A DNA stretch of 64,000 nucleotides, taken from Thermosynechococcaceae cyanobacterium MS004 (GTDB taxonomy: Bacteria; Cyanobacteriota; Cyanobacteriia; Thermosynechococcales; Thermosynechococcaceae). Made by a program: the position numbers and the translations under genes. The stretch covers positions 62,001 through 126,000 of the forward strand of contig JAKRSB010000099.1 of assembly GCA_022402525.1 (NCBI GenBank), read 5' to 3'. Below the pieces are notes generated by a model. It worked only from the letters and a program-made list of their open reading frames with translations, was not told the DNA's origin and searched no databases. Positions 1-64,000 of the stretch are shown in pieces. How positions within the stretch are numbered: the first letter of the stretch is position 1; each line of letters starts with the position of its first letter.

Positions 1-221
1 GAGTCGATAAGCAACGGGAAATAAGCTTGTTATCTGCTTTTTGAGTGTTAAGTTTTAACAGGTTTAGGATCTTAAACTTGCTCCAGTAGCCTTAAAGGAT
101 TAGCCTTTAAGATCTTTATACAGGATTAATTTATTAATACTGTTATTAATACTATTCGACAAATATCGCATTCTCATAATGCTTCCAACATAAATAATTT
201 AGTCAGGCTCTTACAAACAAA

Positions 222-1079
222 ATGGCTAATTTGGCGAATAATCGTGTAACTGAAACAAGTGAAGATGAGCTTATCATCAAGGCTGGTCGTACAGAGCGCC
301 AATACTGGCAAGATTTATGGCGTTACCGTGAATTATTTTATTTTTTAGCTTGGCGAGATATTCTTGTGCGCTACAAGCAAACATCGTTAGGCATTGCGTG
401 GGCTCTAATTCGGCCTTTTTTAGCGATGGTGGTGTTTACTATAGTGTTTGGTAATTTTGCCAAGTTGCCATCGGCAGGAGTTCCCTATCCGATTTTGGTA
501 TTTGCGGGAATGCTACCCTGGCAGTTTTTTTCAAATTCACTTTCGGAATGTAGTAATAGCTTGGTTAGCAATGCCAATCTATTGTCTAAGGTGTATTTCC
601 CTAGGTTAGTGGTTCCGGCCAGTGCGGTAGTGGTTAGTTTTGTAGATTTTATGATTTCTGGAATGATTTTGCTGGGTTTAATGGCTTGGTATAATTTTGT
701 GCCCAGTTGGCGAATTTTGATGCTACCGTTGTTTGTTGCAATCGCGTTTGCTGCTGCTACGGGGGCTGGGTTATGGCTAGCAACACTAAATGTAGAGTAT
801 CGCGACTTTCGCTATATTGTGCCGTTTATTATTCAGTTTGGTCTATATATTTCGCCAGTTGGATATAGCTCTTCTGTGGTCCCGGAGGAATGGCGATTTT
901 TGTATTCGCTTAACCCAATGGTAGGTGTTATTGATGGATTTCGATGGGCAATTTTGGGGGGTGAAGCACAAATTTATTGGCCAGGCTTTTTACTATCTTT
1001 GGGAATTGTAATCCTATCTCTAGTTACGGGTATTTGGTATTTTCGCAGAATGGAACGCACTTTTGCTGATGTAATTTAA
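222..1079 (+). CDS. wzm: ABC-2 type polysaccharide export permease (Wzm-like)
   Basis: Integral membrane half of an ABC exporter that moves a lipid-linked polysaccharide across the inner membrane. The 285-residue protein has the usual family length. It opens with a cytosolic stretch, then an amphipathic segment (LAWRDILVRYKQTSLGIAW, about residues 43-61) typical of ABC-2 permeases, followed by about six hydrophobic helices and a basic C-terminus. The ATPase partner follows 57 bp downstream on the same strand, which makes the Wzm/Wzt assignment firm. The ATG start gives the full N-terminal interface region. The substrate cannot be read from the sequence; the neighbouring sugar genes indicate an O-antigen or exopolysaccharide. 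Confidence 0.93.
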   Translation: MANLANNRVTETSEDELIIKAGRTERQYWQDLWRYRELFYFLAWRDILVRYKQTSLGIAWALIRPFLAMVVFTIVFGNFAKLPSAGVPYPILVFAGMLPWQFFSNSLSECSNSLVSNANLLSKVYFPRLVVPASAVVVSFVDFMISGMILLGLMAWYNFVPSWRILMLPLFVAIAFAAATGAGLWLATLNVEYRDFRYIVPFIIQFGLYISPVGYSSSVVPEEWRFLYSLNPMVGVIDGFRWAILGGEAQIYWPGFLLSLGIVILSLVTGIWYFRRMERTFADVI

Positions 1080-1136
1080 AATGCTATTAGCTTTTATCTG
1101 AACCTGTATTCTTAGCATTAAAGAATAAAATAATTT

Positions 1137-2402
1137 ATGTCTGAAACTGTAATTCGAGTTGAAAATCTAGGTAAAAAGTATATTATTGGGCATCAACAAG
1201 AGGGACAAGCAAGATATAAGTCTCTACGAGAAGTTATTGTCAATGGAGCGCAGTCGATTAGTAAGTTGAACCCATTTCAGGGGAAGGAGGGAAATGGCAG
1301 TCACCCAGAGCGGGAGGAGTTTTGGGCGCTGGAGGATGTGTCGTTTGAGATTAAACGTGGGGATCGCGTGGGAATTATTGGTCGCAATGGGGCAGGGAAG
1401 TCAACTTTACTGAAAATATTGAGCAGGATTACTGAACCCACTGAAGGTGAAATTAAAATTAGAGGTCGAGTTGCAAGTTTACTGGAGGTGGGGACGGGGT
1501 TTCACCCGGAGTTGACGGGTAGAGAGAATGTTTACCTGAATGGTGCCATTTTGGGCATGAGCCGCGAAGAGATTAAACGCAAGTTTGATGCAATTGTGTC
1601 GTTTGCGGAAGTAGAAAAGTTTTTGGATACGCCGGTTAAACGCTATTCGTCTGGGATGTATGTAAGACTTGCGTTTGCGGTTGCAGCTCATCTAGAACCA
1701 GAAGTTTTGATCGTAGATGAAGTTTTGGCAGTTGGAGACGCACAGTTTCAGAAGAAATGCTTGGGTAAAATGGAGGATGTTGGAAAAGAGGGGCGAACAG
1801 TTTTATTTGTTAGCCATAATATAGGTGCTATTAAGGCTTTATGCAATTCCGGTATCTTTTTATCCAAAGGGCGGCTAGTAACCAATGGCTCTATTGATTC
1901 AGTTGTTGATCAATACGTCTTGACTGGCTCTAAACCAGAATCAGTTAGGGAAAAAATATTATCCAAGTGCAAACGATTTGAATTAAAACTGCCTTATTGG
2001 ATTGATAATAATGGTAACAAGGTAGACATCTATTCTTTTGGTGAAAATTATAAATTGAGATTTGAATTTAATTTTTTTAAGCCTGTAAAGCGAATCAATC
2101 CGGGCTTTGCAATTATTGACTATCTAGGACAAAGAATTTTCACTTCTCACTTATTAGACGATAAAAATATTCGGTTTAACAAGACGCTTCTGGGTGAAGT
2201 TATTGTTGAGACAGATTTGAATTTATCGAGTCTTGCTCCTGGAAATTATAGTGTTATTTTTGGTGTTCGAGATGAGAATGAGCTGACGACCATTTACTCA
2301 GAAGGAGAGATCAACCTGGAAATAGGATCTAGCCAAAGTAAGAACGGTGCTCAAGGTATTTTGTGGCATACCACAGACTGGAAAGTTAAAACTCTGGTTT
2401 GA
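1137..2402 (+). CDS. wzt: ABC exporter ATPase with C-terminal carbohydrate-binding domain (Wzt-like)
   Basis: Nucleotide-binding subunit of the polysaccharide exporter. Walker A (GRNGAGKST) sits at residues 82-90, the ABC signature (YSSGM) near 171 and Walker B ([11 protein letters not shown]) near 190. After about residue 260 the protein continues for some 160 residues with a beta-rich domain of the Wzt C-terminal type. In characterised O-antigen ATPases this domain binds the modified non-reducing end of the chain before export. The 421-residue length matches Wzt proteins with this tail. Its presence suggests that a terminal modification, such as methylation by one of the nearby methyltransferases, gates export; that link is inference. 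Confidence 0.93.
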
Positions 2403-2450
2403 TTTAGAAAGGCTCAAACTCAGATCACAAGTGTAATAACGAGAAAACTT

Positions 2451-3500
2451 ATGATTCAAGTAGCAACACCTCACTTAACCGATTTATCTGATCGCAAGAC
2501 CAAGAAATTTATTGTGATTACAACCATCAATGAACCAACTTTAGCTGTTGAAGGGTTCGCGAAAATTGATAATTACCAATTGGTTGTTGTAGCTGACAAA
2601 AAGACTCCAGCGAATTGGAACTATGAAGACGTACTTTTTTTGTCAGTAGAGGAGCAGGAAAAACACAGCTCTAGTCTTTCAAAACGTTTGCCATACAATC
2701 ACTATGCTCGGAAAAATTTAGGTTATTTATACGCGATCAATCATGGGGCAGAGACTATTGTAGATACAGATGATGACAATATACCTAAAAAAAATTGGAG
2801 CATGCCTTTATATCAGGCATCCTACCTGAAATCATCTGAAGCCTTAGGCTTCGTAAACGTGTATAAGTCATTCACTAAAATTCATATTTGGCCAAGAGGT
2901 TTTCCACTCGACCTGGTTAAATCTGATTCTCATTTATTAAAGGAAAGTGAACTGACTAAAACGTTAGTCAATGTCGGCATTTGGCAAGGTCTAGCAGATG
3001 GTGATCCTGATGTTGATGCAATTTACCGTCTAGTCGATAACACACCTTGTTTCTTTGCTGATCGAGACCCAGTTGTATTAGCAAAGGGAACAATTTGTCC
3101 CTTTAATTCTCAAAATACTGCCTTTCAGAAAGCATTGTTTCCCCTACTTTACCTTCCATGTTTTGTTACTTTTCGCTACACAGATATTTTAAGGGGTTTA
3201 GTCGCTCAACCCATTATGTGGCTACTTGATTATCATCTTGGCTTCACAAAAGCAACTGTTACTCAAGAGCGCAACCCACATGACTATCTAAAAGATTTTG
3301 AATCCGAGATCCCTTGCTATCTCTATCCTTACAAGGTGATTGATGTGGTTAGCTCTAGCATTCGCTCCACCTACTCTGTCGCTGATAATCTTTATCAGGC
3401 TTACGCTGCTTTGTGTGGAGCAGGAATCGTTACGAACGAAGAAGTGGAACTTGTAACACTCTGGTTGCAGGGTATAACAGCATATCAATGCGTTAATTAG
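2451..3500 (+). CDS. STELLO-like glycosyltransferase (DUF288-type)
   Basis: The protein begins with a GT-A-like strand (KKFIVITTINEPTLAV) and carries a DXD-type acidic motif (VDTDDDNIPKKNW, near residue 102) expected to hold the metal-nucleotide-sugar. The flow of motifs (ADKKTP, LPYNHYARKNLGYLYAI, FNSQNTAF) resembles the STELLO/DUF288 family known from plant Golgi proteins and nematodes, with scattered bacterial members. No signal or membrane segment is visible, so a cytoplasmic role in glycan assembly is likely. It lies between wzt and a GT2 gene, with the next gene 14 bp downstream. The family call is from memory of motifs; sugar specificity is unknown. Confidence 0.62.
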   Translation: MIQVATPHLTDLSDRKTKKFIVITTINEPTLAVEGFAKIDNYQLVVVADKKTPANWNYEDVLFLSVEEQEKHSSSLSKRLPYNHYARKNLGYLYAINHGAETIVDTDDDNIPKKNWSMPLYQASYLKSSEALGFVNVYKSFTKIHIWPRGFPLDLVKSDSHLLKESELTKTLVNVGIWQGLADGDPDVDAIYRLVDNTPCFFADRDPVVLAKGTICPFNSQNTAFQKALFPLLYLPCFVTFRYTDILRGLVAQPIMWLLDYHLGFTKATVTQERNPHDYLKDFESEIPCYLYPYKVIDVVSSSIRSTYSVADNLYQAYAALCGAGIVTNEEVELVTLWLQGITAYQCVN

Positions 3501-3513
3501 AGGAGTAGAAATT

Positions 3514-4569
3514 GTGGTAGCACTGCCTTCTATTTCGATAGTCATCCCTTCATTCAACCAGGGTTCTTACATTGAAAGAACCATTCTTAGTATTCTGAAA
3601 CAGGATTATGAGGGTGAGGTGGAAATTATTGTTTCTGATGGTGGTTCTAAAGATGAGACGGTAGAAGTGCTCAAGAAGTATCCACAGATTAAATGGTGGT
3701 CAGAACCTGATGAAGGATTTGTAGATGCAGTGACAAAGGGCTTTTCTGCTGCAAAAGGTGAAATTCTGGCAATTCAAAGCAGTGATGACTTTTATTTAAA
3801 GGATGCATTTAAAGTGTCTATCCAGCCACTGATTGAACAGCCCGATCTTTCTATCATTGCTGGTTGTGATCTCTATTTACAGGCTGACAGAAAGACTTAT
3901 TCAGCTTCCAAGTTAGATGAGCACTTCATTTCTCCTTACTCTCTACTAAGGAAACGAAATATTTCACAGCATTGTTGCTTTTTCCGTAAGGATGTCCTTG
4001 AGAAAGTTGGTGGTTTAAGGAAAGAGGTAGACACTTGTGCCGATGTTGATTTTTGGTACAGAGCGCTTCATTTTTTCAAAGCTAAATTTATTCCAGTCTA
4101 TACAGCAGTTTATCAGCTCCATCCTGCGCAAAGAACACAAAATTTAGATAATTGGACTGAAAGTTTTATTAAAATGATCGAACTTTGTGAGTATGATCCT
4201 AAATATGCTGAGAGATTCAAATTTGAGGAAGAGGAAAAACAGTACTTGTACATACAATTTGAGCTTGTCTGTGGCTATAACACTGGTAGCCGCAAACAAG
4301 ACAAGGAATATGCTTTGCAAAAAATTAATCTCATTCTTCAAGACCCTGATTATTCAGATTCTATTAAGAAAATGGTACGTGAGTTTGGAATCAACTATGG
4401 CATTACCGAATCGCAGAAAAATAGCCTATTCAATAAATTCACAGCTTCTTTGAAAGATGGCACTTTGGCTAAAAAAGCGACAAACAAAATGGGCAGGATT
4501 TTGGGAACTATGCCACAGCCAGCTTCTAATCTTACACAAATAGATATTGACTGGTGGCAGAAAGACTGA
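3514..4569 (+). CDS. Glycosyltransferase family 2
   Basis: Classical GT-A enzyme: the N-terminus SIVIPSFNQGSYIERTI, then DGGSKDET (nucleotide binding), then an SSDDFYL acidic motif near residue 90. The 351 residues comprise a catalytic domain of about 230 residues plus an alpha-helical C-terminal extension. The start is GTG, chosen because AGGAG lies 9 bases upstream and the motif begins within ten residues. It follows the STELLO-like gene by 13 bp and is probably co-transcribed. It is expected to add a sugar to the lipid-linked glycan at the cytoplasmic face; donor and linkage are unknown. Confidence 0.88.
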   Translation: MVALPSISIVIPSFNQGSYIERTILSILKQDYEGEVEIIVSDGGSKDETVEVLKKYPQIKWWSEPDEGFVDAVTKGFSAAKGEILAIQSSDDFYLKDAFKVSIQPLIEQPDLSIIAGCDLYLQADRKTYSASKLDEHFISPYSLLRKRNISQHCCFFRKDVLEKVGGLRKEVDTCADVDFWYRALHFFKAKFIPVYTAVYQLHPAQRTQNLDNWTESFIKMIELCEYDPKYAERFKFEEEEKQYLYIQFELVCGYNTGSRKQDKEYALQKINLILQDPDYSDSIKKMVREFGINYGITESQKNSLFNKFTASLKDGTLAKKATNKMGRILGTMPQPASNLTQIDIDWWQKD

Positions 4570-4623
4570 AGCCTGTTGTTCTACTTTGATGTCATTGCTC
4601 TCTTTTTCCCTTTTAAATTCATT

Positions 4624-5559
4624 ATGTCTCTTTCCACACCCATTGCATTTATAATCTTCAATCGCCCTGATGTCACAGAAAAAGTGTTCAAGGCTATCAG
4701 GCAAGCCAAGCCAAAAATGCTTTTGGTTATTGCGGATGGTGCTCGCCCCGATAAGCCAGGTGAAATTGAAAAATGTGCAGCAGCAAGAGCAATCATTGAT
4801 CGAGTTGACTGGGATTGTGAAATACTTAAGTGCTACTCTGAGATCAATTTGGGCTGCGGCATAAATGTTTCTCAGGGTATTACCTGGGTCTTTAAACAAG
4901 TGGAAGAAGCGATTATTCTTGAGGATGATTGTTTGCCTCATCCAACTTTTTTTCGGTTTTGTGAGGAGCTTCTGGAGAAGTATCGTGACGATGAACGCGT
5001 TATGCTGATTAGTGGAGCCAATGTTTTAGGTGAGTACAAGTCTAATTCGCAGAGCTATTACTTTTCTATGTTTGCTGGTATTTGGGGTTGGGCAACTTGG
5101 CGAAGAGCTTGGAAGCTTTATGATTATGAAATGAAAGATTTACCGCAGGCTTTGCAAGTAGGGTTCTTGAAAAATTACTTCCACAATCCAGAACATTGTT
5201 CATACTGGCAGGAACTATTTCAAAATCAGTGTGATGATGAGGCAAAGCTTAATACATGGGATTTCCAGTGGCTTTTTTCGCAGTGGATACAAAATGGTTT
5301 AGGAGTAATACCAGCAGTTAATCTAATTTCTAATCTGGGTTTTGGTGGTGATGCTACACACACGAGTGGTAGTAGCCCACTTGCTAATATGCCTATGTCG
5401 CCCTTGGATTTTCCTTTAGCTCATCCGCTTCTCATGCAAAGAGACTTTGAAATGGATAACTCGATTCAATCTAAATTTTTCGGTAAACAGAATGCTAATT
5501 TGCAGAGTCGAATTTTGAGAAAAGCTAAAAACCTTGTAACTAAAGCAATAGCAAGATGA
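4624..5559 (+). CDS. GT-A fold glycosyltransferase, HlpA-like
   Basis: The reading frame is open from a TTG at 4576, but the ATG at 4624 puts the conserved start (TPIAFIIFNRPDVTEKVF) immediately after the initiator, so 311 residues are annotated. ADGARPDK (near 35-42) and an acidic motif LEDDCLPHP near residue 100 fit a GT-A fold, and GIWGWATWRRAWKLYD is typical of a bacterial family often labelled hemolytic protein HlpA-like. It is part of the plus-strand glycan operon. Sugar specificity cannot be inferred. The DNA directly after it is decayed. Confidence 0.8.
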   Translation: MSLSTPIAFIIFNRPDVTEKVFKAIRQAKPKMLLVIADGARPDKPGEIEKCAAARAIIDRVDWDCEILKCYSEINLGCGINVSQGITWVFKQVEEAIILEDDCLPHPTFFRFCEELLEKYRDDERVMLISGANVLGEYKSNSQSYYFSMFAGIWGWATWRRAWKLYDYEMKDLPQALQVGFLKNYFHNPEHCSYWQELFQNQCDDEAKLNTWDFQWLFSQWIQNGLGVIPAVNLISNLGFGGDATHTSGSSPLANMPMSPLDFPLAHPLLMQRDFEMDNSIQSKFFGKQNANLQSRILRKAKNLVTKAIAR

Positions 5560-5589
5560 ATTTTATACTTATATCAAGATCTACAAGAT

Positions 5590-6235
5590 CTAAAATTGCT
5601 AGCCCCGTTAGAAATGCGAAGAAAAATAGGCAAATAGAGTTTCTCCAAGCAGCCCTTCAAAATAAAGTGTGTGGTTGATAGTAGATCAGTTCTTGAAAGA
5701 GCTGACTTAATTATTAACTGTGATGGAAATGCTAATCAAATTATGATTAGAGATAATACTTATATTTTAGGGTAAGTTGTTACTTATACGGGAGAAATAG
5801 TCAAAATTGAAAATTTATGCTATGAGAACGTTGACTCTAGAATCTGGTAATTTGAATCTATTATAATCGACAACAGAGTTTTAATCGTACACAATGTAAA
5901 TATTTTTGATGACAAAACACATTGATTTAGTGCTGCCTATCGGCACCAATATTTTCTTTACGTTCTGTTTAAGCAAGACCCACTGCAAGTGATGGATATT
6001 GATAAAGCTCCAGTTTTTATAGATGATGATGTTTGGATTGCATGCGGCGTAGTCATCTTGCAAGGAGTTACCATTGGAAGAGGCGCAATTGTCGGTGCGG
6101 ATTCTGTCGTTACTCAAGATCTACCTGCCTGGACCTTCGTTTTAGGGAACCCAGCCCGTATCACTCGAGAACCAAAAGCAAAAAAGATGAGAGATTTGCC
6201 TGTTTCCACTGTAAAATCGCTTTACTTCTCTAGGC
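5590..6235 (+). pseudogene. Decayed hexapeptide-repeat acyltransferase
   Basis: One reading frame can be followed from about 5590 to 6267 and aligns with the intact acyltransferase at 6551-7216. Matching blocks include IRDNTYILG, NVDSRIW, DNRVLIVHNVNIFDD, AAYRHQY, PVFIDDDVWIACG, VTIGRGAIVGADSVV and GNPARI. The frame is broken by in-frame stops at 5635 (TAG), 5773 (TAA), 5848 (TAA) and 5923 (TGA). The 3' third (5989-6267) is still open and could look like a short gene, but it lacks the N-terminal trimerisation and substrate region. I infer a dead paralogue of its downstream neighbour. Confidence 0.82.
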
Positions 6236-6475
6236 CTAGATTTGAGCAAAGGAGATCGGGTTGCTGAGATTGAATTTCCATCGCATTGTCTTGTTCCTGA
6301 TACCTATAGTATCGATATTGAAGCACATATTCCTAGGGTTGAAGTTTTGTCACATTATCAATCTTTTATCAGTTTTGAAATCGTAGAAACAGGAAGTGAT
6401 ATGAATATATATATAGTGGGTGTGCTTTTGGGACAGTACTTGTGGATTTTCCGTGGAAAGAAAACACATGTGTAG
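6212..6475 (+). pseudogene. Remnant of a Wzt-type carbohydrate-binding tail
   Basis: In a frame overlapping the end of the dead acyltransferase, the translation reads LGLDLSKGDRVAEIEFPSHC, then LVPDTYSIDIEAHIPRVEVL and FISFEIVETGSD. This matches the pattern of the C-terminal beta-sandwich of Wzt-like ATPases (strand, 'G.Y.....HIP..EVL', 'L.F.I..TGS'). No ATPase domain precedes it, and the end (GQYLWIFRGKKTHV) looks worn. It is best read as the stump of a second exporter ATPase. The alternative, a free-standing small protein starting at 6242, is less likely because no ribosome site or N-terminal fold is present. Confidence 0.55.
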
Positions 6476-6550
6476 ATTATCAATGTTAATTAATGATTCA
6501 ATTTAATTTAGTTTGCCACGTAATAATTTCATTAGTTGTAGATAGTCTAT

Positions 6551-7216
6551 ATGATAGAAAAAAAGATGAAAGACGTACTTTTAGAATCTAAACTTTTAAA
6601 AAAAATAACTCTCTTTTTAAAAACAAGAATTGAAGTCGAAGAAGCTAAGCAACGATACAATAACTTTTTGAACTATGCTAATATCGATTCTTCTGTAAAA
6701 ATCTTGCCAAATGCGGTAGTTTCAAATCACAGTCAGTGTCCAAATTTAATAAATGTTGGTAAAAATTCAGTTTTACGAGGCGAACTTCTTGTATTTGCAC
6801 ACGCTGGAAAGATATCAATTGGTGATAGTTGCTATGTAGGAGAAGGAACTAGAATTTGGTCGTCAGATTCTATTGACATAGGGAATCGCGTTTATATTTC
6901 TCATAATGTTAATATACATGACACGAATTCACATTCCATTGATCCGTATTTAAGAAGCCAACATTTCTCAGCCATTATGACGACAGGACATCCAAAAGAA
7001 AATATTTTTGATATTAAAGGATCACCGGTACTGATAGAAGATGATGTCTGGATTGGATTTAACTCGACAATTCTAAAAGGAGTGACAATAGGAAGTGGTT
7101 CCATTATAGCGGCATGTTCTGTTGTAACAAAAGATGTTCCTTCTAACGTTTTAGTGGCTGGCAATCCAGCAAAAATAATTAAAACTATTATAAGTAAATC
7201 GATACTAAAAACATGA
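6551..7216 (+). CDS. Hexapeptide-repeat acyltransferase (left-handed beta-helix)
   Basis: The 221-residue protein is built of imperfect hexapeptide turns ([91 protein letters not shown]). The [14 protein letters not shown] segment carries the histidine/asparagine region used by CatB/WbbJ-like O-acetyltransferases. It probably acetylates a sugar of the surface glycan from acetyl-CoA in the cytoplasm, as a trimer. The first 45 residues are helical and charged. It overlaps the next gene by 4 bp (ATGA), so the two are translationally coupled. A dead copy lies just upstream. Confidence 0.88.
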
Positions 7217-8115
7217 AATTTATAAACAAGTTAAAAGCTAAAATCCAGCAATTAGATAAAATTGATGCTCAACAAAAACAACTAAAATCAACTTTAGATA
7301 AGCTTCAAGAGTCCATAGGTAGAGTTGAAAATAGGCAGCTGAGTATCCTTGATAACAATGCTATTTCTGATAGTGAATTTAGAGTTTTTTCTCAATGGGG
7401 AGAAGATGGTATTCTACAGTATTTACTTAGGAATATTATGATTTCACACAAAATATTTGTTGAATTTGGTGTAGAAAATTATACGGAATCGAACACAAGA
7501 TTTTTATTGATTAATAACAATTGGTCAGGTTTAGTTATAGATGGTAACTTGGAAAATATTGCGTATATTAAGCATGATCCAATTTATTGGCAGTACAATC
7601 TCAAAGCCGTCAACTCATTTATAACAAAAGATAATATTAATCAGCTATTTTTGGATAATGGTATTCATGGAGAGATTGGCTTGCTTTCTGTTGATATTGA
7701 TGGCAACGATTATTGGGTCTGGCAAGCCATAAATTCTATCAATCCTGTAATTGTAGTTTCTGAATATAATTTCAGATTTGGTGCAACTAGGGCTGTAACT
7801 ATCCCTTATGAGGCAGCTTTTGTTAGGACACAAGCTCATCACTCCAATATTTACTATGGTGCTTCACTCAAAGCTTTATGCCTATTAGCTAATAAAAAAG
7901 GATACAGTTTTGTTGGCTGTAATAGTGCTGGTAACAACGCCTTTTTTGTGCGTAACGACCTCAAACCTGATTCACTAAAAGAACTCACGCCAGAAGAAGG
8001 ATATGTCTCGGCACAGTTTCGAGAATCGCGTGATGAAGCAGGAAATTTACTTTATCTGTCCCTAGAGGAAGAGCAAAAAATCTTAAATTCTTTGCCATTA
8101 GTGGACATTGAGTAA
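7213..8115 (+). CDS. FkbM-like methyltransferase-fold protein with N-terminal coiled coil
   Basis: Residues 1-45 are rich in K, Q, L and E and look like a coiled coil ([20 protein letters not shown]). Then come [35 protein letters not shown] and [17 protein letters not shown], a pattern seen in a glycan-locus protein family distantly related to FkbM SAM methyltransferases: FGV-E in place of the glycine-rich loop and VDIDGND in place of the downstream acidic motif. It could methylate or otherwise cap a sugar, but the SAM loop is atypical, so function is uncertain. It is translationally coupled to the acyltransferase upstream by a 4-bp overlap. Confidence 0.65.
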
Positions 8116-8146
8116 AGGTTGTAATTTAATTTACCTTATTCATTAA

Positions 8147-9076
8147 ATGAAAATTGTACTAATTACAGGTGTAGCAGGTTTTATCGGTCGTTATGTTGCT
8201 CGTTATTTTTCGAAGCAGGGCTGGAAAGCTATTGGAACAGATAATTCTCCACCTGAAAATGCTCCACTGGCAGACCTATCAGCATACCAACGGCTACAAT
8301 TACCCGATTCAGAATTTAGTAACTTATTACAGACTCATAAACCCGACGCATTGATTCATTGTGCTGGACGTTCTTCAGTTGCTTTATCAGTCTCCGATCC
8401 AGCCGCTGATTTTCACAGCAACACAATATTAACTTTCAATCTACTTGATGCACTTCGTCTTAACTCACCAGAATGTAAATTCATTTTTCTCTCCAGTGCT
8501 GCTGTATATGGTAACCCATCAAAACTACCCATTGATGAGAGACATCCTGTCTCTCCGATCTCACCTTATGGATTCCATAAACTTCAAAGTGAACAACTCT
8601 GCCTGGAATTCAGCAAAATTTACGACATCCCAACTTCCAGCCTTCGCATCTTCTCCGCTTATGCTCCAGGTCTACGCCGCCAAGTCCTCTGGGATATTTG
8701 CCGAAAGGCTCTTATCCAAGAACAAGAACTTGTTGTTTTACAGGGTACGGGCCAGGAAAGCCGAGACTTCATTCATGCTCTCGATATTGCTAAAGCACTT
8801 AGGGTAGTTATAACATCTGCTCCAATGAAAGGTGAAGTTTATAATCTAGCCTCTGGAAGAGAGTCAACTATTTTGGAGTTAGCAACGCTGGCACTTGAGT
8901 CGCTAGAACATCAAGGCAAAATCGCCTTTGATGGTATAGTACCTGTGGGAAACCCTTTGAACTGGAAAGCTGATATCTCTAAGCTTCAAACTTTAGGCTT
9001 TCAGCCATCGGTTCCCCTGGAAAGAGGTGTGCAAACATTTGCAAGTTGGTGTAGAGAAGAGCTGGTGGGTGTATGA
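8147..9076 (+). CDS. NAD-dependent epimerase/dehydratase (extended SDR)
   Basis: Rossmann-type nucleotide-sugar enzyme. It has the dinucleotide loop TGVAGFIGRYVAR (residues 6-18), an HCAGRSS segment near residue 71, a catalytic serine in FLSSAAVYGNP and the catalytic pair YGFHK. SAYAPGLRRQVL and GQESRDFIHALDIAKA follow, as in sugar 4-epimerases and dehydratases of the GalE/RmlB superfamily. At 309 residues it is full length. It likely makes one activated sugar precursor for the locus; which one is not readable. It overlaps the next gene by 4 bp (ATGA), implying co-expression. Confidence 0.88.
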   Translation: MKIVLITGVAGFIGRYVARYFSKQGWKAIGTDNSPPENAPLADLSAYQRLQLPDSEFSNLLQTHKPDALIHCAGRSSVALSVSDPAADFHSNTILTFNLLDALRLNSPECKFIFLSSAAVYGNPSKLPIDERHPVSPISPYGFHKLQSEQLCLEFSKIYDIPTSSLRIFSAYAPGLRRQVLWDICRKALIQEQELVVLQGTGQESRDFIHALDIAKALRVVITSAPMKGEVYNLASGRESTILELATLALESLEHQGKIAFDGIVPVGNPLNWKADISKLQTLGFQPSVPLERGVQTFASWCREELVGV

Positions 9077-10272
9077 GTAAGCCCATACACATCGGATTAA
9101 TCATGCAAGGCGGACGCGGTTGGCTAGGTGGTGTTGAATACATTAAAAATATTATTCTCGCTCTAGCATCTTTACCAGAAGAAAGTCGAAAAAAGTTCAG
9201 ATTATCACTCATTGTCAATGGGGATCTTGAACCAGAGTTATTAGATGATGTCAAGCCTCATTTAAGCCAGATCTATCGCATAGATGATTATCTTGCACCC
9301 AAAAACTTGAGAAATCGTATTTACTGGAAAATAAATCGAATATTGTTCAATGCAGAAAATCCTCGTTTTGTGAAGTTTCTCAGACAACAGAATTTTGATT
9401 TTATCTTTCCTTATTGGAGTAAGACATCTAGAGGTAGTAATTTCGCTGCAGCAGCATGGATTTATGACTTTCAACATAAATATCTGCCAGAATTTTTTTC
9501 ATCAGATGAAATTCAGGCAAGAGATGCTGAGTTTAAGAATATTGCGAAGTCAGCATCCACAATTGTTTTAAGCAGTCAAAATGCTCAAGACGATTTTAAG
9601 AAGTATTTTCCTGAATTTGCTTATAAAACTGAGGTACTTTCTTTCAAAACCGCAGTTAGTGAGATCTGGTTCGAGGGAAATCCGGAACAAATTCAACTTT
9701 TGTATAACTTACCAGATCGTTTCTTTGTTGTCAGCAATCAGTTTTGGAAGCATAAAAACCACTTAACTTTATTCAAGGCGTTATCTCTTTTACAACAGCG
9801 ATCAATTTATCCGATAGTTGTATGTACGGGGCATATCTACGACTATCGCCAACCTTCCTACTCAGACACTATTTTGCAAACGATTCACAAGCTGGGGCTT
9901 TTTCCACAAGTCTTTCTATTGGGACTAATTCCCAAAATTGATCAAGTACAACTAATGCGTCGATCTTTAGCTGTTCTTCAACCCTCACTCTTTGAAGGGT
10001 GGAGCACATTAGTGGAAAATGCTAGATGCCTAGGTAAACCAATGATTCTCTCCGACTTGGCAGTCAATCTTGAACAAAATCCACCTAATAGTACCTTTTT
10101 TAATCGAGATTCTCCAGAAGAGCTAGCAGACATACTCGCACTCTGGTGGGCAGAATGTTCACCCGGACCTGACTTACTTCAAGAATCAATAGCTAAATTG
10201 GAAAATATATCAAATATACGGGCGTTTGGTGATCGTTTTCTTGAAATTGTTCATAAGTCTCTTATAAAATAG
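9073..10272 (+). CDS. Glycosyltransferase, GT4 (GT-B fold)
   Basis: Two-domain GT-B enzyme of 399 residues. The N-terminal domain starts GLIMQGGRGWLGGVEYIKNI, a typical acceptor-side loop. The C-terminal domain has VVSNQFWKHKNHLTLFKAL followed by LQPSLFEGWSTLVENARCLG, the E-X7-E type motif that binds the nucleotide sugar. It is coupled to the upstream epimerase by a 4-bp overlap, so the enzyme may use the sugar that the epimerase makes; that is inference. It acts in the cytoplasm on a lipid-linked acceptor. Confidence 0.88.
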   Translation: MSKPIHIGLIMQGGRGWLGGVEYIKNIILALASLPEESRKKFRLSLIVNGDLEPELLDDVKPHLSQIYRIDDYLAPKNLRNRIYWKINRILFNAENPRFVKFLRQQNFDFIFPYWSKTSRGSNFAAAAWIYDFQHKYLPEFFSSDEIQARDAEFKNIAKSASTIVLSSQNAQDDFKKYFPEFAYKTEVLSFKTAVSEIWFEGNPEQIQLLYNLPDRFFVVSNQFWKHKNHLTLFKALSLLQQRSIYPIVVCTGHIYDYRQPSYSDTILQTIHKLGLFPQVFLLGLIPKIDQVQLMRRSLAVLQPSLFEGWSTLVENARCLGKPMILSDLAVNLEQNPPNSTFFNRDSPEELADILALWWAECSPGPDLLQESIAKLENISNIRAFGDRFLEIVHKSLIK

Positions 10273-10622
10273 AAGAAGTTTATGGAGAACTATCAGGGTT
10301 ATTGCAAAGTTTTTAATTTAGCTGTACAAAAGTTTTTTTGATGTAAATGTCGTTGCAAACTTAATGCCTTATAACATTACTGATTATTTGATAAAATTAG
10401 GAAATGATGAAGATTCAGTAATGGTATTGTCAAGCTATTTTAAGATGCTCAATTAAGAAGATTCCGGGTCAAAATTGTTAATTGATTGACCTTGCTGAAT
10501 ATTCGTTAGAACGGCACGTTAAACGTTATATTGAATTTTATGAACATGTGTCATGAATATAATTATTGAATTTCAAATGATCTTAGTTAAAAAAATATCT
10601 TTTTCAACAAAAAAAATTAAAT
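10273..10622 (+). other. AT-rich gap with a possible decayed gene tail
   Basis: No intact gene is present. A short open piece (10363-10455, NITDYLIKLGNDEDSVMVL) and a later piece ending at 10556 (LIDLAEYSLERHVKRYIEFY) look like worn coding sequence. The second resembles the last helix of GT4 glycosyltransferases. Stops and frame changes separate the two. This may be the stump of a further glycosyltransferase. The final 60 bases before 10623 are A/T-rich and could hold the promoter of the exostosin-like gene. Confidence 0.35.
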
Positions 10623-11666
10623 ATGCTGACATTTTATGTGAATAATTTTCTGCAAGACAAAATATGGTTAACTCCATTGCTTAAATACCCACAATTCTTT
10701 AAATGGACTAAGTCACCTGAACATGCTGATTTTCTGGTATTAGAATGTCCTTATGAAGTAATATATGATTATTCAAGCGAAGAATACTTGCTTTACGGCA
10801 TACAACCTTCTGAAATTAAACTTCTTCAAGATAGTTTCCAATCTTTGAAAGAAATTTCTGCGAAAACGAATAAAAAAATCATAATTTTTTATTACCGCGA
10901 CTCTTCATCCCCTCTTGAAATACCAAATTCAATTATTTATAGAACATCTATAGATAAAATTAACAAAGAAAAATTAACCTTTTCAATGCCAGCCTTTATA
11001 TCTAAAAGTGATGAATCTTATTTGATAGAGAATTCAGATTTTAGATCTAAAGAAAGGAAGCCAATTGTGACTTTTAGAGGCCAACATGCATCACTGAAGT
11101 TGCCAGCTTCCACTGAAATTCGGTTATTAGCAAATAGCATCTTAAATGGGATGGGTTTTCGCTACCGTGTAAATACTTTCATTCCGCAAGGGTATTTGGC
11201 CAGAAGAAATGCTATCAAATCATTACTGAATAGTAATGATATCGAGTTTGACTATCTTTCTGTGACGTGGGAGGAGCAGAAGTTTAATTCACAGCTATAT
11301 AAAGGATCGTATCTTGAAAGTCTGATAAAATCTAATTATGTTGTCTGTTCTGCTGGATTTGGAAATTATTCGTTTCGTTTTTATGAAACTTTGGCAGCAG
11401 GGCGAATACCAATATTTATAAATACAAATTCCGAACTGCCTTTTGAAAATATTATTGACTGGAAAAATATTACAGTATGGTGTGAATATGACGAAAGCAG
11501 ACATGTCAACAGCGTAAGCAGTAAATTGCTGCAGTTTCATAGAACAATTTCTACACAAGGTTTTCTGGAGCATCAAGAAAAACTTAAAAAAATCTACAAA
11601 AATTATCTTTCTATGGAAGGATTTTGCCTCAATATTTTTGAGACACTTTATCAACTTATTAATTAA
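10623..11666 (+). CDS. Exostosin-like glycosyltransferase (GT47-type GT-B half)
   Basis: The 347-residue protein resembles the exostosin family best known from heparan sulfate and plant cell-wall synthesis, which also occurs in bacterial glycan loci. Recognisable parts are HADFLVLECPYEV near the N-terminus, RKPIVTFRGQ near residue 145 and the conserved end YVVCSAGFGNYSFRFYETLA followed by AGRIPIFIN. No signal peptide or membrane anchor is seen, unlike eukaryotic members, so it is probably cytoplasmic. The gene is AT-rich, has no close gene on either side and is flanked by decayed DNA, suggesting independent acquisition. Confidence 0.72.
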   Translation: MLTFYVNNFLQDKIWLTPLLKYPQFFKWTKSPEHADFLVLECPYEVIYDYSSEEYLLYGIQPSEIKLLQDSFQSLKEISAKTNKKIIIFYYRDSSSPLEIPNSIIYRTSIDKINKEKLTFSMPAFISKSDESYLIENSDFRSKERKPIVTFRGQHASLKLPASTEIRLLANSILNGMGFRYRVNTFIPQGYLARRNAIKSLLNSNDIEFDYLSVTWEEQKFNSQLYKGSYLESLIKSNYVVCSAGFGNYSFRFYETLAAGRIPIFINTNSELPFENIIDWKNITVWCEYDESRHVNSVSSKLLQFHRTISTQGFLEHQEKLKKIYKNYLSMEGFCLNIFETLYQLIN

Positions 11667-11756
11667 GAAAGATTCAAAATTATTTTTCAGATATGCGATG
11701 TGCGACTAAAGTTAAATCACTAAAAATACAATTCCTACGTTGCTTATGCGACGCTT

Positions 11757-12025
11757 ACCTCTGTTGAAGACTTAGAAAGTTTATTTTTGCTAGGCAGGCT
11801 AGAACTACAATAAGTATGAGAAGGCTACTTGTAACTGCTTCCTCTGGGCTGATTGCCTCAGAAGTCTTTAGGTTTTTGCTGATCGAGGCTGGTAGATTTG
11901 CGGTATTGATAACAACCAGCGAGCTGTATTTTTTGTTGCTCAAGGAGATCCTCGTTGGAACCAGCGACGCTTGCAGGAAACCTCGGAGGCTTTGTTCATC
12001 ATGAACTCGATATTCACGATCTCTT
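11757..12025 (+). pseudogene. Truncated duplicate of the nucleotidyltransferase/epimerase junction
   Basis: This stretch is a diverged copy of 12628-12894. It starts with the last codons of the nucleotidyltransferase (SVEDLESL...LGRLELQ), then an ATG beginning MRRLLVTASSGLIASEVFRF, matching [20 protein letters not shown] of the intact epimerase. A frameshift after that point destroys the frame, though DNA similarity continues (for example GGAACCAGCGACGCTTGCAG) to about 12025. It shows that the two-gene unit was once duplicated in tandem and that the first copy was largely deleted. Confidence 0.85.
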
Positions 12026-12060
12026 GGGCTCCTTCAACCTAAATAAAATCTAGTATTGTT

Positions 12061-12684
12061 ATGGAAATAGTATCCGATCCAAATGCTAGTAAGCGCAAAC
12101 ATTTTATTTCGCTAGTCCTAAAATACGCCAAGCCTGGATCAGGAAGTAGTATCCAGTTTCTTAATCAACGGACTTGGACATATCCCGTGACTAACCTTTC
12201 TCGGATTATCAAACAAGCACCCTACGCAATCGTGGGAGGTGTAGCTACCAGGCTATATATGCCAGAAAGAATGACCCTAGATTTGGACATTTTAGTAAAA
12301 GCTGAAGATGCAAAACTAGTCTATCAAGATTTAGTCAATTCAAATAGTCATAAAATTGGAGATCTAAGTATTCCAGGCAGCCAATGGGAATTAGCAGATG
12401 GCACATCTTTAGATGTGTTAGAAGGAACAGCAAGTTGGGTCGCAACAGCGATTCAAAATCCTAATTATGCTCCCGATGGTTCGCCAGTGATTGACTTGAA
12501 CTACTTAATCCTAATGAAGCTGATTGCTGGTAGAAGCCAAGATTTGGCAGATGTTAGCAGGATGTTAGGCGGAGCGACTGATTTACAATTATACCAAATT
12601 AAGGAATTAATCGTTCAATTTCTACCGAGTTCTGTTGAAGATTTAGAAAGTTTAATTATGTTAGGCAAGCTAGAACTGCAATAA
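12061..12684 (+). CDS. Nucleotidyltransferase-fold protein (AbiEii-like)
   Basis: A central [24 protein letters not shown] block (residues 56-79, quoted in parts: VGGVA, then TLDLDIL) has the GG and D-X-D arrangement of the nucleotidyltransferase fold seen in AbiEii and related proteins. A second acidic residue is in GTSLDVLE. The tail ([19 protein letters not shown]) matches the helical 'K..A...R...D..D' motif of this family. At 207 residues it is short and single-domain. AbiEii members can be toxins or RNA-modifying enzymes, but here the gene sits 2 bp before a sugar epimerase and was duplicated with it. A sugar-activation role is possible but unsupported. Confidence 0.65.
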
Positions 12685-12686
12685 AT

Positions 12687-13739
12687 ATGGAAAAGCTACT
12701 GGTAACTGGATCTTCTGGGCTGATTGGCTCAGAAGTCTGTAGGTATTTTGCTGATCGAGGATGGCAGATTCACGGTGTTGATAACAACCAACGAGCCGTT
12801 TTTTTTGGTGCCCAAGGGGATACCCGTTGGAACCAACGACGCTTGCAGGAAACCATTGAGGGGTTTGTTCATCATGAACTCGACATCCGCGATCGCCAAG
12901 GCATCCTTAAGCTTATTGAAAGCCTCCAGCCAGATGCAATCGTCCATACTGCCGCCCAACCCAGCCATGATCGAGCTGCTGACATCCCGTTTGATGACTT
13001 TGATACCAATGCAGTGGGTACGCTCAATCTATTGGAAGCCACTCGTCAGTTTTCGCCTGAAGCTCCCTTTGTTCACCTATCCACTAATAAAGTCTATGGT
13101 GATGCGCCTAACGAGATTCCCTTGATTGAACTAGAGACTCGCTGGGACTATGCTGATGCGACCTACGAGCATGGTATCCCCGAAACCTTTCGCATTGACC
13201 AATCTAAACATTCCCTGTTTGGTGCATCCAAAGTTGCTGCTGACATTATGGTGCAGGAGTATGGACGATATTTCAGTATGAACACTTGTTGCTTGCGTGG
13301 TGGGTGTTTGACTGGACCTAATCACTCTGGCGTGGAGCTACATGGTTTTCTTAGTTATTTAGTAAAGTGTAATTTAGAGGAGCGCACATACAAGATTTTT
13401 GGCTACAAAGGCAAACAAGTCCGAGACAACATTCATTCTTATGATGTTGTTCGTTTCATCGAAGCTTTCATTCAATCTCCTCGCAGTGGTGAAGTATACA
13501 ACCTCGGTGGTGGCAAAGGTAATACTTGCTCAATTCTGGAAGCTTTTGAATTGGTGGCATCCTTATCTGGTAAGCAGATGCAGTATGAATATGTAGGTAA
13601 GAACCGAGAAGGCGACCACATTTGTTACTACAGCGATCTTCGAAAAATGCAGAACCATTATCCCAATTGGTCAATTACTCGTTCTTTGTCTGATGTTTTC
13701 AATGAAATTGTAACTGCTTGGAAAGAGCGGTTGAGTTAG
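12687..13739 (+). CDS. NAD-dependent epimerase, CDP-paratose 2-epimerase-like
   Basis: Extended SDR enzyme of 350 residues. The cofactor loop is [11 protein letters not shown] (7-17), AAQPSHD lies near 92, the catalytic region has LSTNKVYGD and the catalytic Y/K pair is less usual: [10 protein letters not shown] replaces the common YxxxK tyrosine with phenylalanine in the aligned position. STNKVYGD and the later [12 protein letters not shown] are characteristic of the tyvelose (CDP-paratose 2-epimerase) branch, which uses bound NAD. It follows the nucleotidyltransferase by 2 bp, and the glycosyltransferase start is 4 bp downstream. A HIP1 site near 12889 is the only one I saw in the first 33 kb. 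Confidence 0.82.
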
Positions 13740-13743
13740 AACT

Positions 13744-15006
13744 ATGAGTGATTCGTCAGCATATCCGCCAAACCTACCAAGATTATTATTGGTGAGTGAA
13801 GCTCCTCTCAATCAAAATGGTACGGGTATTGATCGCACGTTATTTAATTTATTCGACCATTACCCAATGGATCGTTTCATGCTTTATACCGTTGGGGATA
13901 TATCGGGTCACAGTGATACATCTCCACCCTTTGATGCTAATGTGGCAACATTTAAAGAGCGTCATGTACCACTGCTTAATAATCGATTGGGACGTTTTTT
14001 AAATCCATTGCTGCAATCAATTAATCTTCAGTTGCTCGATTGGCTCCCTATCGCTCAGTCTCAAAAGATTCAATCGTTTGCGCCAGAGATAGTTTTGATC
14101 TGCCCGAATGGTCCATCAGCATTGGTAATTGGGCATAAGGTCACCAAACAATTAGACTGCCCTTTTTTGATCTATTTTATGGATGACTGGATTGCCATTA
14201 ACTCCAGTCAATGGTTATCAGGAGGAATTCAAGAGTATAGTCAATCGCTGCTCAGTCAAGCATGTGGTTGGCTGATGATCAGCGAACAACTCAAAAAAGA
14301 ATTGGTTAATCGCTACAATATATTGCCTATGAAAACGCTGATAGTTCACAACCCAGTAGATGTTTCGTCATTACCCCCTCCAGACTTTACACTTCATGAG
14401 GGCACTTTTAAGGTTGTCTATGCGGGATCAATTTGGCCAATGCATTACGATGCAGTGGCGGTGATTGCTGAAGCTATATATCAGCTTAGGCAAGATGGAT
14501 GTGATATAGAACTGGTTTTGCATACACCTCAAGTATTCTGGAAGCAATATCAACAATCATGGGAATCTTGGCAAGTCACCTATGGCTCAATGATTCCTTA
14601 CAACCAGCTACAGACCTATTTGAAGCAAGCTGACTTATTGCTAGTAGCTTCCTCCTTCAAGCCTGAATCAGCCCATCTTGTCCGTTCTTCATTACAAACC
14701 AAGCTGACTGACTACATGCTATCTGGCAGATCTATTCTCTCCTGCGGTCCTGCATATGCCGCCTGCAATGATTTTGTTTGGCAATGGAACTGTGGTTTAG
14801 TTTGTGAAACTCAAGTTATCCCAGATATTAAGCTATTACTATGCCAAGCAATTGAAGATCGCAGTACTAATCAATCCTTAGCTCAGAAAGGGTTTGAAGT
14901 GGTTTCTCGGGAGTATGATAAACCTTATATAACGCTCCAGTTATTTCAATTTATTCGAAAGAACTTGCCAACTATCTTGACTACTCAGCCTCTTTGTAAT
15001 CACTAA
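13744..15006 (+). CDS. Glycosyltransferase, GT4-like (GT-B fold)
   Basis: The N-terminal domain starts LLLVSEAPLNQNGTGIDRTL, with the glycine-containing acceptor loop. FMDDWI near residue 140 and FKVVYAGSIWPMHYDAV at the start of the C-terminal domain fit GT-B enzymes. The nucleotide-sugar region is less conserved than in standard GT4 members (SFKPESAHLVRSSLQTKLTD, then YMLSGRSILS), as in a subgroup common in cyanobacterial glycan loci. The 420-residue protein is complete. The gene follows the epimerase by 4 bp and its stop is 1 base before the methyltransferase start, so the three form one operon. Confidence 0.83.
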   Translation: MSDSSAYPPNLPRLLLVSEAPLNQNGTGIDRTLFNLFDHYPMDRFMLYTVGDISGHSDTSPPFDANVATFKERHVPLLNNRLGRFLNPLLQSINLQLLDWLPIAQSQKIQSFAPEIVLICPNGPSALVIGHKVTKQLDCPFLIYFMDDWIAINSSQWLSGGIQEYSQSLLSQACGWLMISEQLKKELVNRYNILPMKTLIVHNPVDVSSLPPPDFTLHEGTFKVVYAGSIWPMHYDAVAVIAEAIYQLRQDGCDIELVLHTPQVFWKQYQQSWESWQVTYGSMIPYNQLQTYLKQADLLLVASSFKPESAHLVRSSLQTKLTDYMLSGRSILSCGPAYAACNDFVWQWNCGLVCETQVIPDIKLLLCQAIEDRSTNQSLAQKGFEVVSREYDKPYITLQLFQFIRKNLPTILTTQPLCNH

Positions 15007-15007
15007 A

Positions 15008-15868
15008 ATGTTTATCAAATCATCAAATCAACCAGTTAGCTATCATTGGAAAGATGTTGTTCAAAGATTGAGTGCTGAGAAAAATTGGCAGAAAGCATCT
15101 CACTATCTTTCACTTCATGAACAAGAAAATGGCATCAAAATTAAAAGGCTTTGGCAAATTTTAGACCAAGCTTGGGATGAGCTGAAAATATCTAAACCTG
15201 ATGCTGATTTGTCTGAGTTTCTCTATGAATACTATCAGCACCCGGTTTGGTTGATCAATGCAGCATTTTCTGAGTCTGATGAAAGCACGATCAGCGATCG
15301 ACTTGCGGCAGTTCGTTTAATTGCTCATAATCACCCCAAAAAGGTCTTAGATTTCGGGGGTGGTATTGGCACTGTAGCCCGACTTTGTTCAATTACCTTA
15401 CCTAATATTCAGCACATTGATTTGGTAGATATTACAGATTTTCGCCATACTATCCAGAACTATCTTGAAGAATTTTCTAATATCCGAGTTTTGGAATGTC
15501 CTGAGCCACCCTATGATGCCATCATCTCGACCGAGGTATTAGAGCATCTTCCTGATCCAGTTGAGGCAGTGATTGAAATGAATAAACTACTGCGAGCGGG
15601 TGGAGGGTTTGTAGCCAGTTGGAGTTTTAATCCTTGTATTAAATGTCATCTCCCACAAAATTTCCATCTAAACAATATAATGCATTGGATTATTCGCAGT
15701 TTAGGTTTTGGCTTTTATGGCTTTGAGCGTCGAGGTTCCGGTGTGTATAGCTATGTCAAACAGGCCGACATCACTACTAAAATGATTACCCAAGCTCGAA
15801 GATTAGAGCAACTCTCACGATTTTCCCTGCCTCTAGATCGATTATTCTTATTTGTGCGTGGATTGTAA
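15008..15868 (+). CDS. Class I SAM-dependent methyltransferase
   Basis: Motif I is KVLDFGGGIGTVARL (near residue 112), motif II/III is IDLVDI, and motif IV/post is AIISTEVLEHLPDPVEAVIE, all in the order of the class I fold. About 110 helical residues precede the SAM domain and may recognise the acceptor. The protein probably methylates a sugar or glycan end. It is tightly packed between two glycosyltransferase genes, and the following gene starts 1 base after its stop. Confidence 0.83.
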   Translation: MFIKSSNQPVSYHWKDVVQRLSAEKNWQKASHYLSLHEQENGIKIKRLWQILDQAWDELKISKPDADLSEFLYEYYQHPVWLINAAFSESDESTISDRLAAVRLIAHNHPKKVLDFGGGIGTVARLCSITLPNIQHIDLVDITDFRHTIQNYLEEFSNIRVLECPEPPYDAIISTEVLEHLPDPVEAVIEMNKLLRAGGGFVASWSFNPCIKCHLPQNFHLNNIMHWIIRSLGFGFYGFERRGSGVYSYVKQADITTKMITQARRLEQLSRFSLPLDRLFLFVRGL

Positions 15869-15869
15869 G

Positions 15870-17018
15870 ATGATCCGTGTATTTTTACTCTGTTCAGGTT
15901 TAGGACACGTTAGGCGAGGGTATGAAACCTTCACACTAGAATGCTTTGAGACATTGAAATCAGAACCTACACTCGATGTCACTCTCTTTCAAGGAGGAGG
16001 AACTTCAAATCCAGATGCAATCTCTTTATGGAATTTACCTCGCAATCATCTATATACAAAAAAAATTGCATATGCTTTTAGTAAAAAATCTAAGTTAAGT
16101 GATCCCTATTTTGTGGAACAAGTAACCTTCTGTCTTAGCCTGCTGCCATATATTATCCAAAAGAAACCCGACGTTATTTATTTCAGTGATTTTAATCTTG
16201 GCACAATGCTTTGGCACTTGCGTCGAATCATGAATCTTTCCTACAAACTGCTTTTTTCCAATGGTGCTCCAAATGGTCCTCCATTTACCCGTATGGATCA
16301 TGTCCAGCATCTAACTCCATTACATTATCAGATTGCTATAGATGCAGGTGAGTCAAAGTACAGGCATAGCTTAGTTCCTTACGGGATTAATTTGCAGCAT
16401 GAGTATCATCAACTTTCCCAGTCAGAAAGGGATTCTTTGCTTGCCAAGCTTAACCTACCTGTTGATCGCCCCATTATTCTATCCGTTGCTGCAATTAACA
16501 AAACACATAAACGGATGGATTATGTAATCCAAGAAGTTTCCCAACTACCTGAACCTCGACCATTCTTGATATTGTTAGGACAGATGGATCATGAATCTGC
16601 AGAGGTGATTCAACTTGCTGATAGACTGCTTGGCAAACTAAACTTTCTGGTAAAGACAGTTACATATGATGAGTTATGTAATTACTATAATATTGCCGAC
16701 CTATTTGTTCTTGCTTCTTTGAGGGAAGGTTTGCCTAGAGTGCTGCTGGAAGCCATGGGACATGGTTTGCCTTGTCTTGTTCATGATTATGAAGTGACAA
16801 GATTTGTTTTGGGTGATGAAGGTAATTTTTCGGATTTTAATAAACCTGGAAATTTGACGGCACTAATGCAAAAAGTATTATCTCAACATAATAATTTCAA
16901 CAGATTACAACTACACAACATTGCGTTCAAACGATTTAGCTGGGAGTGTCTAAGAAAAGGCTATATTTCATTAATAAAAGAGACGGTAGAGACATGTGAC
17001 AGTAAATTAGAATTGTAA
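15870..17018 (+). CDS. Glycosyltransferase, GT4 (GT-B fold)
   Basis: The frame is open from a TTG at 15852 inside the upstream gene, but the ATG at 15870 directly precedes the first GT-B strand (MIRVFLLCSGLGHVRRGYET) and is preferred. The C-terminal domain has ILSVAAINKTHKRMDYVI and then FVLASLREGLPRVLLEAMGH, the E-X7-E nucleotide-sugar motif of GT4. At 382 residues it is complete. It is the last gene of a tightly packed run; a gap of about 110 bases follows before the next gene. Confidence 0.87.
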   Translation: MIRVFLLCSGLGHVRRGYETFTLECFETLKSEPTLDVTLFQGGGTSNPDAISLWNLPRNHLYTKKIAYAFSKKSKLSDPYFVEQVTFCLSLLPYIIQKKPDVIYFSDFNLGTMLWHLRRIMNLSYKLLFSNGAPNGPPFTRMDHVQHLTPLHYQIAIDAGESKYRHSLVPYGINLQHEYHQLSQSERDSLLAKLNLPVDRPIILSVAAINKTHKRMDYVIQEVSQLPEPRPFLILLGQMDHESAEVIQLADRLLGKLNFLVKTVTYDELCNYYNIADLFVLASLREGLPRVLLEAMGHGLPCLVHDYEVTRFVLGDEGNFSDFNKPGNLTALMQKVLSQHNNFNRLQLHNIAFKRFSWECLRKGYISLIKETVETCDSKLEL

Positions 17019-17128
17019 GTAGTGAGAAGAATAGGAACTCACGGACCTTGAAAGCCATGAATGAAATGTTGATACAGCCAGGTTAAGTTCTTTTAGGAAT
17101 GGGTTGAACTTTAATTTTGAATCAATGT

Positions 17129-18001
17129 ATGAAACTGCAATTTTCAGTGGTTATTCCTACTTATCACCGTAATGACCTACTTGCTAAGTGTTTAGATTGT
17201 CTTGCCCCCGGAGTTCAGACTATATCACCTGAATTTTATGAGGTCATTGTTACTGATGATGGATCAGAATCTACTGCGGAGGAAATGATTAAAGAAAAAT
17301 ACTCATGGGTCAAATGGGTGGCAGGGCCTAGACAGGGCCCCGCAGCCAACCGAAATAATGGAGCAAAAGTTGCCCAAGGAGAATGGTTAGTCTTTACAGA
17401 TGATGATTGTTTACCCGAAGCGGATTGGCTATTTGCATATTCTAAAGCAATTAATCAATTCAGTTTAGCCCTTGAGGGCTCAATTCATCCTATTGGTAAC
17501 CCTAATCAAGATCTTGCAGAGTGCCCTGTTAATTTGGAAGGTGGATGTTTCTGGTCTGCCAATGTTGCAATAAAATCAAGCTTATTCTTTGATCTTGAAG
17601 GGTTTGACCCAAATTATGTTTTGGCAGCACAAGAAGACCAAGATCTAAAGTTAAGAATCGAGTCTGTGACGAATATTACCTTTGTTTCAGATGCAAAAGT
17701 TTATCATCCCGTTAGATATAAGACACTATATAAATCAATCAAGCAAATACCATCGCAAGTAAAAAACTGGTGTTACTACGTGAAAAAAAACAGTTTAATT
17801 TATCAAAATGGTGGTCTATATGTATTTATGTTGAGACTATATAAGCTTTTCTCATGCAAAATGGTCAACCAAGCTCTGAATGTTCAACCAGGAAACAGTC
17901 TTATATCATTTCTATACCTAGTTTATGGACTACCACTAGCATGTTCTATTCTTGCTACAAGAACCAATTATAATTATATTGACAAAGGAGATACACCATG
18001 A
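17129..18001 (+). CDS. Glycosyltransferase family 2
   Basis: GT-A catalytic domain with FSVVIPTYHRNDLLAKCL at the N-terminus, VTDDGS near residue 46, GPAANRNNGA near 75 and the metal-binding VFTDDDCLPE near 93. Later AAQEDQDLKLRI supplies the ED acid pair that usually holds the catalytic base. The C-terminus is hydrophobic (ISFLYLVYGLPLACSILA) and may touch the membrane. The ATG at 17129 was preferred to a TTG 12 bases upstream. It overlaps the next gene by 4 bp, so it is coupled to a methyltransferase. Confidence 0.87.
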   Translation: MKLQFSVVIPTYHRNDLLAKCLDCLAPGVQTISPEFYEVIVTDDGSESTAEEMIKEKYSWVKWVAGPRQGPAANRNNGAKVAQGEWLVFTDDDCLPEADWLFAYSKAINQFSLALEGSIHPIGNPNQDLAECPVNLEGGCFWSANVAIKSSLFFDLEGFDPNYVLAAQEDQDLKLRIESVTNITFVSDAKVYHPVRYKTLYKSIKQIPSQVKNWCYYVKKNSLIYQNGGLYVFMLRLYKLFSCKMVNQALNVQPGNSLISFLYLVYGLPLACSILATRTNYNYIDKGDTP

Positions 18002-18888
18002 ATGAGATAAATAGTACACTTAAGCCAGTGAGCCGAAAGTTTAATTGGTTATCTAGCGTTAGCGGTGATTCAATAATCTTGTCCGAATTAAATCAATCTA
18101 TGTCTTGGTTTTACGGTTCGCATGATGGCCGGAAGACATACCAAGAAATGCTTGAAGCAAATAATAACAATATCAATGATAATTCTGACATAAACTGGTT
18201 GCCTCAATATATTTGTAGTCTACAACCTAACTCAATATTAGAAGTTGGATGTAGTAGCGGTAGAATGTATAGGCATCTAATCAACCATGGTTATCTTAAA
18301 AATTACTGTGGAATTGAAGTAGCAGAGCATATAATTAATAAAAATAAAATTCTTTATCCTCAAGCTAAATGGGAATGTTCTTCAGCATACGAGATTCCTT
18401 ATAAAAACGAGTCGTTTGATATTGTTTTTTCAACATATGTTCTTGAGCACTTAATATATCCAGAGAAGTCATTACATGAAATGATGAGAGTTTTACAACC
18501 AGGAGGCTATCTAATTTTAGTGTTTCCTGATTTTGTTAGTGTTGGTCGTCTTCCATCACAGCAAATGGGATTTTCTCCAATTGAGTCTGCTTTCAAAAAG
18601 CTAAGGTTAGGTAAGATTATAGATGCGATAATTAGCTTATACGATAGCCGCATTAGGTTACCTTATGCCTTGAAAACCGCATCGCAAAGATTAGGACCAT
18701 TTCCAGTTAATCTCTCACCCATTTGCTTAACGTATCCTGACATCATGGATGCTGATATTGATGCAATATATATTGCATCAAAAGACGAGATCCATAATTG
18801 GGCTTCTATAAATGGGTATTCTGTTACATATCCTAAAGGAAAGGAAGGCTTTTTTAGATTGCATGCATGTATGAGTATCCAAAAATGA
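17998..18888 (+). CDS. Class I SAM-dependent methyltransferase
   Basis: Motif I is ILEVGCSSGRMYRHL (near residue 79), motif II is GIEVAEH, and IVFSTYVLEHLIYPEKSLHE plus VLQPGGYLILVFPDF supply the later motifs of the UbiE/Methyltransf_11 type. A short helical N-terminal region of about 70 residues precedes the core. It likely O-methylates a sugar intermediate. It is coupled to the GT2 gene upstream (4-bp overlap) and to the GT gene downstream (ATGA overlap if the 18885 start is used). Confidence 0.86.
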   Translation: MNEINSTLKPVSRKFNWLSSVSGDSIILSELNQSMSWFYGSHDGRKTYQEMLEANNNNINDNSDINWLPQYICSLQPNSILEVGCSSGRMYRHLINHGYLKNYCGIEVAEHIINKNKILYPQAKWECSSAYEIPYKNESFDIVFSTYVLEHLIYPEKSLHEMMRVLQPGGYLILVFPDFVSVGRLPSQQMGFSPIESAFKKLRLGKIIDAIISLYDSRIRLPYALKTASQRLGPFPVNLSPICLTYPDIMDADIDAIYIASKDEIHNWASINGYSVTYPKGKEGFFRLHACMSIQK

Positions 18889-19883
18889 GTGAGACAATTC
18901 CAAAGATAGTTGTAATTACACCAGTAAAAAATGAAGAGTGGATATTAGATCGCTTTTTATCTGTTACTAGTCAATTTGCCGACCTAATTATAGTTGCTGA
19001 TCAGCTTTCAAATGATTCGAGCGTTGAAATATGTCATAAGTATCCAAAAGTTCATTTAATTCAAAACTCTTCTGATGAATATGATGAAGCAAAAAGGCAA
19101 TACTTACTTATTGATGCTGCCAGGGAAAAAGTTCCTGGACATAAGATAATATTAGCTCTTGATGCTGATGAAGTAATGGCCGCTAATGCTATTGAGTCTG
19201 AAGGTTGGAAAGCAATGCTTCAAGCAGAGCCAGGTACTGTTTTATGTTTTGAGAAACCTGATTTATTTTTATCTCCTTATAAGGCTATACGGTATACTAC
19301 TCCGTGGCCTGTTGGTTACGTTGATGACGGTGTTGAACATATTCCTAATTTAATTCACAGTATAAGAGTCCCAGTTCCTAGTTATGCGTCAATATTACAT
19401 GTTCATGATGTAAAAATCTTACATTATGGATTAACACGTAAGTCCGCACAAGAATCGAAAATGAGATTCTATAGTAGTATTGAAAATATTAAAAATACCA
19501 GATCCCTCCCAAACAGATGGGCTTTCTACAGTTCTTCAAAGGATTATACAAAAGCAGGTAAACTATCTGATTCAGAGCCTTATTGGTATTCTGGATGGCA
19601 AGATCTCGGAATTAATATGACAACAATTAGATTAAATAATTATTATTGGTATGATTATGAAGTCCTTAAGTTCTTTTGCCATTATGGATATAAGAAGTTT
19701 TGGTTTGATGATATTTGGGACTTTGATTGGGAAAGATGCCGATTATATGCCATAGATATTGGTTTAAAGAACATACCAGATTATAAAGTAGTTCCACCTC
19801 CTTTCTACATTAAAATCTTTTCAAATCTGTTTGCTAATTTCTATCACCTTTTATCCACTGCTAAAACAATATTAGGTAGATAG
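18885..19883 (+). CDS. Glycosyltransferase family 2-like (GT-A)
   Basis: The core begins IVVITPVKNEEWILDRFL, then VADQLSNDSS (nucleotide-binding loop) and LALDADEVMA, a DXD motif near residue 97. The later part is aromatic-rich, as in GT2 proteins acting on large acceptors. An in-frame ATG at 18867 is possible, but the ATG at 18885 overlaps the upstream stop as ATGA, the coupling seen repeatedly here, and is chosen. The protein is 332 residues. A two-base gap separates it from the next GT2 gene. Confidence 0.82.
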   Translation: MSETIPKIVVITPVKNEEWILDRFLSVTSQFADLIIVADQLSNDSSVEICHKYPKVHLIQNSSDEYDEAKRQYLLIDAAREKVPGHKIILALDADEVMAANAIESEGWKAMLQAEPGTVLCFEKPDLFLSPYKAIRYTTPWPVGYVDDGVEHIPNLIHSIRVPVPSYASILHVHDVKILHYGLTRKSAQESKMRFYSSIENIKNTRSLPNRWAFYSSSKDYTKAGKLSDSEPYWYSGWQDLGINMTTIRLNNYYWYDYEVLKFFCHYGYKKFWFDDIWDFDWERCRLYAIDIGLKNIPDYKVVPPPFYIKIFSNLFANFYHLLSTAKTILGR

Positions 19884-19885
19884 TT

Positions 19886-20710
19886 ATGATGCTATCAGTT
19901 GCTGTTCCAACATATGGAAAGAGTTATTATCTTACAGAATGTCTTGAATCCATTTTTGCTCAAACGATAAAAGTTGAGTGCATAGTTTGTGATGGTGAAA
20001 GTGAATTTAGTTTTGATGATTCCAGGTGGTCATGGGTTAAACATATTTCGATAAAGCCTGATCCTGGTATGGTTGGTTGCTGGTCAATTGCTGCCAATAA
20101 CGCGAATACAAAATATATATCATTTCTTGCGGATGATAATGCTTGGGAACCTACATTTGCTGAAAAAATGGTGGATTTTTTAGAAGCAAATCCAAATTGT
20201 GATGTTGTTTTTTGTAACCAATTATTTATTAGAAATAATGGATGTGTTGACTATAGCTATAGCCAATCTGTTAATAGAAGCTATGGAAGAGACATATTAG
20301 AGAGTGGAATAATTGATAAGGCTTGGAAAAAGCACATTATTAAATATAATTCAATTCCCTTGGAAGCTTGTGTGATTCGCAAAACGCTTTGGGATATGTA
20401 TGGATCATTTGAAATTAATGCTTACGGAGCATTTGATCTTCACTTTTTTCTGAATATGCTTACTAGTGATGTTACCTTTGGATTTGTTCAAGAGCCTCTC
20501 TGTAGATTTAGAATTCATTCTGATTCATATACTACTCGCAAGCAAGAAGAACATATTCGAGGATCAATTTGGGCACTGAAGTCTATTATAATTGATAATT
20601 CTCACTTTGATAGAATAATATTTTTTCGTTTGCTTGAATTTTACTTTAGATTGGCTAAATTATATTTTTCAAAATCAAGGGTCATACGCTTCTTTCAAAA
20701 TACAAACTAG
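19886..20710 (+). CDS. Glycosyltransferase family 2
   Basis: A 274-residue GT-A enzyme with LSVAVPTYGKSYYLTECLES, CDGESEF at the nucleotide-binding position and SFLADDNAWEPTFAEKM, whose ADDN is the acidic metal site near residue 81. The later LCRFRIHSDSYTTRK block is typical of GT2 sequences (the 'R.H..s.s' element). Two adjacent ATG codons form the start; the first is used. It lies two bases after the previous glycosyltransferase and 15 bases before a methyltransferase, so it belongs to the same operon. Confidence 0.86.
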   Translation: MMLSVAVPTYGKSYYLTECLESIFAQTIKVECIVCDGESEFSFDDSRWSWVKHISIKPDPGMVGCWSIAANNANTKYISFLADDNAWEPTFAEKMVDFLEANPNCDVVFCNQLFIRNNGCVDYSYSQSVNRSYGRDILESGIIDKAWKKHIIKYNSIPLEACVIRKTLWDMYGSFEINAYGAFDLHFFLNMLTSDVTFGFVQEPLCRFRIHSDSYTTRKQEEHIRGSIWALKSIIIDNSHFDRIIFFRLLEFYFRLAKLYFSKSRVIRFFQNTN

Positions 20711-20725
20711 TCATCATCTTGTTTT

Positions 20726-21553
20726 ATGTCTATCAGTTGCCATCTTTGCGGTTCAATTTATACTCGTCAGATCATTTGCCAGTCTGAGTGGGAGATTTTT
20801 CAATGCAATGCTTGTACTAATGCTTTTACTTTACCTCCCCCAAAAAATATAGATTATTGTGATGTTGACTTTCATGCATCAACTTTAAGTGAAGCTAATT
20901 CTCTATCTTATAATTCTTTACATGATTTACCTGGGTTATGGCAAGACTCTGTACGTATGCAAGTCCAGTTATTACTTCGTAGCCTGAAAAGGGGTTCCAC
21001 TATACTTGAGGTTGGCTGTGGTGAGGGAATATTGCTTTATGAATTGGCTCAGCACGGGTTCAATGTAAAGGGAATTGAACCTTCAAAAAATGCATGTAAA
21101 AGAGGTAGAGCTAAGGGATTAGATATAATCGAATCATTTTTTCCTAATTCAACAATAGATATCCATTTTGATGCAATAGTTATGTCTCATGTAGTTGAAC
21201 ATTTTCCCAATCCTATAGAGAGTATTAAAAGTGCAATCGATTTAGTGCTACCAGATGGGCATTTATTGTTTGTCCAAACTAACTACACAGGAATACTGCC
21301 TAAGTTACTTAGGGAAAAATGGTATTGGATGCCTGATCAGCATTATTATCACTTTACACCATTTGGTTTAAAATATTTGCTTGATAAGTTTATCACTGAA
21401 GCTTCAATTGATGTCGTTGAGACTGAATATTCATCACTTATCCATAACGGAAAAGCTAGGATTGTTTCAGAGCTTATTTCTATCGCTCCTAAATTCTCGG
21501 ATCAATTTCACCTTCTTTTGCATGCCAAAGCTTCTAATTATTTACTATATTAA
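20726..21553 (+). CDS. SAM methyltransferase with N-terminal Cys4 motif
   Basis: Residues 5-31 carry two CxxC pairs (CHLC, CNAC), suggesting a small zinc ribbon like that of sugar C-methyltransferases and related glycan-locus enzymes. The SAM core follows: TILEVGCGEGILLYELAQHG, GIEPS, and AIVMSHVVEHFPNPIESIK. YHFTPFGLKYLL near the C-terminus is typical of Methyltransf_23-type proteins. It ends the plus-strand half of the locus. Its 3' end overlaps the convergent glycosyltransferase on the other strand by 20 bp. Confidence 0.85.
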   Translation: MSISCHLCGSIYTRQIICQSEWEIFQCNACTNAFTLPPPKNIDYCDVDFHASTLSEANSLSYNSLHDLPGLWQDSVRMQVQLLLRSLKRGSTILEVGCGEGILLYELAQHGFNVKGIEPSKNACKRGRAKGLDIIESFFPNSTIDIHFDAIVMSHVVEHFPNPIESIKSAIDLVLPDGHLLFVQTNYTGILPKLLREKWYWMPDQHYYHFTPFGLKYLLDKFITEASIDVVETEYSSLIHNGKARIVSELISIAPKFSDQFHLLLHAKASNYLLY

Positions 21554-22667
21554 TTATTTCCTTTGCCATAATATCCCATCCATGTTTAATGAATTTGTTT
21601 TTCGTCTGTAAAATCTGTGATTCAAGGAAGGTGATATTGTCGTGCCAAAATCTCATACTTTCTATTAAGTGTTGATGGTTATCTGTATTATCTAATAATA
21701 ATTTCTTTAAGCTATCGGGATAGCGTTCAACTATACCAGCAGATGAACTTACGATTGCAGGTAACCCACAACAAATCGCTTCATGAACCCCTAGTCCATA
21801 AGCTTCATAACGAGTTGGAGCAATTAGTAAATCTGATGCCCTGAGAAGATCAGGAACATCGTTTCTAAAACCAAGAAATTGAATTTTGCCTTTTAGCCCT
21901 TCATTTAATGCTCTTTCTTCCCATAGAGGTAACTCGGCACCTTTGCCAACAACTATTAGGTCGACATCCCAGGCGGGATCATTTCTTAGTTCTTTCCATG
22001 CCTCGAAAAGGGTATCGAATCCTTTGCGCCGATCGCCCAAGGCTCCAATAAACATAGCCTTTTTTCTGTCGTCCAACCAGCCAAATTTTTTCCGTAAGAT
22101 TCTCCTTTCTGTTTCAGTCGCTGGGTAAAATAAATTAGGGTCGCTCCCATAGTAGATTACTTTAATCCGCTCTTCAGGTATTCCATAATTATCAATAATA
22201 TCCCGACGGGTACGATTAGAGTTGGCAATAATGATTCTTGCTGCTTTTAATGAATTCTGCTCATCTCTTAATGCCCATTTCAAGTTGTACTTCTGCTTTA
22301 GTATCCTAACCCAACCAGTCTTAACTTCTGGGGTATAAGCGGCATGAACGTAATGAACCCAGTTAGCTTCATTCCATTGACAGTTACCGCCGTTGACTAG
22401 AACTCGCCCGTTTCTCTTAGCAACTTTTTCAGCTTCCTGCTTCCCCATAGCTCTAAGAATCGGTTCACTTAAGGCGTATGAATTCAAAATCTTAGGAACT
22501 TTTACAAATCTAATATTTTTATTTTTCAGTAGATCTTGATCTGCCCGATAAGCAACGAGAACAACCTCACCACCTTCCCTTGCAAGAAAATCAGCTAACG
22601 CATAATTAGCTCGATCCATCCCTCCAGTTTTTACAAAATCAGCAGCAACAATTAAAAAGGGTTTCAT
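21534..22667 (-). CDS. Glycosyltransferase, GT4 (GT-B fold)
   Basis: Starts LIVAADFVKTGGMDRANYAL, with the GG acceptor loop. The middle has RIIIANSNRTRRDIIDNYGI and RIKVIYYGSD, and the C-terminal domain has FIGALGDRRKGFDTLFEAW then APTRYEAYGLGVHEAICCGL, the E-X7-E motif. This is a textbook GT4 of 377 residues. It is the last gene of the minus-strand glycan cluster, 6 bp after the polymerase gene, and converges with a plus-strand methyltransferase. Confidence 0.9.
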   Translation of the reverse strand: MKPFLIVAADFVKTGGMDRANYALADFLAREGGEVVLVAYRADQDLLKNKNIRFVKVPKILNSYALSEPILRAMGKQEAEKVAKRNGRVLVNGGNCQWNEANWVHYVHAAYTPEVKTGWVRILKQKYNLKWALRDEQNSLKAARIIIANSNRTRRDIIDNYGIPEERIKVIYYGSDPNLFYPATETERRILRKKFGWLDDRKKAMFIGALGDRRKGFDTLFEAWKELRNDPAWDVDLIVVGKGAELPLWEERALNEGLKGKIQFLGFRNDVPDLLRASDLLIAPTRYEAYGLGVHEAICCGLPAIVSSSAGIVERYPDSLKKLLLDNTDNHQHLIESMRFWHDNITFLESQILQTKNKFIKHGWDIMAKEIINIVNN

Positions 22668-22673
22668 CTTTGA

Positions 22674-24050
22674 TTATATAGATGTTTTCTTTGTTATAGA
22701 TTTTGATCCTATTGCAACTAAAATTGCAGCATTCAAGACCCAAAACTCCATGCCCCCTTGCCCAATAAATAACGGGTAATTGAACAGAACTGCAAAGGCA
22801 CCAGCATCATATGCGATGATTAAAGCCGCCCAAAATCGCAACTCTCCTTGACCGGGCATCATAGAAATTTTCCATACCCCATGAACTGTAAAACCGATCG
22901 CCAGCACATATGCAATAATTAAAGGCAAGCCGCCATCAAAAAGCCATCCTGTCCATTGAATTTCTACCCAAAGCGCTTGGGTTAATGGGTTGCTGCTGTC
23001 ACCAAAGTAACCATTCAAAGGCCCCCAACGCCCTAATCCTGCCCCTAAAGGATACTGAGGCAGTAGATCTTGAATTGTAGTAGTTAAGAAGTGTCCACGA
23101 TTTTGTTGAAAAACCTGGCTCGGGTCATCAGATGTCAAACTCATAATCCGGTTTAGAGTTTGTTGACCTCCCACAGCGACCGCCCAACTAAAAACCGCTA
23201 TAAACATTGCTATCATACCCCCAGCCATAGTTGATGCCTGTAATATTTTACCTTGTCGATATAAGATAAAAAACAAAATAATCAAACAAATGATTGAGTT
23301 TACTAGTGTTGAACGGATTTGAGACATATAAATACTAAATAGTCCAATGGCAACACTAAGCGCCCCTATAGTTTTAAAGATATGATGCCGTTCTTGTAGC
23401 GCAATACCCGTTCCGAAAAGTAGCGCATAAAACCCAGACCTAGCGGCTCCTCCCGGAACATCAGTTAAACCCATGGGTCGGAAGACGCTAGAACCATTTG
23501 CCAAAACAATTTTCAGATTTTCGCCACCCCAACCTTGATTCTGAATAGCTGTGGATAGAAAAGGTTGATATTGCCCAGGAAAATAAATCTGAAGTAATCC
23601 AAATATAGAACTTAGAGTGTGAAATCCCCAAAGAATATAAATTAGCCATTTGAGCGCAGAAACACTTATTGATAAGCGACTAACCCAGAACAGAGGGGCG
23701 ATTATCGCTAGATAAAGAGCACATTGAGCTAGCCCAGCAGGCACACTATTGAGCGAGGGGTTGAAAAAGAACTGCATGAGCAAGATCATCATGATGCCAA
23801 TAGCCGTAGCTTTACCGGGTAATTTTTGACCCGGGCCTGGCAACCATACCAATAGAAATAAACTCATTCCAAAGGCTGCAATCCGCATGAGTGGACGCAA
23901 AACCCCAAACTGAGGGAAGAGTAATAAGATTTGCAAGCTAAATTGGAGAACTAGGAATATATGTAACCATCCAAATGTTTTAGTAATTACTTGAATCGCT
24001 CTCAGTCGCTGCTCTTGATTAGAGTTCTGAGTATTTGGACTGGTTGCCAT
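22674..24050 (-). CDS. O-antigen polymerase/ligase-like membrane protein (Wzy-like)
   Basis: The 458-residue protein has about ten to twelve hydrophobic segments. The longest soluble loop (near residues 295-350) holds QNRGHFLTTTIQDLLPQYPL and GAGLGRWGPLNGYFG, resembling the loop of O-antigen polymerases and ligases, where G-G and R residues bind the undecaprenyl-linked chain. It starts 3 bp after the broken FkbM frame and is followed by a GT4 gene, so it is part of the operon. It may polymerise repeat units at the outer face of the plasma membrane; ligase function is an alternative. Confidence 0.78.
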   Translation of the reverse strand: MATSPNTQNSNQEQRLRAIQVITKTFGWLHIFLVLQFSLQILLLFPQFGVLRPLMRIAAFGMSLFLLVWLPGPGQKLPGKATAIGIMMILLMQFFFNPSLNSVPAGLAQCALYLAIIAPLFWVSRLSISVSALKWLIYILWGFHTLSSIFGLLQIYFPGQYQPFLSTAIQNQGWGGENLKIVLANGSSVFRPMGLTDVPGGAARSGFYALLFGTGIALQERHHIFKTIGALSVAIGLFSIYMSQIRSTLVNSIICLIILFFILYRQGKILQASTMAGGMIAMFIAVFSWAVAVGGQQTLNRIMSLTSDDPSQVFQQNRGHFLTTTIQDLLPQYPLGAGLGRWGPLNGYFGDSSNPLTQALWVEIQWTGWLFDGGLPLIIAYVLAIGFTVHGVWKISMMPGQGELRFWAALIIAYDAGAFAVLFNYPLFIGQGGMEFWVLNAAILVAIGSKSITKKTSI

Positions 24051-24053
24051 AGA

Positions 24054-24704
24054 TCAAAACAGATAATGGGGATTCAATTTTTCATAAATATTGGGACTGA
24101 CGTATAAAGCATTACAGAAATTTAAACAACCATTCCCTTCACAGTTAATTTCAAATAAACCATATAATTTGTAATTGTTTAAACTCATGATGTCTTCAAC
24201 TTCTCCAAATGTAGTTTGCCCCTTATACAATTTGAAGAATTGAATTCCCAAATAGATTAAATCTATACTTCCAGCGGCAAGCATTTTTTTGTGCCTTCTA
24301 AGGCAAATTTATCTGCCCCTTGTATATCAAGCTTCAATAAAGATATCAAATCGATTCTATTGTTCTTACAATAGTCTGAAATGGTTGTTGTATGAACTTC
24401 TATCGTTTTTTTCTTGAACAATTCCATAATAATTGTCATCTTTGACCTCATATGGAAGTATTGAATTAATAACACTTTTACTCATGATCTGAAAATTAGT
24501 AGTGCCAACAGAATTGCTAATTGCCTGGTCGACAATTGTTATATTGCTAACACCTCTAAATCTTGATTTTAATAACTCAACCATATCAGGTGTTGGTTCA
24601 AATGCATGGATGTGTGCATCATTGAATATGTCATTGTATATAGCTACTGTATCTCCACGGTTTGCACCTACATCAAAAATTACAGGATTGGAAACATCGA
24701 TCGT
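24054..24704 (-). pseudogene. FkbM-family methyltransferase, 5'-truncated and frameshifted
   Basis: Read in three frames, the strand gives IDVSNPVIFDVGANRGDTVA, then HAFEPTPDMVELLKSRF, IEVHTTTISDYCKNNRIDLI, LLKLDIQGADKFALEGTKK and GSIDLIYLGIQFFKLY, the order of an FkbM methyltransferase (DVGAN SAM loop, KLDIQG acid motif). The first frame change occurs at a 7-base A/T run at 24406-24412 and the second at a 7-base run at 24284-24290. The 5' end is cut by the IS1-type element; no N-terminal codons are found on its far side. It is dead unless slippage restores the frame. Confidence 0.85.
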
Positions 24705-25564
24705 GCGTCAAGTTATTGTGGAATAAGTTAATAAGTCCTTCCAACTCCAAGGCTCAGTCGTTAAGTTTGCTCTCTGGGCTGCGGTCGTCTGTAATCGACT
24801 GTGTTTCCAAATCCAATTAAAGTAACTCACGACCAGTCTTGCTGTCACTTTGCTCTGTTCCCATGATTTGCCAAATTTATTCTGTCTCCGATGCCATCTG
24901 CCTGTTTGCTGTCGGACAATTCCGTTCGTCCTTTCTAGACGCTGGGTCTTATCCTTGTCAATGTAATGAGTGACTTCAGGTGGTAAAACCCTTTCATATC
25001 CGCCCCAATCATCAGTACTCCATTGTTTACAATCCGTTTTTCCTTCTGTCGTGACTATTAACTCGCTGAGCGTTTCATCCGTATGTTTGCCCACTCTTGC
25101 CGCTAATATCAAACCGCTCTGCCCATCTAAACTCAGTGCAATCCAGCAATCTCCCACCATTAATTCATCTGGAACACACTGCTTCTGTTTTTTTTTTACA
25201 AAAGACCACATCTCATCTCCAATCATTTCATTGGTTTGGGCTTGTGCAACTTCTTGATTATGAATCAGTTGAGCTTTAGCGCTGGCTGAACGAATAATAC
25301 TGACAACGGTGTTGTAAGCTAACTCTGTTATACGAGCAACACCTCTGAGGCTGCTACCTTCACTATGGGCTTGCAACACTTGCCGAACTTGTTCTCGACT
25401 AATTTGTCGATGGTAATAACTGGTATCAAAACTCTCACTGAAGGTTTGCCTGCATTCTGGGCAACGGTAGCGCTGATGTCCATTGGGCATTTTCACATGC
25501 TTATATAGCTTGTAATGACCGAAGAGCTTGCATTCCATAGTTTTAGTAAGGTGATATTTGATGC
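24705..25564 (-). mobile_element. IS1-family insertion sequence, about 860 bp
   Basis: The ends are inferred from a short imperfect inverted repeat: GCGTCAAGTTAT at 24705 and, read on the other strand, GCATCAAATAT ending at 25564. The transposase stop codon lies inside the left repeat, a compact arrangement. No clear 8-9 bp target duplication is visible in the flanks, and the gene on the left (FkbM) has lost its 5' part, which suggests a deletion after insertion. Exact ends may be a base or two further out. Confidence 0.75.
24708..25538 (-). CDS. IS1-family transposase (single ORF, InsAB-type)
   Basis: The 276-residue protein joins what are InsA and InsB in Escherichia coli IS1. A zinc-finger-like N-terminus (CxxC as CPEC near residue 24, RYRCPECRQTFSESF) and a helix-turn-helix (SSLRGVARITELAYNTVVSI) precede the DDE catalytic part: GDEMWSF near 108, STDDWGGY near 172, and LERTNGIVRQQTGRWHRRQN. 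All three acidic motifs are present, so it may be active. No frameshift is needed for expression, unlike classical IS1. It is oriented with the disrupted operon. Confidence 0.93.
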   Translation of the reverse strand: MECKLFGHYKLYKHVKMPNGHQRYRCPECRQTFSESFDTSYYHRQISREQVRQVLQAHSEGSSLRGVARITELAYNTVVSIIRSASAKAQLIHNQEVAQAQTNEMIGDEMWSFVKKKQKQCVPDELMVGDCWIALSLDGQSGLILAARVGKHTDETLSELIVTTEGKTDCKQWSTDDWGGYERVLPPEVTHYIDKDKTQRLERTNGIVRQQTGRWHRRQNKFGKSWEQSKVTARLVVSYFNWIWKHSRLQTTAAQRANLTTEPWSWKDLLTYSTIT

Positions 25565-25624
25565 TTACTCTAGCAAATCAACATTTATCTGAAGCACAAC
25601 CGCCTTCGTTAATGATTATTTCTG

Positions 25625-26305
25625 TTATTTCAAAGCCTCTATCCTGTTTTTTCTACCTATGCATAGAATGTTGTCACTAAACCTTCGCCCTTTAAGGTGT
25701 AATGATCTAGGCCAATGCATAGACGTAAAAGGGATACGACCATCATCGGTATATTTGACATCTATATCAGCCAGTCCACATTCAATAAAGATACGCCTTA
25801 GATCAATTTCAAGTAAAGCTGTGATATGGGATGGATAGAGCCCCGGTGCTTCTTGAAAGGCATTGAACTCGTTTTTAAGCAACATTGTGAGCTTGCTGAG
25901 CAAACTTAACTGATTCGGTGTTGTAACAATGACAAATCCCTCAGGTTTACATATCCGTGCGAGATCACGTACAAAGGCTCTTGGATTTTCTAAATGTTCG
26001 ATGGTTTCTACTGAAACAACGACATCGGCACTGGCAGTATTAAGAGGGATTTGTCCATTATCAAAGTTATGAGCAAAAAAGTGAGCTTCTTCAGGAAAGC
26101 CGTCATATTGATTAATGTCTACACCTATATAGTGATCGCATTTTTGATTTATATAGTGCCACAGTTGGCCACTTCCGCAACCAACATCAATTAGTGTACC
26201 TCCTCCTTTATGATGTTTTGATAAAACCCTCGAAACCATTTGATAAACAGCAGCACTACTACTTCCAGCACTTTCTAAAGCGCGCGCCTGGGTTTCAACA
26301 ATCAT
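25625..26305 (-). CDS. Class I SAM-dependent methyltransferase
   Basis: The frame is open from a TTG at 26362, but an ATG at about 26305 is preceded by a perfect AGGAGG four bases upstream and gives MIVETQARALES, so that start is chosen (about 226 residues). Motif I is TLIDVGCGSGQLWHYI, motif II GVDINQ, and VVVSVETIEHLENPRAFVRD followed by EGFVIVTTPNQ completes the class I fold. It probably methylates a glycan intermediate. The IS element lies immediately downstream. Confidence 0.85.
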   Translation of the reverse strand: MIVETQARALESAGSSSAAVYQMVSRVLSKHHKGGGTLIDVGCGSGQLWHYINQKCDHYIGVDINQYDGFPEEAHFFAHNFDNGQIPLNTASADVVVSVETIEHLENPRAFVRDLARICKPEGFVIVTTPNQLSLLSKLTMLLKNEFNAFQEAPGLYPSHITALLEIDLRRIFIECGLADIDVKYTDDGRIPFTSMHWPRSLHLKGRRFSDNILCIGRKNRIEALK

Positions 26306-26363
26306 TTTACCTCCTAGTAATATTTTGTAACTATACTCCTTCAAGACCAAGATTAAATGCAAT

Positions 26364-27485
26364 TTATGCTGACTTCTGAATGACCTCCGTCAGGACTTGA
26401 TGAAGCTCCCTTAGTTGTCTTGTAGGGTTACATAGCTGATTTGCCCTAATAGGCCCCCCCTGACCTAATCGTTTACGCTCTAAAGGGTTCGCCACCAATT
26501 CCTTAAGGGTATCGGCTAAACCGACCACATCTCCAGGGGCGACCAATCTCCCACAAGAAGAATCAACAATTTCCTCAGCGCCTCCCATCGCCGTCGTCAC
26601 CACGGGCAAGCCAGCGTATAGTGCTTCAACAAAAGTATTCCCAAAAGGTTCTGGCCCTGTATTAGGCTGACAGTGAATATCCGCTGCTACGAGTAATTGC
26701 GGCACGTCTCTTCTTTGTCCCCAAAACTTAACCCGATCAGTAATTCCTCGCTCTCGAATCTGCTGTTTTAGTTCCGCCAAATATAAAGATTCTTCAGGTC
26801 GTTGATCACCCCCTATAATCCAGCAAATCCAGTTGGGCACCTCGGTCATTTGAGCTAAGGCATTGAGTAGTAAAGTATGTCCTTTCCAGCGTTCTAACCG
26901 AGAGGACTGAATAATCACAACAGAATCTGGATGAGTCCCCAACTCGTCTCGTACCTGTGCCCGAGTTTCTGTGAGATCAGAAAATGTTGGGAAGCACAAA
27001 GGGTTGTAGAGCACTCGGCATTCAACACCTGGATAGAGATTACCCATACTTTTGGCGGTAAAGTGACTGTTTGTAATGACTAAGTCTGGAACAATTCCCT
27101 TGGCTAGATGTTCTAACCAATGCTTCCCTTGGGGGAGATCAGGAGCTCGAAAAACTAAGGGTAGTTTTTGTGATCGAACCACTGATCCAAATATTGCTTG
27201 AGTCCAACAGCCATGGCAAATAACAATATTAAAGATCGAACTCCTTAATAATTTCTTAAGTCGATGACGAGCCCGGAATATACTCCAAGGCCGACTAAAT
27301 CGAGTAACCCCAAGGTTGTAAGGCGGAACCTCGGCAGCCACTAAGTTTTCGGCTAGTCTCCCCCAAAAACATAAACCAAATTCTGGTATCATCTCTGGGC
27401 ATAAATGTCGTTGCAGTGCTAAATTTGATAGTAAAGTCTCAACTCCTCCATATAAATTACCAGAATATAAATGAAGAACCTTCAT
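26364..27485 (-). CDS. Glycosyltransferase, GT4, paralogue of the next gene upstream
   Basis: The N-terminus MKVLHLYSGNLYGGVETLLS holds the GG acceptor loop. The C-terminal domain has VVIIQSSRLERWKGHTLLLN and QPNTGPEPFGNTFVEALYAG, in which the E-X7-E motif reads EPFGNTFVE. At 373 residues it is complete. It aligns along its whole length with the gene at 27633-28742, so the pair arose by tandem duplication. They differ most around residues 100-200, where the acceptor site lies, suggesting different acceptors. Confidence 0.92.
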   Translation of the reverse strand: MKVLHLYSGNLYGGVETLLSNLALQRHLCPEMIPEFGLCFWGRLAENLVAAEVPPYNLGVTRFSRPWSIFRARHRLKKLLRSSIFNIVICHGCWTQAIFGSVVRSQKLPLVFRAPDLPQGKHWLEHLAKGIVPDLVITNSHFTAKSMGNLYPGVECRVLYNPLCFPTFSDLTETRAQVRDELGTHPDSVVIIQSSRLERWKGHTLLLNALAQMTEVPNWICWIIGGDQRPEESLYLAELKQQIRERGITDRVKFWGQRRDVPQLLVAADIHCQPNTGPEPFGNTFVEALYAGLPVVTTAMGGAEEIVDSSCGRLVAPGDVVGLADTLKELVANPLERKRLGQGGPIRANQLCNPTRQLRELHQVLTEVIQKSA

Positions 27486-27632
27486 TTTTAAAACCCCCCG
27501 GTTTTGTTCGAAATCTAACTTTATGACGTAGAAAGTAGAAAATTATGAGAAATAAATTTTCGGCTAGTCCTTATGTTTTTATCTAACAGAATTTTTTGTC
27601 AATACTTTGAATGTCTCCCGTACTTTACTAGG

Positions 27633-28742
27633 TTAAATTACTGTCTTAAGCAGATGGAATAACTGCTGCTGCTGCTGCTGCGGATCACTTAGTTGTTTGG
27701 CGCGGATGGGTGCCTGGTTAGCTAATAAGGCCCGATTCTGGGGCGACTGAATCAATTCTTTTAGGGTATTGGCCAAAACCTTAGGGTTATTTGGAGGTAT
27801 CAACCTACCACAGTCAGGCGTAACAATTTCTTGCCCCCCTCCAATCTCTGTTGTAACCACAGGCAACCCTGCATAGAGAGCTTCAATAAAGGTAATCCCA
27901 AAGGGTTCAGGGCTAGTATTGGGCTGACAGTGAATGTCCGCTGCCGCTAATAGGGCAGGAATATCAGCTCGTTGCCCTAAAAAACGAATGCGATCTTTCA
28001 AACCGCTAGACTGGGCTTGAGCTTGCAATTCCTTTAAATATTCATGTTCCTGGGGACGTTGGGCACCCCCAGCAATCCAGCAGACCCAATTGGTTAAATC
28101 TTGCAGGTGGGTCAAGGCTGAGAGTAGTTGAACATGTCCTTTCCATCGTTCCATGCGAGAGACTTGCACAATCACAACTGTCTCTGGGCTTACTCCAAAC
28201 TGAGAGCGAACAGTCTGCCGAATTTCGGAGTAATTATTCATTTCCAGTTGCACTACTGGCAAATGCAGATAAGTTCCTTGTGCTTTTGGGTAAAACTGAG
28301 TTAAGAACCTCAAGGTGTATTGGCTGTTAGCAATGGCTAAATCGGGCACCACTTTGTGAGCCCAACGGTCTAGCCAATGTTGACCCTTGATTACGTCATG
28401 GGCAAAAAACACCAACGGTAACCCTTGACGTTTCACTACAGGCCCTAAAACAGCCATTGGCCAGCAAGAATGGCAAATAGCCAAGTTATACGTTTCTTTT
28501 GCTAATAGTGCCTGCAGCCGTCGGCGTGCCCTTAATACAGTCCAAGGACGGCTCACTTTCACCTTCCCAAGCAAAAACACTGGTACATCAGCGGCCGCCA
28601 GGGTTTCAGATAACCTCCCCTCAAAACATAAGCCAAAGTGGGGCTCCATTTCCGGGCAAAGGTGCCGCTGTTGGGCCAAAGTAATCAAAAATGTTTCTAC
28701 CCCCCCAAACAAATTACCTGCATAAAGATGTAAAACTTTCAC
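27633..28742 (-). CDS. Glycosyltransferase, GT4, paralogue of the downstream gene
   Basis: MKVLHLYAGNLFGGVETFLI begins the GT-B acceptor domain; VVIVQVSRMERWKGHVQLLS and QPNTSPEPFGITFIEALYAG mark the donor domain with its E-X7-E motif. The 369 residues include a glutamine run near the C-terminus (SDPQQQQQQ), encoded by a repeated CAG tract at about 27662-27682 that could vary in length. A gap of 147 bp separates it from its paralogue. The upstream GT4 gene ends 30 bp before it. Confidence 0.92.
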   Translation of the reverse strand: MKVLHLYAGNLFGGVETFLITLAQQRHLCPEMEPHFGLCFEGRLSETLAAADVPVFLLGKVKVSRPWTVLRARRRLQALLAKETYNLAICHSCWPMAVLGPVVKRQGLPLVFFAHDVIKGQHWLDRWAHKVVPDLAIANSQYTLRFLTQFYPKAQGTYLHLPVVQLEMNNYSEIRQTVRSQFGVSPETVVIVQVSRMERWKGHVQLLSALTHLQDLTNWVCWIAGGAQRPQEHEYLKELQAQAQSSGLKDRIRFLGQRADIPALLAAADIHCQPNTSPEPFGITFIEALYAGLPVVTTEIGGGQEIVTPDCGRLIPPNNPKVLANTLKELIQSPQNRALLANQAPIRAKQLSDPQQQQQQLFHLLKTVI

Positions 28743-28771
28743 ACAATTAGAACTACCTATAGGTATATTTT

Positions 28772-30010
28772 CTATAAATTCTGATGGGTAGTTAACCCCA
28801 CCAATTTTTTTTCTGGCTCCCTAAGATTTAAAACTTTGTAATAGAAAGTAGAGCAACGACTCACCATGGTTTGGTCGCTAAATTCAGCCTTAGCACGACT
28901 CTGAGCAGCAATACTAAGCCTTTTACGAAAAGCTTCATCTCTTAAGACTCGATTTGCTGCATCACTGAATGCCTTAGCATCATTGATGGGGACAGTGAAA
29001 CCCTCTCTTTCGTTACGGCTAACCCAGGGTACACCACTTCCTGCAATTTCAGTATTAATTACAGGACATTGACTTGCCATAGCCTCAACCTGGACAAGAC
29101 CAAACGCTTCACTACGCACATTTGAAGGGAACCAAAATGCCGTTGCCGCATGATATGCGCCTACTAATTCATCCATTTCAAGTCTGCCCATCCATTCTAT
29201 TCGCTTGTTTACCCCTATTGCTTCTGCATAGGCTTTGAGCTCACTATCTAAGGGCCCAACGCCAACAATCATGAGCACTCCAGGGGTATATTGTAATGCC
29301 TCAATAGCAATATGAATTGCTTTGTAGTAAACAAATCGACTCACACAAAGCCAGCGAGGCTGAGCAAACTTATGCTCAAGGTCTCTCGCAAATGCTATCG
29401 CTAGCCCTGATGGATTTAAATAAGGAGACAAATCAATCCCTAAAGGCAAAATACAAATTTTACTTTTAAAAAGCTTTAGGAACTTAGATCCATCAAAATA
29501 GTTTGGACTTGTTAAAAGAATACAGTTTGCATCACGGTAGACTAAATACTCAAAAGGGCGAAGAACCTGCTTTAATACTTTCTGCTTTACGACATCACTA
29601 TGATGAGTGACAACCAGCTTAGGCTTTTTGAATCTAAGGATCTTGCTCATTACATCAAAAATCAGCCAGGCGATTAGCATAGTTGGATTTGGAGTATGAA
29701 GATGAATAATGTCATACTCTTCTTGGGCTAGGTAGTATAAATGTTTTACTAGACTTGGACATAAGTCAAATCGAGCAAATGTTAATATTTTTCTCAGCCT
29801 TACAACGTGAATTCCGTCATCAACTTCATGAATTGTTTTACTACTCGGCGTGAATTTTTTATGTTTAGGAAATGAGTTTATGCATAAAACTTTGACAATC
29901 AATCCTGACTTTAATTGTCCAAGTGCTAATGTTCTTACGTGAGACTCAATACCTCCAAAGTCTGGAGGATAGTATTTTGATAGATGGCAAATTTTTAGTC
30001 TCTCACTCAT
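28772..30010 (-). CDS. Glycosyltransferase, GT4 (GT-B fold)
   Basis: Opens with KICHLSKYYPPDFGGIESHV, the strongly conserved start of a GT4 subgroup that includes mannosyl- and fucosyltransferases. The donor domain has WLCVSRFVYYKAIHIAIEAL, VGVGPLD, RIEWMGRLEMDELVGAYHAA and SNVRSEAFGLVQVEAMASQC, which carries E-X7-E. The 412-residue protein is complete. It is the first gene of the minus-strand glycosyltransferase run and is separated from the co-polymerase gene by a 741-bp non-coding gap, so it probably has its own promoter. Confidence 0.92.
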   Translation of the reverse strand: MSERLKICHLSKYYPPDFGGIESHVRTLALGQLKSGLIVKVLCINSFPKHKKFTPSSKTIHEVDDGIHVVRLRKILTFARFDLCPSLVKHLYYLAQEEYDIIHLHTPNPTMLIAWLIFDVMSKILRFKKPKLVVTHHSDVVKQKVLKQVLRPFEYLVYRDANCILLTSPNYFDGSKFLKLFKSKICILPLGIDLSPYLNPSGLAIAFARDLEHKFAQPRWLCVSRFVYYKAIHIAIEALQYTPGVLMIVGVGPLDSELKAYAEAIGVNKRIEWMGRLEMDELVGAYHAATAFWFPSNVRSEAFGLVQVEAMASQCPVINTEIAGSGVPWVSRNEREGFTVPINDAKAFSDAANRVLRDEAFRKRLSIAAQSRAKAEFSDQTMVSRCSTFYYKVLNLREPEKKLVGLTTHQNL

Positions 30011-30751
30011 AAAGCCCCCCTTGCCGAATTTAAGAATTTAAGTTTGAGCTGCTTGAATTTCTGGTACACAAACTTAATTAAGTTGAATGGAATCTAGCTT
30101 AATTTTAATATTATTTCAATGCTCATCCACTGCTGATTATAAACAATCTATGCTGTTGAGCATTTTCAAGATAGGCTACCTCCTTAACTGACTCTATCAC
30201 CTCGAAAATTTTGTAATTCTAACTACTCATCTTGCGTACCTACCTTATACACAAAAGTCGAGACATTTAAAACAGTATAGATTCACAATATTCACCTACT
30301 CTTTCCTTTTAAAGGGTAGGACAGAGAGAATGAGTGCAAGAGAATAAAGGAACACCTCATAGGTGATTCTAGAAATATATATACGCCTAGATTATAGCTT
30401 TACTACAGGCAATTTTATGTGTGTATGTACACTTTAATTATTCTCTTGTTGTAAGTTATTTAATCTGTCATTACTTGCAATGCTGCTTGGTTATTTCTAG
30501 GCAGCATTACATGACCCTGGCAAAATTGTGGAGTTTTAAGCTGAAATATCTCCAGATTTGAAGAATTAAGCGAGTGAATGTAGTATCTGATCTAATATTG
30601 GAACGGTCAGTATTTTGTGTCTATTACGATATACTAGAGCTTATGTTAACAGTCTACTTTGCTACTTATAATAAAAATCACTTAAATTAACCATAAGAAA
30701 AAGTCTTTTCTATTTTATTTGTCATAGGCTGTTGCAAAGATAAAATTAATA
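30011..30751. other. Non-coding gap with a perfect 8-bp inverted repeat
   Basis: No convincing open frame is present in this 741-base AT-rich gap between two minus-strand genes. It should hold the promoter of the downstream glycosyltransferase run and the 3' end of the co-polymerase transcript. The one clear structure is AATGCTGC at 30479-30486 with its exact complement GCAGCATT at 30501-30508, separated by 14 bases. That could be a regulator site or an RNA hairpin; there is no T-run directly after it. Confidence 0.5.
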
Positions 30752-32965
30752 TCACCTTTCGTTGAAATTTGCTACATTCTTTTCTTCCTTGTCTGTATAA
30801 TCATTGGTTTCACTTGCTTCTGTTTTATCTTCTGAATAATAATTCTTCGTGTAATAGTAATAGCTATAGCTTTCATTCTTTAGAATGACCCCATTGGCAA
30901 CAATACCTAAAACATTTACTCCAGACTGTTCCAAACTGCTTTGCACCAGTCTAGAACTCCCTTTCTCTAAGACTTCAGGTCGTGCTACCAGCAAAATCCC
31001 ATCCGTGAAACGGCTTACGACCAGAGGATCGGCACTCACTGATACTGGCGGTGTATCGATCAGAATATAGTCAAAGTTCTTTATTTGCGCCTTCAGAAAA
31101 CTAGCCATCCGTTCTGAGTCAAGCAGTGCCAGAGGGTTTGGCGGAATTGGCCCAGCCGTTAGCACTTGCAAGCGGTCATTAATAAAATGAGCCGGAAGCG
31201 TACTAAAGTCTTTTTTATCTGTTGTCGTCAAAACATTAGATAATCCAAGGCCATTGGGGATCTCCCAGATTTGATGGGTCGTGGGCCGTCGTAAATCACC
31301 ATCAATTAGTAATACTCTGTGTCCAATCTGGGAGAGCACCGCTGCCAAATTCGAGGCGGTTACCGATTTCCCTTCATTGGGCTGTGCACTTGTCACCGTA
31401 ATAATGCGAACCGGCGCATCAGAACGCAAAAACTTTAAATTTGCCTGGAGCATTCGGTAGGCTTCACTGACCAATGAATGAGGCTCAGCAAAAACAGGCA
31501 CTTTCCGAAACTCCTGCCCTGACACTTCAAACATCGGAATATTCCCCAAAAGTGGATAGGGGTATGCCGCTTGAATCGAATCGACGGTTTTGAAGCGACG
31601 ATCAGCTATTTCTAATAGATAAGCCACTGCCGCACCCACCAATAAAGCGCCAACTGCATTTCGAATTAAGTCCAACCCTCGATTGGGCGCAATGGGAACC
31701 GTCGGTAATACCGCAGAGTCAATAATCTTAACTGTCGGGATGATTTGGTTTTCGGTAACCTGAATATCTTGCAAACTTTTGAGCAACGATTGATAGGTTG
31801 ACTCCGCCGCCCCTAGCTCTCGTTCTAACTCCCGTTGGCGTTGCTCTAGGCCAGGAATCACCTGAGCTTGAGTCGCAAACACATTTTTTTGACCGATTAA
31901 TACCTGCTGCTGCTGCAATAGAGCTGTCTTAGCCGCTTCGTACTTAATTAAACTATCAAGCAACCCTTGGCGCGTTGCCCCTACAAATAAAGATCCTTGG
32001 ATAGGGCTTCCATTACCATTGAGAGACGCCTTAACTCGTTCTCGCAGCAACGCCTGTAATTCTTGCTGGCGATCCTGTAAATCTAAAATAGCAGGATGAT
32101 CAGGGGCAAACCGCGTTCTGGCTTCTTTGAGCTGCTTCTGCACCTGCTCGACACTAGTCAGCACATCCTGTACCGCTGGTGACTGCCCCACAGCACTTAC
32201 CGCCACAGCCTGCTGAGCATTCACACCTAATTGCTGCCGGAGCGTCCCTAATTGACTGTTAATCTCAGCAAGTTGCGTCTCAAGGACTCCCAATTGATCT
32301 AGAACTTTGACCTGACCTTCTGTGGCAGCAGACTTTGTTGCCGCCAAATCAACTACACGATACGTCTCCTTAAACCGACGCAAGGCAGAATCTGCCACAA
32401 AAACCCGCTGACGAACCTGAGGAATCTGCCCCACAATAAACTCACGGGTCGTCCGCGACTTGGCTCGATTCGACTGTAGATTTGATTGAACATACACCTG
32501 CATCAATTGGTTCACAACCTGCAATGCAAATTCAGCGTTGTTGCCAATAAAAGAAACCTCAACCACATCCGTCCCTTGAACCGGTAAGATGTTGATGCTA
32601 TTTTTCACTGTATCTACACTAGGCCGAACATTACCTTCGCCCAAGGTAGCAGGCAATCTTTGTATCACAGACAACAAAAAACTGCGAGAAAGAATGTTTC
32701 GAATTTCCGATGCTAACTGTCGCTCGTTTCCGACCGCAGCGGACTCCCCCAGCCCCTGGATTCCAATCACATTGGGTTTATCCTCATTGAGGTTAAAGCG
32801 AAGCTGTCCCTTGGCTTGATAGAGATTGGGCTTACTCAGAGCATTGAGCGCCAAAACAATAAACAGCCCCCCAGCCACAGCCACAGCGGGCAACCAACGC
32901 CGCTTTAAAATCAACCAGTATTTGACAAAACTTAAATGCTCTGAAGTTCTCTCGACTGTCTGCAT
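30752..32965 (-). CDS. Wzc-like polysaccharide co-polymerase / bacterial tyrosine kinase
   Basis: N-terminal Wzz-type region (about 1-460): a first membrane helix near residues 30-45, a long periplasmic coiled-coil part rich in Q, E and R, and a second helix near 432-450 (LIRNAVGALLVGAAVAYLLE). The cytoplasmic BY-kinase domain follows: Walker A SAQPNEGKSVTASNLAAVL near 530, Walker A' LLIDGDLRRPT and Walker B ILIDTPPVS. The C-terminus is a tyrosine cluster (YSYYYYTKNYYSED), the usual autophosphorylation tail. This domain set controls chain length in Wzy-dependent export. Two identical repeats lie just upstream of its start. Confidence 0.92.
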   Translation of the reverse strand: MQTVERTSEHLSFVKYWLILKRRWLPAVAVAGGLFIVLALNALSKPNLYQAKGQLRFNLNEDKPNVIGIQGLGESAAVGNERQLASEIRNILSRSFLLSVIQRLPATLGEGNVRPSVDTVKNSINILPVQGTDVVEVSFIGNNAEFALQVVNQLMQVYVQSNLQSNRAKSRTTREFIVGQIPQVRQRVFVADSALRRFKETYRVVDLAATKSAATEGQVKVLDQLGVLETQLAEINSQLGTLRQQLGVNAQQAVAVSAVGQSPAVQDVLTSVEQVQKQLKEARTRFAPDHPAILDLQDRQQELQALLRERVKASLNGNGSPIQGSLFVGATRQGLLDSLIKYEAAKTALLQQQQVLIGQKNVFATQAQVIPGLEQRQRELERELGAAESTYQSLLKSLQDIQVTENQIIPTVKIIDSAVLPTVPIAPNRGLDLIRNAVGALLVGAAVAYLLEIADRRFKTVDSIQAAYPYPLLGNIPMFEVSGQEFRKVPVFAEPHSLVSEAYRMLQANLKFLRSDAPVRIITVTSAQPNEGKSVTASNLAAVLSQIGHRVLLIDGDLRRPTTHQIWEIPNGLGLSNVLTTTDKKDFSTLPAHFINDRLQVLTAGPIPPNPLALLDSERMASFLKAQIKNFDYILIDTPPVSVSADPLVVSRFTDGILLVARPEVLEKGSSRLVQSSLEQSGVNVLGIVANGVILKNESYSYYYYTKNYYSEDKTEASETNDYTDKEEKNVANFNER

Positions 32966-32978
32966 ACTGGTTCAGAAT

Positions 32979-33021
32979 ATTATTCTTTCAATAGAATTGG
33001 AATTATTCTTTCAATAGAATT
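32979..33021 (-). promoter_or_regulatory. Pair of identical 20-bp repeats upstream of the co-polymerase gene
   Basis: The sequence ATTATTCTTTCAATAGAATT occurs at 32979-32998 and again at 33002-33021, 23 bases apart. Each copy contains a small palindrome (ATTCT, six bases, AGAAT). They lie 14-56 bases upstream of the ATG on the minus strand. The spacing of about two helical turns is what a dimeric regulator would need; the copies could equally act as hairpins in the mRNA leader. Confidence 0.5.
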
Positions 33022-33719
33022 TAATGTGATGAGGAAGTATTCCTAAAACTATCAAACCTCACTTCATAGGGCATGCCGTTACAGATAACACTTTTTAGCT
33101 CGCAAAACCAGTCCACAGTGGACAGTCAGCAATTCCAAACTCGGAATGTATAACAATCGTCATCACTATGGCACCAGCTTCAACATACTCTCCATTTCAT
33201 TCCTCAAGTCACTAAATTGGAATTGTGTTGAGATATGTAATGGTAGGACGATCAATCAAGTGAGTTTTAAAGACATTGCCATACTGCTCTTGGCACACAG
33301 CAATAAAACTCTCTGGATTCAGGGTAAGCGCAAGGATAAAGATAACGATAGTGGGTAGAGGTTATAGGATACCCAATTCTCCAGCAGGATCATCACGCCA
33401 AAAGTTTTTTTGAAGAATGACTACTGACGTAATGACGTAAGTTGAATCAACTGACTAGTACAGCTTGGCACAAGTAGACTTACCATCTAAGAGGACATTT
33501 GGAAAGTACCCTGCAATCCTTATAGAGAGAGACTTTGCTGAATAACGACGAAAACTCGTCAAACTCCCTAATGCCAAAGGTTCTAGCTGAGTTTCCAAAC
33601 ATCCTCTAAAGTATATCCAGAAGTATATCCAGAAAGAGTTCTTCTATCCCATGTGACGGAACCAGTGCCATAAAATCCCAAAAGATAAAATCCCAACAGA
33701 TAAAACTGAGTAGGCTAAT
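33022..33719. other. Non-coding region at the boundary of the glycan island
   Basis: About 700 bases separate the divergent co-polymerase and prohibitin genes. A 70-codon open frame (33146-33358, plus) has no recognisable domain, and I do not call it a gene. The segment near 33110 contains GTCCAC A GTGGAC, a perfect six-base palindrome. Two near-repeats (AAGTATATCCAG at 33611 and 33623; AAAATCCCAA-type at 33674 and 33688) lie just before the prohibitin start. The region should hold both promoters; none is obvious. Confidence 0.4.
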
Positions 33720-34523
33720 ATGCAGGTTCTTGTCAAAACTGCGATCGCATTCGCCCTTGCAATTCTCTTGGTTGCGCTGCTTTCTCCCTTGGTGGTTATT
33801 GGGGCAGGAGAGCGGGGTGTCTTAACCCACTTTGGTGCCGTTGACCCCGTCCCCTTATCGGAGGGAATTCACTGGCGGACACCCCTTAGGGATCGGGTTG
33901 TGCGGCTGGATGTGAAGGTGCAAAAACATGAAGTCAGGGCGAAAGGCTCGACCAAAGACCTCCAAGACCTCAACGCAGTCTTTGCCGTAAACTTTGCCCT
34001 AGATGCAGCGCGCATTGCTCAGACCTACCAGCAGCAGGGTAGCCTTGACCAGATTGTAGAGCGCATTATTGCACCCCAAACTCAAGAAGCCTTCAAGACG
34101 GCAGTGGCGCAGTTTACTGCAGAAGAATCGATTGTGCGCCGACCGGAGCTAAAGCAGCAGTTTGATCTGATTTTGACCGATCGCCTGCAAAAGTATGGCG
34201 TCAATATTTACGACACGAGCGTTGTGGATATCCAGTTCTCGCCAGAATTTGCCCAGGCGGTTGAGGCCAAGCAGGTTGCAGAACAAGACAGCCAGCGCGC
34301 AGTCTATATCGCCGAGAAGGCCGAAAAAGAAGCTCAGGGCCGCATTAACCAAGCCAAAGGCGAAGCAGAAGCCCAACGGCTGCTCCAGGTTTCCCTAGAC
34401 GACAAGATTTTGCGCAAGCAGGAGCTAGATAACCAAAAAGAGGCGATCGCTAAATGGGACGGAAAATTACCCAACGTCAACTCAGGGGCTGTTCCCTTTC
34501 TCAATATTGATGCTCAGCAGTAA
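33720..34523 (+). CDS. Prohibitin / SPFH-domain membrane protein
   Basis: One N-terminal membrane anchor (residues 5-27) is followed by the SPFH/prohibitin domain: GERGVLTHFGAVDPVPLSEG and a GIHWRTPL segment typical of prohibitins, then VDIQFSPEFAQAVEAKQVAE and a coiled-coil stretch (EKAEKEAQGRINQAKGEAEA). At 267 residues it matches cyanobacterial Phb1-type proteins, which form ring-shaped assemblies on plasma or thylakoid membranes. It is transcribed alone, divergent from the glycan cluster, and is the first gene with the HIP1-rich composition of the core genome. Confidence 0.92.
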   Translation: MQVLVKTAIAFALAILLVALLSPLVVIGAGERGVLTHFGAVDPVPLSEGIHWRTPLRDRVVRLDVKVQKHEVRAKGSTKDLQDLNAVFAVNFALDAARIAQTYQQQGSLDQIVERIIAPQTQEAFKTAVAQFTAEESIVRRPELKQQFDLILTDRLQKYGVNIYDTSVVDIQFSPEFAQAVEAKQVAEQDSQRAVYIAEKAEKEAQGRINQAKGEAEAQRLLQVSLDDKILRKQELDNQKEAIAKWDGKLPNVNSGAVPFLNIDAQQ

Positions 34524-34645
34524 TGGCTTAGAGGGAGCCATTGTCCATAATTACCGCCTAAACAGGCTTCTTAAAACATTCTGAGCTGAAAACAACAATG
34601 CCGTATAAATAGTGACGCATCACAATGCCGCACCCTCCTGACTGG

Positions 34646-36247
34646 CTACCACAGCCCCTTTGCGCGTCTCCCGTTGGGCAAAATGGTTGTCCAGTTTAAG
34701 TGGGCTAGACTTAGCTGGGATTCCGTCAGGGTTGCGCCCATCAGGTTTGCGCCGCATAGGTTTGTCCCGCGTAAATTTGCGTTGCTCAAGTAGGCGTTGC
34801 TCAAGTCTGCGCCTCGTAAATCTGCCCCTTCTAGGTCAGAAAAACTGAGGTATGCCTCCTGAAGCTTGGCATTCCGGAGATTCACGCCGACCAAACTCGC
34901 CTTCCCTAAATTGGCACCGTTGAGGTCAGCCCCGCGCAGGTCAGAATTTTGCAGCTGGGCCTCATGAAAAATTGCTCCGGACAATTGACAGCGCGGCAGG
35001 GATAAGTTGCTGAGGTCACAGCCACTAAAGTCCCGCTTCCCTTGCGCAAAGGATTGCTGAAGCGATTGGGCGGTCAGCTTTAGGCTGCTTTTGCGCCCCG
35101 ACGCCAAACTATCAGAAGGATTTAGCCCACCCGCTCCCTTAGGTCTGGCAGGGGGTCTACGGGCAGAAATTTTAGAAAAGGACTCGGACGTTGGATCCTG
35201 TGCCCCCATTCGGGAAGGTGTGCGGGGCGTAAAGCTGCTGCTAGGGCGATTGGGAGCCTGTGCTGGACGCGCGCCAGCTTGGCCGATCGAGCTTCTGACT
35301 GCTGAGTTAGAGGGGGGGGCGCTTATGGAGCCACCACTAAAGGATGGATCTTGACTGTCGGCCAAGGCTTGAGCAACCTCCCTCGCGCTTTGGTAGCGAT
35401 CGCGCAGGGACACTTCGAGCATCTTTTCAATGATGCGCTGAAATCGAGGGCTAAGGCGTACATGCTCACGCCAGTTTAGCTCTCCGGTCGCCTGACTATA
35501 GTTCAGATCCTTGGGAGACTTGCCCGTCAACAGATAAATACAGGTAATCCCTAAGCTATAGACATCGCTGGCATAGACCGGACGCATGGCCATTTGTTCT
35601 GGGGGCGCAAAACCGGGAGTCCCTACGGCAAAAGAGGTGAGCGTAGTGTTTTCTGGGTTATTGGCTGCGGCTTGATTCACCTGGTCTTTGACTGCGCCGA
35701 AGTCAATAAGCACCAGCTTTTTATCAATCGAGCGTCGAATAATGTTGGCAGGTTTAATATCCCGATGAATCACCTGCTGATCGTGCAGGTAGGTCAAAAT
35801 CGGCAGCACCTCGCGTAGCACCTCTTTGACCATCGGTTCATCAAACTGGCCAGAGCGCCTTACCTCTTGCTGAAGGGTTGACCCGCTCACGTATTCCTGA
35901 ATGAGATAAAAGTCTTGCTCAATTTCAAAATAGTCCAGCAGGCGCGGCAGTTGGGGGTGATTCCCAATTTTGCCCAGTGTTGCAGCCTCCCTCTGAAATA
36001 ACTCCCGCGACATCTCTAGAATGTGCGCTGCATTCAGCACCGGACGCAGTTGCTTAATCACACAGGTGGGATGCCCCGGCAGTCCTTCATCAACTGCCAA
36101 AAAAGTCGTCGCAAACCCACCCCGTCCTAGAATTCGGCTAGACCGATAGCGATCGCGCAGCAACAAAGGCCAACCACAAGCCTGACAGGAAACAGCATCG
36201 GGAATATTATTAGGGTTATTGCAGTTGGGGTTTAGGCAGTAGCTCAT
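34646..36247 (-). CDS. Ser/Thr protein kinase with pentapeptide repeats (SpkB-like)
   Basis: A Cys4 motif opens the protein (CLNPNC ... CQACGW, residues 4-22), followed by a Hanks-type kinase domain: GRGGFATTFLA glycine loop, VIKQL lysine, VIHRDIKPANIIR catalytic loop, LIDFGAVK and APPEQ. A proline/serine-rich linker (about 305-400) leads to pentapeptide repeats (NSDLRGADLNGANLGKASL and onward, about 425-515) that fold as a right-handed beta-helix. This arrangement matches Synechocystis SpkB, whose N-terminal cysteines are redox-active. Orthology rather than paralogy cannot be shown here. It converges with the prohibitin gene. Confidence 0.92.
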   Translation of the reverse strand: MSYCLNPNCNNPNNIPDAVSCQACGWPLLLRDRYRSSRILGRGGFATTFLAVDEGLPGHPTCVIKQLRPVLNAAHILEMSRELFQREAATLGKIGNHPQLPRLLDYFEIEQDFYLIQEYVSGSTLQQEVRRSGQFDEPMVKEVLREVLPILTYLHDQQVIHRDIKPANIIRRSIDKKLVLIDFGAVKDQVNQAAANNPENTTLTSFAVGTPGFAPPEQMAMRPVYASDVYSLGITCIYLLTGKSPKDLNYSQATGELNWREHVRLSPRFQRIIEKMLEVSLRDRYQSAREVAQALADSQDPSFSGGSISAPPSNSAVRSSIGQAGARPAQAPNRPSSSFTPRTPSRMGAQDPTSESFSKISARRPPARPKGAGGLNPSDSLASGRKSSLKLTAQSLQQSFAQGKRDFSGCDLSNLSLPRCQLSGAIFHEAQLQNSDLRGADLNGANLGKASLVGVNLRNAKLQEAYLSFSDLEGADLRGADLSNAYLSNANLRGTNLCGANLMGATLTESQLSLAHLNWTTILPNGRRAKGLW

Positions 36248-36753
36248 GCCGTATTGCTCAAGTAAAGTGGGACAAAACCCTTGATCGATAAAAAGCCCAA
36301 AATGGCCTCGCTCTAAAATCTTTTCTCTTAACGTGCTCTGATTTTAGATGTAGCGCATTAGATAGAACTCTAAGTGCTGTCGTCTAAGAATCATGGGCTC
36401 TGCGCTAGATTTAGGTGCTCAAGCAATATTGTTTTGGTGACGTTGCTCTGGCTATATTGCTCTGGCTATATTGCTCTAGTTATATTGCCCTAGATTCACA
36501 CCTTTCCTGACTTCCGCAATCTGGCTTCGGACTTTGGCCTCAATTCCCTACTTCTAAGATGAGGGGATCGCCAACCTCCTAACCCGTTGCTGAATTTTTT
36601 CAGTCTCTGCCTTCAGCCCACGCTCTCCAGAGTGTCCAGCTTTTTCATCATGACACTTTTCCTCCCTATCAGTGTTGAATTCTGACTCACGGTGTTCATA
36701 CTAAGAGCAGTGCAGCAGTCTCTACTGTCCTTTGTTAATCAGAAGACTTGATT
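36248..36753. other. Non-coding gap with a 14-bp tandem repeat
   Basis: No gene is seen between the divergent kinase and small membrane protein genes. Positions 36442-36497 hold about four copies of a 14-bp unit (GTTGCTCTGGCTAT, ATTGCTCTGGCTAT, ATTGCTCTAGTTAT, then a worn copy). The gap must contain two divergent promoters, but I could not single out either one. Confidence 0.55.
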
Positions 36754-37245
36754 ATGAAAGTGCTTCAACACACCTCAGAATGCTTAGCTATTCAGGAAAG
36801 ACTCATTGGCATTTGGTTGTTGAGTCTGGCCAGTATTGGTGTGGGGATCTTCATGTTCTTTCTCTTTGAACCCCCCGTTGATGTAGTAGGAGCTTGTTGC
36901 ATTGCGCTGGGCTGCATCTTTGCAACGCTCACCCCTTCCGAGACGTTCATTTTCGATAAAAGGAATGGCTGCCTGACCGCTCACAAACGGCAGATCCTTC
37001 GACAGCAGACCCGCGCGCTATCCATTAAAGATATTCAGGCCGTCCAGGTTGATAGTCAAGAATTTCTGGGCGCTCAGTTCTATCAAATCAAGCTACAGCT
37101 CACGTCTGGAGAAAGCCTCAAGGTTACAAAGACTGTTACTACAGACCTCCAGCAGCAGCAAAGAATTGTTCGCCATATTCGCGGCTTTTTGAGCATTACT
37201 GCAACTGTCCAGGGTGAACTTTTACAGCCGACCAGGCCCATTTAG
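36754..37245 (+). CDS. Small membrane protein of unknown function
   Basis: About 163 residues. The ATG at 36754 is chosen over a TTG six bases upstream. Two hydrophobic segments (GIWLLSLASIGVGIFMFFLF and VVGACCIALGCIFATL) form a hairpin in the first 65 residues. The rest is a soluble beta-rich part (SETFIFDKRNGCLTAHKRQI ... IKDIQAVQVDS ... QIKLQLTSGESLKVTKT), resembling small membrane-anchored PH-like domains found in many cyanobacteria. No catalytic motif is seen. It appears to be a single-gene transcript. Confidence 0.72.
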   Translation: MKVLQHTSECLAIQERLIGIWLLSLASIGVGIFMFFLFEPPVDVVGACCIALGCIFATLTPSETFIFDKRNGCLTAHKRQILRQQTRALSIKDIQAVQVDSQEFLGAQFYQIKLQLTSGESLKVTKTVTTDLQQQQRIVRHIRGFLSITATVQGELLQPTRPI

Positions 37246-37571
37246 TCTGTCCATTCTGCCTATTCAAAACTCTCAATCTGTATTACACCCTCCACCATTC
37301 ACTCCAGCCACACTTCATCACAGCAGTACATCACAATAGACCATCACAAAAGCCCCAAAGCAGCATGCCATAAAAAAGACTGCTCCAGCCAAGATGAAGC
37401 AGTCCACTTAGATTGAATCAATCAGAGGACTTGAATCAATAAGAGGGATTGAACCAATCAGAGGAATTGGATCAATCAGAGGATGCATCTAAAAAAGGCT
37501 CAGGGCCGAGTGCTGCCAAACAGCCATGAAACCTAGAAGGCTTACGATGATAGCTCTACCGCCACCGCCCC
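37246..37571. repeat. Intergenic region with four 18-bp tandem repeats
   Basis: Positions 37412-37483 are four copies of an 18-bp unit (ATTGAATCAATCAGAGGA with one to three changes each). The rest of the 326-base gap contains no gene that I can support. On the minus strand, the PsbY message would run into this region. The six Ts read from that strand near 37491-37496 could be part of its terminator, although the preceding stem is weak. Confidence 0.65.
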
Positions 37572-37691
37572 TTATTTATTGAGAAGACCTTCAAACTGCC
37601 GAATTGCATAGGGCAGTATGCTTCGTAAAGCCCAGCCACCTGCCAAAAGGAGGGGTAAAAGAACGATCAAAATGCGATAGTCAAAATGCAT
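37572..37691 (-). CDS. psbY: Photosystem II protein PsbY
   Basis: A 39-codon gene. The peptide starts MHFDYRILIVLLPLLLAGGW and continues ALRSILPYAIRQFEGLLNK. The short N-terminus with D-x-R, a single membrane helix with a central proline, the invariant A-x-x-W and a basic amphipathic tail with RQ and LL match cyanobacterial PsbY (normally 39-40 residues). PsbY is a peripheral one-helix subunit of photosystem II next to cytochrome b559. It appears as a single gene; no other photosystem gene is adjacent. It was found by reading the minus strand of a gap. Confidence 0.85.
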   Translation of the reverse strand: MHFDYRILIVLLPLLLAGGWALRSILPYAIRQFEGLLNK

Positions 37692-37796
37692 TGTGGGTAG
37701 CCCTCATGTAAAGCTTTTTCAAAGAGTTCCGCTTCTATTTTCCTATACTCGGCTAGATTTACAACGCTGATGATTCAACTTATCCCAGGAATTTCT

Positions 37797-37862
37797 TGAA
37801 CCAGCTTGATTTGCTCTAGCTTGATTTATCCCAGCTTGATTTGTCCCAGCTTCATTTGTCTC
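37797..37862. repeat. Imperfect 13-17 bp tandem repeat
   Basis: Four copies of CCAGCTTGATTTGTC-like units occupy about 37801-37860, between the psbY promoter region and the 3' end of the ferrochelatase-family gene. They cover the stretch where a terminator for the latter would be expected; no hairpin of that kind is seen. Confidence 0.7.
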
Positions 37863-37884
37863 TGAGGCAGGGTAAGCCCTAGCG

Positions 37885-39042
37885 CTAGTGATGATGGGTA
37901 TGTGCCCCATGGGAATGTTCATGATGGTGAGGCTCTTGGGCTGCTGAGGTAGGGATCGGCTCCGCCAGCAGCGCTTCGATCTGAGGCGTTGCCCAGCGCG
38001 CTGCCATTGCCAAAAACTCAGGATGGTCGTTGACGCAGTCCATCTGGACAAAGGTAACGCCCGAATTCTTATTTTCTAGATTGTGGATGACGTGATGGAC
38101 ATCTAGAAGGGTTTCGTGATTTTCCGTCGCAAAGCCGATGGGTGCAAACACGATCGCCTTTGCGCCCAGCTCAATCAGGTTTTGGGCCGCTTGGTCAGCA
38201 GCGGGCTGAGTCCAGTCAATGAGCGGGGTGTCGTGGTTGAGCCAGCCCACCGAGATTAGCGGATAGCGATACATGAGCGGCTCTCTTGCTTTTTCGTAGA
38301 GGGCCTGACTCTCCGCAATTCCCGACACAAAACCCTTGGCCTTATGGGGACAGCCATGATTCATCAGCACAATGCCCACTTGAGAGGGCAGGTAGCGATC
38401 GCCCAGCTCTTTCTGGATCGTTTGCTCAACGCGCTTTACCAAAAGCTGAATGTAGTCATCCTGGTCAAAGAAAGAGGGAATGTAGCGCAGCCCCTTTACC
38501 CACTGCCCATCCGCATCCGCAAGTTCAACCAGGGCATTATTGACCTGCTCAACGGCAATACCGCTGGTAAAAATAGAGTCCACCACTAGGAGGGGATAGA
38601 TCAGCAGTTTGCTAAAGCCTTGGGCCTTAATTTCGGCTAAGACCTGGGAGGGCAGAAACGGCGCGCAGAAGTTAAAGGCCTTAAAGACCTGCACGCGATC
38701 GCCCCAGGTGGCCTGAAGCTCCGTTTCAATTCCGGCACGCTGACGCTCAAAAATTGCGTTGTGGGGGGAGACAAAATTATGGTGCGTGTGTCCCCATTCG
38801 TGACGGTCAAACAGAGCAAGCAGCTTAGCCAAGGGGGGATAGATCCAAGCGGGCACTGGCGCAAATTTGGCAGTCAGAAGGTTGAGCGCCTGCTCGTTAT
38901 AGTTTGCAAAGTCTTCGTACTTCTCAACTTCGCCATAGCCCATCAGCAAGACTGCCACTCGTTCATGGGCTGGACGGGCAGAGATGGCTTCTGAAATGGC
39001 TTCTGGAACGACTTCTTGAATTCTTTCTGGTGTTGCAACCAT
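37885..39042 (-). CDS. Ferrochelatase-family protein with His-rich C-terminus
   Basis: The fold follows ferrochelatase: LLMGYGEVEKYEDF near the N-terminus, a YPLLVVDSIFTSGIAVEQ segment in the position of the LPLYP loop, LMNHGCPHKAKGFV (histidine where HemH has the metal-binding His), ISVGWLNHDTPLIDWTQP and APIGFATENHETLLDVHHV with the catalytic-type E. It is clearly not the canonical HemH clade. The last residues form a histidine tail (HHHEHSHGAHTHHH) suited to metal storage or delivery. The ATG at 39042 has AAAGGAAG upstream and is preferred to 39102. The role could be metal insertion into a tetrapyrrole; the metal is unknown. Confidence 0.72.
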   Translation of the reverse strand: MVATPERIQEVVPEAISEAISARPAHERVAVLLMGYGEVEKYEDFANYNEQALNLLTAKFAPVPAWIYPPLAKLLALFDRHEWGHTHHNFVSPHNAIFERQRAGIETELQATWGDRVQVFKAFNFCAPFLPSQVLAEIKAQGFSKLLIYPLLVVDSIFTSGIAVEQVNNALVELADADGQWVKGLRYIPSFFDQDDYIQLLVKRVEQTIQKELGDRYLPSQVGIVLMNHGCPHKAKGFVSGIAESQALYEKAREPLMYRYPLISVGWLNHDTPLIDWTQPAADQAAQNLIELGAKAIVFAPIGFATENHETLLDVHHVIHNLENKNSGVTFVQMDCVNDHPEFLAMAARWATPQIEALLAEPIPTSAAQEPHHHEHSHGAHTHHH

Positions 39043-39314
39043 AGGGCTTCCTTTGGGATGTAAAACATAAAGAGGGGAATGATGGCAGCCTGAAAAAACC
39101 ATCTAATAACGATGCGTAACAATGCGTAATTTCGAGAGATGCACCAGAGATTAAGCTTCATTCGCAAGCTTTGAGTGCAAAACAGGAAATAAAGCTCAAT
39201 TTCAGGGGATAGTTTGGATGGCTTTAGTTTATTCTAACATCCCCCCCCTGGGGAGTACGAATTAATGTAAGACTCGTTAAAGGTCTAGCCCTATCCCCTC
39301 GGAGGGAGCGCGAA

Positions 39315-39914
39315 ATGGTCGTAATTTTGTGCCCTGGCTTTCATGATCCGCAGCTGACGGGTAATTTTTGGGATGCCGTTCGGCGGCAGTCTGCTCAGCA
39401 AGGTGAGGACAGCCTACCCACGGCCTTAGTGGTGCCAGGGGCAACCCCTTGGCTGGCAACCCCTTGGCTTTTGTCGCCGCTTTACGTGCTGAATTTTCTA
39501 AATCAAGCGGTGTCTATTACTGAACCGATTTTGATCATTAGCTTTAGTGCTGGGGTCGTTGGGGCGATCGCAGCGGCTTGGGGATGGCAGGCTCAAGGGG
39601 GCTCGGTTTGCGCTTTTGTGGCGATCGATGGCTGGGGAGTGCCCCTAGGGGGGACGTTTCCTATCTATCGGCTTAGCCACGATCTCTTCACCCACTGGAG
39701 CAGCCAGCCCTTAGGAATGGGACAAGCGCCGTTTTACGCAGAGCCAGGGGTTGCCCACCTAGACTTATGGCGATCGCCCGAATTGGCCTGGGGGTGGTGG
39801 CTGAAAGAAGCTCAGCCACAGCGCATGACCGCAGCCCAGGTTATTTGTCACATCCTGCATGGGTCAACAGAAACCAAGCGGGTTGACTCACAAAACGCTT
39901 CGCTTTGCGATTGA
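39315..39914 (+). CDS. Conserved cyanobacterial protein, alpha/beta-hydrolase-like
   Basis: The 199-residue protein begins with a hydrophobic strand and VILCPGFHDPQLT, and has IISFSAGVVGAIAAAW near residue 77, a nucleophile-elbow-like G/S-x-S-x-G pattern. FVAIDGWGVPLGG follows, and several histidines lie downstream (LSHDLFTHW, ICHILHG) that could serve as the catalytic base. No family is recognised with certainty. It is transcribed divergently from the ferrochelatase-family gene. The final codons overlap a dispersed repeat, so the natural C-terminus may have been altered. Confidence 0.62.
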   Translation: MVVILCPGFHDPQLTGNFWDAVRRQSAQQGEDSLPTALVVPGATPWLATPWLLSPLYVLNFLNQAVSITEPILIISFSAGVVGAIAAAWGWQAQGGSVCAFVAIDGWGVPLGGTFPIYRLSHDLFTHWSSQPLGMGQAPFYAEPGVAHLDLWRSPELAWGWWLKEAQPQRMTAAQVICHILHGSTETKRVDSQNASLCD

Positions 39915-39923
39915 AACCGCAGC
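39888..39923 (+). repeat. Dispersed ~35-bp repeat, copy 1
   Basis: The stretch around GCTTCGCTTTGCGATTGAAA (within 39888-39923) matches, in inverted orientation, 47795-47829. It overlaps the last codons and stop of the hydrolase-like gene. Confidence 0.65.
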
Positions 39924-40553
39924 CACAAGAAACCCACATTCCGCAGGTTGCAGCGCCATTTTTTGAATTAAGTCGAAAGCCGTTGTTGGAGAGGGGTTCC
40001 AAGGAAATAGAGTGTCTAACAAAAAACTTGTGGATATTCGCAGCCTTTAAGACCTATTGAGAATCAGGATGTCTCTGATAGCTATAATCCTAAGCGCTTC
40101 GTAATCAATACCTGAGACCATTGCGAACCTGCGGAATCTTGGCAATTCGCTAGCTCCAATCACTCAAAGCACTGTGGAATGCTGATGTTTTGTCGCCTAC
40201 CGCTTCAGCATCAAACAGCGAAGGGTTAAAAGGGTTAAGGAGCGATTAATAAATTTTGATGAAATAAAATTGCAGCGTCACTCCGGAGGCTCAGAGGCCT
40301 AAACCATACGCTCAAGCCATGTCGCTCAAGCACTTCAGCACAAAGTTTCTCTAGACTATTCCCCTCAACCCACCAACCCAACCGAACAAAAGGTTAAGAC
40401 GCACCCGCAATTTGTGCTTAACGCTACAATTTTGATTTGAAAGAAGTCTCTAAGATCACTCTGACTTAGTAGCTGAGCTGCAAAGTGTGCATAGAAATGT
40501 GCATAAATAATTGCTAATAGCTGATTTTTTTTCTAGTGAGGGGTGCAACCCAA
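39924..40553. other. Upstream region of the urt operon
   Basis: About 630 bases with no gene. The last 140 bases contain the NtcA-type promoter described separately. The leader between that promoter and the urtA ATG is about 90 bases and shows a GAGGGG element at 40538-40543. The rest shows nothing I can name. Confidence 0.6.
40414..40456 (+). promoter_or_regulatory. NtcA-activated promoter of urtA
   Basis: GTG-CTTAACGC-TAC at 40414-40427 fits the NtcA consensus GTA(N8)TAC with one change seen in other NtcA sites. A -10 hexamer TAAGAT begins 23 bases after the site (40451-40456), the spacing of class II NtcA-activated promoters, where the site replaces the -35 box. Urea transport operons in cyanobacteria are known to be induced by nitrogen limitation through NtcA, which supports the call. 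Confidence 0.75.
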
Positions 40554-41855
40554 ATGACTCGACCATTCAAAAGACGCGATTTTCTATTTATGGGTTCCGC
40601 CTTGGCCGGAAGCCTATTACTGAAATCCTGCGGGGGCGAACCCAGCACAACGGAAGCTTCTCCTGGCGCTTCCCCTGCGGCCACGGGTGACGGCATTAAA
40701 GTGGGCATCTTACATTCCCTGAGCGGCACCATGGCCATCAGCGAAAAGAGCGTGGTAGATGCAGAAAACTTGGCGATCGAAGAAATTAATGCGGCGGGGG
40801 GTGTTCTCGGCAAGCAGATTGTGGCCATTACAGAAGACGGCAACTCTGACTGGCCCACCTTTAACGAAAAGGCTAAGAAGCTCATTGATCAAGATAAGGT
40901 GGTAACCGTCTTTGGGTGTTGGACCTCTGCCAGCCGCAAGGCCGTACTGGAAACCTTTGAAACCAAAAACCACATGCTTTGGTATCCCGTCCAGTACGAA
41001 GGGCAAGAATGCTCTAAAAACGTTTTTTATACAGGTGCTGCACCCAACCAGCAAATTGAGCCTTCCGTAGACTGGCTCTTAGAGAAGTACGCAGGCAAGC
41101 CGTTCTTCTTGGTCGGGTCTGACTATGTGTTTCCCCGAACGGCTAACACCATTATTAAGGCACAACTTGCGGCCAAGGGCGGCAAGGTTGTTGGGGAAGA
41201 CTACATTCCTTTGGGCAACACCGAAGTCACGGCGATTATCTCCAAAATCAAGTCTGCAATGCCGGACGGCGGCGTAATCTACAACAGCTTAAATGGGGAT
41301 AGCAACGTAGCCTTCTTTAAGCAGCTCCAGGGTGCAGGTCTAGGGCCTGATAAGTATCCTTCCATGTCCGTCAGTATTGCGGAAGAAGAAGTCAAGGCCA
41401 TTGGTGTGGAGTACCTGAAAGGTCACTTTGCGGCTTGGAACTATTTCCAAACAGTGACAACCCCTGCCAGCACAAAGTTTGTAGAAGCCTTTAAGAAAAA
41501 ATATGGGGCAGATCGGGTGGTCAATGACCCCATGGAGTCTGCCTACATTGCGGTCTATATTTGGAAGCAAGCCGTTGAGAAGGCTGGTACTGCGGATGAC
41601 CTAGAGAAAGTGAGAATGGCGGCGCTGGGTCAAACCTTTGAAGCCCCACAAGGGCTAGTGACGATGGAAAACAGCCATCACCTTTCCAAATTTGTGCGCA
41701 TTGGCGAGGTGGGTGACGATGCGCTATTCAAAATTGTGTTTGAGACGAAGGAAGCGGTGAAGCCTCTCCCCTGGAATCAATTTGTACCAGAGACCAAGGG
41801 CTTTTCCTGCGATTGGTCTGACCCAGCAAAGGGAGGTAAGTTTAAGGCGACTTAG
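40554..41855 (+). CDS. urtA: Urea ABC transporter substrate-binding protein UrtA
   Basis: The N-terminus has a twin-arginine pattern (KRRDFLFMGSALAGS) followed by a lipobox (LLLKSC), so the protein is probably exported folded and lipid-anchored. The mature part follows UrtA: GDGIKVGILHSLSGTMAISE, VFGCWTSASRKAVLETFE, MLWYPVQYEGQECSKNVFYT, FLVGSDYVFPRTANTI and the C-terminal ETKGFSCDW. The ATG at 40554 is used; an in-frame GTG at 40536 lies outside the signal. At 433 residues it has the normal length. It binds urea in the periplasm and passes it to UrtBC. Confidence 0.97.
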   Translation: MTRPFKRRDFLFMGSALAGSLLLKSCGGEPSTTEASPGASPAATGDGIKVGILHSLSGTMAISEKSVVDAENLAIEEINAAGGVLGKQIVAITEDGNSDWPTFNEKAKKLIDQDKVVTVFGCWTSASRKAVLETFETKNHMLWYPVQYEGQECSKNVFYTGAAPNQQIEPSVDWLLEKYAGKPFFLVGSDYVFPRTANTIIKAQLAAKGGKVVGEDYIPLGNTEVTAIISKIKSAMPDGGVIYNSLNGDSNVAFFKQLQGAGLGPDKYPSMSVSIAEEEVKAIGVEYLKGHFAAWNYFQTVTTPASTKFVEAFKKKYGADRVVNDPMESAYIAVYIWKQAVEKAGTADDLEKVRMAALGQTFEAPQGLVTMENSHHLSKFVRIGEVGDDALFKIVFETKEAVKPLPWNQFVPETKGFSCDWSDPAKGGKFKAT

Positions 41856-41897
41856 AGCGCAGACTAGTTTGTAGTCCACAGGACTTTAAGCACATAA

Positions 41898-41932
41898 AAT
41901 CCCCCAAGCCTTAATAGGTCTGGGGGATTCCT
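41898..41932 (+). terminator. Stem-loop between urtA and urtB
   Basis: AATCCCCCA-type left arm (41898-41907) pairs with TGGGGGATT (41921-41929) around a short loop. No T-run follows, so it is more likely a partial attenuator or an mRNA-stabilising hairpin that raises urtA expression over the downstream genes than a full terminator. Confidence 0.65.
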
Positions 41933-42103
41933 TAATGGGTCTACTTAAGGTGATGATCCAAAGTGACACATTAAATACAGTTACCCAAAGCTCTTTCAAC
42001 CATAATTTTGGGGATCTTAGCGGGTTAAGTCTTGAAGGAAGGGCTTCTTTGAACAGAAGCTTTCTACAGACATGAGTGGGAAAAAGTATCCTCCAGATCC
42101 ATT

Positions 42104-43291
42104 TTGTTGTCTGCCGATGTACGAGGGAAATTAGTGTCAGGACTCTTAGACGGACTCTTTAATGGCATCAGTATTGGTGCGGTTTTACTGCTGGCGGCCT
42201 TGGGGCTAGCCATTGTGTTTGGGCTGATGGGCGTGATTAATATGGCTCACGGTGAGCTGATTATGCTAGGAGCCTATACAACCTTCGTGGTGCAAAACAT
42301 TTTTAAGCCCCTCGGTGCACCCTGGTCTGATTTCTATATCTTTTTTGCCCTCGTTGCGGCGTTTATTGTAGCGGCGCTGGTGGGGGTATTGCTGGAGCGA
42401 ACGGTGGTGCGCTATCTCTACGGTCGCCCGCTGGAGACGCTCTTGGCAACCTGGGGCGTGAGCTTGATTTTGCAGCAGTTTATACGCAGCGTTAGTCCGC
42501 AGTTTGTGGTGGGGGTGGGTCTATTCTGCGCCCTCTATTTTGGCGCGATCGCCATTATTTCGCGGCGACCTGATTTTGAGCGTATTCGCAACTGGGCCAT
42601 TGCGATCATGGTGCCCATTTCAGTGGCGATCGCGCTGACGGCTTCGAATGTGCTGGGGCAAAGCTTCAAACTTGGTTTTACCAGGCCTTGGTTTGGCACC
42701 CAGGGGGTAGACGTGACTGCACCAAAATGGCTGCGGGGTGGCTTAGCCATTGGCGATTCTCAGCTTCCCTACACGCGGCTCTTTATTATTGCCCTGACGA
42801 TTGTGTGCTTGCTGGGTATTTATTGGTTCCTGAATAAGACCAACTGGGGGCTGCGCATCCGTTCCGTGACCCAAAACCGCACCATGAGCGCTTGCTTGGG
42901 TATCCCCACCCAAAAAGTAGACGCCATTACCTTTGCGATCGGCTCTGGCCTTGCGGGAATTGCAGGCTGTGCGGTGGCGCTCTTGGGCTCGGTTAGCTCA
43001 AATACGGGGCAGGCCTATATTGTGGATACCTTCATGGTGGTCGTCATTGGCGGGGTCGGGAAGCTCATTGGCAGCATTATGGCCGCTGGCGCGATCGGCA
43101 TTTTGAGCTATGTCATTGGCTCTAACGCCATTGGACCGCTTTTTGACTCCATGCCCTTTGTGAAAAGCATTTTTGAATTCTTTGCCACGGCCAGCATGGC
43201 CAAGGTGGTTGTTTTTGCCTTGATTGTTGTATTTTTACAGTTTCGTCCGGCAGGGCTATTTCCCCAGAAAGGCCGAACGGTGGAGGCTTAG
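42104..43291 (+). CDS. urtB: Urea ABC transporter permease UrtB
   Basis: Branched-chain-amino-acid-type permease: GLFNGISIGAVLLLAALGLA, GLMGVINMAHGELIMLGAYT, RPLETLLATWGVSLILQQFI and, late, VVVIGGVGKLIGSIMAAG match UrtB. There are about ten membrane helices in 395 residues. No ATG lies near the start. TTG at 42104 gives the longest form, while GTG at 42134 would give a 385-residue protein closer to the family N-terminus; the true start is unresolved. It forms the channel with UrtC. The next gene begins 9 bp downstream. Confidence 0.95.
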   Translation: MLSADVRGKLVSGLLDGLFNGISIGAVLLLAALGLAIVFGLMGVINMAHGELIMLGAYTTFVVQNIFKPLGAPWSDFYIFFALVAAFIVAALVGVLLERTVVRYLYGRPLETLLATWGVSLILQQFIRSVSPQFVVGVGLFCALYFGAIAIISRRPDFERIRNWAIAIMVPISVAIALTASNVLGQSFKLGFTRPWFGTQGVDVTAPKWLRGGLAIGDSQLPYTRLFIIALTIVCLLGIYWFLNKTNWGLRIRSVTQNRTMSACLGIPTQKVDAITFAIGSGLAGIAGCAVALLGSVSSNTGQAYIVDTFMVVVIGGVGKLIGSIMAAGAIGILSYVIGSNAIGPLFDSMPFVKSIFEFFATASMAKVVVFALIVVFLQFRPAGLFPQKGRTVEA

Positions 43292-43300
43292 GAGAGCACT

Positions 43301-44485
43301 ATGACAGCAGTTAAATCTAGTCCGCCTGCCCCACCAGAGGTTGCGCCGCGCAAGTCGCGTACGTTAGTGCGTGAAGTAATCATCGTTGGGGTGATCGCGG
43401 CTGTATTTGCCTTTCTCCTGCCCGCTATTTTGGGCGCAGCGGGTCAGGGGGTGCGCATTAATCAGCTTGGCCGGTTTATTTCCTTGGCGATCGCCGCCCT
43501 TGGCATTGACCTAATCTGGGGCTACACCGGAATGCTAAGTCTGGGGCACGGCATCTTTTTTACTTTGGGTGGTTATGCCTTTGCCATGTACCTCCAGCTT
43601 CAGCTTCCGGCTGGCCAAATCCCCGATTTTTTTACGCTCTACGGCGTCACAGAGCTCCCCTTTTTCTGGAAGCCCTTTTATTCCTTTCCCTTTACCCTCG
43701 TGGCGATCGTCGCGATTCCCACAATCATCGCAGCGGTCATTGGATATTTGGTGTTCCGCAACCGCATTCGCGGGGTGTATTTCTCGATTTTGACCCAGGC
43801 CGCCCTGATTGTGTTTTTCAACTTTTTTAACGGGCAGCAGAAACTCATCAACGGCACCAACGGCTTTAAAACCGATAGCGCACCGCTTTTTGGCGCGCCC
43901 GTCAGTGACCCCAAGCTTCAAACGCTGTTTTATGTATTGAGCGTTTTGTTTCTGGTGGGTGGGTATGCCCTCTGCCGCTGGCTGACCAGTGGGCGACTGG
44001 GGCGGCTTCTGGTGGCCATTCGGGATGATGAGCCCCGGGTGAGATTTTCTGGTTACGACCCCACAGGATACAAGGTGTTTGTCTTTGCCGTATCTGCTGG
44101 GCTGGCGGGCATTGCGGGGGCGCTCTTCACCGTCCAGTCTGGCATCATCACGCCCAAATCTATGGACATTGCTTTTTCCATTGAAATGGTGATTTGGGTG
44201 GCGGTTGGGGGTCGGGCAACTTTGGTAGGAGCTGTGTTGGGCACCATCCTGGTGAACTTTGCCAAAACCTTACTCAGCGAACAATATCCTGAATACTGGC
44301 TCTTTTTCCAGGGGGCACTCTTTTTGCTCGTGGTGACGGTATTGCCCAACGGCATCTTAGGCTGGCTGCAATCTGATGGTTTGCTGTGGCTACGGACCCT
44401 CGGCAGACCCCAGAAAGTTTCCACCTACCCAAGCCTTGAAGAAGATATAGACGTGAAATATGAGCAGCAAAATCTTAGAGATTGA
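43301..44485 (+). CDS. urtC: Urea ABC transporter permease UrtC
   Basis: Second permease of the urea transporter. After a cytosolic start it has VREVIIVGVIAAVFAFLLP, then GIDLIWGYTGMLSLGHGIFF and LGGYAFAMYLQLQLP, followed by the characteristic INGTNGFKTDSAPLFG region, RVRFSGYDPTGYKVFVFAVS and VAVGGRATLVGAVLG. About nine helices in 394 residues. The last 26 bp overlap urtD, so UrtC and UrtD are probably translated in a coupled way. Confidence 0.96.
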   Translation: MTAVKSSPPAPPEVAPRKSRTLVREVIIVGVIAAVFAFLLPAILGAAGQGVRINQLGRFISLAIAALGIDLIWGYTGMLSLGHGIFFTLGGYAFAMYLQLQLPAGQIPDFFTLYGVTELPFFWKPFYSFPFTLVAIVAIPTIIAAVIGYLVFRNRIRGVYFSILTQAALIVFFNFFNGQQKLINGTNGFKTDSAPLFGAPVSDPKLQTLFYVLSVLFLVGGYALCRWLTSGRLGRLLVAIRDDEPRVRFSGYDPTGYKVFVFAVSAGLAGIAGALFTVQSGIITPKSMDIAFSIEMVIWVAVGGRATLVGAVLGTILVNFAKTLLSEQYPEYWLFFQGALFLLVVTVLPNGILGWLQSDGLLWLRTLGRPQKVSTYPSLEEDIDVKYEQQNLRD

Positions 44486-45209
44486 AAATCTAACCGTCAG
44501 CTTTGATGGGTTTAAGGCCATCAATAACCTCAACTTCAGTATGGATGAGGGCGAACTGCGTGTAGTGATTGGCCCCAATGGTGCAGGTAAAACCACGTTT
44601 ATGGACATCATTACGGGCAAGACCAAGCCCACGGAGGGCACCGTCACCTTCAAAGGTCGGAACCTGCGTCCCTATAAGGAGTACCAAATTGCGCGGATGG
44701 GGATTGGCCGTAAGTTCCAGACGCCGCGAGTTTACCAAAAGCTGACGCCGCGCCAGAACCTAGAACTGTCCTGTGCCCAGCACAAAAATGTATTTTCATC
44801 TCTATTGGGACGCTCAGCTCCAGGAGAGCGCCGCACGGTAGGTGGTCTCCTGGAAACCGTCGGGCTAGTGGCCAAAGCAGACATTCCGGCGGAGCTGCTT
44901 TCCCACGGCGAAAAGCAGCGCCTTGAGATTGGGATGCTGGTGGCCCAGTCACCGGATCTGCTGCTGGTGGATGAGCCGGTCGCTGGCCTCACGGATGAAG
45001 AAACCGAGAATGTAGGCAGCCTACTGTTGGCGCTGGCCGAGAGCCACTCCATTATGGTGATTGAGCACGATATGGAGTTTGTGCGGCAGATTGCTAAAAA
45101 GGTGACGGTGCTGCACCAGGGGTCTGTCCTGTGTGAGGGCACGATGGACGAGGTGCAGAATGACCCTAGGGTGATTGAGGTTTATTTAGGCCATCAAGAG
45201 GACGAGTAA
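44460..45209 (+). CDS. urtD: Urea ABC transporter ATPase UrtD
   Basis: Walker A GPNGAGKTT near residue 38, signature LSHGEKQRLEIGMLVAQ, Walker B LLLVDEPVAGLTDEE and the switch histidine in MVIEHDMEFV. The LSHGEKQ variant of the ABC signature is characteristic of UrtD and separates it from LivG. It drives urea import together with UrtE. At 249 residues it is full length; it starts inside urtC and ends 5 bp before urtE. Confidence 0.97.
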   Translation: MSSKILEIENLTVSFDGFKAINNLNFSMDEGELRVVIGPNGAGKTTFMDIITGKTKPTEGTVTFKGRNLRPYKEYQIARMGIGRKFQTPRVYQKLTPRQNLELSCAQHKNVFSSLLGRSAPGERRTVGGLLETVGLVAKADIPAELLSHGEKQRLEIGMLVAQSPDLLLVDEPVAGLTDEETENVGSLLLALAESHSIMVIEHDMEFVRQIAKKVTVLHQGSVLCEGTMDEVQNDPRVIEVYLGHQEDE

Positions 45210-45214
45210 ACGCC

Positions 45215-45970
45215 ATGAGTTATACCAAAAGTTCAGCAGCGGTAGAGTCTTCTGGCGCGATCGCAGATCCTATGCTGGATATCACGAACCTCAATGTCTA
45301 CTACGGGGAAAGCCATATTCTGCGCAATGTGGACTTTGGGGTGGCCTCTGGCAAGATGGTCTGCCTCATTGGGCGCAACGGCGTGGGCAAAACCACAATG
45401 CTAAAAACCATCATGGGCTTGCTGGCTCCGCGCACTGGCTCCATTCAGTTTAGAGGCGAGTCCATTGTGCGCAAGTCGCCGGATCAGCGGGCGCGGCTGG
45501 GCATTGGCTATGTGCCCCAAGGGCGAGAGGTGATTCCGCGCCTGACCATTAAAGAAAACCTGCTGCTGGGTCTAGAAGCCCTTCCGGGCAAAGGCCAGAA
45601 GAAAGAAATTCCAGAGGAAATTTTTGAACTATTTCCCGTCTTGAAAACCATGCTGTCCCGGATGGGCGGCGACTTGAGCGGTGGGCAGCAGCAGCAGCTT
45701 GCGATCGCCCGTGCCCTGATGGGTCAGCCCAAGCTTTTGGTGCTAGATGAGCCAACGGAAGGCATTCAGCCCTCCATCATTCTGGAAATTGAGGCGGCGG
45801 TAAAGCGCATCATTAAAGAACGGGGCATTTCGGTGTTACTGGTTGAGCAGCATCTGCACTTTGTACGGCAGGCGGACTGGTATTACGCCATGCAAAAAGG
45901 CGGCATTGTGGCTTCTGGCCCAACCCGTGAGCTAAGTCAAGAAATTATTCAAGAGTTTCTGGCTGTTTAG
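45215..45970 (+). CDS. urtE: Urea ABC transporter ATPase UrtE
   Basis: Walker A GRNGVGKTT near residue 46, signature DLSGGQQQQLAIARALM, Walker B LLVLDEPTEGIQPSII and the switch histidine in VLLVEQHLHFV. LNVYYGESHILRNVDFGV is the UrtE-type start of the domain. About 18 extra residues precede it. It pairs with UrtD. A strong terminator about 100 bp downstream closes the operon. Confidence 0.97.
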   Translation: MSYTKSSAAVESSGAIADPMLDITNLNVYYGESHILRNVDFGVASGKMVCLIGRNGVGKTTMLKTIMGLLAPRTGSIQFRGESIVRKSPDQRARLGIGYVPQGREVIPRLTIKENLLLGLEALPGKGQKKEIPEEIFELFPVLKTMLSRMGGDLSGGQQQQLAIARALMGQPKLLVLDEPTEGIQPSIILEIEAAVKRIIKERGISVLLVEQHLHFVRQADWYYAMQKGGIVASGPTRELSQEIIQEFLAV

Positions 45971-45988
45971 GTGCTGCCTAGCCCCAAC

Positions 45989-46033
45989 GAACCCAGTGCC
46001 GAACCTAGTGCTGAACCCAGTGCTGACAGTGCT
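45989..46033. repeat. 12-bp tandem repeat after urtE
   Basis: CAGTGCCGAACC, TAGTGCTGAACC, CAGTGCTGACAG: three to four imperfect copies of a 12-bp unit between the urtE stop and the terminator. Confidence 0.65.
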
Positions 46034-46072
46034 ATGAACTGACTGCCTCAGACAATTCTCCTAACGCTTGAT

Positions 46073-46098
46073 AGCCTCGCCACTGGTGAGGCTTTTTC
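46073..46098 (+). terminator. Rho-independent terminator of urtABCDE
   Basis: AGCCTCGCC, loop ACT, GGTGAGGCT, then TTTTTCTT: a nine-pair stem with one G-T pair and a T-run, 103 bases after the urtE stop. Confidence 0.88.
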
Positions 46099-46129
46099 TT
46101 GTATGTATATCGCTCAAGCATGTCGCTTA

Positions 46130-46283
46130 ACGTGAGTTCGATGATGCACTTGAAGCCCCTCACCCCAAACCCCTCTCCCAAAGGCGAGGGACTTAAGAAG
46201 CTTGATTTTTAATTGCTCCCCTTCTCCCTAGGCAGAAGAAGGCTGGGAGGATGAGGAGCGGTTGCTTTTTGCCGGACTCACGT
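46130..46283. mobile_element. MITE-like element, copy 1 (about 154 bp)
   Basis: Bounded by ACGTGAGTTCG and its near-perfect inverse CGGACTCACGT. The interior matches the second copy at 58961-59116 almost throughout (GCACTTGAAGCCCCTCACC, GGGACTTAAGAAGCTTGATT, TTTTAATTG, GGGAGGATGAG). The flanks CGCTTAA and CGCTCAA resemble a target duplication with one change and a one-base offset. It encodes no protein; open frames inside it are chance. Confidence 0.82.
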
Positions 46284-46641
46284 CGCTCAAGATGTATCTG
46301 CACTGCCCAGAAAACAGGCGATCGCGTTACACAGATTGGGCAGTACGGTTTCAGAAAACTTAACCGACCCTTAATAGATAAAATCTATTTTATTTTGCCT
46401 ATAACAGTGATGAATGCCTGTATCTCCCAAAAAGGGGATGCAGGTATTGCTGCCAACAAAAACGCTTGGATGCCTAAACTGAGTTGATATATGAATTATG
46501 CTGTGGCTAAAATGTCCTAGACAATATTGATACAAAGTGATTCTTTTTGGTTAAAATCTATTATCTAGCATAGAATCTATCTATGTAAAAGATCACATCA
46601 TTTCACCACTATTCCGCAACCGTTCAAGGAACCCACCTATT
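46284..46641. other. Upstream region of the LysR gene
   Basis: About 360 bases without a gene. A HIP1 site lies near 46319. The stretch 46500-46600 is AT-rich and should hold the lysR promoter; no T-N11-A operator was singled out with confidence. Confidence 0.45.
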
Positions 46642-47574
46642 GTGAAGCAGGCTACCCTCCATCAACTGCAAGTTTTTGAAGCGATCGCCAAGCACGGCAG
46701 CTTTACCCGCGCTGCAGAGGAGCTGTACCTCACCCAGCCAACGGTTTCTCAACAGATGAAGCAGCTCACTAAGGCCATTGGAATGCCGCTCTTTGAGCAG
46801 CTTGGCAAAAGGCTCTATCTCACCGAAGCAGGTGAAGAGGTCTTAAAAAGCAGCCGAGATATTTCAGCGCGTTTTGCCGATTTAGAGATGACCCTCGCTA
46901 ACCTGCGCGGCATGAAGCAGGGGAAGCTCCGACTGTCAGCCATTACGACCGCAAAATACTTTGTTCCTCGGCTATTGGGTTCCTTTAGACAGCACTATCC
47001 CGGAATTTCGATTGCCTTTCAGGTCAGCAATCGGCAGCAGGTGCTAGAGCGCCTTGCTCAAAACCTAGACGACCTATACTTTATCGGTCAGCCCCCCGCC
47101 AGTGCAGATATTATTGTCCGCCCCGTGATGGAAAATCCCCTGGTGGTGGTCGCCCCCCACGATCATCCCCTCGCCCAAGAAAAATCGATCTCGCTCCAGC
47201 GTATGGCTGAGGAGCCTTTCATTATGCGGGAGTCTGGCTCTGGGACAAGAATGGCGGTAGAAGGCTTTTTCGCCGAGAACCGCGTTGAGATGAATGTGGT
47301 GATGGAAATTGGCAGCAATGAGGCAATCAAGCAGGCGATCGTGGGGGGGCTTGGCCTATCCGTGCTTTCTCGCCATGCTTTAGCCTTAGAAGGCATCCAC
47401 GGCCCCTTAACGGTTCTCCCAGTGGAAGGATTCCCGCTTCAGCGTCACTGGTATGTGATTTATCCAGACGGTAAGCAGCTCTCGGTGGTGGCCAAGACGT
47501 TCTTAGACTTTTTGTTTTCGGAGGGCCGGCAAATCGCGGAGAAGGCGGATATGGCGTTTGTGACAGGGGAGTGA
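46642..47574 (+). CDS. LysR-family transcriptional regulator (CbbR/CmpR-like)
   Basis: N-terminal winged helix-turn-helix TLHQLQVFEAIAKHGSFTRA plus AEELYLTQPTVSQQMKQL, the wing, and a long linker helix. The effector domain (about residue 90 onwards) begins GKLRLSAITTAKYFVPRLLG, close to CbbR/CmpR/RbcR regulators of carbon-assimilation genes in cyanobacteria and chloroplasts. GTG start. At 310 residues it is full length. The target is unknown; it stands alone, 670 bp after urtE with a terminator between, so it need not regulate urea uptake. Confidence 0.87.
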   Translation: MKQATLHQLQVFEAIAKHGSFTRAAEELYLTQPTVSQQMKQLTKAIGMPLFEQLGKRLYLTEAGEEVLKSSRDISARFADLEMTLANLRGMKQGKLRLSAITTAKYFVPRLLGSFRQHYPGISIAFQVSNRQQVLERLAQNLDDLYFIGQPPASADIIVRPVMENPLVVVAPHDHPLAQEKSISLQRMAEEPFIMRESGSGTRMAVEGFFAENRVEMNVVMEIGSNEAIKQAIVGGLGLSVLSRHALALEGIHGPLTVLPVEGFPLQRHWYVIYPDGKQLSVVAKTFLDFLFSEGRQIAEKADMAFVTGE

Positions 47575-47906
47575 CAAGGGAGTGACCGCTGAAACTACAG
47601 CAGTTTGACTTATGCCCGCTAAGATAAGTTATGGGAGACAGCGAATGAATAAGTCCTGCGGGCAGGCTACGCCAACGCGCCTACAAGACCAACGGGTCTA
47701 CAAGAACAACGGGTCTACAAGATCAAAGTCTGCCGATGCAGACTAAATACATCAACGGCTCCAGCAGTTCGCCTGTGCGGATTTCGTTCTTGGAGCTGCG
47801 GTTTCAATCGCCAAGCGAAAAGCTTTGTCAGAAAGATACCAGTCAATCAGGCCGTTTTCTCTTGCAAGAATGGGTTCTCAATCGTTAATGTTTTGGGTGA
47901 TTTGTA
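47575..47906. other. Intergenic region with tandem and dispersed repeats
   Basis: Positions 47681-47730 hold three copies of a 17-bp unit (CTACAAGACCAACGGGT and variants). 47795-47829 is the inverted partner of the repeat at 39888-39923. No gene is seen. The promoter of the following small transporter gene is presumably in the last 60 bases. Confidence 0.65.
47795..47829 (-). repeat. Dispersed ~35-bp repeat, copy 2
   Basis: Reads GCTGCGGTTTCAATCGCCAA on the plus strand, the inverse of the copy at 39888-39923 with a few changes. Confidence 0.65.
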
Positions 47907-48188
47907 ATGGATTGGAAACTCCTTGGACTCAGCTTTGTGATGGTTTTTGTCGCGGAGCTGGGCGATAAAAGCCAGCTTGCCGCCATTAGTCTAAGTGGAC
48001 AGTGTCAAAATCCAAAGGCAATTTTTTTAGGATCTGCGACAGCCCTGATTTTTGCCAGCTTTCTGGGCGTGCTGCTGGGGGAAGGGGTGGCGCAGGTGTT
48101 CCCGACCCATATTTTGAAAGCGATCGCCGCGATCGGGTTTGCAGGGATGGGGCTAGGGTTACTCTGGCCAGCACAGTCTGCTTCGTAG
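47907..48188 (+). CDS. GDT1/UPF0016 family half-size transporter
   Basis: A 93-residue membrane protein with three helices. The family motif E-x-G-D-K-(S/T) appears as FVAELGDKSQLAAISLSGQ near residue 17. GDT1/TMEM165/Mnx proteins carry two such motifs and export Mn2+ or Ca2+ in exchange for protons; small cyanobacterial forms work as pairs of single-domain subunits. Only one half is encoded here; the sequence after the stop shows no second motif. It may dimerise or pair with a gene elsewhere. A terminator lies 100 bp downstream. Confidence 0.87.
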   Translation: MDWKLLGLSFVMVFVAELGDKSQLAAISLSGQCQNPKAIFLGSATALIFASFLGVLLGEGVAQVFPTHILKAIAAIGFAGMGLGLLWPAQSAS

Positions 48189-48289
48189 GGCTGTCAGCGG
48201 TGGTGACAATCAAAAAAGTGTCACTTCTCAAAAGAAACAGCCGCTGTAGGGGGATTACTTTAGATGTAGTGAGGAGTGATTCAGATAAG

Positions 48290-48334
48290 AAGCTCTTGAG
48301 GTCGAAACACGGAAAGACTCTCAAGAGCTTTTTC
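48290..48334 (+). terminator. Rho-independent terminator after the GDT1-family gene
   Basis: AAGCTCTTGAG at 48290-48300 pairs exactly with CTCAAGAGCTT at 48320-48330 and is followed by TTTC. The loop is 19 bases. It ends the plus-strand transcript. Confidence 0.82.
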
Positions 48335-48459
48335 TTTGCTCATTTTCTTGAACCGAAAGATAACTTCCTGACAGGTCGCGCTCAACACACTGTTGCTGAA
48401 AGCGTTTTTTTGCGGAATGGGTTCGGAACAGTTGCCTAAGCTGAAAGCTAGGGTGAACC

Positions 48460-49557
48460 TCACAGCGAAATGAAGAGATACCCGTCCTGGAACTTTGCAC
48501 CCTTGACGCTTTGACCTTTGAGTTCGGGCGGTAAAAGTAAATTCCGCCGCTGATCGCCAGCGGCAATGGTGAGTTCTGGGCCAGACTGGGTAAGCTGCAC
48601 CTGATTTTTGGCAACGCCTGGTAAAAACAGCTTGACCTGCCGCTGCGTTACATCCACCGTCAGGGGCTTTGGTGCTTGCTGTGCTTCTTGTTTGAAATTG
48701 GGTAAGCCCTCCATAAGCGATCGCCAGTCACCCTCATCCCGATGGGGCAGCACATGGAGCGGTAGGGGCGAAAACTGGGCGTGGAAGTCGCTGAGGCTAG
48801 TGGCATTACTCACCAGGCATCCGCCCACGGTTAAATTGATCTGCTGGGCACTCCCCCAGAGGGTCTGTGCGGCTTTGAGCGCCACCGGGTCTATGGTCGT
48901 CACCAGATAGGCCGCTACCCGCGATGGGTCTGCGATCGCCTGTTGACCCTGGCCTAAAATATCGTTAGCCTGCGAAAAGGGCTGGGAGAAATTGCCGCTC
49001 ATCCAGTCGGCGTTATTGAGGACGGTAGCGGCTACGGGCTGTAAAAAAGGCGATATTGCTCGTCCCAGATCGGATTCAGCAAAGACTTCACGGAAGCGGC
49101 GCAGATACCAGCTCAACACCTCTGGTAGTCCAAACATCCGCAGGGTTGCAGCGCTGCTCTGGCCGTCATAGACAATCACGTCATAGCGTCCACTGGCATC
49201 GAGTGCCTTCAGGGTATAGAGCGCCAGCGCCGAATCCATGCCGGGTAAAACACCTAGCTCTTGGCCAAAAACTGACTTAAAAAACGGCGTGCGAAGATAC
49301 TGCGCCTCTAGCTGCTTAACCTCATCCCAGCTTTGCTCTAGCAGGTAGGACGTAGACAGGACTGCCGCCCAAAGGCTGGAGGAAATTTCGCGCGGCTCTG
49401 AGGCTAGACCCGTCTCGCCCAGCAAAATGCCTAGACCCTCATCCTGCCCCAGCAGCAATACTCGCTGTCCTTGCGCTGCATAGGACTTTGCAGCGGCGAT
49501 CGCAGCGGTGGTTTTCCCTGTACCGCCCTTGCCCAAAAATGTCAGGATAAACGCCAT
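48460..49557 (-). CDS. Get3d-type ArsA/GET3 ATPase with C-terminal alpha-crystallin domain
   Basis: The P-loop is deviant Walker A GKGGTGKTTAAIAAA (residues 8-22), with QDEGLGILLG after it, VIVYDGQSSAATLRMFGLP in the switch II region and LVTTIDPVALKAAQTLW further on. The last 70 residues (LTVDVTQRQVKLFLPGVAKN, then PELTIAAGDQRRNLLLP) form a small heat-shock/alpha-crystallin-like beta-sandwich. This fusion defines Get3d, a GET3 branch of cyanobacteria and chloroplasts. Its client is not established. The usual GET3 zinc CxxC is absent. It is transcribed towards the GDT1-family gene. Confidence 0.85.
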   Translation of the reverse strand: MAFILTFLGKGGTGKTTAAIAAAKSYAAQGQRVLLLGQDEGLGILLGETGLASEPREISSSLWAAVLSTSYLLEQSWDEVKQLEAQYLRTPFFKSVFGQELGVLPGMDSALALYTLKALDASGRYDVIVYDGQSSAATLRMFGLPEVLSWYLRRFREVFAESDLGRAISPFLQPVAATVLNNADWMSGNFSQPFSQANDILGQGQQAIADPSRVAAYLVTTIDPVALKAAQTLWGSAQQINLTVGGCLVSNATSLSDFHAQFSPLPLHVLPHRDEGDWRSLMEGLPNFKQEAQQAPKPLTVDVTQRQVKLFLPGVAKNQVQLTQSGPELTIAAGDQRRNLLLPPELKGQSVKGAKFQDGYLFISL

Positions 49558-49584
49558 GCAAAATTCCTATAGGACAAGTTCATC

Positions 49585-49640
49585 GCAAGCCAGTTCGTTA
49601 CGAGCCAGTTCGTTACGAGCCAGTCCAGCACGAGTCAATA
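49585..49640. repeat. 15-bp tandem repeat
   Basis: CGAGCCAGTTCGTTA occurs about three times with changes between the divergent-side end of Get3d and petP. Confidence 0.65.
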
Positions 49641-49693
49641 CTTTACAAGTTTTGAAAGAGCTAGTCTCGCTGATTGAATCGGCCATCAGTCTG

Positions 49694-49888
49694 CTACTGG
49701 ACTGGCTCTAGCTCATCCTCAAAAAACCAGGACTGAACGTGGTCGTCAAACTTTACGATTACGCCAACGCCACTGCCATCGGTCATTTTGTAGCCTTGGA
49801 TGGTTCCCACCTTACCCAGCACTTGACTGATATCGTCCGACACGCGATCGCGTATCCGGCAGAGGCGAACCTTTTGACCGACTTCCAT
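49694..49888 (-). CDS. petP: Cytochrome b6f subunit PetP
   Basis: A 64-residue soluble protein: MEVGQKVRLCRIRDRVSDDI, KVGTIQGYKMTDGSGVGVIV and KFDDHVQSWFFEDELEPV. This is the DUF2862 family, of which Synechocystis Ssr2998 (PetP) is a peripheral subunit on the cytoplasmic face of the b6f complex. It has an SH3-like small beta-barrel fold. It is complete, with an ATG start, and appears to be a single-gene unit upstream of and divergent from the mannosidase gene. Confidence 0.8.
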   Translation of the reverse strand: MEVGQKVRLCRIRDRVSDDISQVLGKVGTIQGYKMTDGSGVGVIVKFDDHVQSWFFEDELEPVQ

Positions 49889-50059
49889 GATAATTGCCCT
49901 TCTCCGACAAGGTAGACCAAACCACAGTTTATCAGGGTTGTTGCAACTTCCGGTAATGGCAAGGGAAGGAGATTTCCCCCTTTTCTTCTCTAGTAAACAG
50001 ATCGAGAGGCAGGACGATTTGAGGGTTTAGTTTGATAGGGTGAGGAAGCAATCCACAAG

Positions 50060-53000
50060 ATGAAATGGCGCAGTTCTATGGGTGATGGCACTGAGACTCC
50101 AAGGACAGAAACCCTAACGACAGAAGCTCTAATGACAGAGTCCCGAACGACACAGACTCTGATCATTGAAAAGGCGATCGCGCGTCTGCGTCAGCTCACC
50201 CAGCAAGATCGCCAAGCCCTCTGGCGCGTCAGCTTGGGCAACGGAGAGGCTGCATCTCAATGCGATCCATCGCAGTGGGATGCCTGGCCGCTGGCGACGC
50301 TGAATGAGCGCCAGCATATTGCTTGGCCAGCAGGTCAGCAGGTGCTGTGGCTGGGTCAAGTCATTACGCTGCCGGACGCTCTGGTAGATTATCCCTTGGC
50401 AGGATCGACGGCCAGACTGTCCCTAACCTGGTGGGCAGAGCAGGCTCAGGTCTACGTCAACGGTCAGCTTGTCCAAGAAGGTGACTTATTTGATACCTCA
50501 GCGCGTATCCTTTTGGCAGAGGCGCTTGAGCCAGGAAAAACGCTTGCGATCGCGATTCGGTTGGTGAGTCCGGCTCATGATGCGGGCGCACTGGTGCGAT
50601 CGCGCTTGCTCTGCGAGTTTTTGCCCAGGGAGACTTCGAGTCTTCAGCGGATAGATCCAGGGATGCTGGCCGATGAGCTAGAAGTATTGCTGACCTATGT
50701 TGGGGCGTTTCGACCAGAAGACTTAGACGCTATGGCCCAAGCTGCCCAAGCGATTCAGTGGGAGTGTAGCGATTTAGCCGCGTTCAACGCCAGCCTCTGG
50801 GCCTTTGCACAGCATTTAATGAACTGGAGTGACTGGCTCAAGGGGCGCAGCATCCATTGGGTCGGCCATGCGCACCTAGATCTGGCTTGGCTCTGGCCAG
50901 TGGCGGAGACTTGGGTTGCAGCAGAGCGCACGTTTCAGTCCGTGCTGACGTTGCAAAGAGACTTTGATGAACTGAATTTTTGCCACTCAACCCCAGCTCT
51001 CTACGCCTGGATTGAGCAGCACCGACCTTCACTCTTTGCACAAATTCAGCAGCGCGTGGCAGAAGGGCGCTGGGAAGTGGCGGCGGGGATGTGGGTGGAG
51101 CCAGAGCTGAATCTGATTAGCGGCGAGTCGATGGTGCGCCAAGTGCTCTACGGCCAGCGCTACACCCAGGAACGCTTTGGGCAGATCAGCCGAGTGGTGT
51201 GGCTCCCCGATAGCTTTGGCTTCTGTACGCAGATCCCTCAAATCTTGCGGCAGGGCGGGATTGAGTATTTCTTGACCCAAAAACTGCGCTGGAATGATAC
51301 CACTCAGTTCCCCCATGAGGCGTTTTGGTGGCAGGCTCCCGATGGCACCCGCATTTTTAGCATCATGACGCCTCCGATTGGGGAGTCTATTGATCCGGTC
51401 AAGATGGGGCAACACGCCCAAGGGTGGGAAGCACAAACGCTCTGCCCCGATAGCCTTTGGCTGCCTGGGGTGGGCGACCACGGGGGTGGCCCGACGCGGG
51501 ATATGCTGGAGGTTGGACGGAGGTTGGGGCGATCGCAGCTCCTTCCCGCCCTGAAATCCAGCACCCTCACTGCATTCTGTCAGCAGACCCAAGCCAAACT
51601 CCAGCAGGCTCCTGAATTGATTCCGGTCTGGGAAGACGAGCTATACCTGGAGTTCCATCGGGGTTGCTATACCTCCCATGCAGATCAGAAGCGCTACAAC
51701 CGCCGCTGCGAGCATTGGCTAACAGAGGCCGAACTATTTTCGGCGATCGCCACTCTCATCGCTCAGACTCCCTATCCCAAGGAAGCATTGGAAACGGCCT
51801 GGAAGAAAGTTTTGTTCAACCAGTTCCACGATATTTTGCCTGGATCGTCTATTCCTGAAGTGTTTGTAGATGCCGATCAGGACTGGGAATTCGCGCAACA
51901 AACGGCACTGGATTTGAGAGAGCAGGCGCTAGAGGCGATCGCCGCCCAAGTCAAGCTGCCCGCGCCGCCGCGCCCGAACGCTGTGCCTGTGATTGTTTAT
52001 AACTCACTCAACTGGGAGCGATCTGAGGTGGTTGCCTGGACAATGCCCCCAGAGGTTTCAGGAGATTGTGAGCTGATGGATGCTTCTGAAATGCCTATTC
52101 CAGTGCATTATGACGGGCAGACTCACGCGTTGTCTTTCTTTGCTACCGTGCCTTCTTTGGGTTATCAGGTCTTCTGGTGCTGCCCTGGTGCTGCTCCTAC
52201 TGCTCCTACCATTAACGAGTTGCCCCAGCACTGGCGTTTAGAAAATGATCGCCTGCGGGTTGAAATATGCCCTGAGACTGGAAATATTCGGTCGATTCGC
52301 GATCGCCAAGCCCAGCGGGAGGTTTTGGCAGCACCGGGCAACGTGCTGCAATTTTTCCAAGACCAGGGCCAATACTGGGACGCCTGGAATATTGACCCAG
52401 CCTACGCCCAGCACCCTCTAGAGGCCGCCACCCTTGTTTCAATTCGCTGGGTGAGCCAGAACCCAATTCAGCAGCGTATTCAGGTTGTGCGGCACTGGCG
52501 CAGCTCGCAGTTTGTGCAGGACTACGTTTTAGACCTGCATGCACCCTGCCTCAAGATCGAAACCCAGGCCAACTGGCAAGAAACCCATGTGCTGGTCAAA
52601 GCGGCCTTCCCTACCCCATTTTCGGCTGACCACGCCACCTATGAAGTACCCTGTGGTGCCATCCAGCGCCCCACGTTGCCCAACCCAGAGCTTTCTCAAG
52701 CTCAGCAGGCTAAATGGGAAGTCTCTGCCCTCCACTGGGCTGACCTTACCGCATCTGGTGCGGATGACAGCACCTACGGCCTTAGCCTGCTCAATGACTG
52801 TAAGTATGGCTATGATGCTCAGCCTAACTGCCTGCGGCTAACGCTCTTGCGGAGTCCAATTTGGCCAGACCCAGACTGCGATCGCGCTCAGCATACCTTC
52901 ACCTATGCTGTTTATCCCCATTCCGGCTGCTGGCAAGATGCCCAGACCGTTCAGTGGGGTTATGGCCTCAACCGTCCCCTGCTTGCACGCGCCTTGGATC

Positions 53001-53281
53001 AGCAGCCTAGCCCAACGCCAGAGAACCCCTTGAGGGGCGATCGCCATAGCTTTCTGAGTACCCCAGATCATAATCTGGTGCTCATGGCGCTGAAGCAGGA
53101 AGAATCTTCTGAGCAAGCCTGGATTCTGCGCTTTTATGAGAGTGTAGGGCAACCTGCCAGCGGAACCTTTGAAACTACCCTGCCCATTCAGTATCAAACC
53201 CGCACCGATGGCCTAGAGCAGCCCACTGACCTAGCCCTTGGCGTCACGCCCTGGCAAATCCAATCCCAGCGGTGGTCTTGA
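50060..53281 (+). CDS. Alpha-mannosidase, glycoside hydrolase family 38
   Basis: Catalytic domain with WVGHAHLDLAWLWPVAETW (zinc ligands H and D, near residue 272), VVWLPDSFGFCTQIPQIL carrying the nucleophile aspartate, GVGDHGGGPTRDML and FNQFHDILPGSSIPEVF with the further zinc histidine. The C-terminal beta domains of GH38 follow (ENDRLRVEICPETGNIRSIR). Large size (1073 residues), no signal peptide: a cytosolic enzyme like class II catabolic mannosidases. The first 30 residues are a threonine-rich repeat, so a start further downstream is possible. It probably degrades mannosides for reuse. Confidence 0.93.
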   Translation: MKWRSSMGDGTETPRTETLTTEALMTESRTTQTLIIEKAIARLRQLTQQDRQALWRVSLGNGEAASQCDPSQWDAWPLATLNERQHIAWPAGQQVLWLGQVITLPDALVDYPLAGSTARLSLTWWAEQAQVYVNGQLVQEGDLFDTSARILLAEALEPGKTLAIAIRLVSPAHDAGALVRSRLLCEFLPRETSSLQRIDPGMLADELEVLLTYVGAFRPEDLDAMAQAAQAIQWECSDLAAFNASLWAFAQHLMNWSDWLKGRSIHWVGHAHLDLAWLWPVAETWVAAERTFQSVLTLQRDFDELNFCHSTPALYAWIEQHRPSLFAQIQQRVAEGRWEVAAGMWVEPELNLISGESMVRQVLYGQRYTQERFGQISRVVWLPDSFGFCTQIPQILRQGGIEYFLTQKLRWNDTTQFPHEAFWWQAPDGTRIFSIMTPPIGESIDPVKMGQHAQGWEAQTLCPDSLWLPGVGDHGGGPTRDMLEVGRRLGRSQLLPALKSSTLTAFCQQTQAKLQQAPELIPVWEDELYLEFHRGCYTSHADQKRYNRRCEHWLTEAELFSAIATLIAQTPYPKEALETAWKKVLFNQFHDILPGSSIPEVFVDADQDWEFAQQTALDLREQALEAIAAQVKLPAPPRPNAVPVIVYNSLNWERSEVVAWTMPPEVSGDCELMDASEMPIPVHYDGQTHALSFFATVPSLGYQVFWCCPGAAPTAPTINELPQHWRLENDRLRVEICPETGNIRSIRDRQAQREVLAAPGNVLQFFQDQGQYWDAWNIDPAYAQHPLEAATLVSIRWVSQNPIQQRIQVVRHWRSSQFVQDYVLDLHAPCLKIETQANWQETHVLVKAAFPTPFSADHATYEVPCGAIQRPTLPNPELSQAQQAKWEVSALHWADLTASGADDSTYGLSLLNDCKYGYDAQPNCLRLTLLRSPIWPDPDCDRAQHTFTYAVYPHSGCWQDAQTVQWGYGLNRPLLARALDQQPSPTPENPLRGDRHSFLSTPDHNLVLMALKQEESSEQAWILRFYESVGQPASGTFETTLPIQYQTRTDGLEQPTDLALGVTPWQIQSQRWS

Positions 53282-53320
53282 CATGAGTGATGAGATTAGC
53301 GGCCCATACAACAATCAGCG

Positions 53321-53364
53321 CTAGTCTGTGACCACTAATCTGTGAGCACTAGTCTGTGAGCACT
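53321..53364. repeat. 16-bp tandem repeat overlapping the kinase stop codon
   Basis: CTAGTCTGTGAGCACT-like units occur three times (53321-53364). The unit spans the 3' end of the histidine kinase, so the last codons (VSAHRLVLTD) are repeat-encoded. Confidence 0.7.
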
Positions 53365-54822
53365 CACAGGTTCATTGACCTTGGGGCTGACTTCTTCGCT
53401 GGGAAAGCTCAGGGTTAGGGCAATCTGGCCAGGGGGCGTTGGGTCTAGGGTCAAGTCCCCTGAGTGGGCGCGGACAATCTCGCGGGAGAGGCTCAGTCCT
53501 AGGCCTGTTCCTTCAATATTTCGAGTACGGGCTGGGTCGCCCCGATAAAACCGATCAAAGATGCGATCGCGCTCTGCGGCGGCCATATTTTTTGAAGCGT
53601 TACTGACGGTTATCCGGATCTGAGATCCACTTCGGCGGGCACTAAGGGTAATCCAGCCGTCCGGTAAGTTGTATTTGACGGCGTTGCTAATCAGGTTTTG
53701 TAAAACCTGAGCCACTAGATCGCGATCGCCCTGAATCCTGAGATTGGCCTCAATATTAGACTCAACAGCCAATACCGGATTGAGTAATTCAATATCTTCT
53801 AGGAGCTGTACCAAGAGATCAGACACATCAACGCTGACCCGATAGAGATTAATACGCCCTGCATCGACGAGGGAAAGTAACAGCAGCTTCCGGACAATGC
53901 TGCTGAGGCGACGCACTTCATCCAGGAGGCTGCTGAGGCGCTGCTGAAGTTCCGAGCCAGCCTCTGCTTGGTGCAGGGCATGTTCCAGTTCTCCCTGGAG
54001 AATTGCGAGGGGGGTTTTGAGTTCGTGGGCGGCATCTGCGCTGAACCGCGAAGCTTGATGGAAACTGCGGTCTAAGTTTTCAAGCATTTGGTTGAAGACC
54101 TGAATCAGCGCCGCAAACTCTTGGTCGGCACCGCCTACGGGCACTCGCTGATCTAGCCCTTCTACCGTAATGCCGTCCATCGCCTGGGTGAGCTGGCGGA
54201 TGGGTGACAGCGCCCGACCCGATAGCCCCCAGGCGACCGCCGCCACCAGCAACAGAATCAGGGCGATGGAGAGCAGGAACGCATTGCGAATGGCTGCCAT
54301 TTCTGTATCGACTGCCTGGAGACTAATGGCGATCGCCACTTGGGATTGTGCGGAGGAGATGGTGCCAATGCGCCAAGTATCCGTCACGGTCTGGCGGGTG
54401 GTAAAGCGCGGTGCAGAGAGCGGCACTTTAGGCCCTAGCTTTGGGGATGCTGAAACGGTCGGGGCTGGAGGAGCAGGTTGTGATGGTGCGGGGGGCAAGA
54501 GGCCGTCAATGTTTAAGTCCGTTGGCCAGTCCCTAGACTGGTACAGCACCGCTTTATTGGTTTGTTGTCTAATCAAAAATGCGACGGGGATTTTTTCTTT
54601 AACGCCAAAAAGGCGGGGCAGCAAGTCTTCCACAAGCTGCCAGCGATCGCGCTGCTGAGAGCGAGCAAGGCGCTGAAGCTGGGTTTTAGCCACTTCATCC
54701 AATCGACTAATTTGAGCATTGCGAATCAGCCACCAAGAGATTGCGCCAAACCCCATCAGCGCGCTACCGGTCAACAAAACCAGGCTGAGCGCAATACGCA
54801 CCCGAAAGGAACGCAGCCTCAT
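53335..54822 (-). CDS. Sensor histidine kinase
   Basis: Two membrane helices (about 10-32 and 180-200) flank a periplasmic sensor of about 150 residues that contains a proline-rich stretch (PPAPSQPAPPAPTVSASP). A HAMP domain follows, then the H-box FSADAAHELKTPLAILQGEL (phospho-His near residue 265), the N-box NLISNAVKYN, and GTGLGLSLSREIV. The 495-residue protein overlaps the response regulator stop by 4 bp and so is co-translated. The type matches EnvZ/CusS-like envelope or metal sensors. Confidence 0.92.
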   Translation of the reverse strand: MRLRSFRVRIALSLVLLTGSALMGFGAISWWLIRNAQISRLDEVAKTQLQRLARSQQRDRWQLVEDLLPRLFGVKEKIPVAFLIRQQTNKAVLYQSRDWPTDLNIDGLLPPAPSQPAPPAPTVSASPKLGPKVPLSAPRFTTRQTVTDTWRIGTISSAQSQVAIAISLQAVDTEMAAIRNAFLLSIALILLLVAAVAWGLSGRALSPIRQLTQAMDGITVEGLDQRVPVGGADQEFAALIQVFNQMLENLDRSFHQASRFSADAAHELKTPLAILQGELEHALHQAEAGSELQQRLSSLLDEVRRLSSIVRKLLLLSLVDAGRINLYRVSVDVSDLLVQLLEDIELLNPVLAVESNIEANLRIQGDRDLVAQVLQNLISNAVKYNLPDGWITLSARRSGSQIRITVSNASKNMAAAERDRIFDRFYRGDPARTRNIEGTGLGLSLSREIVRAHSGDLTLDPTPPGQIALTLSFPSEEVSPKVNEPVSAHRLVLTD

Positions 54823-55514
54823 GAGGCTAACTCAGCGAGCCGAAACCGATAGCCCACCCCTCTCACGCTTTCAATCATGCTAGAAGCCATGCTGGATGGC
54901 TCAACGCGATCAAGCTTTCGACGCAGGCGCTGAATGCACACATCCACCACGTTGGTGGCGGGGTTAAAGTCGTAGCCCCACACATGCTCCAAAATTTGGG
55001 TGCGGGTAAACACACGCCCTGGCGATCGCATTAAATATTCCAAAAGGTTAAACTCGCGGGTTGTGAGCTCCACTTCGCAATCCTCGTGAAAGACCTTGCG
55101 CAGTAGGCAGTCTAGCTTCAGGGTGCCAACCTCCAGCAGATTTTGGCGATCGCCATCGCTACGGCGGATCACCGCATGAATTCTGGCCACCAGTTCCTCC
55201 ACAAAAAAGGGCTTGGCCAAATAGTCGTCGGCTCCTAGATTCAGCCCCTCTAGGCGATCGTCTAGCTCATTGCGCGCCGTCAACAAAATGACGGGTACAT
55301 TGCGCCGCGCCTCTCGTAGCGTCTTCAAAATAGAGAGGCCGTCTTTCCCTGGCACCATAATATCCAACACAATTGCATCGTACTGATGGCTCATGGCCAG
55401 CGAGAATCCTTCATCGCCATTGTCGCAGTAGTCCACAATAAATCCGCGCTCTTTGAGTCCAGCATTTACGAAGCTGGCAATTTTTGCCTCGTCTTCTACA
55501 TACAGTAAATGCAT
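54819..55514 (-). CDS. OmpR-family response regulator
   Basis: Receiver domain MHLLYVEDEAKIASFVNAGL with the phospho-acceptor aspartate in AIVLDIMVPGKDG (near residue 51), T in LLTARN and K in DDYLAKPF. The C-terminal winged helix (VELTTREFNLLEYLMRSPGR, RTQILEHVWGYDF, VDVCIQRLRRKLD) is of the OmpR/PhoB kind. It is 231 residues and first in a two-gene operon with the kinase. It may control the divergent envelope and efflux genes nearby (secreted protein, RND pump); that is inference. Confidence 0.94.
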   Translation of the reverse strand: MHLLYVEDEAKIASFVNAGLKERGFIVDYCDNGDEGFSLAMSHQYDAIVLDIMVPGKDGLSILKTLREARRNVPVILLTARNELDDRLEGLNLGADDYLAKPFFVEELVARIHAVIRRSDGDRQNLLEVGTLKLDCLLRKVFHEDCEVELTTREFNLLEYLMRSPGRVFTRTQILEHVWGYDFNPATNVVDVCIQRLRRKLDRVEPSSMASSMIESVRGVGYRFRLAELAS

Positions 55515-55869
55515 AGGCCAATCAAAATACTTTTAGGCCAAACACTTCTAGGTAAAACACTGGCAGACACAAAAAGGTCGGTTTAGTCATGCTCTCTTTC
55601 CGAAAGTTTCTGCATTAATTCTAGCCAGAAATCCTTGAATAGAAGCTTCTCACAGTTGCTTGAGTATGGTTGTTTAGGCTCTAGAATTTAGGTTCTCAAA
55701 TTCAGGTTTTTAAGCCCAATCTTCATTCTAAAACCTATTTTTAGACTCAAAATTACAAAACTGTCATTTAGATGTGGGTTGTTTTGTCATTTAGGGCTGG
55801 CCTAATGATACTCATACCCACGCTTCATGCTGAGTGGTGCGGAAAACTCATCCAGCTTCAACTGAAGCA
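55515..55869. other. Upstream region of the two-component operon
   Basis: A 355-base gap between the response regulator start and the decayed Spy-like gene. It should carry the operon promoter. Direct repeats of TTTAGG/TTCAGG-type words near 55680-55720 are visible, but I could not identify a specific operator. Confidence 0.4.
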
Positions 55870-56097
55870 GTAATTTAACCCGCGAGCTGCCAGCAAGTTG
55901 AGGCCATTCTCACCCCCGAACAGCGATCGCAGTGGTAGGCTGCCAAATCTCAAACCCCACTGCAAAAGCCTAATTTCAACCTGAACGCGGATCAGCAATC
56001 CAGAATTCAGGCAGTCTGTGAGGAAAGCAAGCGCCAAATTGAGGCTGTACTCACGCCAGAGCAGCGGCAGCAAAAGCGTTCAACCGATCCCCATTGA
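55870..56097 (+). pseudogene. Decayed LTxxQ (Spy/CpxP-like) periplasmic gene
   Basis: One frame reads CQQVEAILTPEQRSQW, a TAG stop at 55936, then AAKSQTPLQKPNFNLNADQQ and SRIQAVCEESKRQIEAVLTP-EQRQQ to a TGA at 56095. The repeated LTPEQ helix motif is that of Spy/CpxP-like periplasmic proteins, commonly partners of two-component envelope sensors. A shift near 55888 separates a worn N-terminal piece (NLTRE) and no signal peptide is found. It is a dead gene next to a live sensor pair. Confidence 0.78.
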
Positions 56098-56145
56098 TCT
56101 TAGGTGATTGCCTATGACCCACTTCAACTCATTGAGCTAAACCTC

Positions 56146-56240
56146 CAAAGCTTACTGATAAAGCCTACGGGCAAAGCTTACTGATAAAGCCTACGGGCAA
56201 AGCCTACTGGCAAAGCTTATGGGCAAAGCTTACGGGCAAA
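56146..56240. repeat. 24-bp tandem repeat
   Basis: CAAAGCTTACTGATAAAGCC-type units (24 bp, then shorter 12-bp derivatives such as GGCAAAGCTTAC) fill 56146-56240, immediately before the secreted protein gene, about 50 bases from its ATG. Confidence 0.8.
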
Positions 56241-56291
56241 CTCTCATTGAATTGAACCGTGAAGAATGTATAGAAACAGGAGAAATCGACC

Positions 56292-56552
56292 ATGAAACGT
56301 CTACTCACTTTAGCGCTTGCCGTATTGCCCTTTGCAACGGTTCCAGTGATTACAGAGCCTGCTGCGGCTCAAATCAGAATTCAGTTCGGCGATAGTTCCC
56401 GCGATCGCCGTCCGGTCTATGTCAGACCTGCCCCTCGCCGAGTTAATCGAGTCCTGCGGCGGAATGCTCGCAGGGTCTGGGTGCCTGGACGTTGGGAGTA
56501 TAACCAAAGAGGACGGCGTGGCCGTGTTTGGGTTCCTGGCTATTACCGCTAA
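56292..56552 (+). CDS. Small secreted basic protein
   Basis: An 86-residue precursor. Signal peptide MKRLLTLALAVLPFATVPVI with a likely cleavage after PAAA (about residue 26). The mature part is strongly basic (RDRRPVYVRPAPRRVNRVLR) and ends with two WVPG motifs (RRVWVPGRWEYNQ, GRVWVPGYYR), a pattern of small envelope proteins that have W-x-x-G-x-W/Y repeats. It probably acts in the periplasm or at the outer membrane. A ribosome site AGGAG lies 9 bases upstream (56279). It may belong to the regulon of the neighbouring two-component pair. Confidence 0.8.
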   Translation: MKRLLTLALAVLPFATVPVITEPAAAQIRIQFGDSSRDRRPVYVRPAPRRVNRVLRRNARRVWVPGRWEYNQRGRRGRVWVPGYYR

Positions 56553-57203
56553 CGGTTTTTAGGCTAGAACAACCTCACAGGAGATTAGCGAGTCCGCTCA
56601 CTGATGGAGTTGGCTAATCCAGTTGACTAACCCAGTTTGCTAGCTCTCAAGTCTTTTTCAGAAGCGCTAGAACAGAAACCCTAGAATCCCTCCAGTATAG
56701 ATTGGCGAGATTCTGGGGTTCTCTGGCTCAGTCGTTTTGTTCAGTAGGAGGGCGGTGCATCCCCCTCTCTTCATAAATAACGCTCATTGCATCGTTGTTT
56801 GCTGGAGCTTCAATCAACAAATAAACCACCGGTTAAAATGCAGGGATCACCGAAAAGATGGCCTAATTAAAGCAAAAAACAAAGTAAGTGCGCCACTACC
56901 GTGCTGGGCAGACTTATTAGACTAAAAAAAATTAGACTGAAAGAGTAGCCATCGAGCATCTTAGTTAAGATTGATTTACGTTCACGGCAAGTCGCCATTT
57001 CCTCCTGCATTTTTATCTAAATTTGACCCTCTCTTTAGAAAGAGGTGAGTCCTAAACTTTTCAACTAATTTAGTAGGCATTTAGTAGATATTTAGAAGGC
57101 AAGTTGAGGATGCTGTCTAAGCATCAAACCCTATAGATTAATTCTCAAAACTGTTAAGCTTTAGACTATTGAGCGCTACTAAAGAAAAACACCCAAAGGA
57201 TCA
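56553..57203. other. Non-coding gap before the efflux genes
   Basis: About 650 bases without a supported gene. The first 90 bases contain repeated GAGT/GACT-AACCCAG words. The region upstream of 57204 is AT-rich and likely contains the promoter of the adaptor gene, with AAAGGA at 57195-57200 as ribosome site. Confidence 0.45.
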
Positions 57204-58901
57204 ATGTGTATGTTGAGGGCTGCTCCACTTACCCACCAAGGCCGATTGAAAGCTGGTTTGGGATTGCTTTCAATCGGGTTGCTCTTGACCTTGACTGGGT
57301 GTGGAAGCTTGCCAAAGTCTGAAGCAGAGGCTCAGCAGAGATCTGGGCGGCAGGGGCAGCAAGGGCAGCAGAAAGGGCCAGCTTCGGTGGATGTGATAGT
57401 TGCCCAAACTAGTACGCTGAGCACACTACTCGAATACACAGGCACGACTCAGCCTTCTCGACTGGTGTCTTTGCGCACCCAAGCGGAAGGGCAACTCCTA
57501 AGCCTATCTGTGGATGTAGGCGATCCGGTGGCGCAGGGTCAGGTTCTGGCCCGCTTGGACGATACGGTACTTTCTACGGCTGTCATTGAAGCCCAGGCCG
57601 AAGCGGCGGCGCTGGAGTCTGGCGTGGCCCAGGCGCGGACGGAGGTGAGTGATGCCCTCAATCAAGTGGAGCGATCGCGGTTAGAGCTTCAGCAGGCTAG
57701 GGCGGATCAGGTGCGTTTTGAGCAGCTTTACCAGGCCGGAGCGGTGCCTAAACAGCAGGCCGAACAAGCCCGCACGACTGCTGATACGCTTGAGCAAACT
57801 CTACGCTCTGCCCAGCAGGCTGTACGCACCCGACAGCAGGCTGTGACCGCCGCCGCAAGACGGGTCGCAGCCCAGCGTGCAGTGACCGCACGGGAACAGG
57901 AGCGTCTCTCTTATGCAGTGCTCTCCTCTCCAGTCAATGGCGTCGTTTTAGAAAAAATCGCCGAGCCAGGGAACCTCGCCCAGACCGGCAGTGAAATTTT
58001 AAAATTGGGGGACTTTAGCCAAGTTAAAGTCTCGGTGCAGGTATCAGAACTAGAGTTGGGTCAAATCCGCACGGGCCAGGCCGCTCAGGTCAAACTTGAT
58101 GCCTTTCCCACCCAGCAGTTTCAGGGACAGGTAACCAGGGTGTCCCCCGTCGCAGATCCTACGGCACGGCTTATTCCGGTCGAGGTGACTATTCCTAATG
58201 CCCAAGGGCGCATCGGGAGCGGTCTGCTGGCGCGGGTTAGCTTTGGGCAGGCGCGAACAGCCGTTGTGGTGCCAGAGGCCGCACTCCAGACCAATCGCGA
58301 GCGTCGGGGTGGGGGCCGGGGCGCTCGTGGAAATCGAGGTGCTGGCGGAACGCAAGCCAGCGGAGGAAGATCAAGCGGAGAACCGTCTTCCGGTACATCG
58401 TCAAATGGCGGCTCCTCGGCCAGACCTGACTCAGCCCAGACGGTTTCCCAGACGGGTTCCCAGCCTCGTCCCAATAGAGGCGGTTCAGCGGACGGCTCAG
58501 CGAGTCGTGCAGGCTCTGGCCGTGCAGATTCTGGGCGTTCAGGCTCAAGTCAATCGGGAGCAGATCCATCGGGAGCGACGACGGGCAGTACAGGCACATT
58601 ATTTACCATCACAGGGTCAGGTGCTGAGACGAAGGTGGTTGCCCGCCGCGTGACGTTGGGCACCCGTCGGGATGGGAATGTCGAGGTGCTGTCTGGACTA
58701 CGTGCAGGCGATCGCCTAGTAACGCGTAGCAGCAAAGCCCTCAAGGATGGCGACCCTGTGCGTCTCAGCGCAATCTCGGAGGGGCGGAGCAATCGAGGCG
58801 AAGGGTCACGTTCTGGTCGCTCTGAGCAATCGGGCGGGCGGTCTCCAGCAGAGGGCGACGGGCAACCAGCAGGCTCTGGGCGTCGCGCTCAAAGACCCTA
58901 G
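57204..58901 (+). CDS. RND efflux periplasmic adaptor lipoprotein
   Basis: A signal with lipobox (LLTLTGC, cysteine near residue 33) is followed by the membrane-fusion core: TTQPSRLVSLRTQAEGQLLS (lipoyl half), a long helical hairpin rich in Q, A and R (about 130-240), LSSPVNGVVLEKIAEPGN (second lipoyl half) and a beta-barrel. At 565 residues it is about 150 longer than usual because of a Gly/Ser/Arg-rich insertion (about residues 365-455) before the membrane-proximal domain (VARRVTLGTRRDGNVEVLSG) and a similar C-terminal tail. It links an RND pump to an outer-membrane channel. Confidence 0.92.
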   Translation: MCMLRAAPLTHQGRLKAGLGLLSIGLLLTLTGCGSLPKSEAEAQQRSGRQGQQGQQKGPASVDVIVAQTSTLSTLLEYTGTTQPSRLVSLRTQAEGQLLSLSVDVGDPVAQGQVLARLDDTVLSTAVIEAQAEAAALESGVAQARTEVSDALNQVERSRLELQQARADQVRFEQLYQAGAVPKQQAEQARTTADTLEQTLRSAQQAVRTRQQAVTAAARRVAAQRAVTAREQERLSYAVLSSPVNGVVLEKIAEPGNLAQTGSEILKLGDFSQVKVSVQVSELELGQIRTGQAAQVKLDAFPTQQFQGQVTRVSPVADPTARLIPVEVTIPNAQGRIGSGLLARVSFGQARTAVVVPEAALQTNRERRGGGRGARGNRGAGGTQASGGRSSGEPSSGTSSNGGSSARPDSAQTVSQTGSQPRPNRGGSADGSASRAGSGRADSGRSGSSQSGADPSGATTGSTGTLFTITGSGAETKVVARRVTLGTRRDGNVEVLSGLRAGDRLVTRSSKALKDGDPVRLSAISEGRSNRGEGSRSGRSEQSGGRSPAEGDGQPAGSGRRAQRP

Positions 58902-59326
58902 AGATTTTCAGATTAGTCAAGGCGATTACTTCAGATTATTGTTCAAGATTATTCTTCAAAACGTGAGTTCGATGACGCACTTGAAGCCCCTCACCTCAAA
59001 CTCCTCTCCCAAAAGGGAGGGACTTAAGAAGCTTGATTTTTAATTGCCCCTCCTTCTCCCTAGGGAGAAGTGAGGATGGGAGGATGAGGGGCAGTTGTTT
59101 TTTGCCGAACTCACGTCTTCACAAGATTACGGGCACCAGACCAGTTCCTTGCTGCTTCATTCAAGGATTTAATCCCAAGGGCAAAATCAAAGCCCAAATC
59201 AAGGCCCAAATCAAGGCCAAGAAAGCTCCTTTTACAGAACTCAACTTCTAAGCTCAATCTGCCTAAGCTCAATCCGTCGAAAAACTCAATCCAGCGATCG
59301 CCCATCTATCCCTCCGGTCTAAGCCC
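58902..59326. other. Gap between adaptor and pump genes containing a MITE
   Basis: No gene. Most of the gap is the MITE-like element at 58961-59116. After it, 59180-59225 contains three to four repeats of an 11-12 bp word (AAATCAAGGCCC). The element splits what would otherwise be a tight adaptor-pump operon. Confidence 0.8.
58961..59116. mobile_element. MITE-like element, copy 2 (about 156 bp)
   Basis: Perfect 11-bp terminal inverted repeats ACGTGAGTTCG / CGAACTCACGT. The flanks CTTCAAA and CTTCACA look like a 7-bp target duplication with one change. The interior has a near-palindrome CTTCTCCCTAGGGAGAAG and agrees with copy 1 at 46130-46283 over its length. It is non-autonomous: no transposase lies within the window that matches these ends. 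Confidence 0.87.
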
Positions 59327-62300
59327 ATGACGCAGAATCCGCCACCCGCAAAATTTAGCATCAGTGGAATCGCCATTCGTCAGCACATCGGTACGCTGAT
59401 GTTGACCCTGGCCGTTATGGTGATCGGGGCATTTTATATCTCAACGCTCCAGGTTGACCTGCTGCCTTCCATTACCTATCCCCGCATTGGGGTGCGGCTG
59501 AGCGCTCCCGGCCTTTCCCCAGATATTGCCATTGACGAAATTACCCGTCCCCTCGAAGAAGCCCTTTCCGCCACCGAAGGCGTCGTGCAGGTTTATTCCC
59601 AAACCCGTGAGGGGCAGGTCAACATTGACCTTTACTTCGAGCCAGGGGGCAATATTGACCAGGCACTCAACGAAGCCACCGCAACCTTTAACCGCGCCAG
59701 AGGTCAGTTGCCTGACACCATCGAAGCACCGCGACTTTTTAAGGTAGACCCTTCCCAGCTTCCTATTTATGAATTTGCCCTCACCTCACCGTCACTCACT
59801 TCCTCAGAACTGCGCGTCTTTGCTGAAGAAGAGTTAGGACGTGAGCTGAGCGTTGTGCAGGGCGTGGCCAACGTTGATGTGTCCGGTGGCGTAGACGAAG
59901 AGGTGCGGGTCGTTTTGGACTTGGAGCGTCTTCAGGCCCAGGGCATTGGCCTTTCTGCCGTCCTAGATAAACTCCGTAACTCAAACCAAGACATTTCTGG
60001 TGGGCGCATTCTCGGCGAAACTTCTGAACCACTGACCCGTGCAGTCGGGCGATTCCAGTCAGCAGAGGAGTTACGCAACCTATCCTTTGAGGTGGCAGGC
60101 GCGTCTCAGGCCCCAGCCCAGAGCGGAATCGGGACAGCACCGACTCCGGCACGGCGGGTTTACCTGCGCGACTTTGCTGAGGTGATTGATGGCACCCAGC
60201 AGCAGCGGATTTTTGTCAGCCTTAACGGTGAGAATGCCGTCAAAGTGAGTATTCAAAAGCAGCCGGATGCGAACACGATTAATGCGGTTGAAGGGGTTAA
60301 GAAGCGCGTTGCAGAGCTGAAGGAGTCGGGGCTGATTCCTGCTGACATGGGGCTACTCCCAACGCTAGATGAGTCGGTCTTTATCCGCAACGCAGTCTCT
60401 AACGTAGCCACCTCAGGGCTGATTGGAACCGGACTCGCGGCGATCGCCGTTTTACTGTTTCTGGGTTCGCTCCGCCAAACCCTCATCATTGTGGTGTCCA
60501 TTCCTTTGGCAACCCTCGCCGCCATTATTTTAATGGGTGTTTTTGGGCTTTCTCTCAATGTGTTTAGCTTAGGGGGGCTAGCCTTGGGGGTCGGGATCGT
60601 GGTGGATAATTCCATCGTGATGCTAGAGGCCATTGCCGAAGGTGCAGGCATGACGCCGGGGCATGACACCAGCGCGAAGCTCAGCCTTAAGCAAATGCTG
60701 CATCAGTCTTCAGTGAGTAGTCAAGAGGTAGAGTCTGCTCTCTTGGCCTCCACCAGCACCAACCTCGTTGCAGTCCTACCCTTTTTACTCATCGGGGGCT
60801 TTATCGCCCTCTTGTTCAACGAGCTGATTTTGACCATTAGCTTTTCCGTAGCAGCTTCTATCTTGATTGCTGTAACCGTCGTGCCGATGATGGCTTCTCG
60901 ACTTTTATCAATCCGCAAAAGCAGCGGCATTGGCAACTTTTGGCCGTTGCGGCAGTTTAATAACCGATTTGAAGATGCCGTTCGTAGCTATGCTGCGACG
61001 CTCCGCTGGGTGTTAGTTCATCGCTGGCTGGTGGTAGGCGTCATTGTCTTAACTTTTGCCAGCAGCAGCCTCTGGATGATTGGCCAGATTCCCCAGGAAA
61101 TTTTGCCGCGTATTAACACTGGCCAAGCCAACCTAAACGCTCAGTTTCCGCCCGGTACGCCTTTGGCAACGAGCCGCAAGGTCATGGCCGCCACGGACGA
61201 AATTCTACGAGAGCAGCCTGAAACGGAGTACGTCTTTACCACAATTGGGGGTTCGCTGTTTGGCAGTAACACCACCGAAAATGCTCTGCGTAGCTCTAGC
61301 AACATTACGCTGAAGCCCGGTACTAATGTAGAAGCCTATGTTGAGCGGGTCAATCAAGCATTTCGTAAGCTCAATCTCGTGGATATTCGCCTACGTCTCA
61401 GTCCTGGACAGGTGCGCGGCCTCATTTTAAACAACTCTCCTGTCCGGGGCGCTGAGGTGGATATCATGCTTCAGGGGCAAGACGCCCAAGTCTTAGAGCG
61501 GGCGGGGAGAGAGGTTTTACAGACTTTGGAGGAGCGGGTAACGCTGGCCAGCTTTCGGCCTGATGCAGATGATCGCCAGCCTGAAATCCAAATTCGACCT
61601 GACCGTGAACGGTTGGCTGCTCTTAACCTAACGATTCAGGATATTGGGAATACCTTAGAAACCGCAGTTCAGGGTACCGTTCCAACTCAGCTTCAGCGCG
61701 GCACCCGCCTCGTGGATGTACGGGTCGAGCTAAACGAAGATGACTTGAAGCAGCCATCCCAGCTTTTAAGGCTGCCCCTATTTGTAGCGGGCAATCGTCA
61801 GATTCGCTTGGCAGATGTGGCGCAGATTGAGTCTGGGCAAGCTCCAGGGCAAATTCAGCGCATTAACCAGCGCCAAGTCTTCATCATTGCTGGCAACCTG
61901 ACAGAAGGAGCATCCCTTGGCAATGCGATCGCCCAGGTCAATGAGGTGATGCGCGAAATTGACCTGCCGGAAGGCGTGACCACCCTCCCCAGTTCCGCCG
62001 CAGAGAGTAACCGCCAGCTTCAGGCAACCCTGCCTATCCTGGGTGGGCTGGCCGCTTTTATGGTGTTTGTGGTGATGGCGGTGCAGTATAACTCTCTGAT
62101 TGACCCGCTGGTGATCATGTTCACCATTCCCTTGGCGCTGGCGGGGGGAATCTTTGGCCTCTTTATTACCCAAACGGCGATCGGCGCAACGGTGATTGTG
62201 GGTGCGGTCTTACTGGTGGGGATTGTGGTCAACAACGCCATCATTATGGTGGAGTTGGCCAACCAGATCCGTGAGCGGGAAGACTGCGATCGCTACACCG

Positions 62301-62629
62301 CAATCCTCAAAGCTGCCCCCCAGCGCTTGCGCCCCATCTTAATGACGACTATTACAACCGTCCTGGGGATGTTTCCCCTCGCCTTGGGAGCGGGGCAAGG
62401 GGGAGAATTTTTGCAACCTCTTGGGATTGTGGTGTTTTCAGGGCTATCGATCGCGACCGTCTTGACGCTGTTTATTATTCCCTGCTTTTACCTGATCATT
62501 CACGACATCTTTTCGGGCCGTGGGTCGCGAGGAGGCCGAATCCCCGCAATGGTGGATATGGATATAGACATTCCGGTTCTTCCCAGTCGGGAACCGATTC
62601 ATAAACTGTCATCCGAACCAGGTGAATAG
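59327..62629 (+). CDS. RND efflux transporter (HAE1/AcrB-like)
   Basis: The 1100-residue inner-membrane pump has twelve helices and two large periplasmic loops. TM1 is IGTLMLTLAVMVIGAFYIST; LLPSITYPRIGVRLSAPGLS and GVVQVYSQTREGQVNIDLYF are typical of the porter domain. GVGIVVDNSIVMLEAIAEGA (TM4) carries the proton-relay aspartate. GIVVNNAIIMVELANQIRER and TTITTVLGMFPLALGAGQGG are the C-terminal repeat. It partners with the upstream adaptor and exports hydrophobic compounds or metals. Substrate unknown. No outer-membrane factor gene is adjacent. Confidence 0.95.
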   Translation: MTQNPPPAKFSISGIAIRQHIGTLMLTLAVMVIGAFYISTLQVDLLPSITYPRIGVRLSAPGLSPDIAIDEITRPLEEALSATEGVVQVYSQTREGQVNIDLYFEPGGNIDQALNEATATFNRARGQLPDTIEAPRLFKVDPSQLPIYEFALTSPSLTSSELRVFAEEELGRELSVVQGVANVDVSGGVDEEVRVVLDLERLQAQGIGLSAVLDKLRNSNQDISGGRILGETSEPLTRAVGRFQSAEELRNLSFEVAGASQAPAQSGIGTAPTPARRVYLRDFAEVIDGTQQQRIFVSLNGENAVKVSIQKQPDANTINAVEGVKKRVAELKESGLIPADMGLLPTLDESVFIRNAVSNVATSGLIGTGLAAIAVLLFLGSLRQTLIIVVSIPLATLAAIILMGVFGLSLNVFSLGGLALGVGIVVDNSIVMLEAIAEGAGMTPGHDTSAKLSLKQMLHQSSVSSQEVESALLASTSTNLVAVLPFLLIGGFIALLFNELILTISFSVAASILIAVTVVPMMASRLLSIRKSSGIGNFWPLRQFNNRFEDAVRSYAATLRWVLVHRWLVVGVIVLTFASSSLWMIGQIPQEILPRINTGQANLNAQFPPGTPLATSRKVMAATDEILREQPETEYVFTTIGGSLFGSNTTENALRSSSNITLKPGTNVEAYVERVNQAFRKLNLVDIRLRLSPGQVRGLILNNSPVRGAEVDIMLQGQDAQVLERAGREVLQTLEERVTLASFRPDADDRQPEIQIRPDRERLAALNLTIQDIGNTLETAVQGTVPTQLQRGTRLVDVRVELNEDDLKQPSQLLRLPLFVAGNRQIRLADVAQIESGQAPGQIQRINQRQVFIIAGNLTEGASLGNAIAQVNEVMREIDLPEGVTTLPSSAAESNRQLQATLPILGGLAAFMVFVVMAVQYNSLIDPLVIMFTIPLALAGGIFGLFITQTAIGATVIVGAVLLVGIVVNNAIIMVELANQIREREDCDRYTAILKAAPQRLRPILMTTITTVLGMFPLALGAGQGGEFLQPLGIVVFSGLSIATVLTLFIIPCFYLIIHDIFSGRGSRGGRIPAMVDMDIDIPVLPSREPIHKLSSEPGE

Positions 62630-62683
62630 ACCGCAGCAATTCACTTGACCCAGGTTCCAAACCCTTTCCAGAACCCTTTCCAG

Positions 62684-62713
62684 AACCCTCTCCGGCAAGG
62701 GTTTTGGATTTTT
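62684..62713 (+). terminator. Terminator of the RND pump gene
   Basis: AACCCT, loop CTCCGGCA, AGGGTT, then TTGGATTTTT. The stem is six pairs; its left arm is the last of several CCCTTTCCAGAA tandem copies (62657-62692). Confidence 0.65.
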
Positions 62714-62733
62714 AGAAACTTCTGAGCGATTTA

Positions 62734-62769
62734 GATGTGTTTGGCGATGTGTTTGGCGATGTATTTGGC
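62734..62769. repeat. 12-bp tandem repeat
   Basis: Three copies of GATGTGTTTGGC, the last with one change. Confidence 0.85.
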
Positions 62770-62788
62770 TGGATATCTTTTCAAGTTC

Positions 62789-62815
62789 TTGACATTCTGT
62801 CGCTAAAGTTATGAA
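62789..62815 (+). promoter_or_regulatory. Candidate promoter for the downstream small RNA
   Basis: TTGACA at 62789-62794 and TATGAA at 62810-62815, spaced 15 bases, which is slightly short. It lies upstream of the candidate RNA at 62893-62978 and could produce a transcript of about 155 bases, so a second start site closer to the RNA may exist. Confidence 0.4.
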
Positions 62816-62892
62816 AACAAAGAGCCAACGTTAACAATCGTGCTTCAGTGCCGGTTGTTTCCAGTCTGGTCACGATCATCTCTTCTCCTCAT

Positions 62893-62978
62893 ACGAGAGA
62901 CTCGTGGGCTGATCAAACTTGGATCTTTTGTTCCTCACACCTAGACTGTTCCCAGCCCAGTGCTGGGAATTTTTTTTT
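62893..62978 (+). ncRNA. Candidate Yfr1-like small RNA
   Basis: A short hairpin ACGAG-AGA-CTCGT (62893-62905) and an unpaired stretch containing TTCCTCACAC (62931-62940) are followed by a strong terminator hairpin TTCCCAGC-CCAGT-GCTGGGAA plus nine Ts (62949-62978). Cyanobacterial Yfr1 has this layout: two hairpins around an unpaired CCUCACAC core. The core here agrees at its last eight to nine bases, with one or two changes at its 5' side. The length is greater than marine Yfr1. The terminator is unmistakable, and no protein gene ends there. Confidence 0.5.
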
Positions 62979-63130
62979 GATGCTTTCCCCACAGCACAGT
63001 TGTCCACGATTCTGTAGAGGAGAGGCAATGTACCTCTTGTGCTGGTGTATATTTCATGAGTATCAAATTCATGGGTATCAAGCTCAGAGTGGAAGGCAGT
63101 TTATGCAGGTAGCGTTATGCAGGTAGCGTC

Positions 63131-64000
63131 ATGCAGGTAGTTTTGTGTGGCTACTATGGTTACGGCAATGGCGGCGATGAGGCGCTCCTCGCTACCCTTT
63201 TACAGATGTTGCCGAAGCATGTCTCTCCCGTTGTCCTCTCCGGGAATCCAGCTTTTACCGAATCCTTGCATGGGGTGCCCGCCTGCGATCGCCGTCAGCC
63301 CCTAGCGGTATTAAAACTATTGCGTAGCTCACAGGCTTTTATCTGGGGGGGCGGTAGCTTAATTCAAGACTCGACGAGCGCCCTCAGCCCTTGGTACTAC
63401 TGTGCATTGCTGCTCACGGCTCAGCTCATGGGCCTAAAAACAATCGCTTGGGCCCAGGGCATTGGCCCCCTTAACCGTCCCCAAACCCAATGGATTGCCC
63501 GTCAAGCCTTTCAGCGCTGTACGGGCATTAGCGTCCGCGATCTTGGCTCTCTGGACTGGACTGAGCGCTGGCGGCGGAAAGCAACCCTTGCTCCAGACCC
63601 GGTCTGGGCATTGGACGCCAGCCAGCCGACCACTTTAGATCCACTATTGCCCAGTCCTCGTGTTGCGGTCGTCCTGCGATCGCATCCCCTCTTAACGCCA
63701 GAACGGGTTGCGCTAATCACTCAGGCGCTTCAGGATCTTCATGCCCAAACTCAAGCCTCCATTGTGTTGGTGCCGTTTCAGGAAAGTCAGGATCTGGCGA
63801 TCGCCCAAACGCTCCATACCGCGCTGCCCCACATCAGCCAAATTATTCAGTCCCGTGACCCGCGCGCGCTCAAGTTTGTGTTTCAGAGCGTAGATCTGGC
63901 GATCGCTATGCGGCTCCACGGCCTCATTATGGCCGCAGCAGAAGGCTGTCGCTGTTTTGGCCTCAGCTACGACCCTAAAGTGCAGCGGCTCATAGAAGAC
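63131..64000 (+). CDS. csaB: Polysaccharide pyruvyl transferase CsaB (3' end beyond the window)
   Basis: The open frame runs off the window with 290 codons visible. VVLCGYYGYGNGGDEALLAT at the N-terminus and GGGSLIQDSTSALSPWYYCA are hallmarks of CsaB, with TIAWAQGIGPLNRPQTQWIA and, late, LAIAMRLHGLIMAAAEGCRC (R-L-H-G motif). CsaB transfers pyruvate ketals to cell-wall polysaccharide, giving a charge that anchors S-layer proteins in bacteria that have them. It sits about 30 kb from the glycan locus. Its start codon is part of a triplicated 14-bp repeat, of which only this third ATG opens the frame. Confidence 0.92.
   Translation, partial: MQVVLCGYYGYGNGGDEALLATLLQMLPKHVSPVVLSGNPAFTESLHGVPACDRRQPLAVLKLLRSSQAFIWGGGSLIQDSTSALSPWYYCALLLTAQLMGLKTIAWAQGIGPLNRPQTQWIARQAFQRCTGISVRDLGSLDWTERWRRKATLAPDPVWALDASQPTTLDPLLPSPRVAVVLRSHPLLTPERVALITQALQDLHAQTQASIVLVPFQESQDLAIAQTLHTALPHISQIIQSRDPRALKFVFQSVDLAIAMRLHGLIMAAAEGCRCFGLSYDPKVQRLIED

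Follow-up and report, generated by a model that had tools for sequence, protein, structure and literature searches.

A triplicated 14-bp unit at the csaB start codon is probably one tolerated product of lineage-specific short tandem duplication in Thermosynechococcaceae cyanobacterium MS004

The csaB gene in the window (the whole 64,000-nucleotide stretch analysed here) starts in the last of three 14-bp units that are arranged head to tail, each in another reading frame. With a probability of roughly four in five, this array is one among the tolerated products of a lineage-specific process of short tandem duplication, with units of 11–17 bp and a mode at 14–15 bp, which would duplicate arbitrary sequence throughout the source genome. 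The units and the gene lie as follows:

63103–63116, forward strand: copy 1 of the 14-bp unit, ATGCAGGTAGCGTT, which opens uORF1 (63103–63126)
63117–63130, forward strand: copy 2, ATGCAGGTAGCGTC, which opens uORF2 (63117–63140); uORF2 overlaps the csaB start
63131–63144, forward strand: copy 3, ATGCAGGTAGTTTT, which holds the csaB start codon (63131–63133), conserved across cyanobacteria
63131–64000, forward strand: csaB, polysaccharide pyruvyl transferase (TIGR03609, E 6.9e-106), which continues beyond the window to a predicted stop near 64174

Copies 1 and 2 differ at one base, and copy 3 differs from both at positions 11–12 (GTT for GCG). The original prediction of a 14-bp repeat in triplicate therefore holds for the number of units but not for their identity: the exact 13-mer ATGCAGGTAGCGT is present twice, not three times. 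Its description of the reading frames is borne out. Each 14-bp step displaces the reading frame by two, which puts the three ATGs into three frames, and reading the sequence confirms that the first two units open seven-codon ORFs, each terminated by the TAG of the following unit. uORF1 encodes MQVALCR and ends (TAG at 63124–63126) 4 nt upstream of the csaB ATG, and uORF2 encodes MQVASCR and ends (TAG at 63138–63140) within csaB but out of the csaB frame. Both peptides consist of duplicated csaB codons 1–5 plus two codons from the next unit; copies 1 and 2 give MQVALC and MQVASC against MQVVLC in csaB, and the repeat therefore duplicates the 5' end of csaB.

Membership of the CsaB family is supported by a TIGR03609 score of 353.9 bits against a cut-off of 213.1, obtained with the 290 residues inside the window (model positions 1–287 of 301). 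Most cyanobacterial relatives share the N-terminus M-[QR]-[AV]-[VIL]-L-[CS]-GYYG, which aligns with copy 3, and this homology places the start at 63131–63133, in agreement with the earlier claim that the third ATG alone opens csaB. The simplest history would comprise two successive duplications with substitutions between them: the first 14 bases of csaB would have been duplicated, the upstream copy would have gained the GTT-to-GCG differences, and that copy would then have been duplicated again. This order is suggested because copies 1 and 2 share GCG, and copy 3 and one congener (G002) both have GTT.

Tandem Repeats Finder (TRF) assigned the array a period of 14, 2.9 copies, 96% match and a score of 73. 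It has the form of a minisatellite (VNTR-type; head-to-tail unit of 10–60 bp), and an 802-kb shuffled control contained no array scoring at least 73. The csaB array is thus beyond chance for the base composition, and it is ordinary within the source genome, where 132 arrays in the sampled 802 kb reached that score. A search for the csaB unit elsewhere in the genome gave one further loose match only (contig C109), and the unit is therefore no dispersed element.

The genome-wide sample covered 802 kb (16%) of the source genome, in 31 contigs or stretches of a draft of 150 contigs; arrays were counted at a TRF score of at least 50 and periods of 7–60, and one dinucleotide-shuffled set served as control. 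The sample held 386 arrays against 2 in the shuffle, 158 of them with at least three copies, and if the sampled density holds for the 4.93 Mb genome, an estimated 2,400 or so arrays are present. Exact runs with periods of 11–19 amounted to 34.9 per 100 kb, compared with 2.7 and 3.3 in two congeners, both incomplete drafts (76% and 82% complete) sampled at 221–271 kb each, and with 0.9–2.1 in three further family members. Intergenic arrays reached 174.7 per 100 kb against 12.3 and 2.6 in the congeners, where intergenic means gaps between genes called with a hexamer model of our own making, which overlooks AT-rich genes (65% coding here, less in most relatives), and 44% of intergenic gaps in the source genome contained at least one array. 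In a related observation, the source genome (G000; L114–L162) showed a surplus of 11–17 bp units and of doubled, 26–32 bp units that was about ten-fold or more over the congeners. Examples within the window lie at 36416–36488, 37412–37483, 37801–37860, 47672–47726, 53317–53364 and 56146–56240.

The array counts climbed from period 11 to 15 and dropped steeply past 17. Intergenic periods were unimodal with a peak at 14–15 bp and without frame preference, and the periods of coding arrays were multiples of three in 98% of cases. In comparisons of coding arrays with relatives' proteins, a small sample, the relative had a gap in four of six. No strong motif emerged from the array units, the best 7-mer occurring in 7 of 251 intergenic arrays. 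Among exact two-copy duplications, 47 of 164 ended at the unit border, so that microhomology is not a general requirement; for the remainder, partial third copies obscure the picture. Such a pattern would be expected if mutation acted indiscriminately and purifying selection then screened the outcome within genes. Predicted stop codons were covered by 40 of the 386 arrays and start codons by 6; gene ends tolerate or gather arrays, and C-termini would be extended or altered.

A region of contig C150 (60–95 kb), which covers approximately the first 33 kb of the window, contained no array of score 50 or above, the first appearing at window position 33609. It has 36–43% GC, against about 50–55% over most of the remaining contig, and its genes, as named from their translations, encode glycosyltransferases, sugar epimerases, an ABC exporter pair and a Wzc-like protein, a set that appears to be of the surface polysaccharide type. 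With all samples taken together, 2.5-kb stretches with less than 42% GC held 1 array in about 60 kb, and those of 48–57% GC held about 46–64 per 100 kb. The array-poor island supports the idea that arrays accumulate with time spent in the source genome, and base composition itself could add to the difference. It also bears on the suspicion, invited by a 150-contig draft, that the units are duplicated overlap ends left by assembly. We regard this as barely credible: the copies differ from one another, 158 of the 386 arrays have at least three copies, and an artefact would neither respect codons, as nearly all coding arrays do, nor spare an AT-rich island.

The leader and the gap upstream of csaB contain further features:

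63048–63053, forward strand: TATATT, probably a −10 element, shared with both congeners (G002 and G001 have TGTATATTGCAT, the window has TGTATATTTCAT)
63053–63081, forward strand: another tandem duplication in the csaB leader, independent of the 14-bp array and with a 15-bp unit, TTCATGAGTATCAAA / TTCATGGGTATCAAG
62734–62769, forward strand: a 12-bp tandem array detected by TRF, three copies of GATGTGTTTGGC, in the gap upstream of csaB
62655–62693, forward strand: a 12-bp tandem array detected by TRF, 3.3 copies of TTCCAGAACCCT, in the same gap
62948–62970, forward strand: an intrinsic-terminator-like hairpin with a T run, dividing an RND efflux gene (59327–62629) from the csaB transcription unit

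A scan with the sigma-70 consensus returned no site, and the −10 element was found through congener comparison instead. As the TATATT common to both congeners precedes the array, transcription would begin near 63060, ahead of the three units, and the mRNA probably contains all three ATGs. Leader spacing was taken directly from TATATT, as MAFFT misaligned the divergent leaders. The distance from TATATT to the start codon is 83 nt here and 34 and 41 nt in the congeners; without the two additional 14-mers and one of the 15-bp copies it becomes 40 nt, and the extra leader length is therefore explained by tandem duplications between promoter and gene. The 15-bp duplication also brings ATGs, which open MSIKFMGIKLRVEGSLCR from 63056 and MGIKLRVEGSLCR from 63071 with a common stop at 63110–63112. 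The gap before csaB (62629–63130) holds three arrays inside and one over the start, against about 0.8 expected from the average density; genome-wide, gaps with at least four arrays were not over-represented (2 against 5.7 expected).

The duplication is likely to have been tolerated, as each unit brings its own ATG, so that csaB would keep its frame, N-terminus and start codon at any copy number, and the upstream promoter would be left intact. The predicted Shine-Dalgarno pairing is strongest for the ATG of copy 1 (−5.5 kcal/mol; GGAAGG, 63091–63096), and decoy initiation on the upstream ATGs is therefore possible; copies 2 and 3 (−3.9 kcal/mol each) are predicted to use AGGU within the preceding unit. 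With only 4 nt between the uORF1 stop and the csaB ATG, re-initiation at csaB after that stop is plausible. Under the duplication reading, the two extra ATGs may catch some ribosomes, those terminating on uORF1 could re-initiate at csaB, and the likely net effect would be a modest change in csaB translation and no switch.

The original prediction had gone further and proposed that changes in copy number act as a tuning switch for cell-wall pyruvylation. In that case the units would serve as decoy starts, slippage would set the level of CsaB, and the pyruvylation that anchors the outer membrane would follow. The proposal can draw on the ATG in every unit, on the AGGT that is complementary to the anti-Shine-Dalgarno sequence and lies 6 nt ahead of the next ATG, and on the strong predicted site of copy 1. 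We take slr0688 to be the csaB homologue of Synechocystis. Repression of slr0688 suppressed the pyruvylation of peptidoglycan-linked polysaccharides and detached the outer membrane (PMC9163127), and csaB dosage is important there; by analogy, an altered CsaB level could have consequences here. The phenotype keeps the tuning idea testable and is no evidence in favour of it.

The comparative data speak against such a switch. An array of the csaB type was absent from about 105 other cyanobacterial csaB loci, one genome per species and the two congeners included, and both congeners have a single unit at the csaB start. The nearest repeats among these loci were an in-frame 6-bp ATGGGC present three times (L079) and, immediately before the start in L083, a duplication of 13 bp. 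The former, in Lyngbya sp. HA4199-MV5, is independent and gives three in-frame starts (MGMGMGI); in two other loci (L043 and L061), AATCCAA arrays abut the csaB starts. Within the source genome, arrays over predicted start codons numbered 6 against 10.9 expected under uniform placement, so that start codons are, if anything, avoided, and arrays of the same kind occupy the 44% of intergenic gaps noted above. Copy number leaves the csaB frame and protein unchanged, because every unit has an ATG and csaB starts at the last one; at most the leader changes. Moreover, few-copy 14-bp units with internal mismatches, such as these three, should mutate far less than classical contingency repeats. We therefore consider a copy-number rheostat unlikely.

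Still less likely, and in our estimate very improbable, is regulation by the small ORFs themselves, in which translation of MQVALCR or MQVASCR would sense some condition and gate csaB through re-initiation or leader structure. The short distance between the uORF1 stop and the csaB start would suit it, and GUAGC of the repeats can pair with GCUAC of csaB codons 8–9. However, the peptides are fully accounted for as duplicated csaB codons, they lack the run of identical codons typical of attenuators, and the congeners have no such uORF. Terminator-like hairpins were located only at 62679–62708 and 62948–62970, upstream of the leader, and an Rfam search of 62000–64000 gave no match.

If short tandem duplication is the source of the csaB array, as we prefer, its origin must be sought in a route other than the one described for mammalian cells, where small tandem duplications at staggered breaks arise largely by Ku-type end joining with CST/Pol alpha-primase (PMC8355091). 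Both kinds of duplication are short, of arbitrary sequence and often without microhomology. No Ku (PF02735) was found in the source genome or in any of the 12 relatives searched, a result that speaks against fill-in through Ku-type end joining and calls for another route. MutS, RecJ and PolA are present in the source genome. SbcC (TIGR00618) was missing above the curated cut-off there and also in most relatives searched, and the source genome is therefore not singled out by SbcC alone. Five genomes (G000, G001, G002, G004 and G007) had weak SbcC matches only, some to a 930-residue paralogue-like frame, and two of these genomes are incomplete. Loss of a repair gene was considered as the cause and rejected, as MutS, RecJ and PolA are kept, the lack of Ku is common to all relatives searched and the lack of SbcC above the cut-off to most of them. 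No publication on short tandem duplications in the genomes of cyanobacteria came up in a literature search.

Several known systems resemble parts of this picture. The heptanucleotide short tandemly repeated repetitive sequences of Nostocales and other cyanobacteria likewise form many short intergenic arrays. They are built from 7-bp units of a few fixed sequences. In contrast, the csaB unit is a 14-mer (ATGCAGG/TAGCGTT) that is not two heptamers, the units in the genome are arbitrary and 11–17 bp long, and we found neither a conserved 7-bp unit nor a dominant motif in the 251 intergenic arrays. In Beggiatoaceae, TAACTGA direct repeats are reported to form 169 intergenic sets with a proposed regulatory role (PMC4679880); both cases involve hundreds of intergenic arrays, with one fixed heptamer in that account and no common motif here. 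Phase-variable contingency loci share with csaB a tandem repeat at the translation start of a surface-polymer gene, but the csaB array switches no frame and has few, imperfect copies.

Considered in isolation, the csaB repeat amounts to a tolerated duplication and warns against reading function into repeats at start codons. A more extensive proposition, that an indiscriminate, Ku-independent process has produced some 2,400 arrays with units of 11–17 bp in all of the resident DNA, is rewriting leaders, gene ends and in-frame proteins, and that the two extra csaB starts now influence translation, is tentative, and we would put it somewhat short of even odds. The duplication process, rather than the csaB array, is the part worth pursuing. 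With tandem duplications about ten-fold or more above its congeners and a sharp size class of 14–15 bp, the source genome lends itself naturally to the question of what lesion or defect in repair determines the length of short tandem duplications where Ku is absent, and equally to the question of the rate at which they give rise to new leaders, start sites and in-frame peptide insertions.
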